Source: Ruminococcus flavefaciens (lineage in GTDB: Bacteria > Bacillota > Clostridia > Oscillospirales > Ruminococcaceae). Taken from it: a stretch of 64,000 bases of DNA. The position numbers were made by a program, and so were the translations under genes. Shown in pieces: positions 1 to 64,000 of this stretch (the first letter of the stretch is position 1; each line of letters opens with the position of its first letter). The notes under the pieces are model-generated. The model was given only the letters and a program-made list of their open reading frames with translations. It searched no databases and was not told the origin of the DNA. The stretch spans positions 713,796 to 777,795 of the forward strand of contig JAMPIL010000001.1 of assembly GCA_023662725.1 (NCBI GenBank). The letters run 5' to 3'.

Positions 1-144
1 GCATCCCGTTCCAAGATCGCAGACTTTATCTTTACTGCGGTATCCCGAAAAATCGGCAAGAAGGAAAGCGTCTGTTCCGAATCGGTGATCTGAACTTGCA
101 CAGACATAAATTTTATCGGTAAGCTTTTCAAATTTATATTCCAT
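1..144 (-). CDS. Partial tRNA1(Val)-type adenine N6-methyltransferase, N-terminal 48 residues
   Basis: The first 48 codons of a gene that runs off the left edge. The peptide begins MEYKFEKLTDKIYVCASSDH and continues to a CDLGTGC segment, the SAM-binding motif I of class I methyltransferases. The opening with an F-G-T-D-A-F-L-L stretch before motif I is typical of the TrmN6/YfiC family, which methylates A37 of tRNA1(Val). The ATG overlaps the mnmA stop by one base (TAATG), so the two are translationally coupled. The family call rests on a short N-terminus only; another N6-methyltransferase of the same fold is possible. Confidence 0.65.
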   Translation of the reverse strand, partial: MEYKFEKLTDKIYVCASSDHRFGTDAFLLADFSGYRSKDKVCDLGTGC

Positions 145-1220
145 TACTTTATCGTTCCTCCGCCGACAACGCAGTCTCCATCATATAAAACTACTGCCTG
201 ACCGCTTGTAACGGCTCGCTGAGGTTCATCAAACTCTACCATATACTCTCCGTTTCCGAGATACGAAACAACGGCAGACTGTTCGTGCTGACTATAGCGT
301 GTTTTTGCGGTAACTCTCATCGGCTCTTTCAGATCTGATATCGAAATGAGATTGAAGTCATCGGCAATAAGAGTTTTCGTGTACAGATCCTTTTCATCTC
401 CGAGTACGACCGTATTGGATTCAATGTCTTTTTTTACGACATAAGCAGGTTTTCCCAACGAAATCCCCAGTCCTTTACGCTGACCGACAGTATAGTTGAT
501 TATACCCTTATGTTTACCGAGAATTTTTCCTGATGTATCGGTAAAATTTCCGGAAGCAATCTCTGCTCCGGTAAAACGCTTGATAAATCCGGCATAATCG
601 CCGTCAGGAACAAAGCAAATATCCTGACTGTCCGGTTTTGACGAATTTACAAGACCAGCTTTCTCCGCAAGATTTCGCACCTGAGTTTTCTCCAGACCGC
701 CAAGTGGAAAAAGAGTATGCTCAAGCTGTTTCTGAGTCAGTGAATAAAGCACATAAGTCTGATCCTTGCTCCTGTCTTTAGGGCGTTTCAGAAGCCAGCG
801 TCCCGACTCCTCATCGTATTCATTAACCGCATAATGTCCGGTAGCGATATAGTCATATTCAAGTTCCAGCGCTCTGCGAAGCATTTTGTCAAATTTAACG
901 TGTCTGTTGCATTCAATACACGGATTTGGAGTTTTTCCGCATAAATAGCTGTCCGCAAACTGTTTCATAACATATTCACGAAAATTATCCTTGAAATTAA
1001 AAACGATATGCTCGAATCCAAGGCGATACGCCACGCTCCGTGCGTCCATAACATCTGAAAGAGCGCAGCAGGTCTTACCTTCTTTCTGCGCCTCTGATAT
1101 ATCTTCATCCGAAAAGAGCTTTAAAGTTGCTCCCATAACTTCGTAACCCTGCTCCCTGAGAAGCATTGCGGCAACCGAGCTGTCCACTCCGCCGCTCATT
1201 CCAACCATAACTTTTTTCAT
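144..1220 (-). CDS. mnmA: tRNA-specific 2-thiouridylase MnmA
   Basis: A 358-aa cytosolic enzyme that thiolates U34 of Lys, Glu and Gln tRNAs, using ATP to adenylate the base and persulfide sulfur from a cysteine desulfurase relay. Visible: the PP-loop GMSGGVDSS at residues 7-15, the TPNPCIECN segment with C101 (catalytic nucleophile position), and PDSQDICFV with C202 (persulfide-carrying position). Length matches the family. Its 5' neighbour is a HAD phosphatase gene ending 15 bases upstream, and its stop overlaps the start of a tRNA methyltransferase, giving a tRNA-modification cluster. The ribosome site (AAGGA) is about 12 bases from the ATG, which is rather far. Confidence 0.96.
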   Translation of the reverse strand: MKKVMVGMSGGVDSSVAAMLLREQGYEVMGATLKLFSDEDISEAQKEGKTCCALSDVMDARSVAYRLGFEHIVFNFKDNFREYVMKQFADSYLCGKTPNPCIECNRHVKFDKMLRRALELEYDYIATGHYAVNEYDEESGRWLLKRPKDRSKDQTYVLYSLTQKQLEHTLFPLGGLEKTQVRNLAEKAGLVNSSKPDSQDICFVPDGDYAGFIKRFTGAEIASGNFTDTSGKILGKHKGIINYTVGQRKGLGISLGKPAYVVKKDIESNTVVLGDEKDLYTKTLIADDFNLISISDLKEPMRVTAKTRYSQHEQSAVVSYLGNGEYMVEFDEPQRAVTSGQAVVLYDGDCVVGGGTIK

Positions 1221-1234
1221 AATATAAGAATTCC

Positions 1235-1885
1235 TTATTTGAATAATATTTCAAGTTCTTTCAGCGATCCCACATAATAATCTGCTGTATCGGCAATGAG
1301 ACTCTGCTCATTCCAAGAGACTTCATCGTAAACGCCTGCTGTTATAAATCCCGATTGTGCCGCCGTTTCTATACAGTGGAGAGAATCCTCAACAACCAGA
1401 ACTTCCTTCGGTTCTAAACCAAGCATTTCTGCTCCGCCAAGGAAAATATCAGGAAATTTCTTCCCAAGAGGATATTCGACTTCTGTGAGCAAAAAACGCA
1501 TCTGTTCCCAGATTCCGCAGCGTTTCATAACAGCTTCCGCCAGTCCTTTATATGTAGCCGTAGCCACTCCGTACGGTACTTTCTTCTCATCAAGATAATC
1601 AAGAAATTCCGCAGCATACGGCTTCAATGGAATATTTTCTTCGTATTCCATACGAACCAGCTCTTCAATACGTTTTATAATATACTCATTTGTACATCCA
1701 AGTCTGAATTCATCTATAAAATATTGTGCTGATTCCTCAATGGTCATTTTCCTTACCCTGTCGGATATATCCGGCGGAATATTTTCCACTCCGTTTTCTC
1801 TAAGGAGCTTGCGGTCTATTTTAGTCCATATCTTCATCGAGTCTATAAGTGTTCCGTCAAGGTCAAAAATTACTCCTTTTATCAA
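1235..1885 (-). CDS. HAD superfamily (subfamily IA) phosphatase/phosphoglucomutase-like protein
   Basis: A 216-aa haloacid-dehalogenase hydrolase. Motif I is FDLDGT, with the nucleophile D8 and acid/base D10. A helical cap follows (residues about 20-85), then motif II (GVATATYK, around 106) and motif IV (VVEDSLHCIETA, around 165), as in beta-phosphoglucomutase and 2-phosphoglycolate-type enzymes. The substrate cannot be told. The start is TTG: its ribosome site GGAGGA lies in the last codons of the upstream lipoprotein gene, six bases before TTG, and the gap between the genes is three bases, so coupled translation is likely. Confidence 0.9.
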   Translation of the reverse strand: MIKGVIFDLDGTLIDSMKIWTKIDRKLLRENGVENIPPDISDRVRKMTIEESAQYFIDEFRLGCTNEYIIKRIEELVRMEYEENIPLKPYAAEFLDYLDEKKVPYGVATATYKGLAEAVMKRCGIWEQMRFLLTEVEYPLGKKFPDIFLGGAEMLGLEPKEVLVVEDSLHCIETAAQSGFITAGVYDEVSWNEQSLIADTADYYVGSLKELEILFK

Positions 1886-1888
1886 AGC

Positions 1889-2869
1889 TTATTCCTCCAT
1901 GACGTAATCTTCATATGCGTAGCCGTTTTCGAAAAGCTGACTTTTCCGGCTGTAAACATTATTGTTCTCGATCTCCGGATCGGGATTAAAATGTCCCTCT
2001 GTTTCGGAATCGCCGCATATTACAACCGCCTGCTTACCCATAATATCATATATACGTTCAAAAGCGTCGATTGAATAAGTTGTATTTCCAACCAAAGGAT
2101 CTCCGGCATACACTATGCCCTCAGTAAGATCATAGCCGTAAATAGCCATACAGTGCTGATAATAATTGAATGTCATATCCTCGCCGTTTGCAGAAGTCCA
2201 AAGATAATCGAAAAAGTCAGATTCAGTAAGATACATTGTAGCCCATACTATAACAGGTCTGCCCTGACAAACCTGATAAAACAGATCACGGAAATCAGTT
2301 CCGGAAAGATCGACCGCATAACACGGCGAATCAATTGATTCAAAATATTCATATGCCGATTTTACTATTACCGGTGAATAACACCCGAATCCATTAGTCG
2401 ATCTTGGATCGCCTATATAAGCCTGATTCATAGTAGCGGAGCCTTCATAATCCACAGGCATAAAATTATCGCAAAGTTCTTCTTTATCAATAATAAAACC
2501 GTGATAATTAAGAACCTCTGCCAATGATGTTATTTCGCATCCTGTCGGAAGTTCGGGTTCCTGAAGAACCGTATTGAAATCTGCAAGAACAAAATTATCG
2601 GGAATTATATAATTATCGGGAGCGCTCACGTCAATTGAAAATTGTTCAGTTTCGGCTCCTCTATCTTCTTCCATGGAAATAACATCTGATTCCGGCGACT
2701 GCAATATATCCGCCTTATCCGAAGATAAGGATGGAACGTCTGCCGTCGTTGAATCGACTGTAACATAAAATGACGAATCATCCATTACTGAAACTATATT
2801 GGTGCAGGACGTTAAGGTCAGTGATGTAATAAAAGCGGCAGCGGCAATGCCTGTAAATTTTTGTATCAT
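1889..2869 (-). CDS. Lipoprotein with C39-like papain-fold peptidase domain
   Basis: A 326-aa exported lipoprotein. The signal peptide ends in a lipobox (LTSC, acylated C22). A serine/threonine- and acid-rich linker to about residue 95 precedes a C39-like domain (Peptidase_C39_2, YvpB type). The domain has the ELPTGCEITSLAEVLNYHG signature with catalytic C111, H239 in YYQHCMAIYGYD, and D257 in YAGDP. This is the usual Cys-His-Asp order, so it could be an active cell-surface cysteine peptidase. Its target is unknown. It starts 7 bases after the tmcAL stop, using a GGAG that overlaps the last codon of tmcAL. Confidence 0.85.
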   Translation of the reverse strand: MIQKFTGIAAAAFITSLTLTSCTNIVSVMDDSSFYVTVDSTTADVPSLSSDKADILQSPESDVISMEEDRGAETEQFSIDVSAPDNYIIPDNFVLADFNTVLQEPELPTGCEITSLAEVLNYHGFIIDKEELCDNFMPVDYEGSATMNQAYIGDPRSTNGFGCYSPVIVKSAYEYFESIDSPCYAVDLSGTDFRDLFYQVCQGRPVIVWATMYLTESDFFDYLWTSANGEDMTFNYYQHCMAIYGYDLTEGIVYAGDPLVGNTTYSIDAFERIYDIMGKQAVVICGDSETEGHFNPDPEIENNNVYSRKSQLFENGYAYEDYVMEE

Positions 2870-2875
2870 TGAATT

Positions 2876-4078
2876 TTACTCCATGTCTATCATTATTTTT
2901 GCTCTGTAATCCTTCTGAGCAGAGTTTACGGTTTCAAGAGCAAGACCGTAAACATCGGAAGCTCTTATTTCCAGTTCGGCAAATCTTTCAGCTATTTCAT
3001 TAAGCTGTGAAAGCCTTGCAATAGAAGACGCATAGGGTATTGCGGTCATATTTTTCGCCTTGGCAAGGATTTCTTTTCCTCTTTCGTTAAACGCAAGAAT
3101 TCTTCCATACGGCGGAAGTTTTTTCATATCATCTTTTGTTATTCCGATAAGAAGCGAAAGCATAATACGTCTTATTCGTGCCATTGTGTATCGTTTTGTT
3201 TTTACCGTGAAAAGAAGCTCGTCCAGCGAGCCGGACATTCTTGCTCCGTAGATCCTGTTTTCAAGTCCCTGACCTACGTCGCTTATTTCAGCTATTTCAT
3301 CAGCAGATGTGCTTCGCAGTTTATAAAGCAGAACTCTTTCAAGTCTGCTTAAAGAAGCGATCTCGCCGTTTTTCATAGAGTTTGAAATTGCTTCTGCCCA
3401 GAGAGATGTCGTATACGCTCCTATGGAATCAGCGCTGTACCCTGCTGCAATTTTATCACGGATATAAGATGCGCTCGCATATCCGCCCTCCGCAACAACT
3501 CCGTCATGAGGAACGCTTGCCCTTTTAATTGTAAAAGGCTTCATTATTGAAGCATATTTTTTCAAAGATCTCATATACTCGATAGCAAGAAGATTATTCG
3601 GCGAAGATATTATTTCTGCAATTTCCGGCTCTATTCCGTTTATAACAGAATTAAGCGCTCTTGGATAAGTATATCCCTTTTCCATTATCTGACGGATGTC
3701 ATCCTGATGAACCATTGCCGTTATCTCGATCGTTTCAAGAGCCTTTTCAAGTTTTTGTGTATCACCGCATTCGCTGCCGAACGAAAGCTCTTCCACTACG
3801 CCGAGAGAATCAAGAAGGAAAACTGCTCCGGCGGCGAAATTTTCCGCAGATGAAAGACAATACTGCACAGGAAGCTCGATAACAAGATCTGCTCCCGAAC
3901 GAACGGCAAGTCTGGCTCTGTCAAGCTTGTCCATAATTGCCGTATCTCCTCTTTGAACGAAATTTCCGCTCATTACTGCAACTATATGAGTCGCTCCGTT
4001 TTTTCGTGTTTCACGGATATGATGCAGATGTCCGTTATGGAAAGGATTGTATTCGCATATGATTCCACTGATTTTCAT
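2876..4078 (-). CDS. tmcAL: tRNA(Met) cytidine acetate ligase TmcAL
   Basis: About 400 aa. TmcAL (YlbM) uses ATP and acetate to acetylate C34 of elongator tRNA(Met). The nucleotidyltransferase core opens the protein: GIICEYNPFHNGHLHHI with the HxGH-type motif, then VAVMSGNFVQRGD and the LVIELPVQY segment. I chose the internal ATG at 4078, which has AGAGAGG seven bases upstream and gives the family's standard MKISGIICEYNPFHNGH start. A longer frame to 4117 has no ribosome site. It is first in the minus-strand operon that ends with mnmA and the truncated methyltransferase, so three of the five genes act on tRNA. Confidence 0.93.
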   Translation of the reverse strand: MKISGIICEYNPFHNGHLHHIRETRKNGATHIVAVMSGNFVQRGDTAIMDKLDRARLAVRSGADLVIELPVQYCLSSAENFAAGAVFLLDSLGVVEELSFGSECGDTQKLEKALETIEITAMVHQDDIRQIMEKGYTYPRALNSVINGIEPEIAEIISSPNNLLAIEYMRSLKKYASIMKPFTIKRASVPHDGVVAEGGYASASYIRDKIAAGYSADSIGAYTTSLWAEAISNSMKNGEIASLSRLERVLLYKLRSTSADEIAEISDVGQGLENRIYGARMSGSLDELLFTVKTKRYTMARIRRIMLSLLIGITKDDMKKLPPYGRILAFNERGKEILAKAKNMTAIPYASSIARLSQLNEIAERFAELEIRASDVYGLALETVNSAQKDYRAKIMIDME

Positions 4079-4205
4079 TTTACTACCTCTCTTAATAAAA
4101 TTCAATATTTTTTTCAAAACTTTCGCTTATTTTACATATTATTTGCAAAAAATCAGCGTGTTTTGGCATTTTTTTGAATGCGATTCAAAAAATTTTAAAA
4201 AACAC

Positions 4206-4233
4206 TTGCAATTCGCTGAAAAAAGTATATAAT
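4206..4233 (+). promoter_or_regulatory. Sigma-A-type promoter for ackA
   Basis: TTGCAA (4206-4211), a 16-base spacer, then TATAAT (4228-4233). It is the best promoter in the tmcAL-ackA gap and points toward ackA, 200 bases downstream. The palindromic element at 4237-4401 begins almost at the expected transcription start and would be transcribed as the ackA leader. Confidence 0.6.
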
Positions 4234-4236
4234 TAT

Positions 4237-4401
4237 ATATGGCAGCCTCTAAAAACCTCTTCCGGCAAAAATCAGCTATGCACGCCGTTTACTGCGTCAA
4301 TTCACTAAGAGAGCGTCAGCACGCTTTCAAGAATTTCCCTTGTAACCGGCGCACCTATCTGATTTTCGCTTAATCAAACAGGTTTTTAGAGGTTACCATA
4401 T
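4237..4401. repeat. 165-bp palindromic (MITE-like) element in the ackA leader
   Basis: The outer arms of 22 bases match in 20 positions as inverted repeats (left ATATGGCAGCCTCTAAAAAC..., right ...GTTTTTAGAGGTTACCATAT). Inside them a second imperfect inverted repeat pairs the segment CAAAAATCAGCTATGCACGC with one near 4350-4375, and a short AGCGT/ACGCT hairpin sits at the centre. The whole unit can fold on itself. It has no ORF. Size and arrangement match the elements at 6455-6612 and 50910-51072, and the core has a TTnACTGCGT segment like the latter. It is either a non-autonomous mobile element or a structured leader. Confidence 0.6.
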
Positions 4402-4433
4402 GTAAAAAATGCTTTTGAAAGGAAAATGTTTAT

Positions 4434-5633
4434 ATGATTATTTTAGTTGTTAATGCAGGAAGCTCTTCGCTCAAATACCAGCTCATCAATATGGACGATG
4501 AAAGCGTTATTGCAAAGGGTAACTGCGACAGAATCGGTATCGACGGTCATATCGCTCATAAGACAAGCGATGGCAGAGAACTTAACGAAGATTGTGCATT
4601 CCCGACTCATACGGAAGCTTTTATGAAGCTTGTCGAAGCACTCACTTCCGGCAACGCAAAGGTTATCGACAGCATGGATGAGATTTCTGCTGTTGGTCAC
4701 AGAATAGTTCAGGGCGCTGATGTTTTCGATAAATCTGTTCTTGTTACAGATGAGATCATCGACAAGATTGATGAACTGCGTGAGCTTGCTCCCGTACATA
4801 ACCATGCTCACGCTCTCGCTCTCAGAGCCTGCAAGAGCGTTATTCCTGAAAATGTACCGCAGGTCGTTGTGTTTGATACAGCTTTCCACCAGACGATGCC
4901 TCCTAAGGCTTATATGTTCGGTCTGCCTTATGATGACTATGAGAATTATCATGTCAGAAAATATGGTTTCCACGGTACTTCACACAGATTCGTTTCCGCT
5001 GCTCTTGCCGAAGCAATGGGCAAGGATGTTAAGGATCTTAAAATCGTTTCATGTCACCTCGGAAACGGTTCTTCTATCACTGCTGTAAACGGCGGTAAAT
5101 CTGTAGATACTTCTATGGGATTCACTCCTCTTGACGGCGTTGTAATGGGAACTCGTACTGGCGCTGTTGATCCTTCTGCTGTTACATTCGTTGCAGATAA
5201 GCATCATTTCACACCTGCTGAAATGAGTGAATATATGAATAAAAAATCCGGTTTTCTCGGAGTATCCGGCGTTGGTTCTGATAACCGTGATATCACAGAG
5301 GCTGCTGCTCACGGAAACAAAAGAGCTAAGCTCGTTTCAGAAATGCTCGTTTACGAGATAAAGAAGTATATCGGTTCTTATGCTGCTGCAATGAACGGTC
5401 TTGACGCTGTTCTTTTCACAGGCGGTATCGGCGAAAACGCTTACGATGTAAGAGCTGCTGTCTGCAAGGACATGGAATTCTTCGGAATTAAACTTGATGA
5501 AGCTGCAAATGACGGTCTTAGAGGAAAGCTTGCAAAGATCTCTGCTGCTGATTCAAAGGTTGACGTATGGGTCGTTCCTACAAACGAGGAGCTTCTTATC
5601 GCAAGAGACACGCTCGCACTTATCTCCAAGTAA
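4434..5633 (+). CDS. ackA: Acetate kinase
   Basis: A 399-aa cytosolic enzyme that transfers phosphate from acetyl phosphate to ADP, the substrate-level ATP step of acetate fermentation. Motifs: NAGSSSLKYQL (residues 7-17), the GFHGTSHR segment near residues 177-184 with the active-site His, HLGNGSS, and FTGGIGENA near the C-terminus. Length is standard. The ribosome site is AAAGGAAA, about nine bases before ATG. The gene stands alone, with its own promoter, a long palindromic leader and its own terminator. No phosphotransacetylase gene lies next to it, which is unlike many clostridia. Confidence 0.97.
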   Translation: MIILVVNAGSSSLKYQLINMDDESVIAKGNCDRIGIDGHIAHKTSDGRELNEDCAFPTHTEAFMKLVEALTSGNAKVIDSMDEISAVGHRIVQGADVFDKSVLVTDEIIDKIDELRELAPVHNHAHALALRACKSVIPENVPQVVVFDTAFHQTMPPKAYMFGLPYDDYENYHVRKYGFHGTSHRFVSAALAEAMGKDVKDLKIVSCHLGNGSSITAVNGGKSVDTSMGFTPLDGVVMGTRTGAVDPSAVTFVADKHHFTPAEMSEYMNKKSGFLGVSGVGSDNRDITEAAAHGNKRAKLVSEMLVYEIKKYIGSYAAAMNGLDAVLFTGGIGENAYDVRAAVCKDMEFFGIKLDEAANDGLRGKLAKISAADSKVDVWVVPTNEELLIARDTLALISK

Positions 5634-5650
5634 AATTTGATTTAACTATA

Positions 5651-5680
5651 TCCCTCCCTTTTCGGGAGGGATTTTTTATT
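5651..5680 (+). terminator. Rho-independent terminator of ackA
   Basis: TCCCTCCC / GGGAGGGA stem of eight pairs with a five-base loop, followed by a T-rich run, 17 bases after the ackA stop. Confidence 0.9.
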
Positions 5681-5749
5681 TTTGAAGATAATGTATTTTT
5701 TCTTCCAAAAAGAGAATAATATACTTATTCTTTTCCGGAGGTATTCTCA

Positions 5750-5923
5750 ATGAAAAAATTGATAAAAGGAGCTGCTTTGGTCGCAATTCTGCTCTTTATT
5801 TTCGGACATGATGAAAGCCGCAGATTAAAATTTCCTTCTTTTTCAAGAATAATCGAATGCGCTTCCGACATTACAAATTCGCTCTCAGACCTTCTTCACG
5901 AAATACATTTTGAGGAAATTTAA
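5750..5923 (+). CDS. Small 57-aa single-pass or secreted protein, unknown function
   Basis: An ATG with a strong ribosome site (CGGAGG, nine bases upstream) opens 57 codons. The protein starts MKKLIKGAALVAILLFIFG, a basic end followed by about 13 hydrophobic residues, which fits a signal peptide or membrane anchor. It then has a charged, partly amphipathic tail (residues 20-57) containing one cysteine. It lies between the ackA terminator and the convergent dCMP deaminase gene. I do not recognise a family. The ribosome site and the signal-like N-terminus argue for a real gene; the lack of a clear promoter and the short length are the doubts. Confidence 0.5.
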   Translation: MKKLIKGAALVAILLFIFGHDESRRLKFPSFSRIIECASDITNSLSDLLHEIHFEEI

Positions 5924-5949
5924 TGTTCAACATGAACTTTTTTTCCTTG

Positions 5950-6432
5950 TTATAAATCAAAAGAAAGCTTTTTTCCGCTTTTTTTATACTCTTCTGTTTG
6001 AACTCCGCACTTTTCAAAAAGCATACGTGAAGCTTTAGTACTTTCTGTATCAGAATATTTATTGCTGTAATAAACAACTCTTTTTATGCCGGATTGAATG
6101 ATAGCTTTTGCACATTCATTGCATGGAAAAAGCGTTACATATACGGTACATCCGCTTAAATTGCCGATATTGCTGTTAAGAATAGCATTCAGCTCGGCAT
6201 GACAGACAAACGGATACTTTGTATCAAGGGAAGTTTCTCCGTCACGTTCCCAAGGCATCTCATCATCCATACATCCTGTCGGCATTCCATTATATCCAAC
6301 GGAAATGATTTTCTTATCGCTGTTTACAATGCAGGCGCCGACTTGCGTTGAATTATCCTTGCTTCGTTCGGCTGAAAGCATGGCAATTCCCATGAAATAT
6401 TCATCCCAGCTTATATAATCATTACGTTTCAT
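5950..6432 (-). CDS. dCMP deaminase (ComEB-type deoxycytidylate deaminase)
   Basis: About 160 aa. It converts dCMP to dUMP, feeding thymidylate synthesis. The cytidine-deaminase zinc fold is clear: an HAE motif (CHAELNAIL) carries the zinc His and the catalytic Glu, and PCNEC supplies the two zinc cysteines. I placed the start at the ATG at 6432, with AAGGAG six bases upstream; the longer frame to 6456 lacks a ribosome site. It is a single-gene unit convergent with the 57-aa ORF. The gap upstream holds a palindromic repeat. Confidence 0.92.
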   Translation of the reverse strand: MKRNDYISWDEYFMGIAMLSAERSKDNSTQVGACIVNSDKKIISVGYNGMPTGCMDDEMPWERDGETSLDTKYPFVCHAELNAILNSNIGNLSGCTVYVTLFPCNECAKAIIQSGIKRVVYYSNKYSDTESTKASRMLFEKCGVQTEEYKKSGKKLSFDL

Positions 6433-6454
6433 AAAAACTCCTTCATCGTTATTC

Positions 6455-6612
6455 ATAATCTGTCTTCAAAAATATCTTGCACGTTTTCAGCAAATTTTTC
6501 CAATTATTGCGTTGAAAACACTTGTAACAGAAAGTGTTCCTGTCAGTTTTCGCATTGCTCTCGACAAAATTATACTCCAAACACGCATAAGCTGCTTTTA
6601 AAGACAAATTCT
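6455..6612. repeat. 158-bp palindromic repeat, same family as 50910-51072
   Basis: The ends are imperfect inverted repeats: ATAATCTGTCTTCAAAA at the left, and AGAATTTGTCTTTAAAA when the right end is read on the minus strand. The interior aligns with the element at 50910-51072 in the same orientation. Shared blocks in order are GCAAATTT, TGCGTTG, CTTG, TTCCTG, a TTTCGC/TTTCCGC block and GACAAAATTAT. The element fills most of the gap between the dCMP deaminase and enolase genes. It has no ORF. Confidence 0.6.
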
Positions 6613-6753
6613 CATTATTAGTATATCATTTTTACACATATATGTCAAGCAGATTATGTGCATGATGACGAATTCCAGCTTCTGCCATGAATATGCTCCC
6701 AAACTTGTCAAATGATAATACTATATAATGATGCAATAATAATGGAGGGTTTT

Positions 6754-8058
6754 ATGAAAAATCTGGAGATTAAAAAAATTATAGGCAGGGAAATTCTCGA
6801 TTCAAGAGGAAATCCAACTGTTGAGGCCGAAGTTTATCTCGCAGACGGAACTTCCGCAAGAGGTACTGCTCCAAGCGGAGCTTCGACCGGTGAATATGAA
6901 GCTCTTGAACTTCGTGACGGCGACAAAAACCGCTATCTCGGCAAAGGCGTTCAAAAAGCTGTAGCCAACATAAATAACGATATCAACAATGTACTCGCAG
7001 GTATGAACGCGTCTGATATTTATGCTGTTGACCATGCTATGATAAAAGCAGATGGTTCGGAAGATAAATCCAATCTCGGCGCAAATGCTATTCTTGCCGC
7101 TTCTGTCGCCGTTTCAAGAGCGGCATCAGTATCACTGGGAATTCCGCTTTACAGATTCCTCGGCGGCATTCAGGGAGCTACACTTCCCGTTCCCATGATG
7201 AATATTCTCAACGGCGGCGCTCACGCTTCAAATAACGTTGATACACAGGAATTCATGATAATGCCTGTCGGAGCTGCCACGTTCAAGGAAGCTCTGAGAT
7301 ATTGCTCTGAAGTTTTCCACTGTCTTAAAGAAATTCTTCGGAAAAGAGGATTAGCTGCGTCCGTCGGAGATGAGGGTGGATTTGCACCCGATCTTTCAAG
7401 CGACGAGGAAACGATCGAAACTATTCTGGAAGCAATTGAATGTGCCGGATATAAGCCTTGCAAAGACTTTATGATTGCCATTGACGCAGCTTCGTCCGAA
7501 TGGAAGGACAGCGGCAAGGGCGTCGGTTTCTATAAACAGCCTAAGTCCGGCAGAACGTTCACTTCCGATGAACTCATTTCACATTGGGAAACTCTTGTTT
7601 CAAAATATCCGATAATTTCTATTGAAGACGGTCTTGACGAAGAGGACTGGAATGGTTGGAAGAAAATGACGGATAAACTTGGAAAAAAAGTCCAGCTTGT
7701 CGGAGACGATCTTTTTGTAACAAATACAAAGAGACTTTCAAAGGGAATCTCTCTTAGAGCCGGAAATTCTATCCTTATAAAGCTTAATCAGATAGGTTCT
7801 GTTTCAGAAACTATTGAAGCAGTCAAGCTTGCTCATAAATTCGGATATACTGCAATTTCTTCACATCGTTCAGGAGAAACAGCCGATACAACTATTGCCG
7901 ATCTGGCAGTTGCACTTAACACTTGTCAGATAAAAACCGGAGCTCCAAGCAGATCAGAGCGTGTGGCAAAGTATAATCAGCTTCTGAGAATTGAAGAGGA
8001 ACTTGGAAATGCGGCTGTGTATCCGGGAATTGCCGCTTTTAACGTAAAAAGGAGCTGA
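6754..8058 (+). CDS. eno: Enolase (phosphopyruvate hydratase)
   Basis: A 434-aa glycolytic enzyme that interconverts 2-phosphoglycerate and phosphoenolpyruvate with Mg2+. Signatures in order: [17 protein letters not shown] near the N-terminus, [59 protein letters not shown] and [11 protein letters not shown] chose the ATG at 6754, with GGAGGG four bases upstream; the frame stays open to 6712 but that part does not resemble enolase. It is monocistronic between the 158-bp repeat and a hairpin that overlaps its stop codon. Confidence 0.97.
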
Positions 8059-8071
8059 TAACAGCTCCTTT
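8048..8071. terminator. Hairpin shared by the eno and upp 3' ends
   Basis: AAAGGAGCTG / CAGCTCCTTT, a perfect 10-bp stem with a four-base loop. It includes the eno stop codon and lies 11 bases from the upp stop. Only short T/A runs follow, so it probably acts in both directions but is not a textbook U-tract terminator. Confidence 0.6.
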
Positions 8072-8081
8072 ACATAATGTT

Positions 8082-8711
8082 TTATTTTGTACCGAATATT
8101 CTGTCGCCTGCGTCGCCGACTCCTGGGACGATAAACTTATCTTCATTCAGTTTTTCATCCATAACGCCCGTGTATATATCAACATCGGGATGAGCATTTT
8201 TGATTGCCTCAACGCCCTCCGGAGAGCATATTATACACATGAACTTTATATTTTTAACCCCAAGCTCCTTCAATTCAGCAATTGCGGCAACTGCCGAATT
8301 TCCGGTAGCAAGCATCGGATCAACGATAATTGCGTCTCTTTCAGCAATATCGTCTGGCATTTTTGAATAATACTTAACCGGAGTTTTTGTTTCAGGATCA
8401 CGGAAGAGTCCGATATGACCTATTTTTGCTGCCGGAACAAGAGTCGTTACACCCTCTATCATACCAAGTCCTGCACGCAGAATAGGTATGAAAGCAAGTT
8501 TTCTTCCTGAAATTATCTTTGTCTTTGCAACTGCAAGAGGTGTTTCAAGCTCGATTTCTTTAAGCGGAAGATCTCTTGTTGCTTCATAGCATATGAACAT
8601 TGCTATCTCGGAAACAAGTTCACGAAATTCCTTTGTACCTGTATTTTTGTCTCTCAGTAGTGAGATTTTATGCTGAACAAGCGGATGATCAATAATATGT
8701 AAATTTCCCAT
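8082..8711 (-). CDS. upp: Uracil phosphoribosyltransferase
   Basis: A 209-aa salvage enzyme that makes UMP from uracil and PRPP. The PRPP-binding loop is [13 protein letters not shown] (residues 128-140). The uracil-contact region near the C-terminus ([25 protein letters not shown]) is intact, and ILRAGLGM (78-84) is the conserved dimer/active-site strand. Length is standard. It ends a minus-strand run after rpiB, 12 bases away, with an AAGGA ribosome site. Confidence 0.97.
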
Positions 8712-8723
8712 TTTAATATCCTT

Positions 8724-9161
8724 TCATTGTTTATTTTCTATTTCGGCGATCAAGTCGATTCTTCTCTGATGTCTGCCGCCCTCAAAGCCGGTTGTAAGGA
8801 ATATCTCAGCCAGTTCGCAGGCAAGTCCGCATCCGAGAGTTCTTGCTCCGAGACACATTACATTGGCGTCATTATGCAGACGAGTGAAACGAGACGAAAA
8901 TGAATCGGAACAAAGCGCAGCTCTTATTCCCTTTATCTTATTTGCAGCCATCGACATTCCTATTCCTGTTCCGCAAATAAGGATTCCCTTTTCACATTCG
9001 CCTGAAACAACAAGTCCGCAGACTGCTTCTGCCATATCGGGATAGTCGCAAGGAGTACCGTCTGTACCCATATCCCTCAATTCAAAGCCTTTTTCCTCTA
9101 AAGCAGCAATTACCGCCTTTTTCATTTCAACTCCGGCATGGTCACAACCAATTGCTATCAT
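8724..9161 (-). CDS. rpiB: Ribose-5-phosphate isomerase B
   Basis: A 145-aa RpiB/LacAB-family isomerase linking ribose-5-phosphate and ribulose-5-phosphate in the pentose phosphate pathway. Visible: GCDHAG (residues 5-10), the active-site ICGTGIGMSMAANK with C63 in the base position, and a NDANVMCLGART segment around 98-108. It lies between tsaB and upp. Its product feeds PRPP, which upp uses, so the pairing is sensible. Confidence 0.95.
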   Translation of the reverse strand: MIAIGCDHAGVEMKKAVIAALEEKGFELRDMGTDGTPCDYPDMAEAVCGLVVSGECEKGILICGTGIGMSMAANKIKGIRAALCSDSFSSRFTRLHNDANVMCLGARTLGCGLACELAEIFLTTGFEGGRHQRRIDLIAEIENKQ

Positions 9162-9175
9162 GTTATCCTCTCCTA

Positions 9176-9871
9176 TCAGATTTTATTTTCCAGATCTTTT
9201 TCAGCCTTGACTTTCTGAAGATATGAAACTTCAAGATAATCAGGTTCAACAAAGCTTTTTGAAGCTGCCGCAAGGCATATTCCGTATGCATTCTGAAGCC
9301 GTCCCTGCGGAGGAGCTATCGTAAACATCGGCGAACGGTAATCGGTAAAGAAACCAGCTGCTCCGTCGCCGCAAAGCAAAACTTCTTCGCCACGCAACGC
9401 AAGAAATTCCGCAAGTTCATCTCTTGAGATAAGCCCTTCCTCGCAGATTTTTTCAAGAGCATATCCATCGCTCTTGTATGAGCAAGTGTAGACAAGTTCT
9501 CCCCTTGCTTTCATAACGGCGCAAATCGTACCTTTAAACGCTATATTGCAGCAGGCAAGTCCTTCGAGCGTTGAAACTCCGCAGCATTTTATATCAAGTC
9601 CGAATGCCAGAGCCTTGACCGCTGCAACTCCGATTCGTAGTCCGGTATATGAACCCGGACCGTTTGCAGCCGCAATCGCTCCGACATCAGAAAGTTTTTT
9701 TCCGGTCTGAGATATTATCTCCTTGACCATAGGCATTATGACTTGGGAGTGCGTTTTCTGAGTATACAGCGATGTCTGTGCAAGGATAATTTCCGTTTCA
9801 GTATCAAATAAAGCCGCCGAAGCCGTTTTTCCGGAGGTATCAATTCCAAGAATCAGCAAATCTTCCACCAT
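9176..9871 (-). CDS. tsaB: tRNA threonylcarbamoyladenosine biosynthesis protein TsaB
   Basis: A 231-aa ASKHA-fold protein, the non-catalytic partner of TsaD in t6A37 formation. The N-terminal ILGIDTSGKTASAALFD strand-loop and the AAANGPGSYTGLRIGVAAVKALA segment are diagnostic. It overlaps the 3' end of tsaE by 32 bases. The start is uncertain: the ATG at 9871 has AGAGG directly against it, whereas a TTG four codons later has GGTGGA at a short spacing. Either leaves the domain intact. Confidence 0.94.
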   Translation of the reverse strand: MVEDLLILGIDTSGKTASAALFDTETEIILAQTSLYTQKTHSQVIMPMVKEIISQTGKKLSDVGAIAAANGPGSYTGLRIGVAAVKALAFGLDIKCCGVSTLEGLACCNIAFKGTICAVMKARGELVYTCSYKSDGYALEKICEEGLISRDELAEFLALRGEEVLLCGDGAAGFFTDYRSPMFTIAPPQGRLQNAYGICLAAASKSFVEPDYLEVSYLQKVKAEKDLENKI

Positions 9872-10283
9872 CCTCTATTATAATTTCACGTTCCTGCTCG
9901 CCGAGAGTGTTTATTGTAATATAAATCGTATCTTTCGGAAGAAACCGGGCTATGTTCTCCGACCATTCTATTGCCGCAGCATTCTCTTCAAACGGATAAT
10001 CATAGAATCCTGTCGATTCAAGATCATCCTCCGATTCGATTCTGTACATATCGAAATGATAGAGGTTTATGTTTTCCCCACGGTATTCGTTCACAAGTGC
10101 AAAAGTCGGTGAAGTAACGTTATCACCGAGTCCCATTCCGACCGCAATGCCTCTTGTGAATGTTGTTTTTCCTGCACCAAGACCGCCTTTGTATGCTATC
10201 ATATCTCCTGCTTTTATAAAAGCTCCGAGCTTCTCAGCAGTTTTTATGGTTTCTTCCGGAGAATGAGTAATTATTCTGATCAT
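9840..10283 (-). CDS. tsaE: tRNA threonylcarbamoyladenosine biosynthesis ATPase TsaE
   Basis: A 147-aa P-loop ATPase that works with TsaB and TsaD in t6A synthesis. Walker A is GGLGAGKTTFTRG (residues 33-45), and a TSPTFALVNEY switch and a YHFDMYRIE strand follow, as in all TsaE proteins. It is encoded just after fhs (12-base gap) and overlaps tsaB, the normal tsaE-tsaB order. The catalytic TsaD is not in this window; the paralogue at 25019-25966 is a different branch of the family. Confidence 0.96.
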   Translation of the reverse strand: MIRIITHSPEETIKTAEKLGAFIKAGDMIAYKGGLGAGKTTFTRGIAVGMGLGDNVTSPTFALVNEYRGENINLYHFDMYRIESEDDLESTGFYDYPFEENAAAIEWSENIARFLPKDTIYITINTLGEQEREIIIEDGGRFADSWN

Positions 10284-10295
10284 AAAAACACCCTA

Positions 10296-11975
10296 TCAGA
10301 AAAGTCCGGTTATATTTCCATTATCATCACAGTCGATATTAAACGCTGCCGGATTTTTCGGAAGTCCCGGCATGGTAAGAATATCTCCGGTATAGATGAC
10401 AACAAATCCTGCTCCGGACGAAAGCTTGGCGTCACGAACTGTTATTTTGAAGTTCTTTGGCTTTCCGAGAAGAGCCGGATTATCGGAAAGAGAATACTGA
10501 GTTTTCGCAATGCAGACAGGAAGATCACGGAAACCTATTCCCTCGATCTCCTTGATTGCCTTTTCAGCCTGTGGAGTATAATTTACACCGTCGGCACGAT
10601 AAATCTCTTTGGCAATAGTTTCGATCTTATCCTTGATCGAAATTTCGGTTGAATAAAGAGGCTTGAAATCCGATCCGTTTTCAGCGCAGAACTGTATGGT
10701 TTCACACACCTTTTCAGCAAGATCAATTCCACCGTCACCGCCCTTGGCAAACACTTCGCACATTGAAACTTCTACGCCCATTTCAGCACAGAAATCCTGA
10801 ACGAACTTGATTTCTTCGGCAGTATCGGTATTGAATTTATTTATTGCAACGATAACCGGAACATGGTATTTGTGCATATTTTCAATATGAGCCTTGAGGT
10901 TGACTATTCCCTTTTCAAGAGCCCACATATTTTCTTTAGAAAGGTCATTTTTCTGAACTCCGCCGTTGTATTTAAGAGCCTTTATTGTCGCAACAAGAAC
11001 TACGCATGACGGAGAAAGTCCGCCGTATCTACACTTGATATCAAAGAATTTTTCAGCTCCGAGATCAGATCCGAATCCGGCTTCTGTAATGCAGTAATCT
11101 CCGAGTTTAAGCGCAAGCTTAGTTGCTCTTACAGAGTTGCATCCGTGAGCAATATTTGCAAAAGGTCCGCCGTGGATAAGCGCCGGATTATTTTCAAGAG
11201 TCTGAACAAGATTTGGCTTTAAAGCATCTTTAAGCAAAGCGGTCATAGCTCCGCAAGCTCCTATTTGATGGGCAAAAATCGGTTCGCCGTTCGTATTATA
11301 AGCAACAAGAATATTGCCCAGACGTTCTTTAAGATCGACAATATCAGTCGCAAGGCAGAGAACTGCCATTATCTCGGATGCTACAGTGATATTGAATCCA
11401 TCCTCACGGGGAACGCCGTTCATTTTTCCGCCCATACCGATAACAATGTTTCTTAAAGCACGATCGTTCATATCCATACAACGTTTGAACATGATCCTTC
11501 TCTGATCGATAGAAAGCTCGTTGCCTTGCTGCAAATGATTGTCTATCATAGCGCAGAGAAGATTGTTTGCAGCAGTAATTGCGTGCATATCGCCTGTGAA
11601 ATGGAGATTTATATCCTCCATAGGAACTACCTGAGCGTATCCGCCGCCTGCAGCTCCTCCCTTCATTCCGAAAACCGGACCGAGCGAAGGTTCACGAAGA
11701 GCGAGAACTGCTTTTTTGCCGATTTTTTTCATAGCCTCAGCAAGACCAACGCTTACTGTTGTTTTGCCCTCTCCTGCCGGAGTAGGATTTATAGCCGTAA
11801 CAAGAATAAGCTTTCCGTCATTTTTCAAAGCAAGCTTTGAATAGATACTCTCCGAAAGCTTTGCCTTATAATGACCGTACGGTTCGAGATCATCCTCACT
11901 TATTCCAAGACCTGCGGCAATTTCATTTATCTTTTTCATTTTTGCACTCTGAGCAATTTCAATATCAGTTAGCAT
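10296..11975 (-). CDS. fhs: Formate-tetrahydrofolate ligase
   Basis: A 559-aa enzyme that makes 10-formyl-tetrahydrofolate from formate, ATP and THF; it feeds purine synthesis and, in acetogens, the methyl branch of acetyl-CoA synthesis. The P-loop [15 protein letters not shown] lies at residues 63-77. Further family blocks are [41 protein letters not shown] and [20 protein letters not shown] (given here only as landmarks). The ribosome site is GGAGGA, seven bases before ATG. A promoter lies at 12009-12037. It heads the fhs-tsaE-tsaB-rpiB-upp run. Confidence 0.97.
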
Positions 11976-12008
11976 AACAGACTCCTCCGTTCAAAAGTGT
12001 ATAAATAC

Positions 12009-12037
12009 ATTATAACATTATTCATTATAAAATGCAA
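12009..12037 (-). promoter_or_regulatory. Sigma-A-type promoter for fhs
   Basis: On the minus strand, TTGCAT (12037-12032), a 17-base spacer and TATAAT (12014-12009), 34 bases before the fhs start. No THF-riboswitch-like structure is apparent in the short leader. Confidence 0.7.
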
Positions 12038-12154
12038 GAAAAATTTACTATATCATTCCGACATCATCATTTGCTTTTTATTATGATTGTAAAGATGATA
12101 TTTCTCTCTTGATTCCTTTTTAAAAGGAGTTATTTCCGTCCGGGCATTCTGCCC

Positions 12155-12266
12155 TAATCCTCTCAGATACCCATAAAGGGTATCTGAGAGGATTAATACC
12201 GGGTTTCCAAAGATACTGTACGTCCTTTTGGCAGGGTGCAAGGGGGGGGATGATGTCCCTCTTATA
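12155..12266. repeat. Repeat element with perfect 18-bp hairpin, related to 28418-28587
   Basis: A perfect inverted repeat, TAATCCTCTCAGATACCC / GGGTATCTGAGAGGATTA, with a five-base loop occupies 12155-12195. It is followed by ATACC, the block GGGTTTCCAAAG (12201-12212), then CCTTTTGGCAGGG and GTCCCTCTTATA (ending 12266). The same ordered blocks occur on the opposite strand at 28418-28587, there next to a hairpin of different sequence. A smaller GGGC/GCCC hairpin (12142-12154) adjoins it. The element lies between the penicillin-binding protein gene and fhs; its hairpin could end transcription of the former. Confidence 0.65.
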
Positions 12267-12293
12267 AACATAAATCAAAAGAAAATAATGATA

Positions 12294-13892
12294 TCAGGAT
12301 AATTCAAGAGACATTCTGTCTGCAATTTCGCTGAAAATCGGTGCAGCGGCGTCATTTCCGTAACCTCCGTCCTCGACCAGCACGGTTACGGCATATTTCG
12401 GAGCATATGCCGGAAAGAATCCTGTTATCCATGCATGACAAAGTTCCTCTCCGTCCTCATCGTAGCGTCCTGTCTGAGCAGTCGAGGTTTTCGCTCCGAC
12501 AGACGTATATTTTGTCTTTGCATTTGATTCCTCGTTGTCTCTTATCGCTGAGATCATCATCTGACGGAGATCGTATGATGTTTCAGATTCGATAACTCTT
12601 GTAAGCTGAGGATTTTTTTCATTAGCGATTTCTTCGCCTTCAAGGGTAACTCCCTTTATCAAGCGAAGCGCAGGCATTTCTCCATAGTTAGCAATTGCGC
12701 AGGTGAGCTGAGTTATCTGAAGCGGAGTTGCCGTAAGTTTACCCTGACCGAAAGAAAAATTAGCAAGCTCCGCAGGCACCATAAGATCACTGACCGTTGG
12801 AAGAACTCCGGCAGAACCTGTTATTCCAGCACAGAGCTGAACCTCTCTTCCGAATCCAAGACTATATGCAAGACGTCGGAAATTATCGACATCAAGACTA
12901 CGGCTGAGACTGATAAAATAAGTGTTGCAGGATTTTGTTATCGCCTGAGTCATGTTCTGAAGCTCATGACCATCGTGTTTGTGACAATTGAAGTTCTGAC
13001 CGTCAACGGAAACACTTCCTTCACAATCGTAAATATATCCGTCAAGATTCTCGTTTATGGCTTCACATGACGTTACAAGCTTAAAAATAGAGCCAACACC
13101 ATATGAATACAAAGCTCTGTTTATAAGCGGACTTCGTTCGTCCGCAAGCGCTTTTTCAAGTGAATCGGAGGAATAATCAGGAAAACTTGCCATAGCAAGA
13201 ATATCTCCGGTTTTTATATCTGCTGCAACAATTGCTCCTTTTTCAATATCCGAACCGCATTCTTCGCAAATACGCTGTATATCGCTGTCGATAGTTGTAA
13301 CAACACCTCCTTTTGCCGCATCGCTGCGCTGAATCACCTTTCCATCGCCGATAAGAACTCTTCCGAAGCCGTCTATGGAATACGTCACCTTATTTTCGCC
13401 GTAATCACCTCTAAGAATCCTATCGTATGCATATTCAATGCCGGAAACTCCTGAATTTTCTGAAATATACCCTACAACGTGCTGTGCAAGCTGATTTTCA
13501 GAATATCTTTCAGGTATCTCAAACACGGTCAGACCTTCCGATTCCGGAGTTCCTTTCCGACATTCAAAAGAAAAAGGGACTCCGGAATCAAATTTTTCAT
13601 AAAAATCATTCTTATCAACAGCGTATTTTGCTGTTCCTTCCCTGTCAACCGCTGAAGGTACTGCTACTGCCTGATATTTTACTCCCGCATTGACAAGCGG
13701 TTTCATATTACAATCGTAAATCGTACCCTGGCTTACTCCGGCAGTGATATCAAGTTCCGAACGCTGCTCCGCTGCCCTGACATATTGCTGCTGAACCGCA
13801 AGCTTATAGTAATTGCAGGCAATAACGACAAAAAGGAGGAAAAAAACTCCCACAAGAATAATTATTCCACGTTCTGCTCTTTTCTGAACCAA
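12294..13892 (-). CDS. Class B penicillin-binding protein (peptidoglycan transpeptidase, FtsI/PbpA-like)
   Basis: About 532 aa: short cytoplasmic tail, one membrane anchor (about residues 8-27), a small pedestal domain, then a transpeptidase domain that cross-links cell-wall peptides outside the membrane. Active-site motifs: SIFK (about 268-271, nucleophile Ser) and SCN (about 321-323). The third motif reads KTS (about 468-470, in AKTSTAQTG) where the family has KTG. I place the start at a TTG at 13892 with GAGGTGA well spaced upstream; a GTG three codons earlier has its ribosome site too close. The compact size resembles PbpA/SpoVD relatives, but the role (elongation, division or spore cortex) cannot be assigned. 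Confidence 0.88.
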   Translation of the reverse strand: MVQKRAERGIIILVGVFFLLFVVIACNYYKLAVQQQYVRAAEQRSELDITAGVSQGTIYDCNMKPLVNAGVKYQAVAVPSAVDREGTAKYAVDKNDFYEKFDSGVPFSFECRKGTPESEGLTVFEIPERYSENQLAQHVVGYISENSGVSGIEYAYDRILRGDYGENKVTYSIDGFGRVLIGDGKVIQRSDAAKGGVVTTIDSDIQRICEECGSDIEKGAIVAADIKTGDILAMASFPDYSSDSLEKALADERSPLINRALYSYGVGSIFKLVTSCEAINENLDGYIYDCEGSVSVDGQNFNCHKHDGHELQNMTQAITKSCNTYFISLSRSLDVDNFRRLAYSLGFGREVQLCAGITGSAGVLPTVSDLMVPAELANFSFGQGKLTATPLQITQLTCAIANYGEMPALRLIKGVTLEGEEIANEKNPQLTRVIESETSYDLRQMMISAIRDNEESNAKTKYTSVGAKTSTAQTGRYDEDGEELCHAWITGFFPAYAPKYAVTVLVEDGGYGNDAAAPIFSEIADRMSLELS

Positions 13893-13943
13893 AAAAATCA
13901 CCTCACAGGTATTGTTTGCCTGAAAGGTGATTTATATTCTTTA

Positions 13944-14378
13944 TTATTCCAAAATCAGCGTAAAAGGTCCGTCATTGAGAAGCTCGACCTTCATATCTGC
14001 TCCGAATACTCCTGTTTCAGTATGCTGTCCCTTGCTGCGGCAATACTCAACAAAATACTCGAAAAGCTTATTTGCAGCATCAGGCTTCTCCGCCTGCATA
14101 AAATTAGGACGATTTCCCTTACGGCAGTCCGCATACAGAGTAAACTGCGGAACGATGAGAAGCGCTCCTCCAACATCGCCGAGAGAGAGATTTATCTTAT
14201 CATTTTCATCAGGAAAGATCCGAAGATTTATTATTTTATCAGCAAGTCTGCGGCAGTCATCTTCAATATCACCCTGACCTGCTCCAAAAAGCAGAAGATA
14301 TCCCTTATCTATTTTTCCGGTTATATTTCCGTCAACCTTAACGCTTGCTGAGGTAACTCTCTGTAATACAATTTTCAT
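13944..14378 (-). CDS. dtd: D-aminoacyl-tRNA deacylase
   Basis: A 144-aa enzyme that hydrolyses D-aminoacyl-tRNAs and so protects translation. It starts [17 protein letters not shown], the family's normal N-terminus. The QFTLYAD motif that carries the catalytic Thr is present, but the preceding residue, usually Ser (SQFTL), is Pro here (VPQFTL). The C-terminal Gly-Pro motif is [10 protein letters not shown]. The gene lies 10 bases downstream of the GH42 gene and about 50 bases upstream of the penicillin-binding protein gene. Confidence 0.93.
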
Positions 14379-14387
14379 TGTGACATC

Positions 14388-16358
14388 CTACTTTCTGACA
14401 ATATCAACGCCAAAAGGCTTCAGCTCAATTTTATCCTTGCCGACTGAATCAATAATGCTGAACATTGATTTTGGCAGAGTTATCACTGCATTTTCCTCGG
14501 AATTATTGAAAAATAAAATAAAATCATCAAGACCGTTTGTGCGTGTCGTAACCTCTACGCCCTTTTGAAGTCCTTTAAGACGAGGCATTCCGGTCTGTCT
14601 CATGATATTTCCGACAAAACTTTCATAGAAGTCCATTTTGCAGACTGTTCCAACATAGTATACTATACCACTGCAATATCTGTTCATTGTAACTGCCGGA
14701 CAGCAGCGGTAGAAACTGTCGTTATATTCAGCATATGCCCTTGCTGTTGTCAGACGAAGAATATCACACCACTGACGGCAGACAAATTTATTTCCTGCAA
14801 AATCAACGATAGTCTGCTCTGCATTTCCAATTGGATCATACTCCGTTACTTCCGCTCCGATAAGCTCTTTATAAACAGTCGGAAGAACATCCATGATGCA
14901 GTTATTGTTTGAATCCTTAACTCCGCTGCGATTAGTAAGAACCAGTGTTCCGCCGTTTATTGCATAGCGGTAAATGTTTTCCGCTGAAGATTTTTTATAT
15001 ACAAACATTGACGGAGCAATTACAACCTTGTATCCCGACAGATCTGAATCAGGAGAAACTATATCCACGTTTGCACCGTATTTCATAAATGCGGCATGGA
15101 AATATTTCATCTGCTCGAGGTAATAATATCCCTCCGTTTGCGGCTGCATATTTAATGCCCAATCGTTATCAGGCGAATAGAGTATCGCCACATCCGAAAC
15201 TATTTCCGTTGTATCTATAACGCTTAGTTTTGCTGCATTTTTACAAAGCTCCGCAAACTCGAAAAATCGTCTGCCCGGAACATTGCTGTGATCTATAAGA
15301 CCATGCCAGAACATTTCAGCTCCTGTAACGGCAGTTCTCCAGCGGAAATGAACAACGGTATCCGCACCATGCGCCATTGCCTGCAAAGCATATCCCATGA
15401 TTTGTCCGGGACGTGGAGCTGCTGCCATCGGAGACCAGCTTCCTGTTGGTCCGCTGAGTTGCTCCATTACCCAGAAATTTCTGCCTTTGATTCCCCTCAT
15501 AAAATCAAGATGGAACGCATGAGAATAAAATTCATCCGGATCATCCGGAATCCTTACAGGCGGATAATTGTCATATGAAACAAAATCAAGCTCGTCAAAC
15601 AACTTGTAAAAATCAGGCGTATTTTCGCAGAACCATGTATTAGTCGTGATCTTAGCTCGGGGAATTTCCCTTTTGATTATCATGGCGATTTCTTTTACGA
15701 AGTTAACCGTGCTGTCGGAGCAAAAACGGTGATATTCAAGGCAAAGCGCAGGATTCTGCCATGCCTTAGGATACGCTGTCGGAGGCGTTATCTGCGATAT
15801 ATCACTATACTCCCCGCTCCATACGCTTGTTCCGAATGCAGCATTTATATTTTCAATTGTATCATGCTTATCTATGAGCCAGTTCCTGAACATTTCCTTA
15901 CAAGTATCGCAGGCACACGGATATGCTTCAAGTTCGTTATCTATCTGCCAAGCGACAATTGAAGAATTCGTACTGAATCTTCTTACAAGACGTTCGGTTA
16001 TCCTTTTCGCATAAGTCATAAAAACCGGAGAATTTATACAGCGGTGACCTCTTATTCCGGTCTGTAACCTGTTTCCGTCAAGGCCTGTCTGAATAATTTC
16101 AGGATGCGATTCATAAAGCCATAATGGCGGACAATTGGTCGGGATGCACATAACAACGTCAAGTCCGAATCTTGCAAATATCCTTACCGCTTCATCAAGC
16201 CATGTAAAATCAAATTCGCCGTCTTTGGGTTCAATTTTTGACCACGCAAACTCTGCAATGCGAACGGTTTTAACTCCGGTTTTCGCCATTAGTTCAGCGT
16301 CTTTTTCCCATAACGTTCTGTCCCATTGTTCCGGATAATAGTCCACGCCGATATTCAT
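14388..16358 (-). CDS. Beta-galactosidase, glycoside hydrolase family 42
   Basis: A 656-aa cytosolic enzyme (no signal peptide) that removes terminal beta-galactose, typically from plant galactan or galacto-oligosaccharides. GH42 features: the N-terminal GVDYYPEQW, the acid/base E142 in WQIDNELEAY, and the nucleophile E299 in FWVMEQLSG. Cysteines C107, C148, C150 and C153 match the zinc cluster seen in GH42 enzymes. Domain A (TIM barrel) runs to about residue 390, then a trimerisation domain B and a small beta domain C. It sits in a housekeeping run with no transporter or sugar regulator next to it. Confidence 0.93.
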   Translation of the reverse strand: MNIGVDYYPEQWDRTLWEKDAELMAKTGVKTVRIAEFAWSKIEPKDGEFDFTWLDEAVRIFARFGLDVVMCIPTNCPPLWLYESHPEIIQTGLDGNRLQTGIRGHRCINSPVFMTYAKRITERLVRRFSTNSSIVAWQIDNELEAYPCACDTCKEMFRNWLIDKHDTIENINAAFGTSVWSGEYSDISQITPPTAYPKAWQNPALCLEYHRFCSDSTVNFVKEIAMIIKREIPRAKITTNTWFCENTPDFYKLFDELDFVSYDNYPPVRIPDDPDEFYSHAFHLDFMRGIKGRNFWVMEQLSGPTGSWSPMAAAPRPGQIMGYALQAMAHGADTVVHFRWRTAVTGAEMFWHGLIDHSNVPGRRFFEFAELCKNAAKLSVIDTTEIVSDVAILYSPDNDWALNMQPQTEGYYYLEQMKYFHAAFMKYGANVDIVSPDSDLSGYKVVIAPSMFVYKKSSAENIYRYAINGGTLVLTNRSGVKDSNNNCIMDVLPTVYKELIGAEVTEYDPIGNAEQTIVDFAGNKFVCRQWCDILRLTTARAYAEYNDSFYRCCPAVTMNRYCSGIVYYVGTVCKMDFYESFVGNIMRQTGMPRLKGLQKGVEVTTRTNGLDDFILFFNNSEENAVITLPKSMFSIIDSVGKDKIELKPFGVDIVRK

Positions 16359-16374
16359 AAATCCGATCGCTCCT

Positions 16375-16914
16375 TTACTCTATATTATAAACGTTAAGCT
16401 CGCAGTTCATTGCAAACCATGATGCAAATTCCTGTGTAGTCAGATCCTGAAAATAAGTTTCAATAATTCTGCAAATTCCTCCATGACAAACAAGAAGAAC
16501 ATTTTTCCCCTTATATTTCTCGATCATATCATCAAGAACCGAATATACTCTGTGCGCAAGCTGTAAAAGAGATTCGCCGTTTTTTCCCATTTTCACAGCA
16601 AAATTCACTTTATTTTCATCAAACCCATCGGAAAAACGTGATTTGCCTTCATAATCACCGTAATCCCATTCACGGAGTCTTTCATCGGTTATAATTTCAA
16701 GACCTGTTCTTTTCGATATTATTTCAGCGGTTTTCATAGCCCTTTTCATTGGCGAAGCAATCATAATATCAATATCGTCCAATTCTGCAACTTTTTCAGC
16801 AAGTTCATTTGCCTGAATAATACCGGTTTTATTCAATTCTACATCTGTTGTTCCAAGAACCACATCAATTTTATTCCAATCAGTCTGACCATGTCTTGCG
16901 GTGTATATTTTCAT
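16375..16914 (-). CDS. Histidine phosphatase family protein (phosphoglycerate mutase-like)
   Basis: A 179-aa member of the branch-1 histidine phosphatase family. The catalytic RHG motif is at residues 7-9 (YTARHGQTDWN), a second basic residue lies in SPMKRAMKTAEII, and the second catalytic His is in LLVCHGGICR. Both His residues needed for the phospho-histidine mechanism are present. The substrate is unknown: relatives act on alpha-ribazole phosphate, phosphoglycerate or other small phosphates. No cobalamin genes lie nearby to favour the first option. Confidence 0.88.
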   Translation of the reverse strand: MKIYTARHGQTDWNKIDVVLGTTDVELNKTGIIQANELAEKVAELDDIDIMIASPMKRAMKTAEIISKRTGLEIITDERLREWDYGDYEGKSRFSDGFDENKVNFAVKMGKNGESLLQLAHRVYSVLDDMIEKYKGKNVLLVCHGGICRIIETYFQDLTTQEFASWFAMNCELNVYNIE

Positions 16915-16925
16915 AATTTCAAAAC

Positions 16926-18587
16926 CTACTTTTCTGCTGCTTTTTTTATTTCTGCACGCGCATTATCAAGCATAAGCTTACTTGGATTATCTCCGCCCAT
17001 AATTCGTGCGATCTCTGATACTCTTCCGTCGAAATCAAGCTGAGTGACATTTGTTTCTGTTCTGTCGTCAGCTATTTTCTTTTCGATCATAAGATGATTA
17101 TCCGCCATAACGGCTATCTGAGAAAGATGAGTTACGCATATTACCTGACGCACTTTGCCTATTTCACGAAGCTTTATCCCTATTTTCTGAGCAGCCTTTC
17201 CGCTTACTCCGGTATCTATTTCATCAAATATCATCGTCGGAATACTGTCCCTTCCGGCAATAACGCTTTTAAGAGCAAGCATAATTCTTGAAAGCTCTCC
17301 TCCGGAAGCGATTTTAGAAATAGGCTTCGGAGCTTCTCCCTTATTGGCAGAAATAAGAAATTCAACCGTGTCCATGCCGTTTACAGTAAGTTTTCCCTTA
17401 TCATGCATAACCGATATAACTACGCCCGACATATTCAGAAATTCCAGCTCTTCTGTAACCTGAGCCGCAAATTTTTTTGCAGTTTCCTCACGGTATTCAT
17501 AAAGAGCCTTCGCTTGTTCGGTTACGGTATGAAGAAGACGCTCTTTCTGAGCATTCAGTTTCTCTATCTCCTCCTGCGAGCTTTCAAACTGCATCACCTC
17601 ACGGCAGGCGTCATCGTAAAGTTTTATAAGACCGCTGCAATCCTCGGCATATTTTCTTTTCATCTTATTAATGTTATTAAGACGAGTTCCGAGATATTCA
17701 AGCCGCTGTCCGTCCAGTTCGATTTTATCCGCAAGATTTTCAAGTTCTGCGGCAATATCGGAAAGCTCGATTTCGGCTGCGGAGAGCCTTTCGTAAAGAG
17801 TATTCAGCCTTGCATCGTCATCGGTAAATCCTGCAAGCTCCGTTTCAGCCGAAACTATCATCTCTGCCGCTGCATCTTCGCCGTTTATCGACTGTATGGC
17901 ATTTTTTATCGAGATGATCGTTTTTTCCGAGTTTTTTGCTAAATCATACTCTTTTTCAAGAGTTTCATCTTCATTCTCTTCAAGCTCAAGTTCGCCGATA
18001 TCGTCAATGATCTCGTTAAGATAGATGCTTCGCTCGATACGGGATTTCTCCTGTTTTTTCAGCTCTCCGAGAGTTCTTGCAGTCTGCTGAAGTTCACGGA
18101 AAGTTTTTCTGTAAGCTTCCAGAAGATCGTTATCTCCGCCGAAATCATCAAGGATGTGAAGATGCTTTTCACTGTCGAGAAGTATCTGATTATCGTGCTG
18201 TCCATGAATATTTATAAGCATACTTCCGATCTCTTTCAATAAAGAAGCGGAGGCTGTCCGGTGATTGATTCGTGAAACGCTGCCGCCGTCTGCACTTATT
18301 TCACGTGTCACGGTGATCTCATCATTTTCATGAGAAACTCCAAGTTCATCAAGCTTAGCGGTTACTGCCGGAGAAAGTTCGGTAAATAATGCTGTTATAA
18401 CGGCTTTATCACAGCCTGTACGGACTATATCTTTAGTACATCTTTGTCCGAGAACGGCGTTTATTCCATTTATCAGTATGGATTTTCCCGCACCTGTTTC
18501 ACCCGTAAAAATATTGAGCTTATCCGTAAGCGGTATCGTTGCTTCACGAATAACCGCAAGATTGCGTATATAAATTTCTTTAAGCAT
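16926..18587 (-). CDS. recN: DNA repair protein RecN
   Basis: A 553-aa SMC-like ATPase that gathers DNA ends during double-strand-break repair. It has an N-terminal head with Walker A (GETGAGKSILING, residues 29-41), a central coiled coil (about 150-370) and a C-terminal head with the ABC signature (ASGGELSRIMLAL) and Walker B (TMIFDEIDTGVSG). Full length. It follows argR with a 10-base gap, and the argR-recN pair (with nadK, tlyA, dxs and ispA upstream) is a conserved clostridial and bacillar gene order. Confidence 0.97.
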   Translation of the reverse strand: MLKEIYIRNLAVIREATIPLTDKLNIFTGETGAGKSILINGINAVLGQRCTKDIVRTGCDKAVITALFTELSPAVTAKLDELGVSHENDEITVTREISADGGSVSRINHRTASASLLKEIGSMLINIHGQHDNQILLDSEKHLHILDDFGGDNDLLEAYRKTFRELQQTARTLGELKKQEKSRIERSIYLNEIIDDIGELELEENEDETLEKEYDLAKNSEKTIISIKNAIQSINGEDAAAEMIVSAETELAGFTDDDARLNTLYERLSAAEIELSDIAAELENLADKIELDGQRLEYLGTRLNNINKMKRKYAEDCSGLIKLYDDACREVMQFESSQEEIEKLNAQKERLLHTVTEQAKALYEYREETAKKFAAQVTEELEFLNMSGVVISVMHDKGKLTVNGMDTVEFLISANKGEAPKPISKIASGGELSRIMLALKSVIAGRDSIPTMIFDEIDTGVSGKAAQKIGIKLREIGKVRQVICVTHLSQIAVMADNHLMIEKKIADDRTETNVTQLDFDGRVSEIARIMGGDNPSKLMLDNARAEIKKAAEK

Positions 18588-18597
18588 CTTTCAGCCC

Positions 18598-19050
18598 TCA
18601 CCTCCCGTGAAAAAGTTCACTCCGGAATTTTTTCGATAATTTCTTTGCGTCCGATTCACTTCTGACAAGAATAAAAATAGTATCGTCGCCGGCTATAGTT
18701 CCGACAACGCCCTCATGATTTACCGAATCTATCGCCGCACACGTTCCCTGAGCCATACCTGCACGGCATTTCAACACTATTGTATTCATCGCATAATCGA
18801 CCGAAAGAACAGCTTCTTCAAAAAAAGTTTTTTCCTCAGCGGCGGAAACAGGCAAAGTATACCTGTATTCACCGTTTTCATCACGCTGTTTTACAAGAGA
18901 GAGCTGCTGAATATCTCTTGAAAGCGTCGCCTGAGTAGTTTTTATTCCCTTTTCTCCGAGCAGTTCTATAAGAAGCTCCTGTGTTGCAACAGGTCTTTCA
19001 GAAATTATCTCAAGTATTGCGTCATGTCTGAGATTTTTCATTTTTTTCAC
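18598..19050 (-). CDS. argR: Arginine repressor ArgR
   Basis: A 150-aa regulator that binds ARG boxes when arginine is bound. The N-terminal winged helix is residues 1-70 (RHDAILEIISERPVATQEL... then TQATLSRDIQQLSL, the recognition helix). The C-terminal hexamerisation and arginine-binding domain ends with the GTIAGDDTIFILV motif, whose paired aspartates contact arginine. It lies between nadK and recN. No arginine biosynthetic genes are in the window, so its targets are elsewhere. Confidence 0.96.
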   Translation of the reverse strand: MKKMKNLRHDAILEIISERPVATQELLIELLGEKGIKTTQATLSRDIQQLSLVKQRDENGEYRYTLPVSAAEEKTFFEEAVLSVDYAMNTIVLKCRAGMAQGTCAAIDSVNHEGVVGTIAGDDTIFILVRSESDAKKLSKKFRSELFHGR

Positions 19051-19059
19051 CGTTTATAA

Positions 19060-19914
19060 TTATTTTATAGGTCTGCAAAGCTTTCGGCTGATTGATTCAT
19101 GGAATGAATTGCCTATAAGATTTACAAATTTAATGTTATAACGTCCTCTGCTTATTTCAATGGATTCATCGCCGTGAAGGTTAAAATGCACCTCTCCATC
19201 AACGTTTATCACCATGCTTTCGCCGTTCTGCGTTTTATCAATGAGACTGAGTCTGCGTCCGGCAGAAAACAGCGTTGCTCTTGAAAAAAGTGAATGCGGA
19301 CAGATAAGCGTCATTTCTATACATTCAAGATCAGGCTCGATGATCGGTCCGCCTGATGAAAGAGCGTACGCTGTTGAGCCTGACGGGGTACTGAAAAGAA
19401 CTCCGTCCGCACGATATTTTCCAACGAGATACCCTTCGGAATAAACCTCAAAATCGCAGATTCTAAGACTTCCCGACCTTGCCGAAACTTCGTTAAGAGC
19501 CGTATGAACAACATCTCCGTTCTCCTCATGAAGAACAATATCAAGAGTCATTCTCTCTGAGATCTCATATTCGCCTGTTGTGAGAAGTTTCAGCTTATCA
19601 AGCTGATCCGCTTCAAGACCTGCCATAAATCCAAGAGTTCCGGTGTTTATGCCGAGAAGTTTCGTATCAGTTCCCATAAGAAGCTTTGCACAGCGAAGAA
19701 TAGTTCCGTCGCCTCCGATTGCTATCACAAAATCGGCGGTTCGTGCAGATTCTTTTATGTCTTCAAACTGCACAAAAGGCTTGTCGGAAAAATCATTTCT
19801 GAATTTTTCGCTTACGCAAACCTCTATTCCGGCTGAATGAAGTACGTCGCAGGCTTCACGGGCGCAGGGAAGCGCATTTTTTTTCTGAAAATTCGGATAA
19901 AGAGCCGCTTTCAT
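19060..19914 (-). CDS. nadK: NAD kinase
   Basis: A 284-aa enzyme that phosphorylates NAD to NADP. The GGDGT motif is at residues 67-71 (AIGGDGTILRCAKLL). The NAD-binding TALNEVSARSG segment, the glycine-rich SGSTAYALSSGGPI and the LICPHSLF strand follow in the usual order. Length is standard. It lies between tlyA and argR in the conserved isoprenoid/recN gene run. Confidence 0.96.
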   Translation of the reverse strand: MKAALYPNFQKKNALPCAREACDVLHSAGIEVCVSEKFRNDFSDKPFVQFEDIKESARTADFVIAIGGDGTILRCAKLLMGTDTKLLGINTGTLGFMAGLEADQLDKLKLLTTGEYEISERMTLDIVLHEENGDVVHTALNEVSARSGSLRICDFEVYSEGYLVGKYRADGVLFSTPSGSTAYALSSGGPIIEPDLECIEMTLICPHSLFSRATLFSAGRRLSLIDKTQNGESMVINVDGEVHFNLHGDESIEISRGRYNIKFVNLIGNSFHESISRKLCRPIK

Positions 19915-19925
19915 ATAAGTTCTCC

Positions 19926-20711
19926 TTAAAGTTTATCGAACGAACTTTCAACAAGTTCTTTGAAATCACGGATGAAATATTCTCCCCTTGCTTTTCGCAG
20001 CAAAACGAGATATTCTATATTTCCGCTTCCGCCTTTTACAGGGGAAAATGTATATTTTTCGGGAAAAAGTCCCATTCCTGCCGCAAATGAATCAATATCG
20101 GAGAGAACACGCATATGAACCTTTTTATTCTTAACGATACCACCCTTGCCGACATCTCTTTTTCCGGCTTCAAACTGAGGTTTTATGAGGACTGCGGCTG
20201 CGGCATTCTCATGAAGAAGCTCATAAATTTTAGGAAATATCATTTTTATTGAAATAAAAGAAACATCCGCACAGATAAAATCAACGCCGCCTCCGAGCAT
20301 TTCAGGAGTTACATTGCGTATATCGGTTTTTTCCATGCTAACAACTCTTTTATCGTTCTTCAGAACTTCGGCAAGCTGATCATGTCCCACATCTACTGCA
20401 AACACTTTTGAAGCTCCATTTCTTAGCATAAAATCGGTGAAGCCTCCTGTTGATGCACCTATATCGAGGCAGACTTTTCCCTCAAAATCAAGATCAAATT
20501 CCCGAGCTGCTTTTTCAAGCTTCAAAGCTCCTCTGCCAACATAGATCTCCCGTTCAGAGGACTCGATATTGTCGGCAGACGAAACCTCGTCGGACGGCTT
20601 TTTTGCGGCAATTCCGTTAACGGTAACGTTTCCTGATTTTATCATTTCCTTTGCTCTTTCACGGCTTCTTGCAATTCCTCTTGCAACAAGTTCGCTGTCA
20701 AGCCTCGCCAT
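19926..20711 (-). CDS. TlyA family RNA 2'-O-methyltransferase
   Basis: A 261-aa protein with an N-terminal S4 RNA-binding domain (residues 1-50) and an FtsJ-type SAM methyltransferase. Motif I is CLDIGASTGGFTDF (81-94), and the tetrad Asp and Lys are in FICADVSFISIK and LIKPQFE. Family members 2'-O-methylate cytidines in 16S and 23S rRNA. Some are annotated as haemolysins on old evidence. It overlaps the dxs 3' end by 14 bases. Confidence 0.93.
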   Translation of the reverse strand: MARLDSELVARGIARSRERAKEMIKSGNVTVNGIAAKKPSDEVSSADNIESSEREIYVGRGALKLEKAAREFDLDFEGKVCLDIGASTGGFTDFMLRNGASKVFAVDVGHDQLAEVLKNDKRVVSMEKTDIRNVTPEMLGGGVDFICADVSFISIKMIFPKIYELLHENAAAAVLIKPQFEAGKRDVGKGGIVKNKKVHMRVLSDIDSFAAGMGLFPEKYTFSPVKGGSGNIEYLVLLRKARGEYFIRDFKELVESSFDKL

Positions 20712-22596
20712 TTTTCATGCTCCTTTTTCTGATGTGAAGAATCATTTTTTCACAGGAAAGTCCCATTTCATCAAGACACTCTGCAACTGAAGCATGCTTT
20801 ATAAAGCCGTCGGCAGTTACACGGCTGTACTCTCCTGCAAAAGAATATTCGGCAAGAAGAGTTCCGATTTTTTCTGAAATGCTTCCGCTGCCCATACTTT
20901 CCTCAAAGAAAATGATTCGTCTGTAATCCTTTATTTCATCTATAATGCCACTGCAAAGCGGATATATCTTTGTAAGCTTGAGCAGATCGCAGTTTATTCC
21001 GTCTTTGCATAAAATACTCTGAGCTTTAAGAGCCTCACCGAAAATTCTTCCGTAAGTTATAATAAGAGTATCGCTTTTTCCACGACCAATAAGAATATGG
21101 TCATTGGTGACGTAATTACAGCTTGAATCGTTTTTTTCGCTTCCTCTTGGATAACGTACAGCAGCGAGTCCTTTTTCCCTGTAAATAGCCTCATTCATGC
21201 ATATTTTCAGTTCTTCATAGCAAGATGGAGAGTATATCGCTGTATTTTTTATAGATGTAAGCATCGGAACATCAAGAAGTCCCTGGTGAGTCTCACCGTC
21301 TTCACCGACTGCGCCTGCACGATCAATTCCAAGAACAACATGCAGCTTTCCTATCGCAACATCATGAACAAGCTGGTCGTATGAACGCTGGAGAAACGTT
21401 GAATACACCGCAAAAACGGGGATCTGTCCCATTGAAGCAAGTCCCCCGGCGAATGTAACGGCATGCTGCTCCGCAATTCCGACATCGAAAAATCTTTCCG
21501 GAAATCTGCTATGAAAAAATTGCAGTCCTGTTCCGTATTTCATGGCGGCTGTTATAGCGACTATCCTGTTGTCATTTTCAGCCATTTCAACGAGCTTCTT
21601 TCCGAAAACCGTGGAATAGCATTCATCAGCTGAAACCTCGGGATTTCCTGTTGAAATATCAAATTTAGAAATTCCATGATACTCTCCCGGATTATCTTCT
21701 GCGGGCGGATATCCCTTTCCCTTGGTTGTTTTAACGTGTATCATAACCGGCTGATGATATGTTTTTGCCATATGCATTATCTCTTCAAGCTCAACAAGGC
21801 TGTGACCGTTTACCGGTCCGAGATAAACAAATCCCATATCTTCAAATATATTGCTGTTTTCAAGAATATGATACTTAACGGAATCTTTGACGTTTTTTAT
21901 GCTTTTAGCCATAGAATTCCCCATTATCGGTATTTTTTCCAGTCCTCTTTCAACAGCTCTTTTGGTATTGAGATACTTTTCAGTATTTCTCAATGACGTA
22001 AGATATTTTGCAAGAGAACCAACGCTTTTTGAGATAGACATATCGTTATCATTGAGAATCACAATAAGATTATTATTCTTATCCCTGAGACTGTTATTCA
22101 TGGCTTCATAAAACATTCCGCCGGTCATTGCTCCGTCGCCTATAACAGCAACGGCGTAATTATTTTTCCCCTGAAGCTTCATTGCTTCAGCAATACCGCA
22201 CGCCACGGAAACAGAAGTGCTGCTGTGACCGCTTATAAAAGTATCATGTACGCTTTCCTCCGGCTTCGGGAATCCGGATATACCGTTTTTTCGGCGAAGA
22301 GTCGAAAAGCTATTCAGTCTTCCGGTAAGTATTTTGTGGGTGTAAGCCTGATGACCGACATCCCAGATTATTTTATCCTCCGGCGAATTAAAATTGCGGT
22401 GAAGAGCCATTGTAAGCTCCACCACGCCTAAATTTGAAGCAAGATGCCCGCCTGTTTTAGATACCGTTGTAATAAGAATATTTCTGATATCGCTGCAAAG
22501 GCTGCTGCACTGTTTAAGCGAAAGATTTTTAAGATCCTGCGGCAGCTGGAGTTCTTGCAGCGTCACTTTTTTTTCTGAATTATTTTTTTCTCTCAT
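20698..22596 (-). CDS. dxs: 1-deoxy-D-xylulose-5-phosphate synthase
   Basis: A 632-aa TPP enzyme that condenses pyruvate and glyceraldehyde-3-phosphate, the first step of the MEP isoprenoid route. TPP-binding motif GDGAMTGGMFYEAMNN is near residue 150, and the transketolase-type catalytic segment FFDVGIAEQHAVTFAGG is near 370. It lies downstream of ispA, so early and late steps of prenyl diphosphate synthesis are in one transcription direction. A 130-base gap with a palindrome separates it from ispA. Confidence 0.97.
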   Translation of the reverse strand: MREKNNSEKKVTLQELQLPQDLKNLSLKQCSSLCSDIRNILITTVSKTGGHLASNLGVVELTMALHRNFNSPEDKIIWDVGHQAYTHKILTGRLNSFSTLRRKNGISGFPKPEESVHDTFISGHSSTSVSVACGIAEAMKLQGKNNYAVAVIGDGAMTGGMFYEAMNNSLRDKNNNLIVILNDNDMSISKSVGSLAKYLTSLRNTEKYLNTKRAVERGLEKIPIMGNSMAKSIKNVKDSVKYHILENSNIFEDMGFVYLGPVNGHSLVELEEIMHMAKTYHQPVMIHVKTTKGKGYPPAEDNPGEYHGISKFDISTGNPEVSADECYSTVFGKKLVEMAENDNRIVAITAAMKYGTGLQFFHSRFPERFFDVGIAEQHAVTFAGGLASMGQIPVFAVYSTFLQRSYDQLVHDVAIGKLHVVLGIDRAGAVGEDGETHQGLLDVPMLTSIKNTAIYSPSCYEELKICMNEAIYREKGLAAVRYPRGSEKNDSSCNYVTNDHILIGRGKSDTLIITYGRIFGEALKAQSILCKDGINCDLLKLTKIYPLCSGIIDEIKDYRRIIFFEESMGSGSISEKIGTLLAEYSFAGEYSRVTADGFIKHASVAECLDEMGLSCEKMILHIRKRSMKNGEA

Positions 22597-22606
22597 TATT
22601 TATGAA

Positions 22607-22714
22607 GCGGAGCATACGATATATTCACCGTTATTGCAAAGTCAAAATGACGGAAATCCGCCTAAAACCCTCTCATTTTTGCAATAGCGTTGAATACAGT
22701 TTTCTTTTCTCCGC
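22607..22714. repeat. Imperfect 108-bp palindrome between ispA and dxs
   Basis: GCGGAG at both ends, in opposite orientation, and an inner pair of inverted segments (TATTCACCGTTATTGCAAA at the left against TATTCAACGCTATTGCAAA read from the right). The centre contains a GGAAATCCGCC stretch. It would form a long hairpin in the ispA-dxs transcript. No ORF. It may be a degenerate relative of the other palindromic elements or a termination/attenuation structure. Confidence 0.45.
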
Positions 22715-22726
22715 AGCTCCTTTATG

Positions 22727-23617
22727 TTAATTTTTCCTTTTCAGAAGCATGGAAGTCAGATCTTTAAGAAACTGATTATTTCCGAATTTTTCAAGCAGAA
22801 GCATTGCTTCCTCTGTAATATTTCCGGCAATATCCTGAGCCTTTTCAACTCCGTAAAGAGTAACAAAAGTAGTCTTATTCTCCTGAGAATCGCTGCCGAT
22901 AGGCTTTCCTAATTCTTCTGCCGTGCTTGTAACATCAAGAATATCGTCAATTATCTGAAAAGCGAGTCCGAGTTTATAGCCGTATTCCGAAGCGGCTGCA
23001 ATAGCCTCGTCATCAGCTCCGGCACATATGCATCCCATCATACAGGAAACGGAAATAAGCTCGCCCGTTTTGTGACGATACATATTACGGAGGTTTTCCT
23101 CATCAACGTCGTTTCGCTTCTCATTTTCCATGTCGATAACCTGACCGCCTATCATGCCGTTTTTTCCGACAGCCTTTGCAAGAACTGAGATTATCCTGAT
23201 CTTCTGCATATCCGTAAGAGAATTATCATCCGCAATAATTTCAAACGGAAGAACGGAAAGAGCATCGCCGGCAAGAATTGCTTCGGCTTCTCCGAAAGCT
23301 TTGTGGCAGGAAGGCTTACCACGACGAAAATCATCGTTATCCATAGCCGGAAGATCATCATGTATAAGCGAAAAAGTGTGTATCATCTCAATGGCGCAGG
23401 CAGGAGCGGCGGCTGTTTTATAATCGCCTCCGCAGGCTTCGCAGAAAGCATAAACAAGAACAGGTCTTATACGTTTTCCGCCCGCTTCAAGAGAATAATT
23501 CATTGCATCTATCAGGGTTTTCTGAGATTTTTCAGATTCCTGACAAACATTGTATTTTTTCAGATGCTTTTCGGTAAAATCAATGTACTCCGAAAATTTA
23601 TTTTTAAATTCACTCAT
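22727..23617 (-). CDS. ispA: Polyprenyl (geranyl/farnesyl) diphosphate synthase
   Basis: A 296-aa all-alpha trans-prenyltransferase that joins IPP to allylic diphosphates, most likely making farnesyl diphosphate. The first aspartate-rich motif is HDDLPAMDND (residues 86-95) with FS and TFSLIH just before it, and the second is FQIIDDILDVT. GGKRIRP (47-53) binds IPP diphosphate. It follows xseB by 17 bases, the classic xseA-xseB-ispA-dxs order. Confidence 0.95.
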   Translation of the reverse strand: MSEFKNKFSEYIDFTEKHLKKYNVCQESEKSQKTLIDAMNYSLEAGGKRIRPVLVYAFCEACGGDYKTAAAPACAIEMIHTFSLIHDDLPAMDNDDFRRGKPSCHKAFGEAEAILAGDALSVLPFEIIADDNSLTDMQKIRIISVLAKAVGKNGMIGGQVIDMENEKRNDVDEENLRNMYRHKTGELISVSCMMGCICAGADDEAIAAASEYGYKLGLAFQIIDDILDVTSTAEELGKPIGSDSQENKTTFVTLYGVEKAQDIAGNITEEAMLLLEKFGNNQFLKDLTSMLLKRKN

Positions 23618-23634
23618 TTTAAGTTTTCCGGCAA

Positions 23635-23823
23635 TTATTCGCCGTCATCCTCCGTTATTTTTATCTTGGCTTCTTCAAGCTGTTTTTTGCATAATGCAGA
23701 AAGCTTAACTCCTTCACCGTAAAGCTCGACAGCTTTTTCCAGCGGAATATCTCCTTTTTCCAGCTCGGCAACAATTTTTCCGAGTTTTATCATATTATCC
23801 TCAAAAGTTAATTTTTCATCCAT
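23635..23823 (-). CDS. xseB: Exodeoxyribonuclease VII small subunit
   Basis: A 62-aa helical subunit that assembles along the coiled-coil arms of XseA. It shows the typical FEDNMIKLGKIVAELEKGDIPLEKAVELYGEG pattern (an LE-x-GD-x-PLE motif around residues 20-28). It sits four bases downstream of xseA and 17 bases upstream of ispA. Confidence 0.95.
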   Translation of the reverse strand: MDEKLTFEDNMIKLGKIVAELEKGDIPLEKAVELYGEGVKLSALCKKQLEEAKIKITEDDGE

Positions 23824-23827
23824 TTTA

Positions 23828-25018
23828 TCACCATTTTTCGATTACCTCAGCATTAAATCCTCCGCTGCCAAGACGTATTTTCACTTCATCGCCGCACTCT
23901 AGATTTTCAGAGCTGTTTACGAGCGTATCCCTGCTGTAAACAAGGGAATATCCTCTTGCAAGAACCTTCAGCGGACTTAGACTATCGAGTCTTGCGATTT
24001 TCTCCACAAGTTCAGAATCAAGTCTTGAACAAAAGCCTTCAAAGGCAGTCTTACTGCGTTTTTCCAGAGATATGAGCTTTTCCTCGTTAAGCCTTAAGCG
24101 ATTTGCAGGCGATTGAGCTGAAAGCGCAAGATTCAGAGTATTCAGCTTACCTTCGGCTGTTCTTACAGCGGAAAGAGCCGACTTTTCCACTCTTTTTTCA
24201 AGACTGTTGATTCGCTCCAAAAGACTCTCAACTGATGGAGCTGAAAGCTCGGCAGCAGCAGACGGAGTCGGCGCACGCATATCTGCAGCAAGATCGGCAA
24301 TTGTGAAATCAACCTCGTGTCCGACTGCGGAAATCACAGGAACATTGCAGTTATAAATTCCATAAGCGACCTTTTCCGTATTGAAAGCGCTGAGATCTTC
24401 GGAAGAACCGCCTCCTCTGCCGACAATAATTACGTCGCATCCAGCAGTTTCCGCTTTGATTATTCCTCTGCATATTGATTCCGGAGCTTCATTTCCCTGA
24501 ACAAGAGCGTTTACCGCATAGATCTCGCCGATAGGATAGCGTCTTGTCAGCACGTTTATGATGTCATGGACAGCCGCTCCGCTAAGCGACGTTACAACTC
24601 CGATCTTCGCAGGCATTTCCGGTAGTGAACGCTTATGTGCGCTGTCGAATATTCCCTCTTTTGCGAGTTTTTTCTTCAGCTGTTCAAGAGCAGCTCCGGC
24701 TTTTCCGGCTCCTTCCGGAACAATATCGTTAACATAAAGCTGATATACTCCGTCTCTTTCATAAACGGAAACGCTTCCTGAAACGATGACCGCCATTCCA
24801 TCCTCCGGCAGAAACTTCAATCTTGACGCAGCAGACGAAAACATAACCGCCTTGATTGCACTTTCGCTGTCTTTAAGGGTAAAATACATATGTCCGCTTC
24901 GGAAATGACGAACGAAATTAGAGATCTCTCCCTTAACCATTATTCCCTGAAGTTTTTTGTCGCCTTTAAGAGAAAAGCCTATATATTTATTGATTTGAGT
25001 AACAGTTAAAACAGGCAT
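23828..25018 (-). CDS. xseA: Exodeoxyribonuclease VII large subunit
   Basis: A 396-aa nuclease subunit that degrades single-stranded DNA from both ends. An N-terminal OB fold (residues 1-100: VTQINKYIGFSLKGDKKLQGIMVKGEISNF) precedes the catalytic domain with GVVTSLSGAAVHDIINV, RGGGSSEDLSAFN and VGHEVDFTIADLAADMRAPTPSAAAE blocks. A coiled-coil region of about 90 residues follows. Its ATG directly abuts the stop of the TsaD-like gene (TAA then ATG), with no intergenic base. Confidence 0.97.
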   Translation of the reverse strand: MPVLTVTQINKYIGFSLKGDKKLQGIMVKGEISNFVRHFRSGHMYFTLKDSESAIKAVMFSSAASRLKFLPEDGMAVIVSGSVSVYERDGVYQLYVNDIVPEGAGKAGAALEQLKKKLAKEGIFDSAHKRSLPEMPAKIGVVTSLSGAAVHDIINVLTRRYPIGEIYAVNALVQGNEAPESICRGIIKAETAGCDVIIVGRGGGSSEDLSAFNTEKVAYGIYNCNVPVISAVGHEVDFTIADLAADMRAPTPSAAAELSAPSVESLLERINSLEKRVEKSALSAVRTAEGKLNTLNLALSAQSPANRLRLNEEKLISLEKRSKTAFEGFCSRLDSELVEKIARLDSLSPLKVLARGYSLVYSRDTLVNSSENLECGDEVKIRLGSGGFNAEVIEKW

Positions 25019-25966
25019 TTAAACTTCTCCAATACTTTTCAGATAACCATATATCGCTACACCTGCAGCATTATCGCAGGAAAATTCAGGTACGGCAAAG
25101 CTTGCTTCCGGAAATCGGGAAATAATCTTTTTTCGGATGATCATATCCGACATTACTCCTCCTGCAAAAACAAGAGGAAGTTCTCCGTATTTTCCAACAG
25201 CATAAGAGGTCATTTCCAGAATCGTTCCAGCAATATAATCCAGACAATACGCAGCGATATTCTGAGGTTTTTCACCGTTTTTCATCATATCCCGGCACTT
25301 ATTTTCAACTCCGGAAAGACAGCAGTTTCCGTCTTTAAGCTTGATTTTCGTCTTATATCTTTTATCGGAATTTTCGGCAAGCTTTTCAAGCTCTTTTCCG
25401 CACGGAAATTCAAGTCCGAGCATTACTCCGGTTCTGTCGACAGCCTGTCCTGCCTTTAAATCGAGGGACGAACCTATCTGTGAGATTTCGAGAACATTCT
25501 CTGCATCCGGATGACAAAACAGACAATCGGTAGTTCCTCCGCTTACATGAAAGGCTATAAATTGCCGATTAACAAGTTCCAATCTGTTTGCGGAGTAAAG
25601 TGCTGCAAGAATATGTCCTATCTGATGAGAGGTTTTATAAAGCGGGATTTTATTTGCTGCGGCAAAAGACCTTGCCAAACCCTCTCCGCAGAGAAAACAC
25701 GGCATATACGACCCTTTCGCATTTCTCGGACGTACAGACGCAGAAACTGCGCTTATCTTTCCGACAGAACTATTCCCAAAAAGCTCTTCCATAATTTCCG
25801 GAAGCTGCTTTGTATGGTGAAAAACAGCGTCGCTCTGACGCAGACCAAGCTCGCCTTTTTTTACCGGAAGAAGCTTTTTAGCCTGATATATCTTGTTTTC
25901 ATCACTCGAATAAACAGCCGCCGAGGTTGTATAATTGCTTGTATCTATTCCGAGAAACTCAGGCAT
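25019..25966 (-). CDS. TsaD/Kae1-like ASKHA protein (second branch, not canonical TsaD)
   Basis: About 315 aa. It begins EFLGIDTSNYTTSAAVY, an ASKHA phosphate-loop, and carries the two metal-ligand histidines of the family as H114-x3-H118 (SHQIGH, versus HHMEGH in TsaD). The later FAGGVMSD and CDNAAGVAIYGYLK blocks match the TsaD GGVAAN and CTDNAAMIA positions. It differs from TsaD in many other places and lies between nusB and xseA, where clostridia often have this paralogue. I chose ATG 25966, which overlaps the nusB stop by eight bases; AAGGAA is upstream. Function is unknown, and the old label O-sialoglycoprotein endopeptidase is not supported. Confidence 0.8.
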   Translation of the reverse strand: MPEFLGIDTSNYTTSAAVYSSDENKIYQAKKLLPVKKGELGLRQSDAVFHHTKQLPEIMEELFGNSSVGKISAVSASVRPRNAKGSYMPCFLCGEGLARSFAAANKIPLYKTSHQIGHILAALYSANRLELVNRQFIAFHVSGGTTDCLFCHPDAENVLEISQIGSSLDLKAGQAVDRTGVMLGLEFPCGKELEKLAENSDKRYKTKIKLKDGNCCLSGVENKCRDMMKNGEKPQNIAAYCLDYIAGTILEMTSYAVGKYGELPLVFAGGVMSDMIIRKKIISRFPEASFAVPEFSCDNAAGVAIYGYLKSIGEV

Positions 25967-26375
25967 TTTCTTCGGTTTCCTTCCGACGGTCTCTTGAAAA
26001 TGCTCCGAGAACGCCATTGATAAAAGAAGTATCCTCCTGATAAGTATACACCATAGAAAGCTTTATCGCTTCGCTTATTGCGGCATTCATAGGAGTGTTG
26101 TCATCATATATTGATTCGTAAAGTGCTATCCTGAGTATCGCAATATTCAGCTTGGAAATACGGGAAATATTTCTTGATTTACTGTATCCGGAAATAATCT
26201 TGTCAAGCTCTTCAGCATGACTTATAGTTCCTTCTACGATTTTTTTGACCTCGTCATTAACAGTAATTTCTTCAATTTCTTCTGCGATATCATAAAGTTC
26301 CTGAACATCGTCATCACGCAGAAGCTGCTCGAAAACAAGCTTGAATGCGCTGTCTCTTATTTCACGTCTTGTCAT
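25959..26375 (-). CDS. nusB: Transcription antitermination factor NusB
   Basis: A 138-aa all-helical protein that binds boxA RNA with NusE (S10) and prevents premature termination in rRNA operons. It starts MTRREIRDSAFKLVFEQL, and the C-terminal block DDNTPMNAAISEAIKLSMVYTYQEDTSFINGVLGAF is the conserved NusB ending (INGVL). It follows the Asp23 gene by 18 bases. Confidence 0.95.
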   Translation of the reverse strand: MTRREIRDSAFKLVFEQLLRDDDVQELYDIAEEIEEITVNDEVKKIVEGTISHAEELDKIISGYSKSRNISRISKLNIAILRIALYESIYDDNTPMNAAISEAIKLSMVYTYQEDTSFINGVLGAFSRDRRKETEENA

Positions 26376-26393
26376 TTTTAAACTCCTTTAATA

Positions 26394-26729
26394 TTACTTA
26401 AAAACCGCTCCGCAAACGGTAACGTTTACTCTTGCAACGGCAACGCCTGTCATATTCTGAACATTTTCCTTAACGGCTTTCTGAACATCTTGTGCAACGA
26501 CGCAGGCTTTTTCATTGCTGTTGATTTTTATTTTAATTTCGATTGCTGCAACATCGCCGTCCAACGAAATGCTTATCGGACCGTCTTTCTTTATCTTGCT
26601 GATTTTATTTACCTCGCCTTCAAGACCTGCAACTCCCTTAACATCAAGAGCAGCAAGTCTTGCAACGGCAATTATAACATCCTCTGATATTTTCAGCCGG
26701 CTCTTCACAGCTTTTTTTGAGATATCCAT
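26394..26729 (-). CDS. Asp23/Gls24 family envelope stress protein (YqhY-like)
   Basis: A 111-aa Asp23-domain protein: KISEDVIIAVARLAALDVKGVAGLEG at the N-terminus and an internal IEIKIKINSNEKACVVAQDVQKAVKENVQNMTGVAVARVNVTVCGA segment. In firmicutes this gene sits just upstream of nusB (YqhY) and has been linked to acetyl-CoA carboxylase or envelope homeostasis. It has a strong CCGGAGGT ribosome site and a structured leader (26751-26811) with its own promoter. Confidence 0.9.
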   Translation of the reverse strand: MDISKKAVKSRLKISEDVIIAVARLAALDVKGVAGLEGEVNKISKIKKDGPISISLDGDVAAIEIKIKINSNEKACVVAQDVQKAVKENVQNMTGVAVARVNVTVCGAVFK

Positions 26730-26750
26730 ATTTCAGACCTCCGGTTAATG

Positions 26751-26811
26751 TCGGGCAGCGCTTTCGGTATAAAACCGATTTTTGCGGAAAATCCGTAAAA
26801 AAACTGCCCGA
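26751..26811 (-). promoter_or_regulatory. Three-way-junction RNA leader of the asp23-nusB operon
   Basis: On the transcribed minus strand an outer stem (TCGGGCAG at 26811-26804 with CTGCCCGA at 26758-26751) encloses two perfect small hairpins. One is CGGA-TTT-TCCG (26795-26785) and the other is TCGGT-TTTAT-ACCGA (26778-26764). The fold ends a few bases before the ribosome site. It starts about 20 bases after the -10 box, so it is fully transcribed. No U-tract follows, so it is not a simple terminator. I cannot match it to a known riboswitch class. Confidence 0.55.
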
Positions 26812-26829
26812 ACCAATACTTACTTTTAT

Positions 26830-26858
26830 ATTATACCAAATTTTTTCCTGTTTTACAA
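26830..26858 (-). promoter_or_regulatory. Sigma-A-type promoter for asp23-nusB
   Basis: Minus strand TTGTAA (26858-26853), 17-base spacer, TATAAT (26835-26830). It begins immediately after the spoIIIAH stop codon, so the housekeeping run is separately expressed from the sporulation operon. Confidence 0.7.
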
Positions 26859-27413
26859 CTACTTTACTTCAAAAATTCTGATATTTTCTGCTGAAACTTC
26901 TGTTTCACCGAGAATTATCTCTTTTATGGACGCTGCCTGAGCTTTATCAAGTCCCTCTGTTTTAACAACTACCTTAGCAGATTCACCGTCAAGATAGGCA
27001 ACGCAGTCCTCAAATCCCTGAGCTTTAACGAGCGATTCGATCGTCCCCTCGGATTCAATAAGCTTTGAAACCTGAACGGCGTCCAGTGCATTCATAACCA
27101 TTTCATCCTCGGTAATATCTCCGCCGCCTATTATCATCTGAAGAGTTGCAACGGCTTCATCACGGTTATTCATTTTGTCAAGTCTTGCCTGAGCAAAATA
27201 ATCGTCTGCACCGCCGGCTTCGGCATTTACAAATTCTGTTTCGCCATAGCTTATTGTATCGCCGCTGTCAACAGATGAAATGCTGCTCTTTCCGGATTTA
27301 TCCTTCGGCTTCGGAGCTGTCGCATAGTTTATGTATACTGCTACGGCAAGCATAAGTGTAAGACAGCTCATGATGATATGTTTCTTTCCAATAATTAGTG
27401 TTGGCTTTTTCAT
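26859..27413 (-). CDS. spoIIIAH: Stage III sporulation protein AH (SpoIIIAH)
   Basis: A 184-aa single-pass protein (membrane segment about residues 13-30) with an extracytoplasmic domain related to the ring-building YscJ/FliF fold. In Bacillus the protein pairs with forespore SpoIIQ across the intermembrane space during engulfment. The domain (EYFAQARLDKMNNRDEAVATLQMII-type start, then VVKTEGLDKAQAASIKEIIL) is clear. It is the last gene of spoIIIA. Confidence 0.93.
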   Translation of the reverse strand: MKKPTLIIGKKHIIMSCLTLMLAVAVYINYATAPKPKDKSGKSSISSVDSGDTISYGETEFVNAEAGGADDYFAQARLDKMNNRDEAVATLQMIIGGGDITEDEMVMNALDAVQVSKLIESEGTIESLVKAQGFEDCVAYLDGESAKVVVKTEGLDKAQAASIKEIILGETEVSAENIRIFEVK

Positions 27414-27426
27414 AATTTCTCTCCTA

Positions 27427-27960
27427 TTATTTAAGTTTCGTTACATAAATTTTTCCGGTTGGGATACCGAGTGCGGCAGATACCGCTTTGTAGATACGCT
27501 CTGTTACTATCGGACTGTCACAGCCTGTACAGGCAATAACTGCTCCTGTTATTTCCGGAGTTTCTACCGTTTCAATAAGAGCGTTTTTTTCGCTTCCGCC
27601 TCCGACTATCACATATTTCTCTTCCTCCTCTGTTTTATTTTCACTGCGACTCTGTTTTCCCTCCTTTGCGTAAACATATCTTTCGTCTGTTCCAACGGTG
27701 AGATAAACTTTAACTTCTCCTGCTCCTTCAACGGAACTGAGAAATTTTTCAAGCCGCTGCTCGGTTTCACGGCAGTAGGTATCGGAATCAGTTTCCGTAT
27801 TCTGACGGATCATTTTCTCCGATTCGTTTTTATCCTGCTTTTTTTCAGGCAGAACCGACGAAAGCATTATCAGAAGCAAGCCCCCTATTCCAAGAATCAT
27901 TACTGCCGTTACGGTTTTTTTATCCTTTTTTATGCTTCCGAGTTTTTCAGCTATTTTCAT
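27427..27960 (-). CDS. spoIIIAG: Stage III sporulation protein AG (SpoIIIAG)
   Basis: A 177-aa protein with one membrane segment (about residues 20-38) and an extracellular ring-building domain. In Bacillus it forms a large oligomeric ring in the mother-cell membrane. Typical blocks are LEKFLSSVEGAGEVKVYLTVGTDERYVYAKE and GAVIACTGCDSPIVTERIYKAVSAALGIPTGKIYVTKLK. It overlaps the spoIIIAF 3' end by 14 bases. Confidence 0.94.
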   Translation of the reverse strand: MKIAEKLGSIKKDKKTVTAVMILGIGGLLLIMLSSVLPEKKQDKNESEKMIRQNTETDSDTYCRETEQRLEKFLSSVEGAGEVKVYLTVGTDERYVYAKEGKQSRSENKTEEEEKYVIVGGGSEKNALIETVETPEITGAVIACTGCDSPIVTERIYKAVSAALGIPTGKIYVTKLK

Positions 27961-28408
27961 TTACGACCTCCGTTTCTTCCCCAAGACTTTTTCTGATAAT
28001 ATCTGCCGCTTTTTCAAAATTGTCTGCAATGAGCGTGACCTTAGTAATAGATATGCTTCCATCATCTGAAATATTAACCTCCGTTTCAATTTTATCGCAT
28101 CTTATTCCGGCAGCGCTTATCTGTTCAAGCAGAACCTCTGATACATTATAGGAAGTCTGACGGCGAAGTTCCTCATTATAAAGCTCTCTTGAATACTCGT
28201 AATCCGGAGTATCATATGCTCTGAATTCCGAAAGATCGAACTCAAACGCTCCACGGATAAATGGTGCGGCAATAACCGTTATAAGAATGAGATCAAGAAT
28301 AAGTTTCATCTGATTTTTCAATTTCGTTCCCGATACAAGACTTTCAACTATACAGACTGCTGCTGAAGCTGCACATATCGCCATGACCGAGCTTTTTATC
28401 TCTTCCAT
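27947..28408 (-). CDS. spoIIIAF: Stage III sporulation protein AF (SpoIIIAF)
   Basis: About 153 aa with two predicted N-terminal membrane segments (residues 3-20 and 27-48) and a small extracytoplasmic domain with EQISAAGIRCDKIETEVNISDDGSISITKVTL-type SpoIIIAF features. The start is the ATG at 28408 with TAGGAGG five bases upstream. An open frame continues to 28456, but that portion is encoded by the repeat element (28418-28587). The ribosome site adjoins the element's edge, so the element did not remove translation signals. Confidence 0.9.
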   Translation of the reverse strand: MEEIKSSVMAICAASAAVCIVESLVSGTKLKNQMKLILDLILITVIAAPFIRGAFEFDLSEFRAYDTPDYEYSRELYNEELRRQTSYNVSEVLLEQISAAGIRCDKIETEVNISDDGSISITKVTLIADNFEKAADIIRKSLGEETEVVNENS

Positions 28409-28417
28409 CTTTCCTCC

Positions 28418-28587
28418 TATAAGAGGGGGACTCTGTCTCCCTTCACCCCCTGCCAAAGGGTGAATCCTCCCAACGGTCGCCCGTCCCCTTTGTCACTTCG
28501 TGACATTTCCCCACACCGTGGGGAATCACCCTTTGGAAACCCATTATTAATTTTCTCCAATATCCAAATGGGCATTGGAGAAAATTA
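28418..28587. repeat. 170-bp repeat element inside the spoIIIA operon
   Basis: Read on the minus strand it has a 14-bp perfect hairpin (TAATTTTCTCCAAT / ATTGGAGAAAATTA), then ATAAT, GGGTTTCCAAAG, then an insert with three nested pairs (CCAAAGGGTGA/TCACCCTTTGG, TGTCAC/GTGACA, CCCCAC/GTGGGG). It ends with CCCTTTGGCAGGG and GTCCCCCTCTTATA. The flanking blocks match 12155-12266. It occupies most of the 269-base spoIIIAE-spoIIIAF gap, in an operon otherwise spaced by a few bases or overlapping. The remaining 90 bases (28588-28677) show only a weak ATTGC/GCAAT hairpin and no gene. Confidence 0.7.
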
Positions 28588-28677
28588 TAGCGAACGCCAT
28601 AGAGTAAGCATTCCTTTCACAGCGAATTTTAGAAAACTGAATTGCCTTTATATAAGCAATTAGAAAAATACTCGCTT

Positions 28678-29772
28678 CTATGAAAAAGACTGAACCAGTA
28701 TTCCTGTGCAAAGAATCAGCATTACCGAGTAGCACACAAGTACGCTCTGAGCAATAGCAAGTCCGCTGTCGATTCCTTTCATGAGCCTTACAAGCGAATC
28801 GGCTGAAAGAAGTTCCGCAGCAGCCGTACCTATCCACATTACTCCTCTGAATACAAGAAGTTCTATCAGAGGAGGTACAACGAATATCAGTATTGCAATA
28901 TTCCCGGCTGTTCCTACTGTTGAACGTATGACGTCAAAACTCCCCCTAACCGTTGAATACGCATCAGATACTGCTCCTCCGACTATAGGTACAAATCCCG
29001 AAATAATAAATTTAGCTGTTTTGGCGGCAGCTCCGTCCGTTTTGGCGGCAAGAGTGCATTTCATAGTCGTAAAACCTGTAAATAGAGTCATAGCGACAGT
29101 CATTCCCCATGTTATCAGCTTTTTAATAAGTTTGACAATGCTTTCAACCGAAACATTCGGGAATACGCTTCCGGAAACGGCAAGAACTGCTGTCACGCTC
29201 AGAATCGGCATAAGAAAACTGTCGGTAAGAACGGCAAAAAGCTCGGATGCTCCAAGAATCATCATATTGTATATGCCGCCTGAGGCGATTCCTCCGGAAG
29301 CTATAGTTATTCCTGCAAAAACAGGAACGAAAACAAGCATGAATCCTCCTGTCCGCTCAATAGCCGAAAGAGTGCTTTCATAAACTGCAAACAGCGACGG
29401 TGTTATAACCGTTACCGCTGTTAAAACGCAGACCATATTGTACAAACCAGAATTTGAACCCTTACTGAAAACTCCGTCGCCCATTCCCCGCATAACAGCT
29501 GTAAAAATAGTGATGGCAAGAAGCGAAGCAAGAAGCCTTGCCGGAGCTTTGAGCTTATCGGCAAGAGAACCGGAGACTGTTTCCCATAATTCTCCAAAAC
29601 CAAGTCCGCTTATATCATCGTATCTCCAGTCAATATCATATTCAGAAAGAACATCGTCAAGCTGCGAAGATATCTCGGAACGGTCTTCATCATAGTCTGC
29701 CGCCGCATTTACAGGCATAAAACTTGTAAACATAAGAAAAATTATAACCGCAAATAAAAAAATCCTCTTCAT
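28678..29772 (-). CDS. spoIIIAE: Stage III sporulation protein AE (SpoIIIAE)
   Basis: A 364-aa polytopic membrane protein with a signal peptide (residues 1-24) and about eight membrane segments, as in the Bacillus channel component. Recognisable blocks are ISGLGFGELWETVSGSL, TLSAIERTGGFMLVFVPVFAGI and a late ISGFVPIVGGAVSDAYSTVRGSF segment. It is followed by the repeat-filled gap before spoIIIAF, the only long gap in this operon. Confidence 0.93.
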   Translation of the reverse strand: MKRIFLFAVIIFLMFTSFMPVNAAADYDEDRSEISSQLDDVLSEYDIDWRYDDISGLGFGELWETVSGSLADKLKAPARLLASLLAITIFTAVMRGMGDGVFSKGSNSGLYNMVCVLTAVTVITPSLFAVYESTLSAIERTGGFMLVFVPVFAGITIASGGIASGGIYNMMILGASELFAVLTDSFLMPILSVTAVLAVSGSVFPNVSVESIVKLIKKLITWGMTVAMTLFTGFTTMKCTLAAKTDGAAAKTAKFIISGFVPIVGGAVSDAYSTVRGSFDVIRSTVGTAGNIAILIFVVPPLIELLVFRGVMWIGTAAAELLSADSLVRLMKGIDSGLAIAQSVLVCYSVMLILCTGILVQSFS

Positions 29773-29785
29773 AATTTAAAACTAC

Positions 29786-30175
29786 CTAAAGTATTTCACT
29801 TATTCTTTCAAGAAGCGAACGTATTATCGGAAGACTTATAAAAGCAAGCGCACCTCTCCCCCACATTTCAGCCGCAGAAGCTATTGCCTTTTCTCCGCTG
29901 TCACAGCATATCTCGCAGGTTATCTGCGTTATAAAACAGATTGCGGCGGCCTTGAAAATAAGCGTCATGTAGCTTTCGGATATCCCAGCTTCGGAAAATA
30001 TTTCACGAACCTCCGATATAACTGGTTCAAGAAAAAGCATAAATCCACCTATCACAGCAGTACACGCTCCAAGAGCGATAAGCAGCGACTGCTCTCGGCA
30101 GTATTGCCGCAAAAGAACAGCAAAAATCGCTGCGCAAATACAGAAAATTGATATTGAAAGGCTGTTTTCTACCAT
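29786..30175 (-). CDS. spoIIIAD: Stage III sporulation protein AD (SpoIIIAD)
   Basis: A 129-aa membrane protein with about four segments (ISIFCICAAIFAVLL, LIALGACTAVIGGFMLF, TLIFKAAAICFITQITCEIC and a C-terminal one). The CFITQITCEICCDSGEKAIASAAEMWGR segment is the family's most conserved part. It overlaps spoIIIAC by seven bases. Confidence 0.92.
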   Translation of the reverse strand: MVENSLSISIFCICAAIFAVLLRQYCREQSLLIALGACTAVIGGFMLFLEPVISEVREIFSEAGISESYMTLIFKAAAICFITQITCEICCDSGEKAIASAAEMWGRGALAFISLPIIRSLLERISEIL

Positions 30176-30366
30176 AATCCGAATACCGTTTTTACTGTTT
30201 CAAACAAGTTTCCTATTTCTTCAACTATGATAACAAGCACAACAATAAGTCCGGCAAGAGTAGTCATCATAGCCTGTTCTTCACGCTCGGCACGTTTCAG
30301 CACAAGATTCAGAACAGCGACTATAATTCCCGTTCCTGCAATTTTAAATATTAAATCAATATCCAT
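30169..30366 (-). CDS. spoIIIAC: Stage III sporulation protein AC (SpoIIIAC)
   Basis: About 65 aa with two membrane segments (DLIFKIAGTGIIVAVLNLVL and ALAGLIVVLVIIVEEIG-like). The family's usual start MDIDLIFKIAGTGI is at the ATG at 30366, with an AAAGGAT ribosome site upstream; an in-frame ATG three codons earlier is less likely. Small size is normal for SpoIIIAC. Confidence 0.92.
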   Translation of the reverse strand: MDIDLIFKIAGTGIIVAVLNLVLKRAEREEQAMMTTLAGLIVVLVIIVEEIGNLFETVKTVFGLW

Positions 30367-30382
30367 AGCCCACATCCTTTTC

Positions 30383-30889
30383 TCAAATTACAAGAATTCC
30401 AGCCATAACTCCGAAAAGAGTTCCAACGCTTCTGTAAAGTCTGCCCTTTTGTATAAAGCAATCAGAACGTCTTTTCTCAAGCGCTGAAAGCTCCTGCTTT
30501 ATGCTCTCAATAGAAGCAAGCTGTCCCTCTATATCGCTTGTTCCGAGAATTTCTCCGAAGCGTAAAATAAGCTTGCGTTCCTCATCAGGAATGTAAGTCT
30601 GAGAATTCACAGCCGACTTCCACTGAGCGTGAAAATTTTCTCCCTCATAAAAGGTTTCCGGAAGAGCTTTAATAAACGAAAGCGAGGATAATCCGGAACA
30701 GTTTTTCAAATTCGCTGAAAGCTCGTAAACGCTTAATCCCTGATAACGAATCAGTATTGCCGACTTTTCAACGAGCATTGCCGTTTCCCTACAGATTTCA
30801 AGTTTTTCACGAAGCCGATCTGCTTTTGAAAATCCGATAGCCGCTCCGGCAAGAGAAAACATTATTGCCGCAATCACCTTAAGAAGCAT
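30383..30889 (-). CDS. spoIIIAB: Stage III sporulation protein AB (SpoIIIAB)
   Basis: A 168-aa membrane-anchored protein with an N-terminal hydrophobic segment (IAAIMFSLAGAAIGFSKADRL), a mostly helical middle and a C-terminal membrane segment (SVGTLFGVMAGILVI). SpoIIIAB relatives look like GspF-type secretion platform proteins. It overlaps spoIIIAA by 11 bases. Confidence 0.93.
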   Translation of the reverse strand: MLLKVIAAIMFSLAGAAIGFSKADRLREKLEICRETAMLVEKSAILIRYQGLSVYELSANLKNCSGLSSLSFIKALPETFYEGENFHAQWKSAVNSQTYIPDEERKLILRFGEILGTSDIEGQLASIESIKQELSALEKRRSDCFIQKGRLYRSVGTLFGVMAGILVI

Positions 30890-31805
30890 TTTTTAGTCTC
30901 CTTATTTCTCTTATTTTAGATGGGAAACTACTTCCTTCAAGAAAAACGGCATAATCGAATACTCCTGCCGAAATAAGAGGTCTGGCGACAGTTCTTCTAA
31001 GCATATCCTCATAGCTTTCAGCATGAAGCGATGCTGCAAATTTTACTCCGCAGCCAAAACCGTTAAGGATAGCCGCAGTATCCTTTTCGCCTGAAATTTC
31101 ATCGCAGACTATCATATCAGGCGAAAGAGTTCTTATAGCCGAAAGTATTCCCTCATCACGCTCTGAGCCGACTATAACATCGGTCATTACTCCTATATCG
31201 TTATCCGGAACTCCTCCTGCCGTTGAGGATATTTCGTTTCTCTCGTCAATGAGTACGACCTTGAAGCTGTTTCCGCACAAACGGCAAAGATCACGGAGAA
31301 GCGTTGTTTTTCCTGAATTAACTCCGCCGCAAATCAGAACGCTCTTTCCGTTTAAGCAAGTCCGGCTGAATATTTCCTCCGCACATCCCTGAACACAGCG
31401 TGATATTCTGAAATTAAGGCTGCTGAAATCTCTTATTATCCTGCTCTCGGTTTCAGAAAAAGTACCGGCAGCTCCTACACGCACCCCTTGTCCGATCACG
31501 AAATATCCCTCACGCAGTTCACGGGAACAGCTATGCATAGAATAACGGCAAAGAGCTTCTACCATAGCTTTTATATCCGACGGTGAAACTGTTATGCAAT
31601 GATTGCTTAGATAATTTTTAACAAGCTCTCCGCCGGACGTCAGAAACCGTATACTGTCGGGATAAACAAACGAAACCGCTCTTCCGCTCCGGATGCGTAT
31701 CTCGCTTAAACGAATTCTTTTTTCTTCTTTAACTTTCAGCATCGCTAAGCGTATCGGAGCTGTAACATAAGACGATATTATCTCATAGCTTGTACGTTTT
31801 TCCAT
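30879..31805 (-). CDS. spoIIIAA: Stage III sporulation protein AA ATPase (SpoIIIAA)
   Basis: About 308 aa, a secretion-type ATPase thought to drive the SpoIIIA-SpoIIQ channel from the mother-cell side. Walker A is CGGVNSGKTTLLRDL, with a VVLIDERNEISS strand and MIVCDEISGEKD as Walker B. I used the ATG at 31805 with GGGGAG seven bases upstream; an in-frame GTG six codons earlier has no ribosome site. It opens the operon. A CATAATGT stretch 40 bases upstream only weakly resembles a sigma-E -10 box, so I do not annotate one. Confidence 0.95.
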   Translation of the reverse strand: MEKRTSYEIISSYVTAPIRLAMLKVKEEKRIRLSEIRIRSGRAVSFVYPDSIRFLTSGGELVKNYLSNHCITVSPSDIKAMVEALCRYSMHSCSRELREGYFVIGQGVRVGAAGTFSETESRIIRDFSSLNFRISRCVQGCAEEIFSRTCLNGKSVLICGGVNSGKTTLLRDLCRLCGNSFKVVLIDERNEISSTAGGVPDNDIGVMTDVIVGSERDEGILSAIRTLSPDMIVCDEISGEKDTAAILNGFGCGVKFAASLHAESYEDMLRRTVARPLISAGVFDYAVFLEGSSFPSKIREIRRLKNAS

Positions 31806-31860
31806 ACTGTTCTCCCCTTTCACTCAATAATATTCAGCTTGGACATACATTATGACAGAC

Positions 31861-31893
31861 AATAAAAAATGCTCCACAAAATGTGAAGCATTT
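31861..31893 (-). terminator. Terminator of the ABC permease gene
   Basis: Minus strand AAATGCTTCACA / TGTGGAGCATTT, 12 pairs with one G-T, three-base loop, then TTTTTATT. It separates the ABC exporter from spoIIIAA. Confidence 0.9.
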
Positions 31894-31900
31894 CAAATCA

Positions 31901-34351
31901 TTATTCGACTGATTTCAGCGATTCAGCCATATTAATCCTGTCAAGCTTTATCTCCATAAAGATATTGACAGCAAAGTTAAACACAAAGGTAAGAGCAACG
32001 CTGTAAACATAACTAATGGGAAGTATCCTCGTTGTAAACGAAACAAGATCAACAACTATCTGCGCCATAATAAATTTATGAAGCAGAATTCCAAGTCCGA
32101 GTCCGAAAAGAGTTCCCACAGCAGTAAGGACAAGATTTTCACGAAGAACATATGCCGAAGTTTCTCTCCTGAAAAAGCCAAGCACCTTTATTGTAGCGAT
32201 TTCCCGTATTCTTTCGGTTATATTTATATTAGTAAGGTTATAAATAACGATAAACGCAAGCACAGCGGCACAAATGATTATAAGAAGAACTATATAATTA
32301 AGGCTGTTCATCATATTTCCCATACGTACTTTAATATCTTCAAAAAGATATATCGACGTAAAACTTTTATTTCTGCCGATATCTGCCGACAACTGATGCA
32401 TATCGTTGTCATCGCTGAAATTGATATACGCTTCATTGAAAACCATCGGTTCTGAAAGCTGAGATTCCATAGTTTCAGCAGAAATAAAAATATAATTATA
32501 AACGTGGTTTTCAAATACTCCCGAAACCTTTACACGAAGAGTGTCCATATCTTCGTTTCGCAAAACAATTTCATCGCCAATATCCGCACCGTATCTTTCC
32601 TGAACGCTGTTGCTGATTATCACCTCGTTCAGTGCAGGAGCTCCAACCTTTTTGCCGTCCAATGTTCTGAAATTCATGAAACTGCTTATATCGTCATAAT
32701 TTTCCGGAGCAAGAAGCGTTATGCTTTTAACCCGGTCGCCGTAAAGGAGATCCCAGTTTGACTCCCTAAGAAAAATATAATTATCAGTTTTTTCATCCAA
32801 AACAGAAATCACTTCTTCAGGAACGTTTCCATCAGGACATGAAAACGCTGCGGCAGCGTCGGCTGTAATAATTTCACCATACTGCATATCCGCAAATCCT
32901 GCAATAGAATCCTTTATTCCAAAACCTGTAAGAAGAAGAGCCGTACATCCGCTTATTCCAAGTATCATCATGAAAAATCTCTTTTTATAGCGGAAAATAT
33001 TGCGTATAGATACTTTATGAAGAAACTTGATTCTGTTCCAGACAAACGGTATTCTCTCGATAAAAACTCGCTTTCCTGCTTTCGGAGACTTCGGACGCAT
33101 AAGGCTTGAAGATGTTTCAGAAAGTTCATTTCGGCATGATATCCAGGTTACTCCCATAGTGCATATGAGAGATACCAGAACCGACATTGCAAAAAGTCCG
33201 TAATCAAACACAAATTTCATCGGAAGATGAATATACATAAGCTTGTACGTCATCCAGATAACTGCGGGAAAAAGAATACTTCCTATACTATAACCGAAAA
33301 TACATCCGATAAGAGCTGCGCTTCCGGAATAGAATAGATATCGGTTCATTATCGAAGCTCCGGAATAGCCGAGAGCCTTGAAAACGCCTATCTGAGTACG
33401 CTGTTCTTCGACCATGCGGCTCATTGTAGTCATGCAGACCAGCGCTGCTACGAGAATAAAAAATATCGGAAAAACCTTTGCGACCTGTGCGACTATCTCG
33501 GAATCGCTTTCAAAACAGGCATACCCTATATTTGTATTTCGGTCAAGGATATAAGCTGCTGGTAAGTCGTCTGCCGGCAGTCCCATTGAACTCATAAGTT
33601 CAGAGTAACTTTCCTCCGCTTTTTCCGAAGCTATCTGCTCCCATTGTTCATTCCTGCCGTTCATGTATTTTTGGTATTCATCGGAATATATTTCGTAGTC
33701 CTGATCAAAACGAACATATATCTCGGAATATCTGCTCATATTAAAAGATTCAGGCAGCATATAGACAAATCCGCTGACGCTTCCGTTTCCTATGGAGGTC
33801 GTTCCACGTTCAAAGTTGACATATAACGGCGAATAGACCGTTCCAACTATTTTGAATTTACCGTAATTCAGTGAACCCAATGTATTTTCATCATTTTCGT
33901 CAGAAAGCGACAGAAACGTATTCAGTTCCGGAACATCGTGAAGTTCTGCATCAATAACACATTCGTCCGGAGATTGCGGCATTCTTCCACTTACGAGGTA
34001 AAGCTGATTCACATCATCGGTTATTGAATGAGTTTTCAGAACATTTTCTTTTCCGGTTTTGTAATTATATACAGCGTCCAGACTATATGCGGCTTCCGCA
34101 CTTCTTACATCATCCTCAGATTCAAAACTTTCCGCATCATTTTCGCTCCAGCCGGAAGAAGATAAAATGCGGTAATCGTAAAACTGATTTTCGTCAAGAA
34201 AACTGTTTATTGTGTTTACCATTGCAGGAGTTGTAATTCGGACTCCGGAAAAGAAACCAACTCCTAAAGCAATAATAGCGAGTATCGCAAAATAGCGTCC
34301 AAAGCTTCCCTTTATTTCACGAAACGCCGCCTTTTTCATCATCGACTTCAT
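31901..34351 (-). CDS. ABC transporter permease, FtsX/MacB type
   Basis: About 816 aa. An N-terminal membrane segment (FGRYFAILAIIALGVGFFSGV), a large extracytoplasmic domain (about residues 45-280), three membrane segments of a first FtsX domain (around 290-400), a second extracellular domain (about 475-640) and a second FtsX domain at the C-terminus. This resembles exporters for peptides or lipoproteins rather than import systems. ATG 34351 has GGTGAG just upstream; a GTG at 34363 overlaps the ATPase stop. Its ATPase is the next gene upstream. No immunity or sensor-kinase genes are alongside, so the substrate is unknown. Confidence 0.92.
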   Translation of the reverse strand: MKSMMKKAAFREIKGSFGRYFAILAIIALGVGFFSGVRITTPAMVNTINSFLDENQFYDYRILSSSGWSENDAESFESEDDVRSAEAAYSLDAVYNYKTGKENVLKTHSITDDVNQLYLVSGRMPQSPDECVIDAELHDVPELNTFLSLSDENDENTLGSLNYGKFKIVGTVYSPLYVNFERGTTSIGNGSVSGFVYMLPESFNMSRYSEIYVRFDQDYEIYSDEYQKYMNGRNEQWEQIASEKAEESYSELMSSMGLPADDLPAAYILDRNTNIGYACFESDSEIVAQVAKVFPIFFILVAALVCMTTMSRMVEEQRTQIGVFKALGYSGASIMNRYLFYSGSAALIGCIFGYSIGSILFPAVIWMTYKLMYIHLPMKFVFDYGLFAMSVLVSLICTMGVTWISCRNELSETSSSLMRPKSPKAGKRVFIERIPFVWNRIKFLHKVSIRNIFRYKKRFFMMILGISGCTALLLTGFGIKDSIAGFADMQYGEIITADAAAAFSCPDGNVPEEVISVLDEKTDNYIFLRESNWDLLYGDRVKSITLLAPENYDDISSFMNFRTLDGKKVGAPALNEVIISNSVQERYGADIGDEIVLRNEDMDTLRVKVSGVFENHVYNYIFISAETMESQLSEPMVFNEAYINFSDDNDMHQLSADIGRNKSFTSIYLFEDIKVRMGNMMNSLNYIVLLIIICAAVLAFIVIYNLTNINITERIREIATIKVLGFFRRETSAYVLRENLVLTAVGTLFGLGLGILLHKFIMAQIVVDLVSFTTRILPISYVYSVALTFVFNFAVNIFMEIKLDRINMAESLKSVE

Positions 34352-34356
34352 ATCAC

Positions 34357-35061
34357 TCACCACTCAATATCTGCTATATCGACGATATTGTCGTTGATAC
34401 GCATACTTTCAACAGCTCCGTTTTTAACCGTTATTATCCTGTCCGCCATAGCCGAAAGAGCCTGATTATGAGTGATAACAACTACTGTCATTCCTGTCTT
34501 GCGGCAGGTATCCTGCAAAAGCTTGAGAACCGCTTTTCCGGTATTGTAATCAAGTGCACCCGTCGGTTCGTCACAGAGAAGAAGCTTCGGATTTTTTGCA
34601 AGCGCTCTCGCTATTGCCACACGCTGCTGTTCTCCACCGGAAAGCTGTGCCGGAAAATTCTTCATTCTGTCACCGAGACCGACCTGTTCAAGAACCTTCG
34701 ACGCATAAAGCGGCTCTTTGCATATCTGCGCCGCAAGCTCAACATTTTCAAGCGCTGTGAGATTCTGAACAAGATTATAGAACTGAAAAACAAATCCGAC
34801 ATCATATCGGCGATAAGCAGTGAGTTCTCTTTTTTTCAGTTTGGAAATATCCACTCCGTCCAGCCATGCACTTCCGCTGCTGAGAGTATCCATGCCGCCA
34901 AGAATATTCAGGATAGTCGTTTTTCCTGCTCCGGAAGCTCCGACAATAACACAGAACTCCCCCTTATTTATCTCAAAGTTGACATCGTTTAAAGCCTTTA
35001 TCTCAACCTCTCCGGTTTTATAAATTTTTTTAACATTTTTAAATTCAATATATGCACTCAT
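34357..35061 (-). CDS. ABC transporter ATP-binding protein, MacB/LolD type
   Basis: A 234-aa cytosolic ATPase: Walker [12 protein letters not shown], the signature [15 protein letters not shown], Walker [13 protein letters not shown] and switch His in VVITHN. The EPTGALD variant is characteristic of the MacB/LolD/FtsE group that partners FtsX-type permeases, matching the gene that follows (the two meet near 34357). Confidence 0.95.
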
Positions 35062-35114
35062 AAAAATAGTCCTTTATAAAAAATGATAATTCATTATATC
35101 ATATATTTCCCCAA

Positions 35115-35153
35115 AAGTAAAGAAAAAAGCCGCTGCAAAAATGCAACAGCTTT
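35115..35153 (-). terminator. Terminator of glnN
   Basis: Minus strand AAAGCTGTTGCA / TGCAGCGGCTTT with a four-base loop followed by TTTCTTT, 19 bases after the glnN stop. Confidence 0.85.
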
Positions 35154-35171
35154 GTAAGGATTTGCAAAGAC

Positions 35172-37265
35172 TCAAACATTATAGATCATTGCGGTATAAT
35201 TAGGAATCGGCCACATATCACATGGCATATTTACCTCGATCTCATCAGCTATGCCACGCATAATATCCATCTCTGCGAGAACACAATCGTGGAAATATTC
35301 AGCCTGATTCTGTATATTTTCGATCTTGCAGGCAGATTCAAGCTGTGCGCCGAGTCTTTGAATAGAGTCGTAAAAACGGTCGGCGAGAGAATTAAGCTTA
35401 GAAGCAATTTTTTCCTCGGTATTGGCTGTCATTCCTATCTGCTTTTTAACAGTTATAGAACTGCAAACCTTCTGTATATAATCAAGAGTTGACGGAAGAA
35501 GCTTTCGGCTTGCCATTTCGATCATAGTACGGGCTTCGATCCGGATAGTTTTTGAATATGTTTCAAGAAGCACTTCGGTTCTTGCATTAAGTTCATTCTG
35601 GGTGTAAATATTGAATTTACGGAATATCCTCATATTCTTCTCGTCTGTATAATGCGGCAGGCAGTCAACGGTTGAAGCATAATTCGGAAGACCTCTTCGC
35701 TCTGCTTCTTTAACCCATTCTGCTGAATAACCGTCACCGTTGAAAATAATTCTTCTATGCTCTTTTAAAACTTTTTTAAGAAGATTCTTTACTTCAGCTT
35801 CAAAATTCTCAGTACCCTTAAACTGTTCAAGATTTTCAGTAAACCAACTAAGCTCTTCTGCCACAATAGTGTTAAGGAGGGCGTTAGGGCAGGCAATATT
35901 ATCGGAAGAACCTACCATTCTGAATTCAAAACGATTTCCTGTAAATGCAAAAGGAGAAGTTCTGTTTCTGTCAGTTGAGTCCTTCGGGAAAGACGGAAGA
36001 GCGTTTACTCCGATCTCAAACGTACTTGTCTGAGTTTTATAAACACCGTCCTCCTCAATAGCTTTGAGCACGGCGTCAAGCTCTTCGCCGAGGAACATTG
36101 AAATTATCGCCGGAGGAGCTTCATCTGCTCCAAGACGGTGATCGTTTCCGGCAGAAGCGGCAGAAAGACGCATAAGATCAGCATATTCGTCAACGCCCTT
36201 GATGAGAGCGCAAAGAATAGTTAAAAACTGTAGATTCTCCATAGGCGTATCGCCCGGATCGAGAAGATTCTGTCCATCATCAGTGGACATCGACCAGTTA
36301 TTGTGCTTGCCCGAACCGTTTACACCCTCGAAAGGTTTCTCGTGAAGCAGACAAACAAGACCATGTTTAAGCGCAACTTTTTTCATAACTTCCATTGCAA
36401 GTTCATTCTGATCCGTTCCAAGATTAGACGTTGTAAAAATCGGAGCCATTTCGTGCTGTGCCGGAGCGACCTCGTTATGCTTTGTTTTTGAATAAATTCC
36501 AAGCTTCCAGAGTTCCTCGTCAAGTTCCGCCATATAGGCGGCAATTCTTGGCTGTAAATTTGCGAAATATTGATCGTCCAGCTCCTGTCCCTTAGGCGGT
36601 TTAGCTCCGAAAAGAGTTCTGTCCGTTAAAATAAGGTCTTCACGCTGATCGTACATTTTTTTATCTATAAGGAAATATTCCTGTTCTGCACCTACTGTCG
36701 AAGTAACTCTTGTAACTTTGTCGTTGCCGAAAAGCTTGAGAAAACGCACAGCAGTCTGACTTAAAGCATCCATAGAGCGAAGCAGCGGGGTTTTCTTATC
36801 AAGAATTTCTCCTGTATACGAAACAAAAACAGTCGGGATATAGAGACTTCCCTCTTTAACAAAGCAGTAAGATGTCGGATCCCATGCGGTATAACCCCTT
36901 GCAAAACTGGTCTGACGAAGTCCGCCTGAAGGGAATGAAGAGGCATCCGGTTCACCTTTTACAAGAGCTTTACCCGAAAACTCCATAATTGCCATACCGC
37001 CGGGAGCCGTATTTATAAATGAATCATGTTTTTCCGCCGTTGAACCTGTGAGAGGCTGAAACCAGTGTGTATAATGAGTCGCACCCTTTTCGATCGCCCA
37101 GTCCTTGATAGTATTTGCAACGAAATCTGCCGTTGTCATATCGAGCGAATCGCCGTTCTGAATGGTTTTCATAAGCGCTTTATAAATGTTTTTAGGAAGT
37201 CTTGCTTTCATAACCTCGTGGTTAAAAACATTAGCCGCAAAAATTTCGGGAATGCTTTTTGTCAT
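35172..37265 (-). CDS. glnN: Glutamine synthetase type III
   Basis: About 697 aa, the large GlnN class found in Bacteroides, cyanobacteria and ruminococci; it makes glutamine from glutamate and ammonia. Blocks: [21 protein letters not shown] (metal Glu), [30 protein letters not shown] and [16 protein letters not shown]. The start is ATG 37265 with AGGAGG eight bases upstream, giving [19 protein letters not shown]; the frame is open to 37322 but that part is leader. A promoter at 37304-37332 lies just upstream. Divergent from the lipoprotein gene at 37470. Confidence 0.95.
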
Positions 37266-37303
37266 AATATTTCCTCCTGCAAAATTGCAAATTGTTACTT
37301 TAT

Positions 37304-37332
37304 ATTTTATCATATTCCGCAATTAATGTCAA
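37304..37332 (-). promoter_or_regulatory. Sigma-A-type promoter for glnN
   Basis: Minus strand TTGACA (37332-37327), 17-base spacer, TAAAAT (37309-37304). The leader is short and contains a TGCAA/TTGCA pair right before the ribosome site. Confidence 0.75.
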
Positions 37333-37386
37333 TATAAATATTTATCTCAATTAATTTGTCGTTTTCGACCATTTCCCTAAAATATA

Positions 37387-37415
37387 TTGACAAATTATTT
37401 GCAGTTTGTTATAAT
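37387..37415 (+). promoter_or_regulatory. Strong sigma-A-type promoter for the 37470 lipoprotein
   Basis: TTGACA (37387-37392), 17-base spacer, TATAAT (37410-37415): both boxes match consensus exactly. It fires away from glnN and is 55 bases from the lipoprotein start. Confidence 0.8.
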
Positions 37416-37469
37416 TAAATTGTAACATTCATTCAATAAAGTAATATAAAATGAGGAAGGATGTTTGTA

Positions 37470-38843
37470 ATGAAAAACAAAATATGGAAAAATATAGTGG
37501 TTTTATCGATCATAACCATGCTTTCAGGATGTTCTTCCGAAAATGTATCTCAAATTGATTCCGATGAAATTATTATAACAAACGCTGATAAAACTACTGC
37601 TGTAACTTCCCAGCCTGAGACTTCGACAGAACCGTTAAAACTTCATCCAATAAACGAAGAAAATATTACTATTTTAGACGTAAACAGCTACAACAAGGAA
37701 GATATTGTACAAAGAACAGATGATCTTCTGCTTTTTAAGCCTATGATTTCAATTTCGGAAGCCTTCCCAAATATGACGTATGAAAAAATAAACTTTCCGG
37801 ATAAATTCTCACCTAATTTATATAATAACGGAAAATTTTATGATGCATACTGCATTCCTCCCACTTCGCCGCAAACAGCCACCGACAGAGACAATTATGA
37901 AATAAACTGTTTTGATTTGAAAACCAATGAACTTTCAACACTTTTCAAAGTAAATGATAAATCAGCGTCTATCACTAATTGCGAAGGGAACTATCTGCTT
38001 TGGCACGAATCGCCAAATGCTTATTGGACTCAGCCGTCTTATCATCTTTATAATCTTGAGACAGGTGAGGATATAAAATATTACGACGCAGTTCTTGATG
38101 AAGATAACTGTTCTTACTATGGATTGCATTGGAATTCTCCTGTCATTATAGATGACAAAATTTACTATGATGATATGGTAGGCGTATATGAAGACGGAGT
38201 TGCTCACTATATAATTTACTGCTACGATATCAAAAATAAAAAGCTTGAAACAGTTTATGATGACGCTCAGAATCCATTTAAATATCAGGGAAAACTTGCA
38301 TGGTATAATCTTTCCTCAAACCGTGAAAATGCTGTTTTCTGCAACGAGGAAAACACATTTTTAAGATTTGAATACACATTTCATGCCGATTTAACAACAG
38401 CAGGAGATCTTATGATCATGCATGATCGGTTGTCTCATGCTTATTTAACATCATTTGACGATACCTTGGAATGTTTAGAATTAGAACTTGGTACTGATGA
38501 CACTGAGCATTTCTGGGTATCCGATGGCATAAAATTGATCAAAGATAATAAAGCCGAGCCTATTCTGATAGGAACTATTTCTGACGCTGTCGGTCATATT
38601 ATTGATCCTGTGTCAGACGGTCGTTTTATATGTTGGAGAGGCAGTGACAATACTGGAAAACCCACATTTTATGATTCAGAAAAAAATTATGTTATAGAGA
38701 TCAACTTTCTACCGTATAAAACCAACCCTTCTTATTACTATAAGTTTTGCGATGATAAATTGCTTTTAATCTGCTATGGTCATGATGAAAATGATGAGAG
38801 CTATACTGATTATTACATGATCTCACTGAACGAAAATCAATAA
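37470..38843 (+). CDS. Putative lipoprotein, possible beta-propeller, unknown function
   Basis: About 457 aa. Signal peptide with lipobox MLSGC (Cys near residue 20), a threonine-rich linker, then a mainly beta region of about 390 residues. Repeated short motifs (NCFDLKTNELSTLF, YHLYNLETGEDI, YCYDIKNKKLETVY) at roughly 60-residue spacing resemble propeller blades or DUF5050-like repeats. The ATG at 37470 has AGGAAGG eight bases upstream. Transcribed alone from a consensus promoter and closed by its own terminator. I do not recognise a named family; the surface location is well supported, the fold is inference. Confidence 0.75.
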   Translation: MKNKIWKNIVVLSIITMLSGCSSENVSQIDSDEIIITNADKTTAVTSQPETSTEPLKLHPINEENITILDVNSYNKEDIVQRTDDLLLFKPMISISEAFPNMTYEKINFPDKFSPNLYNNGKFYDAYCIPPTSPQTATDRDNYEINCFDLKTNELSTLFKVNDKSASITNCEGNYLLWHESPNAYWTQPSYHLYNLETGEDIKYYDAVLDEDNCSYYGLHWNSPVIIDDKIYYDDMVGVYEDGVAHYIIYCYDIKNKKLETVYDDAQNPFKYQGKLAWYNLSSNRENAVFCNEENTFLRFEYTFHADLTTAGDLMIMHDRLSHAYLTSFDDTLECLELELGTDDTEHFWVSDGIKLIKDNKAEPILIGTISDAVGHIIDPVSDGRFICWRGSDNTGKPTFYDSEKNYVIEINFLPYKTNPSYYYKFCDDKLLLICYGHDENDESYTDYYMISLNENQ

Positions 38844-38851
38844 TATAAATG

Positions 38852-38877
38852 ACGACACTTTTTCAGTGTCGTTTTTT
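38852..38877 (+). terminator. Terminator of the lipoprotein gene
   Basis: ACGACACT / AGTGTCGT stem of eight pairs with a T-rich loop and six T residues, nine bases after the stop. Confidence 0.9.
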
Positions 38878-38898
38878 GCAAATTTACTGCAAAAAACC

Positions 38899-38927
38899 TT
38901 TACCTTTTCGTCCCGATATGATATAAT
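38899..38927 (+). promoter_or_regulatory. Promoter for the metallophosphoesterase gene
   Basis: TTTACC (38899-38904), 17-base spacer, TATAAT (38922-38927). It leaves a leader of about 140 bases containing the palindrome at 38943-39036. Confidence 0.6.
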
Positions 38928-38942
38928 TAAATCAAGTTTTCA

Positions 38943-39036
38943 TTATAAATGATTCGGATGCCCTCGCAGATATACAATCTATGATTTGCTTACTGCGTAT
39001 CGGGCAATTTTACCACAAACTCTTCTGAGTTTATAA
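38943..39036 (+). repeat. Imperfect palindrome in the metallophosphoesterase leader
   Basis: TTATAAA (38943-38949) and TTTATAA (39030-39036) form the outer arms. Inside, TGCCC (38959-38963) pairs with GGGCA near 39002-39006, and CGCAG with CTGCG. The centre is AT-rich. It looks like a long hairpin leader similar in style, though not in sequence, to the ackA one. Confidence 0.4.
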
Positions 39037-39073
39037 CAAAATAGAAGAAAAGAAAATCTTGGAGGTAATAAAA

Positions 39074-39739
39074 TTGATTTTCGTAACCGGAGATACTCAC
39101 GGCGATATAAGCCGATTCAAACAACCTGAATTCAAAAAAATCAAACGTGGAGATACACTTATTATCTGCGGAGATTTCGGTTTTTTCTGGAATGGCTCGA
39201 GAAAAGAAAAAAACGATATTAAAAAACTTGCTTCACAAAATTATACCGTCGCTTTTGTTGATGGCTGCCACGAAAATTTCGACATTCTTGAAAGTTTTCC
39301 CGTTACCGATTGGCATGGAGGAAAAGCAAGAATCATTTCAGGTAATATCATTCATCTTATGCGAGGTCAGGTTTATAATATAGAAGATAAAAAAATTTTC
39401 ACATTCGGAGGCGGTCATAGTCAGGATTACGATTTCCGGCGTGACAGCGAAAACTGGTGGCAAAGAGAGCGTCCGACTCATGATGAGATTCGTGAAGCAA
39501 TTCATAATCTTGAGATGAACGATAATAAAGTTGATTATATTATAACTCACGAACCGCCGGCTTCACTGAAAGACTGTCTTAACGTTGATGTGCTTCAGCG
39601 TCTTGAAGTTCACGCTTTTTTCGAGGACATTATCAAAACCTGCGATTATAAGAAATGGTATTTCGGAAAATGTCACATTGATAAGCACATTCCTATAAAG
39701 TTTTACTCAATTTTTAACAATGTAACTCCGCTTAAATAA
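39074..39739 (+). CDS. Calcineurin-like metallophosphoesterase
   Basis: About 221 aa with metal-ligand motifs in order: GDTHGD (Asp-x-His), IICGDFGFFWNG (GD), VDGCHENFD (a GNHE variant), a conserved FGGGHSQDYDFR segment, and ITHEPP. These support a two-metal phosphodiesterase or phosphatase. The GNHE motif reads GCHE, an Asn-to-Cys change at a position that is normally a metal ligand, so metal binding may differ. The start is a TTG at 39074 with GGAGG eight bases upstream; no ATG fits. Substrate unknown. The twin cysteine peptides follow 119 bases downstream. Confidence 0.85.
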   Translation: MIFVTGDTHGDISRFKQPEFKKIKRGDTLIICGDFGFFWNGSRKEKNDIKKLASQNYTVAFVDGCHENFDILESFPVTDWHGGKARIISGNIIHLMRGQVYNIEDKKIFTFGGGHSQDYDFRRDSENWWQRERPTHDEIREAIHNLEMNDNKVDYIITHEPPASLKDCLNVDVLQRLEVHAFFEDIIKTCDYKKWYFGKCHIDKHIPIKFYSIFNNVTPLK

Positions 39740-39768
39740 TTGGAAAATGTTTTGCCATTATTTTTGCA

Positions 39769-39797
39769 TTGATTTAACGAAACAGCTATGCTATAAT
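39769..39797 (+). promoter_or_regulatory. Sigma-A-type promoter of the twin-peptide unit
   Basis: TTGATT (39769-39774), exactly 17 bases, TATAAT (39792-39797). The expected start is near 39804, directly at an ATTGTTCC arm that pairs with GGAACAAT at 39830-39837, forming a hairpin in the 5' leader or an operator just after the start site. Confidence 0.75.
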
Positions 39798-39858
39798 ATA
39801 ATTGTTCCAAGAGAGACAACAATTCAAAAGGAACAATACTTAATAGGAGGCTTCGATC

Positions 39859-39918
39859 ATGTGTTGCAATAACATTTGGAAAATGCTCTGCGAGATGTTC
39901 GGAATTTGCTGCAAATAA
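39859..39918 (+). CDS. 19-aa cysteine-rich peptide, copy 1
   Basis: ATG to TAA encodes MCCNNIWKMLCEMFGICCK. It has five cysteines in 19 residues (positions 2, 3, 11, 17, 18), two vicinal CC pairs and a hydrophobic, possibly helical middle. The ribosome site AGGAGG lies eight bases upstream. The ORF is repeated 105 bases later with an identical product. Promoter, ribosome sites and terminator are all on this strand, and the codons differ only silently between copies. No export signal or leader cleavage site is visible. I know no family for it; metal or redox cofactor binding, a signalling peptide, or a membrane-active peptide are all possible. Confidence 0.65.
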   Translation: MCCNNIWKMLCEMFGICCK

Positions 39919-39963
39919 GTGACAGCAATAAATCTTTGCAAATAAAAATAGGAGGTTTCAATT

Positions 39964-40023
39964 ATGTGCTGCAATAACATTTGGAAAATGCTCTGCGAGA
40001 TGTTCGGAATTTGCTGCAAATAA
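39964..40023 (+). CDS. 19-aa cysteine-rich peptide, copy 2
   Basis: A tandem duplicate of the ORF at 39859. The peptide is identical; within the ORF the only base change is TGT to TGC at codon 2, which is synonymous. It has its own AGGAGG ribosome site eight bases upstream. The flanking bases (about 20 before and 25 after) are also repeated with several changes, so the duplication is not brand new while the coding part stayed almost unchanged. The downstream terminator begins 22 bases later. Confidence 0.65.
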   Translation: MCCNNIWKMLCEMFGICCK

Positions 40024-40044
40024 GAGACAATAATAAATCTACGC

Positions 40045-40089
40045 AAAACGAAAAGCTGTTCGGATTTTTTCCGGACAGCTTTTCGTTTT
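40045..40089. terminator. Strong bidirectional terminator between the twin peptides and rnfB
   Basis: AAAACGAAAAGCTGTTCGGA pairs with TCCGGACAGCTTTTCGTTTT over 20 positions with one G-T pair. T-rich arms on both strands let it end the peptide transcript and the convergent rnf operon. Confidence 0.9.
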
Positions 40090-40096
40090 ATTAAAA

Positions 40097-40897
40097 CTAC
40101 ATATTGGTTTTATCGCAGTTATGAATAACCTTAACCGGACAAGCCTGCATACAAACTCCGCAGTTTGTACACTTATCATAGTCTATAGAAGCGTGGAAAT
40201 TTTCAACCGTAATTGCTCCGGAAGGACATTTCTTCTCACAGATCTTACAACCGATACATCCGTTTTTACAACTCAGCTTTGTCTCTTTTCCGTTGGCAGC
40301 AGAAGAACAGAGAACGTCGATATGCTTTGCCATTGGCTTTATGGATATAAGTCCATTAGGACATACCGCAGCACACTGTCCGCACGCTCCGCAAAGCGAC
40401 GGAATAATTTTTGCAACACCATCAATAATTTTAACGGCGTCATGCTCGCAGACGGCTGCACAATCGCCTAAACCGATACATCCGAATTTGCAGGCTCCGT
40501 TTCCTCCGTAAAAACGTTTAACTGCCTTGCATGATTGAACACCACTAAACTCAAATGCAGTCTGAGTCGCATTGCAGTCACCGTTGCAGTGAACAACAGC
40601 AACCATCGGAACAACATCAGCGGCGGCAGTTCCGAGAACTTCGGCGATTTTTCCGGCAGCGTCCGCTCCTCCGGGACGGCAGAGATTCGTTGCTGCTCCG
40701 TTATTTACAATAGCGGCGGCATAATCCGCACATCCGGCATATCCGCAGGCTCCGCAATTTGCCTGGGGTAAAGCCTCGCCGATCTTCTCGATTCGTTCGT
40801 CACCCTCAACATGAAAAACCTTTGCGGCAACGGTCAGCAGAACCCCTGCCAGCATTCCGCAAACGCCGACAACGAGCGCAGGAATAAAATATGTCAT
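40097..40897 (-). CDS. rnfB: Rnf complex ferredoxin subunit RnfB
   Basis: A 266-aa Fe-S protein with an N-terminal membrane anchor (residues 4-25) and an ANCGACGYAGCADYA cluster motif. Three further sets of CxxCxxCxxxCP/CxxC-type 4Fe-4S motifs follow (LCGACGQCAAVCP, CIGCKICEKKCP, CTNCGVCMQACP). RnfB is thought to accept electrons from soluble ferredoxin. Last gene of the operon, sharing a bidirectional terminator with the twin peptide unit. Confidence 0.96.
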   Translation of the reverse strand: MTYFIPALVVGVCGMLAGVLLTVAAKVFHVEGDERIEKIGEALPQANCGACGYAGCADYAAAIVNNGAATNLCRPGGADAAGKIAEVLGTAAADVVPMVAVVHCNGDCNATQTAFEFSGVQSCKAVKRFYGGNGACKFGCIGLGDCAAVCEHDAVKIIDGVAKIIPSLCGACGQCAAVCPNGLISIKPMAKHIDVLCSSAANGKETKLSCKNGCIGCKICEKKCPSGAITVENFHASIDYDKCTNCGVCMQACPVKVIHNCDKTNM

Positions 40898-40912
40898 ATC
40901 TGCTCTACCTCC

Positions 40913-41491
40913 TTAGCTGAATAAGCCCGAAAAGCCCATGAAGCTTACGGAAACGATCGACGCTGCGATAAGAGTTGCCGGAACACCCTTGAATGTTTCA
41001 GGTATATCTGCATACTCCATTTTTTTACGAACTCCGGAAAAAATAACAAGCGCAAGCATAAATCCAAGACCTGCGCCGAGAGCGTTGACGATCGACTGCA
41101 AGAACGAATAGCCGTTGTCTATATTCAGAACAGTTACACCGAGAACAGCGCAGTTTGTTGTAATAAGCGGCAGATAAACTCCGAGCGAACTATAAAGCGA
41201 AGGAATACACTTTTTCAACATTGTTTCCACGAGCTGTACAAAAAGTGCGATAACAAGAATGAAAACGACCGTATCAAAATATTCCAGTCCGTTTGGAACA
41301 AGGATTCCATGATGAATAGGATATGTAACAAGCGTTGCGCAAATCATTACAAATGTAACCGCAAGTCCCATTCCGGAAGCGCTGTCCAGCTTTTTTGAAA
41401 CGCCGAGAAACGGACAAATTCCCATGAATTTTGATAAAACAAAGTTATCCGTTAACATAGCCGAGAGAAGTATTATCATTAAAGATTTCAC
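40913..41491 (-). CDS. rnfA: Rnf complex membrane subunit RnfA
   Basis: About 192 aa with six membrane segments; with RnfE it forms the central membrane core. It shows the family opening NFVLSKFMGICPFLGVSKK and the LVTYPIHHGILVPNGLEYF segment. The start is a GTG at 41491 overlapping the rnfE stop by four bases (GTGA), with AGGTGG upstream; the frame stays open to 41515. Confidence 0.94.
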   Translation of the reverse strand: MKSLMIILLSAMLTDNFVLSKFMGICPFLGVSKKLDSASGMGLAVTFVMICATLVTYPIHHGILVPNGLEYFDTVVFILVIALFVQLVETMLKKCIPSLYSSLGVYLPLITTNCAVLGVTVLNIDNGYSFLQSIVNALGAGLGFMLALVIFSGVRKKMEYADIPETFKGVPATLIAASIVSVSFMGFSGLFS

Positions 41492-42162
41492 TGACAGCCA
41501 CCTGCCTTTCCGCAAGCTTCCGCATTAGGACATCCATGACATCCAAGTTCCTGCGGCGGCTTTCTTTTAGCAATTTTATTTACAAGAGCAATGATAACTC
41601 CGAGAGTGAAAAATCCTCCCGCCGGCATAATAAACAGCAGCATCGGGTTATCGTGAAGAACCGGAATATCCATTTCAAACCACTGTCCTGCGCCCAATAT
41701 CTCACGAATCGAGCCCATGATGAAAAGCGCCAGAGTAAATCCTGCACCCATGCCTATTGCATCGCAGGCTGAAGCTGCTATTCCGTTTTTGCTTGCAAAC
41801 ATTTCCGCACGTCCGAAAATAATACAATTTACCGTGATGAGAGTCAGGTAAATTCCGAGACTATCGTACAAATCGGGCATGAACCCTTCGAGAAGAAATC
41901 CGATAAGCGTTACAAAACTTGCAATAATTACGATAAATGCGGGAATTCTTACTTTATCAGGAATAACTTTTCTTAAAACCGAAACAACGATATTAGATCC
42001 GAGAAGTACAAACATTGTTGCCAGTCCCATTCCGATACCATTTTTTGCCTGAGTTGTTACAGCAAGCGTCGGACACATTCCGAGAAGCATTACAAGAGTA
42101 GGGTTCTCTTTAATGATTCCTTTAGTTAGTTCGCTTCCCAATGATTTTTTATTTTCAGCCAC
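41488..42162 (-). CDS. rnfE: Rnf complex membrane subunit RnfE
   Basis: A 224-aa integral membrane protein homologous to RnfA (the two arose by duplication). ENPTLVMLLGMCPTLAVTTQAKNGIGMG is the typical start. It has six membrane segments and a cysteine-bearing C-terminal tail (GCHGCPNAEACGKAGGC, four cysteines), longer than in many relatives. It overlaps rnfG by eight bases and rnfA by four. Confidence 0.94.
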   Translation of the reverse strand: MAENKKSLGSELTKGIIKENPTLVMLLGMCPTLAVTTQAKNGIGMGLATMFVLLGSNIVVSVLRKVIPDKVRIPAFIVIIASFVTLIGFLLEGFMPDLYDSLGIYLTLITVNCIIFGRAEMFASKNGIAASACDAIGMGAGFTLALFIMGSIREILGAGQWFEMDIPVLHDNPMLLFIMPAGGFFTLGVIIALVNKIAKRKPPQELGCHGCPNAEACGKAGGCQ

Positions 42163-42682
42163 CGAGAATCGCCTCCTTATTTTCGTTATAAACGTTCATT
42201 GCCGTATCTATGGCTTTTTTCATTCCCTTTGAAGAGAATGTCGCACCGCTTATTGCGTCGTAATTTTCAGGAGCTTCCGTTATTCCGATAAACTGCTTGC
42301 AAAACGAAGCTTCATCCCTTACCTTAGAACCAAGACCGGGAGTTTCTCCGAGAGAGACAAACTCTACTCCGGATAATGCTCCGTTTTCATCAATTCCGAT
42401 AAGAACGTTGATGCCGTCTTTGGAATAACCGTCTACACACACCTGAACGGCAGTTTTTCCGTCATTGGTGACTGCAATCGCCATAATGTCATCGTTTCCG
42501 AAATTATCGCCGAGAAGTCTGCTTTCGCACTTTCCGAACAGCGATTCAACGCTGCTGTTGAACTTTATCTCTTTCTGCTCGGCCACTTTATCCTTTGTAC
42601 TTTCGTATGCAAGAACAAGGAGCAGCGACGCAATAACGCAGATTATTGTTAAAACGAGAGTAGGTTTTATCTTATCTTTCAT
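42155..42682 (-). CDS. rnfG: Rnf complex flavin subunit RnfG
   Basis: About 175 aa with one N-terminal membrane segment and an extracytoplasmic FMN domain. The flavin-attachment motif is DAISGATFSSKG, in which the Thr of SGAT carries covalently bound FMN. ATG 42682 with AAGGAGG upstream is chosen over the longer frame to 42706, which would run further into rnfD. Confidence 0.94.
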   Translation of the reverse strand: MKDKIKPTLVLTIICVIASLLLVLAYESTKDKVAEQKEIKFNSSVESLFGKCESRLLGDNFGNDDIMAIAVTNDGKTAVQVCVDGYSKDGINVLIGIDENGALSGVEFVSLGETPGLGSKVRDEASFCKQFIGITEAPENYDAISGATFSSKGMKKAIDTAMNVYNENKEAILGG

Positions 42683-43616
42683 TTTTAACACCCTCCTTTG
42701 CGCCAAACACTTTAGTTCTTGTAAGTTGTTCGATATATGGAGTAAAAACGTTCATAAGAAGGATCGAGAACGATACTCCCTCCGGATAAGAACCAAAACG
42801 GCGAATAACAAACGTTATGATTCCGCATCCAAGACCGAATACGATCTTGCCTTTTGTCGTTATAGGAGTTGTGGCATAATCAGTCGCCATGAAGAAAGCT
42901 CCGAGGAAAACACCTCCGGCAAGTATATGATAAATCGGATCTCCGCCGGAAATAATCGTAAGCAGTGCAAGGCTTCCTATGAAAGAAATCGGAGCTGCAA
43001 GTGATATTATTTTTCTTGCAGCAAGATAAAGACCTCCGGCAAGCAGAGCAAGAGCACAGGTCTCGCCGAGACATCCTCCTACCTTTCCCAAAAGAAGATC
43101 GAGATACGACGGAAGTGAATCTGCTCCGGAACTTTCAAGAGCAAGCGGCGTTGCGGAAGAAACTGCGTCATAATGATATTCAAGAGGCTGTATCCAGTGA
43201 GTCATAGCTGACGGGAATGAAACCATAAGAACTATTCTTGCCGTTATAGCGGGATTTGCGAAGTTTTGTCCCAATCCTCCGAAAAGCTGTTTAACAATTA
43301 CTATCGCTACAAAACAACCTATAACAGCCATCCAGTATGGAAGAGTTACCGGAAGGTTCATAGCAAGAATAACTCCGGTAACAACAGCAGAAAGGTCGGT
43401 TATGGTATTGCTGCGTTTCATTATTCTGCGGCAAAGATACTCAAAAATCATACAGCTTGCCACGCATACTGACGTAAGGGAAATAACTCTCCAGCCAAAG
43501 AAATAGCATCCAACACATAATGCAGGAATCAGAGCTATAATAACGTTGAGCATTATTTTTGAAGTTTTTACATAATTATCGTCGTGCGGTGACGGCGAAA
43601 CGATCAGTTTATTCAT
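42672..43616 (-). CDS. rnfD: Rnf complex membrane flavin subunit RnfD
   Basis: About 314 aa with eight to nine membrane segments. The start region MNKLIVSPSPHDDNYVKTSKIML is the standard RnfD N-terminus, beginning at the ATG at 43616 after an AGGGCGG-like ribosome site. The FFMATDYATTPITTKGK segment contains the threonine region that carries covalent FMN in this family. It follows rnfC by 13 bases. Confidence 0.94.
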   Translation of the reverse strand: MNKLIVSPSPHDDNYVKTSKIMLNVIIALIPALCVGCYFFGWRVISLTSVCVASCMIFEYLCRRIMKRSNTITDLSAVVTGVILAMNLPVTLPYWMAVIGCFVAIVIVKQLFGGLGQNFANPAITARIVLMVSFPSAMTHWIQPLEYHYDAVSSATPLALESSGADSLPSYLDLLLGKVGGCLGETCALALLAGGLYLAARKIISLAAPISFIGSLALLTIISGGDPIYHILAGGVFLGAFFMATDYATTPITTKGKIVFGLGCGIITFVIRRFGSYPEGVSFSILLMNVFTPYIEQLTRTKVFGAKEGVKNER

Positions 43617-43629
43617 ATTATCCGCCCTC

Positions 43630-44907
43630 TCACTTTCTTGGTATAAGCGCTTTTGCAAGCTGATTGGTTTCTGCAAGCTTTCTGTTTGCCGGACATACAT
43701 AAGTACAGCTTCCGCAATTCATGCAAAGAGTTACTTTCAGCGTTTTAAGCTCTTCAATATTCTTGATTTTATATGCCCTGTCAATATCGGCAGGCATAAG
43801 TCCGAGCGGACAGACTCTGACGCATCTTCCGCATCTGATGCAGGCAGAAGTATCTCTGTTGTCGTAACTGTCAAAAGCAAGCAAAGCGTTGGACGTTTTT
43901 ACAACAGGCATATCTATATCGGGAATGCACATTCCCATCATAGGACCTCCGGCGACTACTTTTTTCAGGGAATCAATATCTGTCTTACAGAATTCAAGAA
44001 GCTCACGAAAAGAAGCTCCTATAACAACGCTTACATTTTTAGGCTCTTTTACGGCATTTCCATCTATTGTCAGTCTCCTTGAAACAAGCGGCATACCTGT
44101 TTTTATATAACGATAAATAAACGCAACTGTTGAAACATTCAAAACGATAACGCCCTCGTCCGAAGGCAGCTCTCCCTCTTTAACGATCCTTCCCGTCGAA
44201 TTATAAATAATTACTTTTTCTGCGCCCTGAGGATAGCTTGACGGCAAAGTGATGATATCAATAGTATCGTCATTATCCGCCATTTCGGTAAACTTTTTTA
44301 TAGCCTCCGGTTTATTGGCTTCAATGGCAAGCTTTGCATTTTTTATTCCAAGCTGAGTTTTTACCAGCTTGATTCCTCCGATAACATCGTCGGGATTCTC
44401 TATCATTTCACGATAATCCGCAGTTATGTACGGTTCACACTCGGCGCCGTTGATAATAAGTGTGTCGATAGGAGTTTTCGGATTAAGCTTGATATGCGTC
44501 GGAAATCCTGCTCCGCCAAGTCCACAGGCTCCGCTTTCACGAACTGCCTTTACGAAGCTTTCTTTATCGGAAATTTCCGGTGGTCTGATATTATCAGAAA
44601 GCGTCTGCAAACCGTCTGTTTCAATCTCCAGAGCTTTACAAATCGTTCCCATAGCCGTCCGATAATCACTTACCGCCGTAACCTTTCCTGAAACTCCAGA
44701 ATGTATCGGAGCGCTGAAAGCAGCTTCGGAATCTCCGATTTTCTGTCCGACTTTAACTTCGTCCCCGATTTTCACAAGTGGAATACAAGGTGCGCCCATA
44801 GTCATCGACATGGGGATCTTCACTTTTTTTGGAATCGGAAAAACCTCTGTGTGGCTGTTTTCCGTATTCTTACGGTGTTTAAGCCTTATTCCGTTAAGTT
44901 TATTCAT
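43630..44907 (-). CDS. rnfC: Rnf complex NADH-side subunit RnfC
   Basis: About 425 aa, peripheral on the cytoplasmic side. It has an N-terminal barrel-like domain, a Nqo1-like NAD/FMN domain (GACGLGGAGFPTHIKL, then INGAECEPYITADYREM), an SLBB-like segment, and two 4Fe-4S motifs near the C-terminus (CIRCGRCVRVCPLGLMP and CMNCGSCTYVCPANRKL). First gene of rnfCDGEAB, the order seen in clostridial Rnf. Two adjacent ATGs are possible; the second (44907) has better spacing to AAGGAG. Confidence 0.95.
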   Translation of the reverse strand: MNKLNGIRLKHRKNTENSHTEVFPIPKKVKIPMSMTMGAPCIPLVKIGDEVKVGQKIGDSEAAFSAPIHSGVSGKVTAVSDYRTAMGTICKALEIETDGLQTLSDNIRPPEISDKESFVKAVRESGACGLGGAGFPTHIKLNPKTPIDTLIINGAECEPYITADYREMIENPDDVIGGIKLVKTQLGIKNAKLAIEANKPEAIKKFTEMADNDDTIDIITLPSSYPQGAEKVIIYNSTGRIVKEGELPSDEGVIVLNVSTVAFIYRYIKTGMPLVSRRLTIDGNAVKEPKNVSVVIGASFRELLEFCKTDIDSLKKVVAGGPMMGMCIPDIDMPVVKTSNALLAFDSYDNRDTSACIRCGRCVRVCPLGLMPADIDRAYKIKNIEELKTLKVTLCMNCGSCTYVCPANRKLAETNQLAKALIPRK

Positions 44908-45001
44908 CATATTCTCCTTTTAATGCTAAGAATCTGTCGGCATATGAAATCACGCATATAATTTCTATGTAAACAGGTTCTGAAATACGCTATACACTTT
45001 A

Positions 45002-45030
45002 ATTATATATGATTTTTCAACAATTATCAA
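45002..45030 (-). promoter_or_regulatory. Promoter of the rnf operon
   Basis: Minus strand TTGATA (45030-45025), 17-base spacer, TATAAT (45007-45002), about 95 bases upstream of rnfC. The leader between them has no obvious terminator. Confidence 0.7.
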
Positions 45031-45075
45031 GTGCTTTTCATAATTTTTCTCCTTTCTCTTAAATTATTATTTATA

Positions 45076-45107
45076 TATAAAAAGCTGCCGCACCTATGTG
45101 CAGCAGC
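45076..45107 (-). terminator. Terminator of the DUF4364/aro operon
   Basis: Minus strand GCTGCTGCAC / GTGCGGCAGC with a four-base loop followed by TTTTTATA, 36 bases after the DUF4364 stop. Confidence 0.88.
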
Positions 45108-45142
45108 CTCATTGCTTCTGTCTCTAAAATAATAATCGGACA

Positions 45143-45736
45143 CTAATTATCGCTAAGATCATATGAAGGTTCTTCATTGGAAAGAGCGAGTTCGATCACT
45201 TTTCCATAAAATCCTGCAGGATTAAGCATAATTTTCTCTCCAAGCAGCTTTGCCTGAGTTAAATCCGGAGCATAAAGTTTCATATCCATAAGGTCACAGT
45301 CAGAATCAAGACAACGGATATGCGTATAATATCCGTTGTCAATCGAAATATATTCGATGTTTATTTCCTGTTCCGCTTTGATTTTGGTAAAATACTTCAA
45401 AGCTGCCAAAACGAGCTTGTCTCTATATGATTTCGGAGCGTATCCTTTCAGTCTTCTTGCGCATTCTCTGCCCTTTTCTTCAAGTGAATAAAATTCAGTT
45501 CCGGAATCGTCTTTTGAAACCGAAACGAGTGAATTTTTTATCAGATAGTCAATGGAATCCTGATAATCGAAGAAATTTACCACACCCGTTCCAATAGCTA
45601 TGTCATAAAGATGCTCGGTTTCAACAGGCTTATTTATTTTATTAAGCAAATAACAAAGCAGAATATTCAGCGTTGGAACGTCTTTAATTTCCACATCCGC
45701 CATTTCAGCCATTTTCATTATATTTTCATCCTGCAT
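45143..45736 (-). CDS. DUF4364 family protein
   Basis: A 197-aa protein of a clostridial family of unknown function: LNILLCYLLNKINKPVETEHLYDIAIGTGVVNFFDYQDSIDYLI-type winged-helix-like N-terminus (residues 20-75), then a C-terminal domain that reads gently hydrophilic with no membrane segment. The N-terminal part suggests DNA binding, but this is inference. It follows aroC by nine bases. Confidence 0.8.
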   Translation of the reverse strand: MQDENIMKMAEMADVEIKDVPTLNILLCYLLNKINKPVETEHLYDIAIGTGVVNFFDYQDSIDYLIKNSLVSVSKDDSGTEFYSLEEKGRECARRLKGYAPKSYRDKLVLAALKYFTKIKAEQEINIEYISIDNGYYTHIRCLDSDCDLMDMKLYAPDLTQAKLLGEKIMLNPAGFYGKVIELALSNEEPSYDLSDN

Positions 45737-45745
45737 AATATCACC

Positions 45746-46792
45746 TTAACAGAAATTTGGATAGTCGATCATATGAGAAAGAAGAGCAATATTCACTGCC
45801 GCTTCAATGCATGGAACAGCTTTTGGAACTAAACACGGATCAATATCAATCTTAGTCTTACTTTTTGAAGTGAATGCAGGCTTAACGGCTACATTCAGTT
45901 TTATTGGCATTCCTGACGAAATACCGCCAAGAATTCCGCCGTGATTATTGGTTTTGGTTACAGTATATCCACGGTCGTCAACATAGAATTCATCGTTATT
46001 CTGGCTTCCTATCATACGAGAAGCATTAAATCCTGCGCCGAACTCCAATCCCGATACTCCCGGAATACCGAAAATAATCTGAGCAATATTATTCTCAAGA
46101 CCGTCGAAAATTGGCGCTCCTATTCCGGCAGGAACATTAACGGCTGCACATTCGATCACCCCTCCGAGTGATTCGCCGCATTCTTCGGCTCGTTTAATAT
46201 CATCAATCATAAGCCAGCCTTTTCTGTCGTTTATAACCGGAAAATTTTTATGTCTTATGCTGATAATAGCGTCTCTGGAAACTTTTACAGGATCAAACGG
46301 ATTATCTTTGATATTATGAATGCGATAAATATGCGCTCCGGTATAAATGCCTCTTCTTTCAAGTATCTGACCGCAAATCGCTCCTGCAAAACAAAGCGGA
46401 GCAGTCAGTCTTTCCGAAAAATTACATTTTTCACGAACATCATCAAATCCTCTGTAACGGACAGATCCGGTATAGTCCGCATTTCCGATACGAGATATCC
46501 TTTCATGCTCCGAATACTGCGGAACAACTCTTTCATTATTCTGAAGAAATGCACAAAGCGGCGAACCTGTTGTGCGGTCATTCTGGATTCCCGACATTAT
46601 ATGCGGAACTGTGTTTTCATATTGTCTGCGGCTTCCGATATTTTTAGGAGTTCTTCTTGCCATAAAAGCCGAAAGCTCGTCCGCATTTATATATTCTCCA
46701 GCCGGAAGATTATCTATCGTAACGCCTATTGCCGAGCCTTGAGCTTCGCCGAATATTGAAATTGAGATTCTGTTATTCCAGAACGATGACAT
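45746..46792 (-). CDS. aroC: Chorismate synthase
   Basis: About 348 aa; makes chorismate from EPSP using reduced FMN. Motifs: FGEAQGSAIGVTIDNLPAG at the N-terminus, RRTPKNIGSRRQYENTV (flavin/phosphate contacts), SVRYRGFDDVREKCNFSERLTA and the C-terminal TNNHGGILGGISSGMPI. The usual FGESHG reads FGEAQG here, replacing the His that many chorismate synthases have at that position. The start is ATG 46792 with GGAGG eight bases upstream, inside the aroA end (20-base overlap). Confidence 0.93.
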   Translation of the reverse strand: MSSFWNNRISISIFGEAQGSAIGVTIDNLPAGEYINADELSAFMARRTPKNIGSRRQYENTVPHIMSGIQNDRTTGSPLCAFLQNNERVVPQYSEHERISRIGNADYTGSVRYRGFDDVREKCNFSERLTAPLCFAGAICGQILERRGIYTGAHIYRIHNIKDNPFDPVKVSRDAIISIRHKNFPVINDRKGWLMIDDIKRAEECGESLGGVIECAAVNVPAGIGAPIFDGLENNIAQIIFGIPGVSGLEFGAGFNASRMIGSQNNDEFYVDDRGYTVTKTNNHGGILGGISSGMPIKLNVAVKPAFTSKSKTKIDIDPCLVPKAVPCIEAAVNIALLSHMIDYPNFC

Positions 46793-47999
46793 TAGCATTA
46801 CCTCCGAGCTGTTTATAGTCTTTAAAGAAATCCGGATACGATTTTTCAGCGGATTCTGCACCTTTGATAATCATTTCGCCATCAATTCTCGATGCTGCGA
46901 CAGCCGCAGCCATAACTATTCTGTGATCCCCGAAACTATCAACAACTCCACCATGCATATTTCCTGTAGGACGAATAATAAGCCCATCATCTGTAACCTC
47001 AACATCACCGCCAAGATTATTAAGAAGAGCTGCGGTTGTTTCAAGTCTGTTGCTTTCCTTGATTTTAAGTCTTTTAGCGTTGTAAATCACAGATTCTCCG
47101 CTTCCGAAAGCTCCTAAAACAGCAAGAATAGGTACAAGGTCAGGAATATCAGAGCAATCTGCCTTATATGAACTTATATTTCCATTATAACACACTTCAT
47201 TTATAATATCAAGGATTTTTTTGTCACCCTGAACGCTATTTTCGTTAAGATTTCCAAGCTCAATCTCCGAGCCGAGCGCATTTGCAACATAAAAAAAAGC
47301 TGCCTGAGAATAATCTCCCTCTATTTTTTCATTATGAGGAGTATATTTCTGTCCTCCCGGAATCATAAATCCGTTTTCATTTTCCTCGACTGAAATTCCA
47401 AAACGACGGAGTATGTCTATCGTTATATCGACATACGGACGTGATTCAAGGTGCGATGTAAGAACTATCTGAGAATCTTCTTCAAGAAGAGGAAGAGCAA
47501 AAATCAATCCTGTAACAAACTGCGATGAAACATCTCCCTCGATTTCATACTTGCCGCCCTGAAGTTTTCCCGTTATTATATACGGCATTTCTCCGCTTAC
47601 AAATTCAATACCGTTTTTGGACAGTTCACGCTTATAAATATCTATCGGACGTTCCGGAAGCCTGCCTCTGCCCTGAAATTCAGAATCAGTGCCCAAAGCG
47701 GCTGCTATTGGTATAACAAACCGAAGTGTAGAACCGCTTTCATTGCAGTCGATAACTGCATTTTTAGACGGATTTTTGATACCGTTTACAGTAACAATAT
47801 CACCGTTCACCTCAAAAGAAGCGCCCAAAGCAGACATGGCGTCGATAGTCGCTTTTATGTCCTTAGACATACTTACTCCGCTGAGAATTGAAGTTCCCTC
47901 AGCAAGGGCAGCGCAGATAATTGCTCTGTGAGCGCAGCTTTTTGAAGCAGGGATATCAAGTCTTCCCCTGAGAAAAGACGGTTTTATGAGCATATCCAT
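46773..47999 (-). CDS. aroA: 3-phosphoshikimate 1-carboxyvinyltransferase (EPSP synthase)
   Basis: A 408-aa enzyme that joins shikimate-3-phosphate and phosphoenolpyruvate. Domain motifs: PASKSCAHRAIICAALAEG, NCNESGSTLRFVIPIAAALG (here as CNESGSTLRF), GRGRLPERPIDIY and SFGDHRIVMAAAVAA. Ser in the SKS motif and the LPxRP-like loop are intact. RBS GGAGGG before ATG 47999. Three bases separate it from aroB. Confidence 0.95.
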   Translation of the reverse strand: MDMLIKPSFLRGRLDIPASKSCAHRAIICAALAEGTSILSGVSMSKDIKATIDAMSALGASFEVNGDIVTVNGIKNPSKNAVIDCNESGSTLRFVIPIAAALGTDSEFQGRGRLPERPIDIYKRELSKNGIEFVSGEMPYIITGKLQGGKYEIEGDVSSQFVTGLIFALPLLEEDSQIVLTSHLESRPYVDITIDILRRFGISVEENENGFMIPGGQKYTPHNEKIEGDYSQAAFFYVANALGSEIELGNLNENSVQGDKKILDIINEVCYNGNISSYKADCSDIPDLVPILAVLGAFGSGESVIYNAKRLKIKESNRLETTAALLNNLGGDVEVTDDGLIIRPTGNMHGGVVDSFGDHRIVMAAAVAASRIDGEMIIKGAESAEKSYPDFFKDYKQLGGNANVIVLE

Positions 48000-48002
48000 T
48001 AT

Positions 48003-49046
48003 TTATCCCTCCATAAGACGGCTGAATTCGCCGACAGTAACTTTTTTTATCTCCGCCTTACCGATAGTATTGCATATTATATAGCTGAGATTTCCCGATT
48101 CACGCTTTTTATCCTTAGAACAGTATGGAAGAAGTTCGACCATAGGAATATCGGTTCCAACAGGCAGACAATACTGCATAACACATTTTTTAAGACGCTC
48201 CGCAAGTTCATTTGAAGCGAGTTTTTCAGTGATGATACACATTCCTGCTGCAACACCCATTCCGTGAGTATAGTCAGTATAATTATGCCATCCTTCAAGA
48301 GCGTGACCAATGGTATGTCCGAAATTAAGTATCATGCGCTCTCCCCTGTCAAATTCATCGTTCTCGACAACGTCACGCTTTATGTCAATACAAGTATAAA
48401 CGATCTCGTCCATAACCTCGTGAATATTATCACGGTTATGAGCTTCGATAAGCTCAAAAAGCTTTTCATCACGAATCATACCGTATTTTATAGCCTCCGC
48501 CATACCGTCAGAAAGAATCTCAGGAGTAAGCGTTTTCAGCGTATCGCTGTCACAGATAACAAGTGACGGCTGATTAAAAGCTCCTACAAGATTTTTTCCG
48601 CCCTTTATATCAATGGCAGTTTTTCCGCCGACTGACGAATCGATTTGTGCAAGAAGAGTTGTTGGAATCTGTACAAATTCGACTCCCCTTAAATAAGACG
48701 CAGCGGCAAACCCTGTTATATCGCCGACTACGCCTCCTCCAAGAGCGATGATTATGTCGCTTCTTGTAATTTCAGACTCGCAGAGAAAATCGAGTATCTC
48801 GCCGAACGTTGCAAGACATTTAGACTGCTCTCCGTTCGGAAAGGTGAACGTACTGCAATTAAATCCGTTTTTTTCCAAAGAATCAAGAACCGTTCTGCCG
48901 TAAAGCTTTCCGACGATATCATCAGTTATAATAGCAGCTCTGCATGATTTTGTGATGTTTCTTATATATTCGCCGCATTTATTTATACCGCCTCGTTCAA
49001 TAATAACTTCATATGGACGACTTGTTTTCACGTTAATACTTTTCAT
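48003..49046 (-). CDS. aroB: 3-dehydroquinate synthase
   Basis: A 347-aa NAD- and metal-dependent enzyme making 3-dehydroquinate from DAHP. Blocks: IIALGGGVVGDITGFAAASYLRG, PTTLLAQIDSSVGGKTAID, GMAEAIKYGMI and LNFGHTIGHALEG (zinc His residues). The ribosome site is CCGGAGG. It begins the aroB-aroA-aroC run. Other shikimate genes (aroE, aroK, aroQ) are not in the window. Confidence 0.96.
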   Translation of the reverse strand: MKSINVKTSRPYEVIIERGGINKCGEYIRNITKSCRAAIITDDIVGKLYGRTVLDSLEKNGFNCSTFTFPNGEQSKCLATFGEILDFLCESEITRSDIIIALGGGVVGDITGFAAASYLRGVEFVQIPTTLLAQIDSSVGGKTAIDIKGGKNLVGAFNQPSLVICDSDTLKTLTPEILSDGMAEAIKYGMIRDEKLFELIEAHNRDNIHEVMDEIVYTCIDIKRDVVENDEFDRGERMILNFGHTIGHALEGWHNYTDYTHGMGVAAGMCIITEKLASNELAERLKKCVMQYCLPVGTDIPMVELLPYCSKDKKRESGNLSYIICNTIGKAEIKKVTVGEFSRLMEG

Positions 49047-49062
49047 TGCTAAAACCTCCGGT

Positions 49063-49093
49063 ACAGAAAAAGCCGCCGAAAAACAGCGGCTTT
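49063..49093 (-). terminator. Terminator of the ExbB/ExbD-like operon
   Basis: Minus strand AAAGCCGC / GCGGCTTT with a T-rich loop and a following TTTTT, 35 bases after the third gene's stop and just before aroB. It marks the motor genes as a separate transcript. Confidence 0.85.
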
Positions 49094-49127
49094 ATACTCG
49101 TTATCTTGCTTTTTCTTATATAACTGT

Positions 49128-49568
49128 TTATGAAACAGTGTACAGAATCTGAGCCTTTTCGAGAGCCTCGATAAGTTCTTCCATCGTATCCTGATATGCA
49201 TTGTCGTCAGTAATCCTAACGCTGACATTTCCCTTCATTGCCTTGATCTCGGCAACAAAATCGTCTACCTCGATTTTTCCGTTATCGTAGATATACTGAT
49301 TTCCGAGAACGGCAATGTCTATTATTACATCCTGTTCAGGTTCATCTTTTTCATCAACCGAATCGGAAACGGAAGTATCGCTTGTTCCTCCGTCTTTTTC
49401 GTCACCGAACAAACCAAATCCGAAATGCTTCATCAGATATATTATCAATGCGATAATTATGATAAGAAACAATAATCCCCATATACATCCGCTTTTCTTT
49501 TTTACAACTTTCTGCGGAGGTGGATTTCCACAATGTTTATGTGCGTGTTTTTCTTTTGATTTTGACAT
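49128..49568 (-). CDS. Membrane-anchored TolR/ExbD-like domain protein
   Basis: A 146-aa protein. Residues 1-27 are basic and cytoplasmic, 28-46 are a strongly hydrophobic membrane segment (GLLFLIIIIALIIYLMK), 55-80 an acidic Ser/Thr-rich linker, and 80-146 a small domain reading VIIDIAVLGNQYIYDNGKIE then VRITDDNAYQDTMEELIEAL. That domain fits the extracytoplasmic part of ExbD/TolR: a beta strand, an 'x-v-dg-x-iy-x-g' turn, an Asp and a helix before the last strand. The membrane segment lacks the proton-carrying Asp, unlike its neighbour. I know no named family. One base separates its ATG from the preceding stop. Confidence 0.65.
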   Translation of the reverse strand: MSKSKEKHAHKHCGNPPPQKVVKKKSGCIWGLLFLIIIIALIIYLMKHFGFGLFGDEKDGGTSDTSVSDSVDEKDEPEQDVIIDIAVLGNQYIYDNGKIEVDDFVAEIKAMKGNVSVRITDDNAYQDTMEELIEALEKAQILYTVS

Positions 49569-49569
49569 A

Positions 49570-50169
49570 TCAATTCAGATCCTTTCGCTCTGCGGTATTG
49601 ATGTAGGCGCAGTAGAAATTTTTGTACTCAGCCCTTACAACATCAACAGCAGCATTTACAGTTTTAATATCTTTATAGAGCGAAGTGCTTCCGTCATAAA
49701 TCAGAACGCAAAGTATAACATCGTCCTCTTCAAGACCGGCTTTTCCAAGAGAATCGATTATACATCCGCTTATTTCTGTTTCAGAATCCAGCGAAACGCT
49801 TCCGAGACATTCATCGGAATTATAAACATAAAGCTTTCCGTCCGTATCATACTCTATATCCAAGGTGATGAGTTTTCCCTGTTCATACCCTATAAGAGCT
49901 TCCTGATTAGCAGCCGCATCCTTATTAAGATTTTCAGCCGCATTCCATTTTTTCATAAGCTCAGCATTTTTTTCAATAAGCCTGTCAAGCTCATTCTGTG
50001 TATCTTCAAGCTGCTGCTGTACCGCAGCGGTCCGCCTCTCTGCATCTGCCATTGCCGATTCGCCGTTTTCCTGAACATTCATCATAACCCAGAAAAGCAT
50101 TATAAGAATAACGTCCAGGAGAGCGGTAAGCTCGATAACTATTCCTTTACTTTTGCGATAACCGTTCAT
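49570..50169 (-). CDS. ExbD/TolR-like motor subunit with coiled coil
   Basis: A 199-aa protein. The membrane segment (about residues 10-30, ELTALLDVILIMLFWVMM) aligns with the ExbD/TolR transmembrane helix, and D19 sits where the proton-path Asp lies (ExbD PFIDVML). A coiled coil (about 39-95, AERRTAAVQQQLEDTQNEL...) follows, then a mostly beta C-terminal domain (about 98-190). The coiled coil and the lengthened C-terminus are not found in plain ExbD. The gene overlaps the ExbB-like gene by four bases (ATGA), so the two are coupled. Confidence 0.75.
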   Translation of the reverse strand: MNGYRKSKGIVIELTALLDVILIMLFWVMMNVQENGESAMADAERRTAAVQQQLEDTQNELDRLIEKNAELMKKWNAAENLNKDAAANQEALIGYEQGKLITLDIEYDTDGKLYVYNSDECLGSVSLDSETEISGCIIDSLGKAGLEEDDVILCVLIYDGSTSLYKDIKTVNAAVDVVRAEYKNFYCAYINTAERKDLN

Positions 50170-50825
50170 ACTTTGTCATCCAATGAAGCGAGCAGATTAT
50201 TTATAACATCATAATCAGAATTTTTTACAGAAACAGTATGTTTTTCTTCAACCGATATGCTTTCGTCAGCAGCTTCATGCTGATAGGCATTTTTTATGAC
50301 GTTATATTCATTTTTTTGAATAGTCGGTCTTTCCGAAAAATTATTTCTTTCAAGATAAAGCGCAACACTTTTTTCATTGTCCTCAATTTTAGCCGAGATC
50401 ACTCCATCAAGAAACTTGAAAACAATAGCGAAAACCAATCCCCAGAATGTAGAGGTCAGAGCTCCGTAAAAATTACCGGTAACGTCAGAAGTATCGGCAA
50501 CAAGTCCTAGAAGTGAAACTACCGTTCCAAGAATTCCAAGCAGCGGAAAAATTCCGGTAAGATTCACAAAAATAGAATAAAGTTTTCCGGTATGATTTCT
50601 CATTGTAACTACTTCGGTTTCACGCAGACCGGATATATCGCTGTCGGCTTCTTTGCTTGAAAGTCTGCCGTCGGGAACAAAAACGGTAAGGTGCATTTTT
50701 TTATAAAGATTATCCGCCGATCTGTGAAGCCAGAAAAAGATTATTCCTGTAACAACAGCCGTAATTGCAATAATAAGATCATAACCCCAGAAATTCATAA
50801 AAATAACCGAGATAAAATTTTCCAT
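50166..50825 (-). CDS. MotA/TolQ/ExbB-like proton-channel subunit
   Basis: A 219-aa polytopic protein: membrane segment 1 (about residues 13-33), a cytoplasmic loop (36-80), segment 2 (about 84-110, containing FPLLGILGTVVSLLG) and segment 3 (about 118-145, GALTSTFWGLVFAIVFKFLDG), then an acidic C-terminal tail. The topology and the two G/S/T-rich helices match the ExbB/TolQ core that forms a pentamer around ExbD/TolR dimers. It has its own promoter (50849-50877) and GGGAGG eight bases before ATG. No TonB, receptor or flagellar motor gene is nearby. Confidence 0.82.
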   Translation of the reverse strand: MENFISVIFMNFWGYDLIIAITAVVTGIIFFWLHRSADNLYKKMHLTVFVPDGRLSSKEADSDISGLRETEVVTMRNHTGKLYSIFVNLTGIFPLLGILGTVVSLLGLVADTSDVTGNFYGALTSTFWGLVFAIVFKFLDGVISAKIEDNEKSVALYLERNNFSERPTIQKNEYNVIKNAYQHEAADESISVEEKHTVSVKNSDYDVINNLLASLDDKV

Positions 50826-50848
50826 TCAGGATTCCTCCCTTAATGAAT

Positions 50849-50877
50849 ATAATAGCATATCCGACAGAAAAAAGCAA
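50849..50877 (-). promoter_or_regulatory. Promoter of the ExbB/ExbD-like operon
   Basis: Minus strand TTGCTT (50877-50872), 17-base spacer, TATTAT (50854-50849), 25 bases before the start codon. Good match to the sigma-A type. Confidence 0.7.
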
Positions 50878-50909
50878 GGGTTTTTTGTATTTTTTCCACA
50901 GCGGTATTA

Positions 50910-51072
50910 AGAATTTGTTCTCATAGGCCTACGTGCACGGCATTCCGGCAAATTTGGCCATTGACTGCGTTGGAAATCCTTGCAATACGTCATTATTCCT
51001 GCGGCTTTCCGCCTTGTCCATGACAAAATTATGCTTGAAAATCCGCACACGAATCCTATGAGAACAAATTCT
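50910..51072. repeat. 163-bp palindromic repeat with 18-bp perfect terminal inverted repeats
   Basis: Terminal arms AGAATTTGTTCTCATAGG (50910-50927) and CCTATGAGAACAAATTCT (51055-51072) are perfect inverted repeats. Reading the arms as GAATTTG to CAAATTC leaves a 3-base direct TAA at each flank, which could be a target duplication. The interior aligns in order with the element at 6455-6612. No ORF of any length. It lies in the gap between the comEA-like and motor genes, both on the minus strand, upstream of the motor promoter. Confidence 0.7.
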
Positions 51073-51080
51073 AACTTTTT

Positions 51081-51112
51081 TAAAAATAAAAATGGGGGAA
51101 CTCTGTTCCCCC
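51081..51112 (-). terminator. Terminator of the comEA-like gene
   Basis: Minus strand GGGGGAAC / GTTCCCCC, eight pairs with a three-base loop, then ATTTTTATTTTT, 15 bases after the stop. Confidence 0.92.
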
Positions 51113-51126
51113 TGAAAATCCTGAAA

Positions 51127-51903
51127 TTATCCAACCGTGACGTAATCTACTATTTCAGCAACCTCGCTTTGTTCAAGCTCTTCGATATAAAGCAGTTCAT
51201 AAACATGACTGTAACCGCCGATAGCCTCTCTGAGCCATATAATTCTTTCGGCAATTTCATCGGTAACATATGGCAGAAGCTTTAATTCTTCCGTATCGGC
51301 AGTATTGATATTTATGGGAGCAACATCTTCAAGACTTACTTGATAAGAATCCGTAACCTCTTCTTCCGTCTCAGGTTCAGGCTCCGGATCAATATAAATA
51401 TCGCTCTCAGGTTCACTTTCAGGAGCTGGATATGCAGTGTAATCCGGGTTTTCGACGTAAATATAATTTTTTATATTTTCAAAAATCCCCTCGCCTATTC
51501 CGGAAACAAGCATTATCTCTTCAATATTGTTAAAATTTCCGTTTTTCAAGCGATAATCAATAATTGCCTCCGACAGAACCGGACCGATTCCCTTGAGTTT
51601 AACAAGTTCATCAGCGCCGGCTGTGTTTATATTTATGTAAATTTTATCGTTTTCGGCGGCAGTGGATTCCACTGAAACTGTTGTCGCAGAAACTGTCTGC
51701 GTTTCAGAAACAACCGTTGTTGCGGAGACTTCCGGAATTTCAGTTTCTTGAATCGCATCAGTCATATAAACCTCGGAATGGCTGCTGTTTTCAATTACTC
51801 TTATCTCATGCTTTATATCGTTTTCTTTTATGGCCATTGCAACAGCTGTTGATATAATGATAATGCCGGCAAGAAGCAAGGCAAAGGGTTCTTTTTTATT
51901 CAT
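51127..51903 (-). CDS. ComEA-like membrane-anchored double helix-hairpin-helix protein
   Basis: A 258-aa protein with an N-terminal anchor (residues 7-25), a Thr/Ser/Val-rich spacer, and a HhH domain of ComEA type (ININTAGADELVKLKGIGPVLSEAI, KLKGIG). An acidic Pro/Glu linker (PEPEPETEEE) joins it to a second HhH-like unit (ININTADTEELKLLPYVTDEIAERI). ComEA binds transforming DNA outside the membrane; the second HhH copy has a degenerate hairpin. It is not next to comEC or comF, and its linker is unusual. DNA binding is inference from the fold. Confidence 0.82.
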   Translation of the reverse strand: MNKKEPFALLLAGIIIISTAVAMAIKENDIKHEIRVIENSSHSEVYMTDAIQETEIPEVSATTVVSETQTVSATTVSVESTAAENDKIYININTAGADELVKLKGIGPVLSEAIIDYRLKNGNFNNIEEIMLVSGIGEGIFENIKNYIYVENPDYTAYPAPESEPESDIYIDPEPEPETEEEVTDSYQVSLEDVAPININTADTEELKLLPYVTDEIAERIIWLREAIGGYSHVYELLYIEELEQSEVAEIVDYVTVG

Positions 51904-51915
51904 ATCTGTTAAAAT

Positions 51916-53307
51916 TTATGATTTTCCGTTTTCCTTTAATTGGGATGACATTTTTTTCATTTCTTTGAATTCATACATTGCCATAGGAACTGCTACAATT
52001 GCTGAAAGAACATCGGCGATCGGTCCGGTATATAAGATTCCGTCTATTTTGAAGAAAAGCGGAAGAACCAGAAGTATCGGAACAAAAAAGATGATCTGCC
52101 TTGTAAGCGAAAGAAAAACACCCTTTATTGATTTTCCTATGGATGTAAAAAACGTGGACGTTATGGGCTGAATACAGTTTAACCATGTGAAGAAAAGGAA
52201 TATCCTGAAAAATTTTACTCCGAAATCATAATATGTTTCACTTCCGCTTCCGAAAAGTATAAGTATCTGCTTCGGGAAAGCCTGAAATAATATAAATGCC
52301 AAAATTGAAATTGCTGCGCCTGTTTTTACGGCAAGCCAATACGCTTCTTTAACACGTCCGAAATTGCGTGCGCCGTAATTGTAGCTTTCAATCGGCTGAG
52401 TTCCCTGAGCAAGTCCTATTACTATCGAAAAAACGATCATGTTTACTTTCATTATTATTCCGGCAACAGCTATCGGCTCGTCTGCACCGTATTCAGAAAG
52501 ACTTCCGTAATGTTTGAGCGAATTATTGAGAACAATCTGAACTACGCCTATAGCTATCTGATTGAAAAATGAAGCCATGCCTATCATAGCGACTCTTTTA
52601 ATACTGCTGCCATTCGGTATATAGTGCTTTTTCTCAAGCTTTACCGTTTTGAATTTAAACATATATACGATTACAATAACAGCCGATACAAATTGTCCGA
52701 TAACCGTAGCAGCAGCGGCTCCCGCCATTCCCCAGTCCAAAGCAAGAACAAATACAGCATCAAGAACCGTATTTATAACCGCTCCGGCAATATTACAAAT
52801 CATTGTCATGTGAGGACTGCCGTCAGCTCTTATAAGATGTCCGCCGCCCGTAGCAAGAAGCAGAAACGGAAATCCGATAGCAGTAATTTTTACATATTCC
52901 TCCGCAAACGGCAAACTTTCAGCAGTTGCACCGAAAAGTTTCAGCATCGGAGTAAGAAATATAAGGGTTGCCGCCGTAATAACAACTCCGCATCCAAGAA
53001 GCATCGTCACCGAGCCTCCAACATAATATCCGGCTCGCTTTTTATCTCCCATTCCCATAGCAAGATTAAAGCAGGAAGCTCCGCCGATACCGAATAAAAG
53101 TGCGATTGCCATGCATATCGTAGTAAGCGGAAATGCGATATTTGTCGCAGTATTCCCCAATGTTCCGACCTTTTGTCCGATAAACAGCTGATCCACTATA
53201 TTATAAAGCGCACTGACCAGCATTCCGACAATACTCGGAACCGCAAATTTGACCATCAGCTTTCTAACTGGAGCTGATGCAAGAACATTATTTTCTTCCA
53301 TTTTCAT
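51916..53307 (-). CDS. MATE family efflux transporter
   Basis: A 463-aa, 12-segment membrane protein of the MATE multidrug/sodium or proton antiporter superfamily: ALYNIVDQLFIGQKVGTLGNTATNIAFPLTTI near the N-terminus and a repeated half with FFNQIAIGVVQIVLNNSLKHYG and PIESYNYGARNFGRVKEAY. No regulator is adjacent and the substrate is unknown. Two in-frame ATGs two codons apart are possible starts; the second (53301) has better spacing to GAGG. Confidence 0.93.
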   Translation of the reverse strand: MKMEENNVLASAPVRKLMVKFAVPSIVGMLVSALYNIVDQLFIGQKVGTLGNTATNIAFPLTTICMAIALLFGIGGASCFNLAMGMGDKKRAGYYVGGSVTMLLGCGVVITAATLIFLTPMLKLFGATAESLPFAEEYVKITAIGFPFLLLATGGGHLIRADGSPHMTMICNIAGAVINTVLDAVFVLALDWGMAGAAAATVIGQFVSAVIVIVYMFKFKTVKLEKKHYIPNGSSIKRVAMIGMASFFNQIAIGVVQIVLNNSLKHYGSLSEYGADEPIAVAGIIMKVNMIVFSIVIGLAQGTQPIESYNYGARNFGRVKEAYWLAVKTGAAISILAFILFQAFPKQILILFGSGSETYYDFGVKFFRIFLFFTWLNCIQPITSTFFTSIGKSIKGVFLSLTRQIIFFVPILLVLPLFFKIDGILYTGPIADVLSAIVAVPMAMYEFKEMKKMSSQLKENGKS

Positions 53308-53396
53308 TTTCCTCTTTTCTTTTACATTATTCGTATTTATTATACATTATCTGACAAAAAATTTCAAGAGCATTATTTTTATTTTTTAAAAATCTC

Positions 53397-53425
53397 TTGA
53401 CATTTATTCTGAAAAGTGGTATAGT
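53397..53425 (+). promoter_or_regulatory. Sigma-A-type promoter for the ACT-hom operon
   Basis: TTGACA (53397-53402), 17-base spacer, TATAGT (53420-53425). It leaves a leader of about 60 bases without an obvious attenuator. Confidence 0.75.
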
Positions 53426-53493
53426 AATTAAGTAATGTACAATTGTTCACCTGTGGCGGACGTTTCTTACTTTAAATATTATGGAGATTCAGT

Positions 53494-53937
53494 ATGAAAA
53501 AAAATTCTCAGCTGATAGTTGCTGAAGCGGATGTTCTTCCAGAAGTTTTCACCAAGGTTATCGAGGTTAAAAAGCTTATGGCACAAAAGGGCGAAAAAAG
53601 TTTTGCTTCTGCCTGTAAACGTGTCGGAATATCAAGAAGCGCTTATTATAAGTATAAGGACAGCGTTTTCCCATATGAGGAGCTTTTTACGAGAAGAATC
53701 GTTAATCTCTATCTTCTCCTTAGCGACAGTCCCGGTGTTCTTTCAAGCGCTCTTGGCTTTCTTCACAATCTTAATGCCAATATCCTTACCGTCAACCAAA
53801 GCATTCCTGTTGACGGAGCGGCGGCGGTAAATATTTCACTGCGGCTTACAGGAGAATCCGAGCATGAGGTCGATTCGTTTTATTCTATTACTGAACTCAA
53901 CGGCGTTTTAGAGGTTAAGATCCTCTCTGCCGAATAG
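53494..53937 (+). CDS. ACT domain protein, UPF0735/PheB-like
   Basis: A 147-aa protein: a helix-turn-helix-like N-terminus (residues 18-60, GEKSFASACKRVGISRSAYYKYKD) and a C-terminal ACT domain (about 68-145, LYLLLSDSPGVLSSALGFLHNLNANILTVNQSIP). PheB-family genes lie with threonine or aromatic amino-acid genes in firmicutes; here it precedes hom by 20 bases. It is probably an amino-acid-responsive regulator, but the bound ligand is unknown. Confidence 0.88.
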   Translation: MKKNSQLIVAEADVLPEVFTKVIEVKKLMAQKGEKSFASACKRVGISRSAYYKYKDSVFPYEELFTRRIVNLYLLLSDSPGVLSSALGFLHNLNANILTVNQSIPVDGAAAVNISLRLTGESEHEVDSFYSITELNGVLEVKILSAE

Positions 53938-53956
53938 TTTTCCGGAGGTTTATTTT

Positions 53957-55147
53957 ATGTCAGTTAAATTTGCAGTTTTGGGTCACGGAGTAGTTGGGTC
54001 CGGTGTTGTCGAGCTTTTTTATAAAAATAAAAAAAGCATCGAAAAACGTGCCGGTACAGAAATGGATATAAAGTATATCCTCGATTTAAGAGATTTTCCT
54101 GATTCTCCTTACCATGATAAATTTACTAAAAATTTCGATGATATTGTAAATGATGAAGAAGTCGTTTCAGTTGCTGAATGTATGGGAGGCGTTGAACCTG
54201 CTTTCACATTCGTTAAGGCTTGTCTTGAAAAAGGAAAAAGCGTTTCAACATCAAACAAGGAACTTGTTGCTGAAAAAGGCGATATTCTGCTGAAAACAGC
54301 CAAAGAACACAACTGCAACTTCTTCTTTGAGGCAAGCGTAGGCGGCGCTATTCCGATTATCAGACCGCTTCACAAGTGTCTTGCAGCTAACGCTATCAGC
54401 AAAGTTGCCGGAATCCTTAACGGTACTACAAACTTCATTCTAACTAAAATGTATAACGACAATATGCCGTTTGCCGACGCTTTAAAGCTCGCTCAGGATC
54501 TTGGCTATGCTGAAAAAGATCCTACAGCCGATATCGAAGGTCACGATGCCTGCCGTAAGATCTGCATTATTTCTTCCCTTGTTTTCGGCAAGCACGTTTA
54601 TCCGAAAAGCGTCTATACAAAGGGGATTTCTCAGGTCGAACTCTGTGATGTTGCTGCTGCCGACGTTCTTGGTCACGCTATCAAGCTTATCGCTTCAGTA
54701 AGTTCGGAAGATAACGGAAAAATTCTCCCTGCCGTAATGCCGATGCTCGTCTCATATGACAATATTATTTCCGGCGTAAACGATGTTTTCAACGCTGTTC
54801 TTGTTTGCGGCGACGGAATCGATCAGGCCATGTTCTACGGAAGAGGCGCAGGAAAGCTCCCGACAGCAAGCGCTGTTATGGGCGATGTCATTGAAGCTGT
54901 AAAACATCATGTTACCGTATTCTCACAGTCATGGGAATCATCCGATGACGATTCTTTCATTGACAGTATCGACAATTTCAAGTCCCGCTGGTATTTCCGT
55001 GTTCCTGCCGGAAGCAGCGCTCCGGAGGGTTCATACGAGCATGAGGACGGAATTTCATATATTACTGACGAAGTCCTCACATTCAAAGAAGCTTCTGAAA
55101 CAGCTGAAAAAGTTGGAGCAGCCGCTTTTATCCCTGTACTTCAATAA
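53957..55147 (+). CDS. hom: Homoserine dehydrogenase
   Basis: A 396-aa NAD(P)-dependent enzyme that reduces aspartate semialdehyde to homoserine for threonine and methionine synthesis. The Rossmann loop is GHGVVGSGVVELF (residues 9-21). Catalytic blocks are STSNKELVAEKG, FFEASVGGAIPIIRPL, GILNGTTNFILTKM and AQDLGYAEKDPTADIEGHDACRK. The C-terminal region after about 310 is short for a full ACT domain. RBS TCCGGAGG nine bases upstream. Confidence 0.95.
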   Translation: MSVKFAVLGHGVVGSGVVELFYKNKKSIEKRAGTEMDIKYILDLRDFPDSPYHDKFTKNFDDIVNDEEVVSVAECMGGVEPAFTFVKACLEKGKSVSTSNKELVAEKGDILLKTAKEHNCNFFFEASVGGAIPIIRPLHKCLAANAISKVAGILNGTTNFILTKMYNDNMPFADALKLAQDLGYAEKDPTADIEGHDACRKICIISSLVFGKHVYPKSVYTKGISQVELCDVAAADVLGHAIKLIASVSSEDNGKILPAVMPMLVSYDNIISGVNDVFNAVLVCGDGIDQAMFYGRGAGKLPTASAVMGDVIEAVKHHVTVFSQSWESSDDDSFIDSIDNFKSRWYFRVPAGSSAPEGSYEHEDGISYITDEVLTFKEASETAEKVGAAAFIPVLQ

Positions 55148-55153
55148 AAAAAT

Positions 55154-55189
55154 AATGCCGGAAACCATTATGCGGTTTCCGGCATTTTT
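55154..55189 (+). terminator. Terminator of hom
   Basis: AATGCCGGAAACC / GGTTTCCGGCATT, a 13-bp stem with a T-rich 3' side, six bases after the stop. It is close to the convergent YdbC gene and likely works for both. Confidence 0.93.
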
Positions 55190-55196
55190 ATCAGAA

Positions 55197-55430
55197 TCAA
55201 TCAAAAGAATCTAAATCAATATCTTTTAAAATATCTTTAAGAGAAGCAAGCTCGTCGGCTGTTAATGTAACGCCTTTGCCCATTCTTGAGTGATCGGGCG
55301 CCCATTCACGGATATCATATTTAGGATCATGCTCATTCCAGCTAACCATATTGATCTCCTTTGTCCAACCCTTTGCATTTTCGGAAAGAACTCCGATTTT
55401 TTCTGTGATTTCATATTTAAGCTCTGCCAT
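55197..55430 (-). CDS. YdbC/PC4-like single-stranded nucleic-acid binding protein
   Basis: A 77-aa protein of the YdbC family (PC4/Sub1 fold): LKYEITEKIGVLSENAKGWTKEINMVSWNEHDPKYDIREWAPDHSRMGKGVTLTADE is the diagnostic beta-ridge with GWTKE and WNEHDPKYDIR. The Lactococcus homologue binds single-stranded DNA. It is followed by a 92-base gap and then the DUF6514-type gene; both are minus-strand. Confidence 0.88.
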   Translation of the reverse strand: MAELKYEITEKIGVLSENAKGWTKEINMVSWNEHDPKYDIREWAPDHSRMGKGVTLTADELASLKDILKDIDLDSFD

Positions 55431-55522
55431 TGATAAAATCTCCTTTCTGTTTTGGCTAATTATATTTTAGCATAAAAAAATTAATTTGTCTATACCCGAA
55501 AGGAAAAATTCAGAACTTGTTT

Positions 55523-55825
55523 TCAAATTGAAATACAAAGGTAATTCAAAGCTCTGCTGTAAAGCTGTCTTGGTCTTACACGTCCGTTTATCATCATTTC
55601 AGTAAAATCGACAGCGTCCTCGACATTTCTTGAAAAATCTGCAATCGTTTCTTTTTCTTTGGCAGCAAAATCTTCAACCTCAACCCCATATGTACAAACC
55701 ATTTCTCCGAAAAGATTTATTCTTCCGGCGATAACTCTGTATGCGACCTTATTATCACCGTAGACCTCCATATAAACAGTTCTGTCTTGTACCTCTCGCT
55801 TTATTTTTCTAACGATTCCGAACAT
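55523..55825 (-). CDS. Small DUF6514-like protein
   Basis: A 100-aa hydrophilic protein. The YRVIAGRINLFGEMVCTYGVEVE and NVEDAVDFTEMMINGRVRPRQLYSRALNYL blocks look like DUF6514 proteins found in clostridia, function unknown. No membrane segment or signal peptide. Assigned on general resemblance only. Confidence 0.6.
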   Translation of the reverse strand: MFGIVRKIKREVQDRTVYMEVYGDNKVAYRVIAGRINLFGEMVCTYGVEVEDFAAKEKETIADFSRNVEDAVDFTEMMINGRVRPRQLYSRALNYLCISI

Positions 55826-56008
55826 ATTTCAAGCTCCTTTCTTTTTATCGGATTGAACTTAATTATACCACATACAAAGAGATATGTGAACAGGTCAAAT
55901 CACGTTATTTTGCTTATTTTATGTCGGAATTTGCCGATAAATCTTAACAGCTTGTCAGGATAAATATATCCGAAAAAATATATCATTCTGCTGAAATAAA
56001 CCCCATAT

Positions 56009-56701
56009 TTACTCCAGATCGTTTATCTCCATAAAAATTTTCTGCATCTGAATATCCGTTTCAGCAATTCTTTCAGCGCACATACGCAGTTCTTCTGAAA
56101 TTTCAGGAGTTATATCCGCTGAGGCTTTATATTTAAGCTGATGCTCAAGACTCGCCCAAAAATCCATAGCAATAGTTCTTATCTGAATCTCAACAGGCGC
56201 ATATGTTTTATGCGTTGAAAGATAAACCGGAACCCTTACCACCATATGATAACTTCTGTAACCGCTTGGCTTGGGATTTTTTATGTAATCTTTCTGTTTG
56301 ATTATAGTAAAATCATCCCGCCTGCTGAGTATATCAACAATGGCATAAATATCGCTTATATAACAGCAGGTCACCCTTATTCCGGCAATATCAAGAAGAT
56401 TCTTCTGAGCGGCATCTGTTGTAAGAGGAAGCCCCTTTTTCTGAAGCTTTCCTATTATTGACTGCGGCGACTTAAGACGGCTGTCTATATTATGGATCGG
56501 ATTACGCTGGAACTTAACGCTGAATTCATTGTCTATACAGCTAAGATAAGTTTTAACAACCTCGATAGCCGAATCATAAAGATGCTGAAGCTGCATAAAA
56601 TCATACAGAACTTCGGCTACTTTTTCTTTAACACTCTCACTGCTTTTCATAACAGCAGGCAGATTATCAAAGGTTTTCTTATAAAAATCCATTTCGCTCA
56701 T
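56009..56701 (-). CDS. Small alarmone synthetase, RelQ-type GTP pyrophosphokinase
   Basis: About 230 aa, a single RelA/SpoT synthetase domain without hydrolase or TGS domains, so a small alarmone synthetase making (p)ppGpp. Blocks: DIAGIRVTCCYISDIYAIVDIL, KNPKPSGYRSYHMVVRVPV (the synthetase motif) and VEIQIRTIAMDFWASLEHQLKYK. The start is ATG 56701 with AGGAAGG six bases upstream; the frame is open to 56926 without a ribosome site. Monocistronic or followed by the GH2 gene upstream. Confidence 0.92.
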   Translation of the reverse strand: MSEMDFYKKTFDNLPAVMKSSESVKEKVAEVLYDFMQLQHLYDSAIEVVKTYLSCIDNEFSVKFQRNPIHNIDSRLKSPQSIIGKLQKKGLPLTTDAAQKNLLDIAGIRVTCCYISDIYAIVDILSRRDDFTIIKQKDYIKNPKPSGYRSYHMVVRVPVYLSTHKTYAPVEIQIRTIAMDFWASLEHQLKYKASADITPEISEELRMCAERIAETDIQMQKIFMEINDLE

Positions 56702-56741
56702 GATTAACCTTCCTTTCCGGTCAAATATGTTTAGATGTTTG

Positions 56742-59540
56742 TTATAATGCGGAAATATAAAATTCCGGCTTAAATGCATTCGAGTGCATATATTCAAGCA
56801 GACTTGTGATAAATACCTGAACCTCCGGTCTGTCGGCAATTTCTGAAAGACGGCTTGTGCAGACAAGAAGATTTCCGCTGCCGCATTTTGCTTCGTAAAG
56901 AATACCAAGCTTGTGATTCCGCTCAAAAGTGTCTATAACCTGAACTATGGGACGAAATTCCTCAGGAGTTCCATCAAGAACACTGCATTTTGCATGACTT
57001 ACAATATGATACCACTGTGGAGTCGAATAGCTTTCGCATGGAAATCCTGCAAGAGACGGATGCTTGTTATCAATAAAAAATCCGAGCGTTCCGACCGGAA
57101 TTTCTCTGCCCATACTCTCAGAAATGCTGCGGAACATCGAATAACACCAGAAATCAGTACAGTAAAAGCCGTCTATGCATCCTTCAGGCTTATTCGGGAG
57201 ATAAAGCACTTTTTCGCCGGCGTACAGCAGTTTTTCAGCTTCGTCACGAGACTCTGTAATATACACCGTACTGTCCCCCGCAACAGAACTTCTGCATACC
57301 TCAAATGAATCAGCCGGCCTTGGATATACCCAGAAGTCGTAGAAATTGCAGGTATGCTCCGAAAGAATATCATTTGCAGGACGGACGTTTTCTATTCGCA
57401 GGCTCAGAACACACTTTCCAAAATTATGCGGAGTAATCGTGATATTTCCGATTTTCCCAAGACCGCTGAAACCGTCCGGAATTTTAATAACCCCACTCTC
57501 ACTCCCAAAACTCCAGTTGAGTCTTTTCCCGATAAGCTTTTCAGGACGCATATCTCTCATCAAAACAGTAAGAGTTACGCTCTCATCAGCTTCCAAAATA
57601 AAGCTCTCTATTTCGGCAAAAACTGCGGCATCAGAGCAAAATCCCGTCCATTTCCGGCGAAGATCGTACTCCTTGACAAAGCTCTTCTCCTGCATAAGCG
57701 AGTTAAGCATTCCCACAAAAGCAATACACTGTCCTGGGAAATCCTGAATATCGAGCAGCTGAAACCCTGATATAAACTCCGAACGCATTGCCGCTTCAAT
57801 TTCAAGTTTGTAGCAGTTGAAAGCAAGCATTCCCGAAGCCATATGAAAATCCTCGCCACAAGACAGAATATTTTTATCAGAAAGCCTTCTGCGGAATATT
57901 TCAAGAAACCGAGCCTGAAGAACTCCGGTGTAAGATGTTATTTCATTAAAGTCAGGGTAAGAGCAATATTGTCCTACTTCATGAGTAATTATAGGCTTAT
58001 CAGGAACAAGTCCCCCTGACGAACTGTATAATTTTACCTTTTTTGTTCCGGTTCCATACTGGATCTCAAATTCAGTACTTTCGCTTCTGCCTGTACTTAT
58101 TTCGGATTCCGGAAAAATTATTTTATCATAGGAATGAACCGTATTTGGTTCGTCCGTCTGAACAAATCCAAGCGGAGCATCACACATCGCATAAGAACCT
58201 CGTATGAGACGTTCCTTACTTAGCCTTAATCCGGAGAAAAAGTCGTCATACGGCTGTATATTAGGAAAAAACTGAAAATTATTGCTTCCCTGAGTATATA
58301 GATGACGTGAATCGAGACTGTGATATTCCAGAAGAATTTCATTCAGCCGATCTGCGTTCCCCCAAAGTTCATTTCCAAGCGACATCATCATAAACGATGG
58401 ATGGTTGCCAAACGTTTTCAGGATCCGTCTTCCCTCTTCGATAAGATATTCCTGTTCAGAAGCATTGAAATTCTCGTCGTCCGAAGCATGAACAGTTCCC
58501 CAGAAAGGAAGTTCAGGCTGCATATAAATCCCGACTATATCGGCTGCCGTGAAAGCAGCGTCAGGCGGACAGCAGGTATGAAAGCGATAATGATTTATTC
58601 CCCATGATTTAGCAATCATCAAAGTGTTACACCATTCTTCAACAGTAGTCGGAGCAGCTCCTGTAAGAGGAAATACCATGCCGTCGTGCTTTCCTCTGAG
58701 CTGAACCTGCCTGCCATTCAGAAGCAGTTTCATACCGTCAGCTTCAAAATTTCTTACTCCAAAGGTTACTGTTGAAATATCTGAACTTCCTGAAATGCAG
58801 GCTTTCAGAGTATATGTAACTGGATCAAATTCATCCCAGAGCGAAATATCATCCCCAAGGAGCAATGTCGTTTTATTCTCATCTGACGTAATGTGATAAG
58901 TTCTGTTATCTACAATTTTTCCGTCAGAAGAAGCTCCCCATATTTCAATGTCAGCTTCATCCATTCCCTTAAGCTCAAATTCAAGCTGAACCGATTTCTG
59001 CTTAGCATCAGGAAACGCTCTTATTCCTTTTATTCCTGATTTTTCAGAGATAATCACAGCTATCCCGCCGGTTATACCATTCCAGTTAGACTGTGTATCC
59101 GGCGAAGTCATATGACCTCCTTTTGTCGGATAATCCGTATTGTCTGTCATAATGCAAATCCGAGCTGTGCCGTCTGCAATATAATCTGTAATATCATAAA
59201 TATGAGGAGTACAAAGGCTGCTGCAATTTCCAACCGATCTTCCGTTCACCCAGAGTCTGGTTATTCTTGTTCTTTCAAGGATAAGTTCTGCCATCTGACC
59301 ATCTGAAATCCCAAGTTCAATCTCCTTATAAAACCACGCATAGCCTTCATATGCATACGTATCGGTAAGATAATCTTTTTCGTTTTTCTCATTTTTTCTG
59401 CCTTTTTTTGCCATTGACGTTGTAGAGGGAAGATCAATTAAATCATCAGCATTTAATTCGTAGAATTTATTTGCAAGCCCAAGCTTTTCCTCATCACATC
59501 GAAAACCCCATTCTCCTGCAAGATTTATTTTTGAAAGCAT
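56742..59540 (-). CDS. Glycoside hydrolase family 2 protein
   Basis: A 932-aa protein without a signal peptide. It has an N-terminal beta-sandwich carbohydrate-binding domain (residues 1-160, with WFYKEIEL and WVNGRSVG), an Ig-like domain (about 165-275), and a TIM-barrel catalytic domain (about 280-600). The acid/base E391 is in SLGNELWG and the proposed nucleophile E521 is in ITHEVGQY. The C-terminus has further beta domains. The HEVGQ motif marks a GH2 subgroup of uncertain specificity, and substrate cannot be read here. No transporter is adjacent. Confidence 0.9.
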   Translation of the reverse strand: MLSKINLAGEWGFRCDEEKLGLANKFYELNADDLIDLPSTTSMAKKGRKNEKNEKDYLTDTYAYEGYAWFYKEIELGISDGQMAELILERTRITRLWVNGRSVGNCSSLCTPHIYDITDYIADGTARICIMTDNTDYPTKGGHMTSPDTQSNWNGITGGIAVIISEKSGIKGIRAFPDAKQKSVQLEFELKGMDEADIEIWGASSDGKIVDNRTYHITSDENKTTLLLGDDISLWDEFDPVTYTLKACISGSSDISTVTFGVRNFEADGMKLLLNGRQVQLRGKHDGMVFPLTGAAPTTVEEWCNTLMIAKSWGINHYRFHTCCPPDAAFTAADIVGIYMQPELPFWGTVHASDDENFNASEQEYLIEEGRRILKTFGNHPSFMMMSLGNELWGNADRLNEILLEYHSLDSRHLYTQGSNNFQFFPNIQPYDDFFSGLRLSKERLIRGSYAMCDAPLGFVQTDEPNTVHSYDKIIFPESEISTGRSESTEFEIQYGTGTKKVKLYSSSGGLVPDKPIITHEVGQYCSYPDFNEITSYTGVLQARFLEIFRRRLSDKNILSCGEDFHMASGMLAFNCYKLEIEAAMRSEFISGFQLLDIQDFPGQCIAFVGMLNSLMQEKSFVKEYDLRRKWTGFCSDAAVFAEIESFILEADESVTLTVLMRDMRPEKLIGKRLNWSFGSESGVIKIPDGFSGLGKIGNITITPHNFGKCVLSLRIENVRPANDILSEHTCNFYDFWVYPRPADSFEVCRSSVAGDSTVYITESRDEAEKLLYAGEKVLYLPNKPEGCIDGFYCTDFWCYSMFRSISESMGREIPVGTLGFFIDNKHPSLAGFPCESYSTPQWYHIVSHAKCSVLDGTPEEFRPIVQVIDTFERNHKLGILYEAKCGSGNLLVCTSRLSEIADRPEVQVFITSLLEYMHSNAFKPEFYISAL

Positions 59541-59582
59541 TGCATAATCACATCCTGTTTATATTCGTATATAAGAGCGTGA

Positions 59583-60512
59583 TTAAGTACCATTAACAGC
59601 AATTTTTGCTGCCGCAGAATAATCACCATTTTCCGCTGATTTATTTGCCTCGGAAACTGATTTTGCGATATCAGAGGACACATTTGTATCCGAATAAGCG
59701 GTAATCTTTTTAGTGTTCGTATCAAGCATTATAAGACATCCGCCTCCGTTTATGTAACGTCTTTTATAAAAATCCTTAATAAGCTCGCTGTCATTTTCGG
59801 AATTATTTACAGTAACAAATGAAATCTCTTTTCCGCCGGATTTAATTGTCTCTTCAAGTCCTGATATCTCTTCATTGGTGAAAACAGACGAATAATCGAA
59901 GATATGCTCCGGACAATTTTCGCCAAGGTTCATTATCCTTAAAACAGCGCTTTCATAATCTCCTCCGACTATTTCCCTTGTTGCCGAGTAAAATGCGGAT
60001 GTTTCATCACTTTCTGAGATAAATTGGCTGCAAGCTCCGGTCTTATAAAGATAATCTTCGTTAGTGTCGTTATTTATCAGAAGAAGAAGACCGTTGCCTC
60101 CTGCTCCGAAAATATTATCGTACGCTTCCGCAGCGTACTCATGCACTGATCTGCTTCCCAGATCATTCGCCGTTACCACAGCAGAATTTATCATATACCT
60201 GCTGTAAAGCTCATTCAGATATTCACTGCACTTCTTATAAGAAGCGTCGTCAAACAGTCCGGCGTTATCGTATACCAGTTTACCGCTTTCTGTAAACTTT
60301 TTATCCAGATCAGGCACTATGCTTTCCGGTTTTATTTCAGTATGAAATTCTGAGGGTACTGTATTATTTTCTGAAAATTCATCAGAAAATACCGTTGTTT
60401 CTGCATCAGATGTTGCTGCGACAATGTCTGCTTTTTCTGTTTTTTTACCGGAACAGCTGCATAAAACTGCTCCTGATAAAATAAAAATAGCCGCTATTGA
60501 AAATTTTTTCAA
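59583..60512 (-). CDS. TPM-domain lipoprotein with a duplicated domain
   Basis: About 309 aa. Signal peptide with lipobox (LCSC), Thr/Ser-rich linker, then a TPM (Psb32/TLP18) domain: LVYDNAGLFDDASYKKCSEYLNELYSRYMINSAVVTANDLG and FGAGGNGLLLLINND. A second, shorter copy follows (YSSVFTNEEISGLEETIKSGGKEISFVTVNNSEND). The best start is a TTG at 60512, nine bases after AAGGA; an ATG three codons earlier is too close. Surface location is well supported. TPM domains occur in membrane-stress proteins and phosphatases, and function here is unknown. Confidence 0.82.
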   Translation of the reverse strand: MKKFSIAAIFILSGAVLCSCSGKKTEKADIVAATSDAETTVFSDEFSENNTVPSEFHTEIKPESIVPDLDKKFTESGKLVYDNAGLFDDASYKKCSEYLNELYSRYMINSAVVTANDLGSRSVHEYAAEAYDNIFGAGGNGLLLLINNDTNEDYLYKTGACSQFISESDETSAFYSATREIVGGDYESAVLRIMNLGENCPEHIFDYSSVFTNEEISGLEETIKSGGKEISFVTVNNSENDSELIKDFYKRRYINGGGCLIMLDTNTKKITAYSDTNVSSDIAKSVSEANKSAENGDYSAAAKIAVNGT

Positions 60513-60632
60513 AAAAATCATTCCTTGCTCTTGTAATATACTTAATATTTTAGTATAATTTAATAGAAAAATCAAGTGTAATTTCACATTTCGTATAATT
60601 TTTATCATTTACACACATAAAGGAGCTTTTTT

Positions 60633-61457
60633 ATGGACTATTGTTTAAAAAATAACGATATTATCGTTTCTGAATCCGATTTTGATCTGGATGAAACTCT
60701 CGACTGCGGACAGGCTTTCCGTTGGAAAAAAATCGAATCTGATTTCGATTGTACATACGAGGGAAAATTCGTGAACGACTATCTGAAAATATCACAAACG
60801 AAAAAAGGAGAATTCATTTTCCATAACACCTCTGAGAAAGACTTTCTCGAAAAATGGGTCGATTATTTCGACTTCAACACAAATTATTCCGAACTGAAAA
60901 AACAGTTTTCTGAAGATGAAACTCTTTCAAAAGCTTGCAGCTTCGCCGGAGGTATACGTCTTTTAAAACAGAACAGCTGGGAATGCCTCATATCATTCAT
61001 AATCTCACAAAACAATAATATCCCTCGGATCAAAGGCATTATAGACAGACTATGCGGTAATTACGATGAACGCTTTCCTCTTCCGGAAGAACTGGCAGGT
61101 GAAACTCCTGATTCGCTGTCATATCTCAGAAGCGGATTCCGTGCAAAATATATCTGCGATGCCGCTTCTAAAGTTCACTCGAAAGAAACAGACCTTGAAA
61201 AAATTGCATCCCTCCCGATCGAAGATGCAAGAAACGAACTTAAAAAGATACTCGGTGTAGGTCCGAAGGTCGCCGAATGCATACTCCTTTTCGGTATGCA
61301 CAGAACCGAGGCTTTTCCGATCGACGTCTGGATAAAGCGAGTTCTTTCAGAATACTATCCGGATGGTTTTCCGACATTCGCACGTGAATATGCAGGAATC
61401 GCTCAGCAGTATCTTTTCCACTATATCAGAACAGGTGTTGAAAAAAATCCATCATAA
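60633..61457 (+). CDS. 8-oxoguanine DNA glycosylase, OGG1-type
   Basis: A 274-aa HhH-GPD base-excision enzyme. The N-terminal domain has DCGQAFRWKK. The catalytic core is KKILGVGPKVAECILLFGMHRTEAFPIDVWIKRV, with K212 in the GVG-K position (the nucleophile lysine) and D231 in PIDV. Both match OGG1. It removes 8-oxoguanine paired with cytosine and cuts the strand. RBS AAGGAG. Divergent from the TPM lipoprotein. Confidence 0.92.
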   Translation: MDYCLKNNDIIVSESDFDLDETLDCGQAFRWKKIESDFDCTYEGKFVNDYLKISQTKKGEFIFHNTSEKDFLEKWVDYFDFNTNYSELKKQFSEDETLSKACSFAGGIRLLKQNSWECLISFIISQNNNIPRIKGIIDRLCGNYDERFPLPEELAGETPDSLSYLRSGFRAKYICDAASKVHSKETDLEKIASLPIEDARNELKKILGVGPKVAECILLFGMHRTEAFPIDVWIKRVLSEYYPDGFPTFAREYAGIAQQYLFHYIRTGVEKNPS

Positions 61458-61525
61458 TCGAATATAACAGAAAATATTACCAATAATCATTGCAGAATCA
61501 AATTTGAACTATATCAGGAGGAGCT

Positions 61526-61786
61526 ATGATTAAAGGAGTTACTAAAAAAATTATCGAGATCAACAATCCGGACAGCATTTATTTTGAAAAAGCAGTTTTT
61601 TACCTTCGCCCCAACGTCCGTGAACTGCCGCAGGAGATTTCCAGATCAGAAGCGCAGCGTTACATCGCCAAGCTTGGTCTTGAATACAACCGTAATCGTC
61701 GCAAATCATCCATGTGGGGGAAAATAATACTTTCTGCTATTACTATTTTTTTTGCGGCCGCATTAATTTTTATCTTTGTTCACTAA
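61526..61786 (+). CDS. Small C-terminal-anchored membrane protein, unknown
   Basis: An 86-aa protein with a soluble, basic N-terminal part (residues 1-62) and one hydrophobic C-terminal segment (IILSAITIFFAAALIFIFV). RBS AGGAGGAG seven bases before ATG. It follows the Ogg gene by 68 bases. No family recognised; a tail-anchored membrane protein of unknown role. Confidence 0.65.
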   Translation: MIKGVTKKIIEINNPDSIYFEKAVFYLRPNVRELPQEISRSEAQRYIAKLGLEYNRNRRKSSMWGKIILSAITIFFAAALIFIFVH

Positions 61787-61820
61787 AATATCAAAAAATT
61801 GTAGATTTTCAGGGAAATTT

Positions 61821-61830
61821 GTGATATAAT
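61821..61830 (+). promoter_or_regulatory. Extended -10 promoter for the araC gene
   Basis: TGATATAAT, an extended -10 (TG-n-TATAAT) without a clear -35, 80 bases before the AraC start. Confidence 0.5.
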
Positions 61831-61848
61831 AGTATGTATAAATAAAAT

Positions 61849-61867
61849 ATTGTCAAAAGCTGACAAT
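61849..61867 (+). promoter_or_regulatory. Palindromic operator-like site upstream of the AraC gene
   Basis: ATTGTCA-AAAGC-TGACAAT, a 7-bp perfect inverted repeat just downstream of the -10 box and 44 bases before the start codon. It could be an autoregulatory binding site or a short leader hairpin. Confidence 0.4.
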
Positions 61868-61910
61868 TCAAGCCGTAAATATCGACTTAATGTATACAGG
61901 AGATTTTATT

Positions 61911-62777
61911 ATGGATAAATCCGAAACTAAAAGTTTTAAGAATAAATTATCCAAGCATATTATAATCACACCCAGTCCGGCAGCCAAAAGCAGTTTCTTC
62001 TATATTCAGGAAACAGGATGTATGAAAACTGATGAAGCAGCTTCAACTCAAAGACAAAATCTTGATTCGTTTCTGCTTGTTGCCGTTACAAACGGTAAGG
62101 GCGAACTTAATTTCGGAAACGAGACGTATTCTGTTTCAAAGGGAGAATGCTTCTTTATTGACTGCCGGAAATCACATTTTTATAAAAGCTCAAAAAACGA
62201 TCCGTGGGAGCTTCTTTGGATTCATTTTAACGGCGCAACATCTCAGCAATATTATGAATATTTTCTTTCGCAAAGCAATAACATTTTCCGTCCGTCATCA
62301 TTTGATAAAATCGTTTCAGTGATAACAGAAATTATCAGAATCAATGAAAGCAAAGATTCTTATGCCGAGATCTTAACTTCAAAATATATCATTGATCTGC
62401 TCACGCTTGCTTTAACCGCTAATACCGAGAGTGCACAGTATGATTCCGCTCTTAAAAGCAAACTTGCCGCCGTACACGGCTTTATAGAAGAACATTTCAG
62501 CGAGGATATCTCGCTCGAAAAACTCTCGGCTGAATTCTACATAAGCAAATTTTATCTCACCCGTGAATATAAAAAAATTTACGGTCAAACAATTTTTCAG
62601 CATATCATTACAGCCCGCATAAATTATGGAAAAGAGCTTCTTCGTTTTTCAGATAAATCTGTTGACGAGATCGCACATTTATGCGGATTCAACGATCAAA
62701 GCTATTTTGCAAGACAATTCAAAAAATCTGAAAATCTCACTTGTTTTTCTTACAGAAAAATGTGGAGAGATTTTTAG
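61911..62777 (+). CDS. AraC family transcriptional regulator with cupin sensor
   Basis: About 288 aa. The N-terminal cupin sensor (ARA-type, residues about 45-120, LLVAVTNGKGELNFGNETYSVSKGECFFIDCRKSHFYKS) has the sugar-binding double-stranded beta-helix form. The C-terminal AraC DNA-binding domain has two helix-turn-helix units (LEKLSAEFYISKFYLTREYKKIYG and VDEIAHLCGFNDQSYFARQFKK). The ATG at 61911 with AGGAG nine bases upstream is preferred over an in-frame ATG at 61890. The sugar and target genes are unknown; the adjacent membrane protein and Ogg are unlikely targets, and the GH2 gene 2.4 kb away is a candidate. Confidence 0.9.
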   Translation: MDKSETKSFKNKLSKHIIITPSPAAKSSFFYIQETGCMKTDEAASTQRQNLDSFLLVAVTNGKGELNFGNETYSVSKGECFFIDCRKSHFYKSSKNDPWELLWIHFNGATSQQYYEYFLSQSNNIFRPSSFDKIVSVITEIIRINESKDSYAEILTSKYIIDLLTLALTANTESAQYDSALKSKLAAVHGFIEEHFSEDISLEKLSAEFYISKFYLTREYKKIYGQTIFQHIITARINYGKELLRFSDKSVDEIAHLCGFNDQSYFARQFKKSENLTCFSYRKMWRDF

Positions 62778-62806
62778 AGCGTACTTAAAAACCATACATT
62801 TATATT

Positions 62807-62835
62807 AAAAAAAGAGAGCATTTGCTCTCTTTTTT
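62807..62835. terminator. Bidirectional terminator between araC and rnpB
   Basis: AAAAAGAGAGCA / TGCTCTCTTTTT, a near-perfect hairpin with A- and T-runs on both sides, serving the AraC gene (plus) and rnpB (minus). Confidence 0.92.
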
Positions 62836-63180
62836 AATGACCAGACCGATAAGCCGGGTTCTGTCGTGTGCGGTAATTTATCTACGCTTACCGTCGCCGG
62901 CAAGCTGAAGCCGTCATTACTTTATATCCGCCGAGCAAGCGTTAAAAATATAAAGTACCAATAGACGTTGCATCGGATAGGGTTTACATAGCATTACAGT
63001 CTCCTGCAATCTGGTGAGCTCTTACCTCGCCTTTCCACCATCACCTCAATAAATGAGGCAGTATATCTCTGTTGCACTTGCCCTAAGGTCGCCCTCGGCT
63101 GCCGTTAGCAGCTACCCTGCTCTTTGATGCCCGGACTTTCCTCATAAACTAAACGTTTCCGCTACCGCATAGTCTGCTCC
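62836..63180 (-). ncRNA. rnpB: RNase P RNA (class A)
   Basis: Minus-strand RNase P RNA of about 345 bases. Hallmarks: the GAGGAAAGTCCGGGC block near the 5' end, GGGTAGCTGCTAACGGC, GAGGGCGACCTTAGGGC, GTGCAACAGAGA, and the 3' ACAGAACCCGGCTTATCGG with GTCTG pairing to CAGAC near the 5' end. Expressed from a strong promoter (63186-63214) and ended by the shared terminator at 62807-62835. The layout fits a class A RNA. Confidence 0.95.
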
Positions 63181-63185
63181 TTTAT

Positions 63186-63214
63186 ATTATAACATTTTTT
63201 TATTAATTTGTCAA
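63186..63214 (-). promoter_or_regulatory. Consensus promoter for rnpB
   Basis: Minus strand TTGACA (63214-63209), 17-base spacer, TATAAT (63191-63186), with the RNA expected to begin near 63180. Both boxes match consensus. Confidence 0.9.
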
Positions 63215-63287
63215 TCATTTTCAAAATCTTTTACATGATAAAGGGAGCAATAATCATAGAAAGACCAATGCTGCCGCCCTGAAAAAA

Positions 63288-63986
63288 TCACGTTATACTT
63301 TCCAATTTAATGCGGAGTTTTTTTATGATTTTCTTTTCAAGACGTGATATATACGATTGTGAAATTCCGATCTGGTCGGCAACTTCCTTTTGCGTTTTTT
63401 CTTTTCCGTCGATAAGTCCGAAACGCATTTCCATTATTTCACGTTCTCTTTCACCAAGATCTGCCACTGCCATGCGGAGAATCTCACGTTCCGCTTCAGT
63501 TTCAATGCCCTTATTGACAACGTCGTCATCAGTTCCGAGAACATCTGACAAAAGAAGTTCGTTCCCATCGTAATCAATGTTAAGCGGTTCGTCGATCGAA
63601 AGATCATTGCGGTACTGCGACGACTTTCTCAGAAACATAAGAATCTCGTTTTCAATGCAGCGTGAAGCATATGTTGCAAGCTTGATGTTTTTTGTCGGGC
63701 AAAATGTATTAACCGCTTTTATCAATCCGATCGTCCCTATCGAAACAAGATCTTCAAGGCCAATTCCCGTTGATTCAAACTTTTTTGCAATATAAACCAC
63801 AAGGCGCAGATTATGTACAATAAGCGTGTCACGAGCAGATTGATCGTTTTCTGTAAGACGGATGAAAACAGCCTCTTCCTCCTGTTTTGAAAGCGGAGGC
63901 GGAAGCGTATCAGGACCATTTATGTAGAATACGCTCCCTGTAAAAATGCTGATTATTTTTGATGTGATTCGCTTTAATATTTTCAT
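63288..63986 (-). CDS. sigE: Sporulation sigma factor SigE
   Basis: A 232-aa sigma-70 factor of the sporulation SigE type: [17 protein letters not shown] start, core-binding/region 2 ([64 protein letters not shown]) and region 4 ([41 protein letters not shown]). The short N-terminal stretch before LPPPLS corresponds to the inhibitory pro-region removed by SpoIIGA in Bacillus. SigE drives mother-cell genes such as the spoIIIA operon in this window. RBS AAGGAG. The gene upstream (spoIIGA in relatives) is beyond the window. Confidence 0.95.
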
Positions 63987-64000
63987 AATTTTCTCCTTTT

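Follow-up and report, generated by a model that had tools for sequence, protein, structure and literature searches.

In Ruminococcus flavefaciens (GenBank assembly GCA_023662725.1, contig JAMPIL010000001.1, positions 713,796 to 777,795; this stretch of 64,000 nucleotides is referred to below as the window), about 350 bases between a phosphoesterase-like ORF and a convergent rnfB-like gene contain a gene for a cysteine-rich peptide of 19 residues, in two copies. This locus raises the question whether so small a unit is a gene whose product is the peptide itself, a regulatory RNA carrying incidental ORFs, or an accessory of one of its neighbours. The question can be approached through the relatives of the unit, i.e., through what they keep of its signals, its reading frame and its surroundings.

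Anatomy of the unit in the window

The original prediction described a consensus-like promoter, a leader hairpin, two ORFs each preceded by AGGAGG and a terminator, and all these elements are present in the window (Table 1). Translation of both ORFs gives the same 19-residue cysteine-rich peptide, as had been claimed. The alignment of relatives places the beginning of the conserved unit at about position 39741, which is earlier than was first stated. The copies form a 101-nt repeat with nine differences, one of them, a silent one, within the 60-nt ORF versus eight in the 41 flanking bases (Fisher p = 0.003); the earlier observation of a single silent change in the ORF and more changes in the flanks thus stands.

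Table 1. Features of the micropeptide unit and its immediate surroundings (positions in the window).
Feature	Positions	Strand	Basis or remark
Upstream ORF, phosphoesterase-like	39059–39739		Weak Pfam match, E = 0.0019, short of the curated cut-off
Conserved promoter-proximal element, TGGAAAATGTTTTGCCA then TTATTTTTGCA	39741–39768	+	Abuts and overlaps the -35 from the 5' side; alignment
Promoter-like site, TTGATT, 17 nt, TATAAT with TG before it	39769–39797	+	Sequence; TATAAT conserved
-35 TTGATT; -10 TATAAT	39769–39774; 39792–39797	+	Sequence
Leader hairpin	39801–39837	+	Fold; covariation
Leader stem arms, ATTGTTCC and GGAACAAT	39801–39808; 39830–39837	+	
Shine-Dalgarno sequence of copy 1, AGGAGG	39845–39850	+	Kept in relatives
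ORF 1, MCCNNIWKMLCEMFGICCK	39859–39918 including stop	+	Translation; family-level coding selection
Shine-Dalgarno sequence of copy 2, AGGAGG	39950–39955	+	Sequence
ORF 2, same peptide MCCNNIWKMLCEMFGICCK	39964–40023 including stop	+	One silent difference from ORF 1
Intrinsic-terminator-like hairpin, 20-nt arms 40045–40064 and 40070–40089	40045–40089	+	Fold; nearly symmetrical
Mechanical ORF of 68 aa	39840–40046	-	Opposite both copies

We take the upstream ORF to be phosphoesterase-like from its motifs; the gene downstream, convergent with the unit, is presumably RnfB, and Fe-S domains were found in it. The terminator hairpin lies between these convergent units and may serve the rnfB/rnf operon as well. 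The 68-aa ORF on the minus strand looks like a by-product of the repeat, since the third-position bias described below belongs to the plus frame.

By themselves, the local signals are weak. A promoter scan gave 2 sites versus 1.7 expected in shuffled sequences, a promoter and terminator scan of the window listed no terminator at the unit, and the fold of the unit has a z-score of -4.0, for much of which the terminator accounts. As these signals are insufficient, the case that the unit is more than chance is based on the relatives, which keep the promoter, the hairpin, the Shine-Dalgarno sequence, the frame and the peptide. Within its own genome the peptide has two strong matches, namely both copies in the window, and a third match at E = 0.46; one additional weak match of the covariance model (E = 0.027) contained no such peptide on reading.

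Distribution of the unit

The unit is common in the genus and sparse in other genera and in three other families of the order. With a covariance model built from 89 matches (R2) and a threshold of E ≤ 0.01, 86 of 125 genus genomes have the unit and 39 have no match; among the 68 good-quality genomes it was found in 51. At E ≤ 1e-4, 80 of the 125 remain. An earlier model built from 30 units (R1) matched 83 of 125 at E ≤ 0.1. Note that members of the family went into both models, and the counts are therefore not independent of them. An independent count comes from the search with the 19-residue peptide alone, which gave matches in 31 of 125 genomes at E ≤ 0.001; at E ≤ 1 the figure rises to 73 of 125, but many of the weaker matches are noise. 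The exact DNA pattern is present in contigs of R. flavefaciens YAD2003, R. flavefaciens RUG12238 and Ruminococcus sp. RGIG4067.

At the family level, R1 matched 20 of 297 genomes at E ≤ 0.1 (three of them within the genus), and 277 of 297 were without a match. Eight non-genus family genomes carry a fitting peptide (G289, G383, G234, G358, G241, G316, G237 and G161), the matches in G194 and G255 contain none, and the weak matches in G126, G162, G217, G242, G303, G408 and G411 are outside the peptide count. At the order level, 13 of 345 genomes matched R2 at E ≤ 0.01, and beyond the genus fitting peptides were found in G643, G439, G504 and G448, from three further families. A third model (R3), which includes these four, matched 6 of 150 genomes in each of two of these families, with fitting peptides in G439, G504 and G1052 of the one and in G643, G1099, G672, G1172 and G1160 of the other. 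The peptide of a further locus, L227, is doubtful (37 aa), and the matches L221 and L222 from the further-family searches contain no matching peptide. At the class level, R2 had matches in 5 of 245 genomes, and these added no convincing peptide; the order- and class-level matches L203, L204, L206, L209–L211, L107 and L212–L215 likewise have no matching peptide. Since 39 of the genus genomes and 277 of the family genomes are without a match, the gene is either dispensable or diverged past detection in them.

Conservation and shape of the peptide

The 86 tabulated units encode 71 distinct peptides, 85 of the 86 being 16–22 aa long and one 27 aa. This set leaves out the second match in G358, G194 and the second match in G000, where there is no such peptide, as well as G108 and G027, which lie at contig ends; the 87-row table of neighbours used below retains G108. 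Examples are MCNIFKMLCDLFKCCGC, MCCNELFKLICNLFKNCGC, MCFNNFAELYAMLCQIFGLGC, MCNFDCGSLWQLLCLLFGRCC and MNCKDLLELLRKCLGLC. Cysteine makes up 26% of the residues after Met and directly follows Met in 85 of 86 units. All 86 peptides have at least three cysteines (80 of 86 at least four) and all have one within the last five residues; cysteines are found near both ends and usually in the middle too. The net charge is between -1 and +2 across the 86 units, and N5 and G15 are invariant among 22 peptides.

The reading frame is conserved, and the peptide is under purifying selection. Among 25 non-overlapping pairs of similar units, equal in length and at most 20% different (a comparison that is not a phylogenetic test), pN/pS is 0.13; the 96 differences are distributed over codon positions 1, 2 and 3 as 16, 12 and 68, with an excess of synonymous changes (binomial p = 1.6e-21). 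Selection on the peptide had been suspected from the two copies in the window; the relatives support it, as they keep the ORF frame and their substitutions are biased towards silent ones.

The peptides are also periodic. The hydrophobic moment has its maximum at 100 degrees per residue, and for each of the 69 distinct peptides tested it is higher than the mean of shuffled sequences, with a mean z of 2.3 (G289 and G025, with a wrong or extra ORF, were left out of this set and of the pN/pS set). In the window peptide, Cys3, Cys11 and Cys18 lie within an 80-degree sector of the helix. In the main set, the cysteines are slightly biased to the hydrophobic side (mean cosine 0.15 versus 0.00, sd 0.04), 50% of them being on that half, and the central cysteine lies towards the polar edge of the helix; ten order-level and extra peptides show a stronger bias to the hydrophobic side.

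Promoter element, leader hairpin and terminator in the family

Among 30 aligned units, the CCA and ATTGA of the upstream element and the TATAAT of the -10 are invariant. A -35 word like TTGCATTGA (TTG[CT]ATTGA-like) is present in 62 of 86 units, CCA just upstream of it in 71, and both in 50. The long promoter-element pattern has one match in the own genome of the window. In 720 kb of loci, which partly overlap and were nearly all picked around units or candidate units, the combined promoter pattern occurs only at units, 42 by filter and one more at L160, itself a unit. The CCA and TTGCATTGA element, which overlaps the -35 (39741–39774), is a possible activator site. A strict upstream palindrome, GGNAA-N4-7-TTNCC, was found in 16 of 86 units versus 0.06 expected from shuffles; because the palindrome is limited to these 16 units, we speak of a conserved element rather than of a proven operator. 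The element is also present in some other genera, and the more distant families have, by eye, GTTACAA-like repeats near the -10 in its place.

The leader hairpin is expected to sit at the 5' end of the transcript, the start site being placed from the -10. Two-sided changes were seen in seven of its eight pairs, with 34 such cells versus a shuffled mean of 9.7 in an alignment that had been fitted to the tested structure; 83.5% of the cells are paired versus 36–60% when the structure is slid, although 45 of 57 sequences leave one particular pair of the eight open. In predicted mRNAs with an assumed start site, the Shine-Dalgarno sequence has a mean unpaired probability of 0.35, exceeding 0.5 in 23% of 84. 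A hairpin followed by a T-run was found after 80 of 86 units, at a median of 8 bases past the stop (own script, no shuffle control); it was not found for G029 (a contig end), G098, G003, G006, G095 and G124. Tandem copies occur in 14 of 86 units, after removal of G289 and G025 as ORF miscalls. In L118 and L128 the whole unit including the promoter is duplicated, about 210 bases apart, whereas in the window the ORF only is duplicated.

Genomic neighbourhood

Neighbours were clustered, and the names TatD-like, ABC-2-like, Rnf and the like were assigned by eye. In 57 of 87 units the gene directly upstream is TspO-like (PF03073 for the representative), and in 13 of 87 it is phosphoesterase-like; of the 79 genus rows, 72 have one or both upstream, one of these 72 with the phosphoesterase-like gene downstream instead. 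Much of the genus (L111–L199) shows a recurring arrangement in which a phosphoesterase-like gene is followed by a TspO-like gene and then by the micropeptide unit. The window has no TspO gene next to the unit, and the one TspO match of this genome is on another contig (C22). TspO is present in 97 of 125 genus genomes, in 72 of the 80 unit-bearing ones versus 25 of 45 others (p = 2.8e-5), an association in which shared descent and incomplete genomes act as confounders; no TspO match was found in 8 of the 80.

Downstream, Rnf-cluster genes are the commonest neighbour: 25 of 87 units have them no more than four ORFs away, 23 of these with an rnfB-like gene. Counted over the units with at least two downstream ORFs, this is 25 of 75. 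Three further units have an RnfD-like gene in the other orientation. Other downstream genes are TatD-like (7 of 87) and ABC-2-like (6 of 87), and in L136, L137, L140, L141, L143 and L145 the ABC-2-like permease gene is convergent with the unit. Outside the genus, neither TspO nor Rnf adjoins any of the eight units, and the surroundings of these units and of the order-level ones differ. The unit is therefore best seen as an independent gene whose placement within the genus is mostly inherited, and the shared neighbours look like vertical inheritance there. This agrees with the original prediction of a self-contained unit. The functional link to Rnf that it offered as a guess found no support, as Rnf is not kept with the unit, and a role specific to Rnf was set aside on the same counts.

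What the peptide may do

The conservation points to a peptide that counts by virtue of its helix and its cysteines. Our best explanation, a tentative one drawn from sequence, is an independently transcribed housekeeping micropeptide that acts inside the cell as a cysteine-bearing amphipathic helix, with metal or thiol chemistry suggested by the cysteines. The unit would be a chromosomal microgene with the peptide itself as its product. Judging from the anatomy, the promoter, the 5' stem-loop and AGGAGG would give a short, stable message making much peptide, although the Shine-Dalgarno sequence is only partly open in the predicted mRNA, and the tandem copies fit selection for peptide dose. Because there is no room for a signal or leader sequence, the peptide would probably stay in the cytosol or on the inner membrane face as a short amphipathic helix. 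The cysteines would be used chemically, most likely for metal binding or for thiol/disulfide switching, perhaps once the helices have associated with one another or have bound to a partner protein. A more far-reaching version, which we regard as rather doubtful, would make the family nature's version of the designed cysteine-helix maquettes. Such a ribosomally made helix of 16–22 residues, abundant and self-assembling or membrane-docked, would hold a metal or an Fe-S cluster or serve as a thiol redox buffer, with a housekeeping role throughout an anaerobic gut lineage.

The main rival, a leaderless secreted membrane-active peptide like the phenol-soluble modulins (PSMs), appears unlikely to us. 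The amphipathic periodicity, the net charge and the tandem ORFs, each with its own Shine-Dalgarno sequence, would suit such a peptide, as would the ABC-2-like transporter genes that follow the unit in six rows; however, more than a quarter of the residues are cysteines, selection is purifying, and the clustered neighbours in the other 81 rows include no exporter that stays with the unit. An RNA with the ORF as a secondary matter, i.e., a dual-function or purely regulatory small RNA in which the hairpins count, is improbable. The compact transcript, the covarying 5' hairpin and the strong fold, with its large contribution from the terminator, are consistent with it, but selection acts on codons, little is conserved by eye between stop and terminator, and nothing at the unit reached the Rfam gathering score. 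We give as little credence to a partner of a neighbour, be it TspO, the phosphoesterase-like protein or Rnf: these genes recur beside the unit, and TspO and the unit are associated within the genus, yet the association is confounded as stated, some unit-bearing genomes are without TspO, and the units outside the genus have neither TspO nor Rnf alongside. As TspO is not obligatory and the window genome has its own TspO on another contig, this partnership is kept as a rival only.

Still less probable is an intracellular or exported signalling peptide; the product is very short, conserved and present in tandem copies, but there is no pro-sequence, and no receptor or peptidase gene is evident by eye among the conserved neighbours. 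The toxin of a type I toxin-antitoxin pair would likewise be short and partly hydrophobic, could occur in tandem copies and could have a Shine-Dalgarno sequence partly paired in the predictions, and we consider it quite improbable: a consensus scan of the window gave no promoter-like site on the minus strand in 39700–40150, the periodicity is amphipathic, and the kept place within the genus speaks against a mobile toxin. The 355 bases of the unit had no blastn match in phages or plasmids either, which is a weak argument as such searches miss diverged short genes. Hardly credible, finally, is the leader peptide of a cysteine-responsive attenuator. Short polycysteine ORFs in mycobacteria reportedly act in this way, and here, too, consecutive Cys codons are followed by a terminator. 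However, no co-directional gene directly follows the terminator in the window, where the rnfB-like gene is convergent, 36 of 87 rows have a convergent rnfB-, TatD- or ABC-2-like gene no more than three ORFs downstream, and residues other than cysteine, N5 and G15 among them, are constrained too.

Comparison with databases and described systems

In Rfam, region 39000–40900 of the window gave nine matches, all below the gathering score, and seven loci gave two tRNAs only and none at the unit. A resemblance to the SR1 sRNA (E = 0.012, 26.6 bits versus a gathering score of 45) was treated as chance. A 22-row profile had no PDB match at E ≤ 5, a search in which its 18 positions have little power. 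Ordinary annotation overlooks genes this small, as do most profile tools; of 22 peptides, a single one (20 aa) had the length needed for a scan against Pfam, NCBIfam, PHROG and PADLOC, with no significant match (best Pfam E = 0.22).

The housekeeping micropeptide that we favour would have metal binders among its nearest analogues. SmtA, MymT and Csp3 range from about 45 to more than 100 aa. Such bacterial metallothioneins and copper storage proteins are cytosolic cysteine-rich metal binders, Csp forming a four-helix bundle (PMC7558416). The likeness is in the high cysteine content; the peptides of the present family, however, are much shorter (16–22 aa) and hydrophobic, and their cysteines are not mainly on the hydrophobic face. 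A Csp-like buried cysteine face was weakened as a candidate by the even share of cysteines on the hydrophobic half and by the central cysteine towards the polar edge, and cysteines so little concentrated on the hydrophobic face argue against a simple buried metal core. If metal binding or thiol control is true, the peptide would be a minimal natural metallopeptide; it is short enough to be synthesised, which makes its function directly testable.

PSMs are often encoded by several small ORFs on one transcript and, to our knowledge, carry no cysteine. The staphylococcal PSMs are described as secreted without a signal peptide and as forming amphipathic helices (PMC4235685). A very short, leaderless amphipathic helix is what they share with the present peptides, of which 85 of 86 are, judged by length, too short for a signal peptide; the cysteine content, the purifying selection and the lack of an exporter kept beside most units set the two apart.

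The family, found in rumen and gut ruminococci and some of their relatives, combines coding selection, a covarying leader, a recurring promoter element and fixed cysteines. In an open literature library no description of it was found, and six member peptide strings occurred in none of its papers. A MetaRibo-Seq study of the gut reports very small, unannotated proteins specific to Clostridiales, of which two showed the highest translation in its data (PMC7324362). Those two have 29 aa, compared with 16–22 aa here, and are likened by description only; the family could already be an unnamed cluster in a set of this type.
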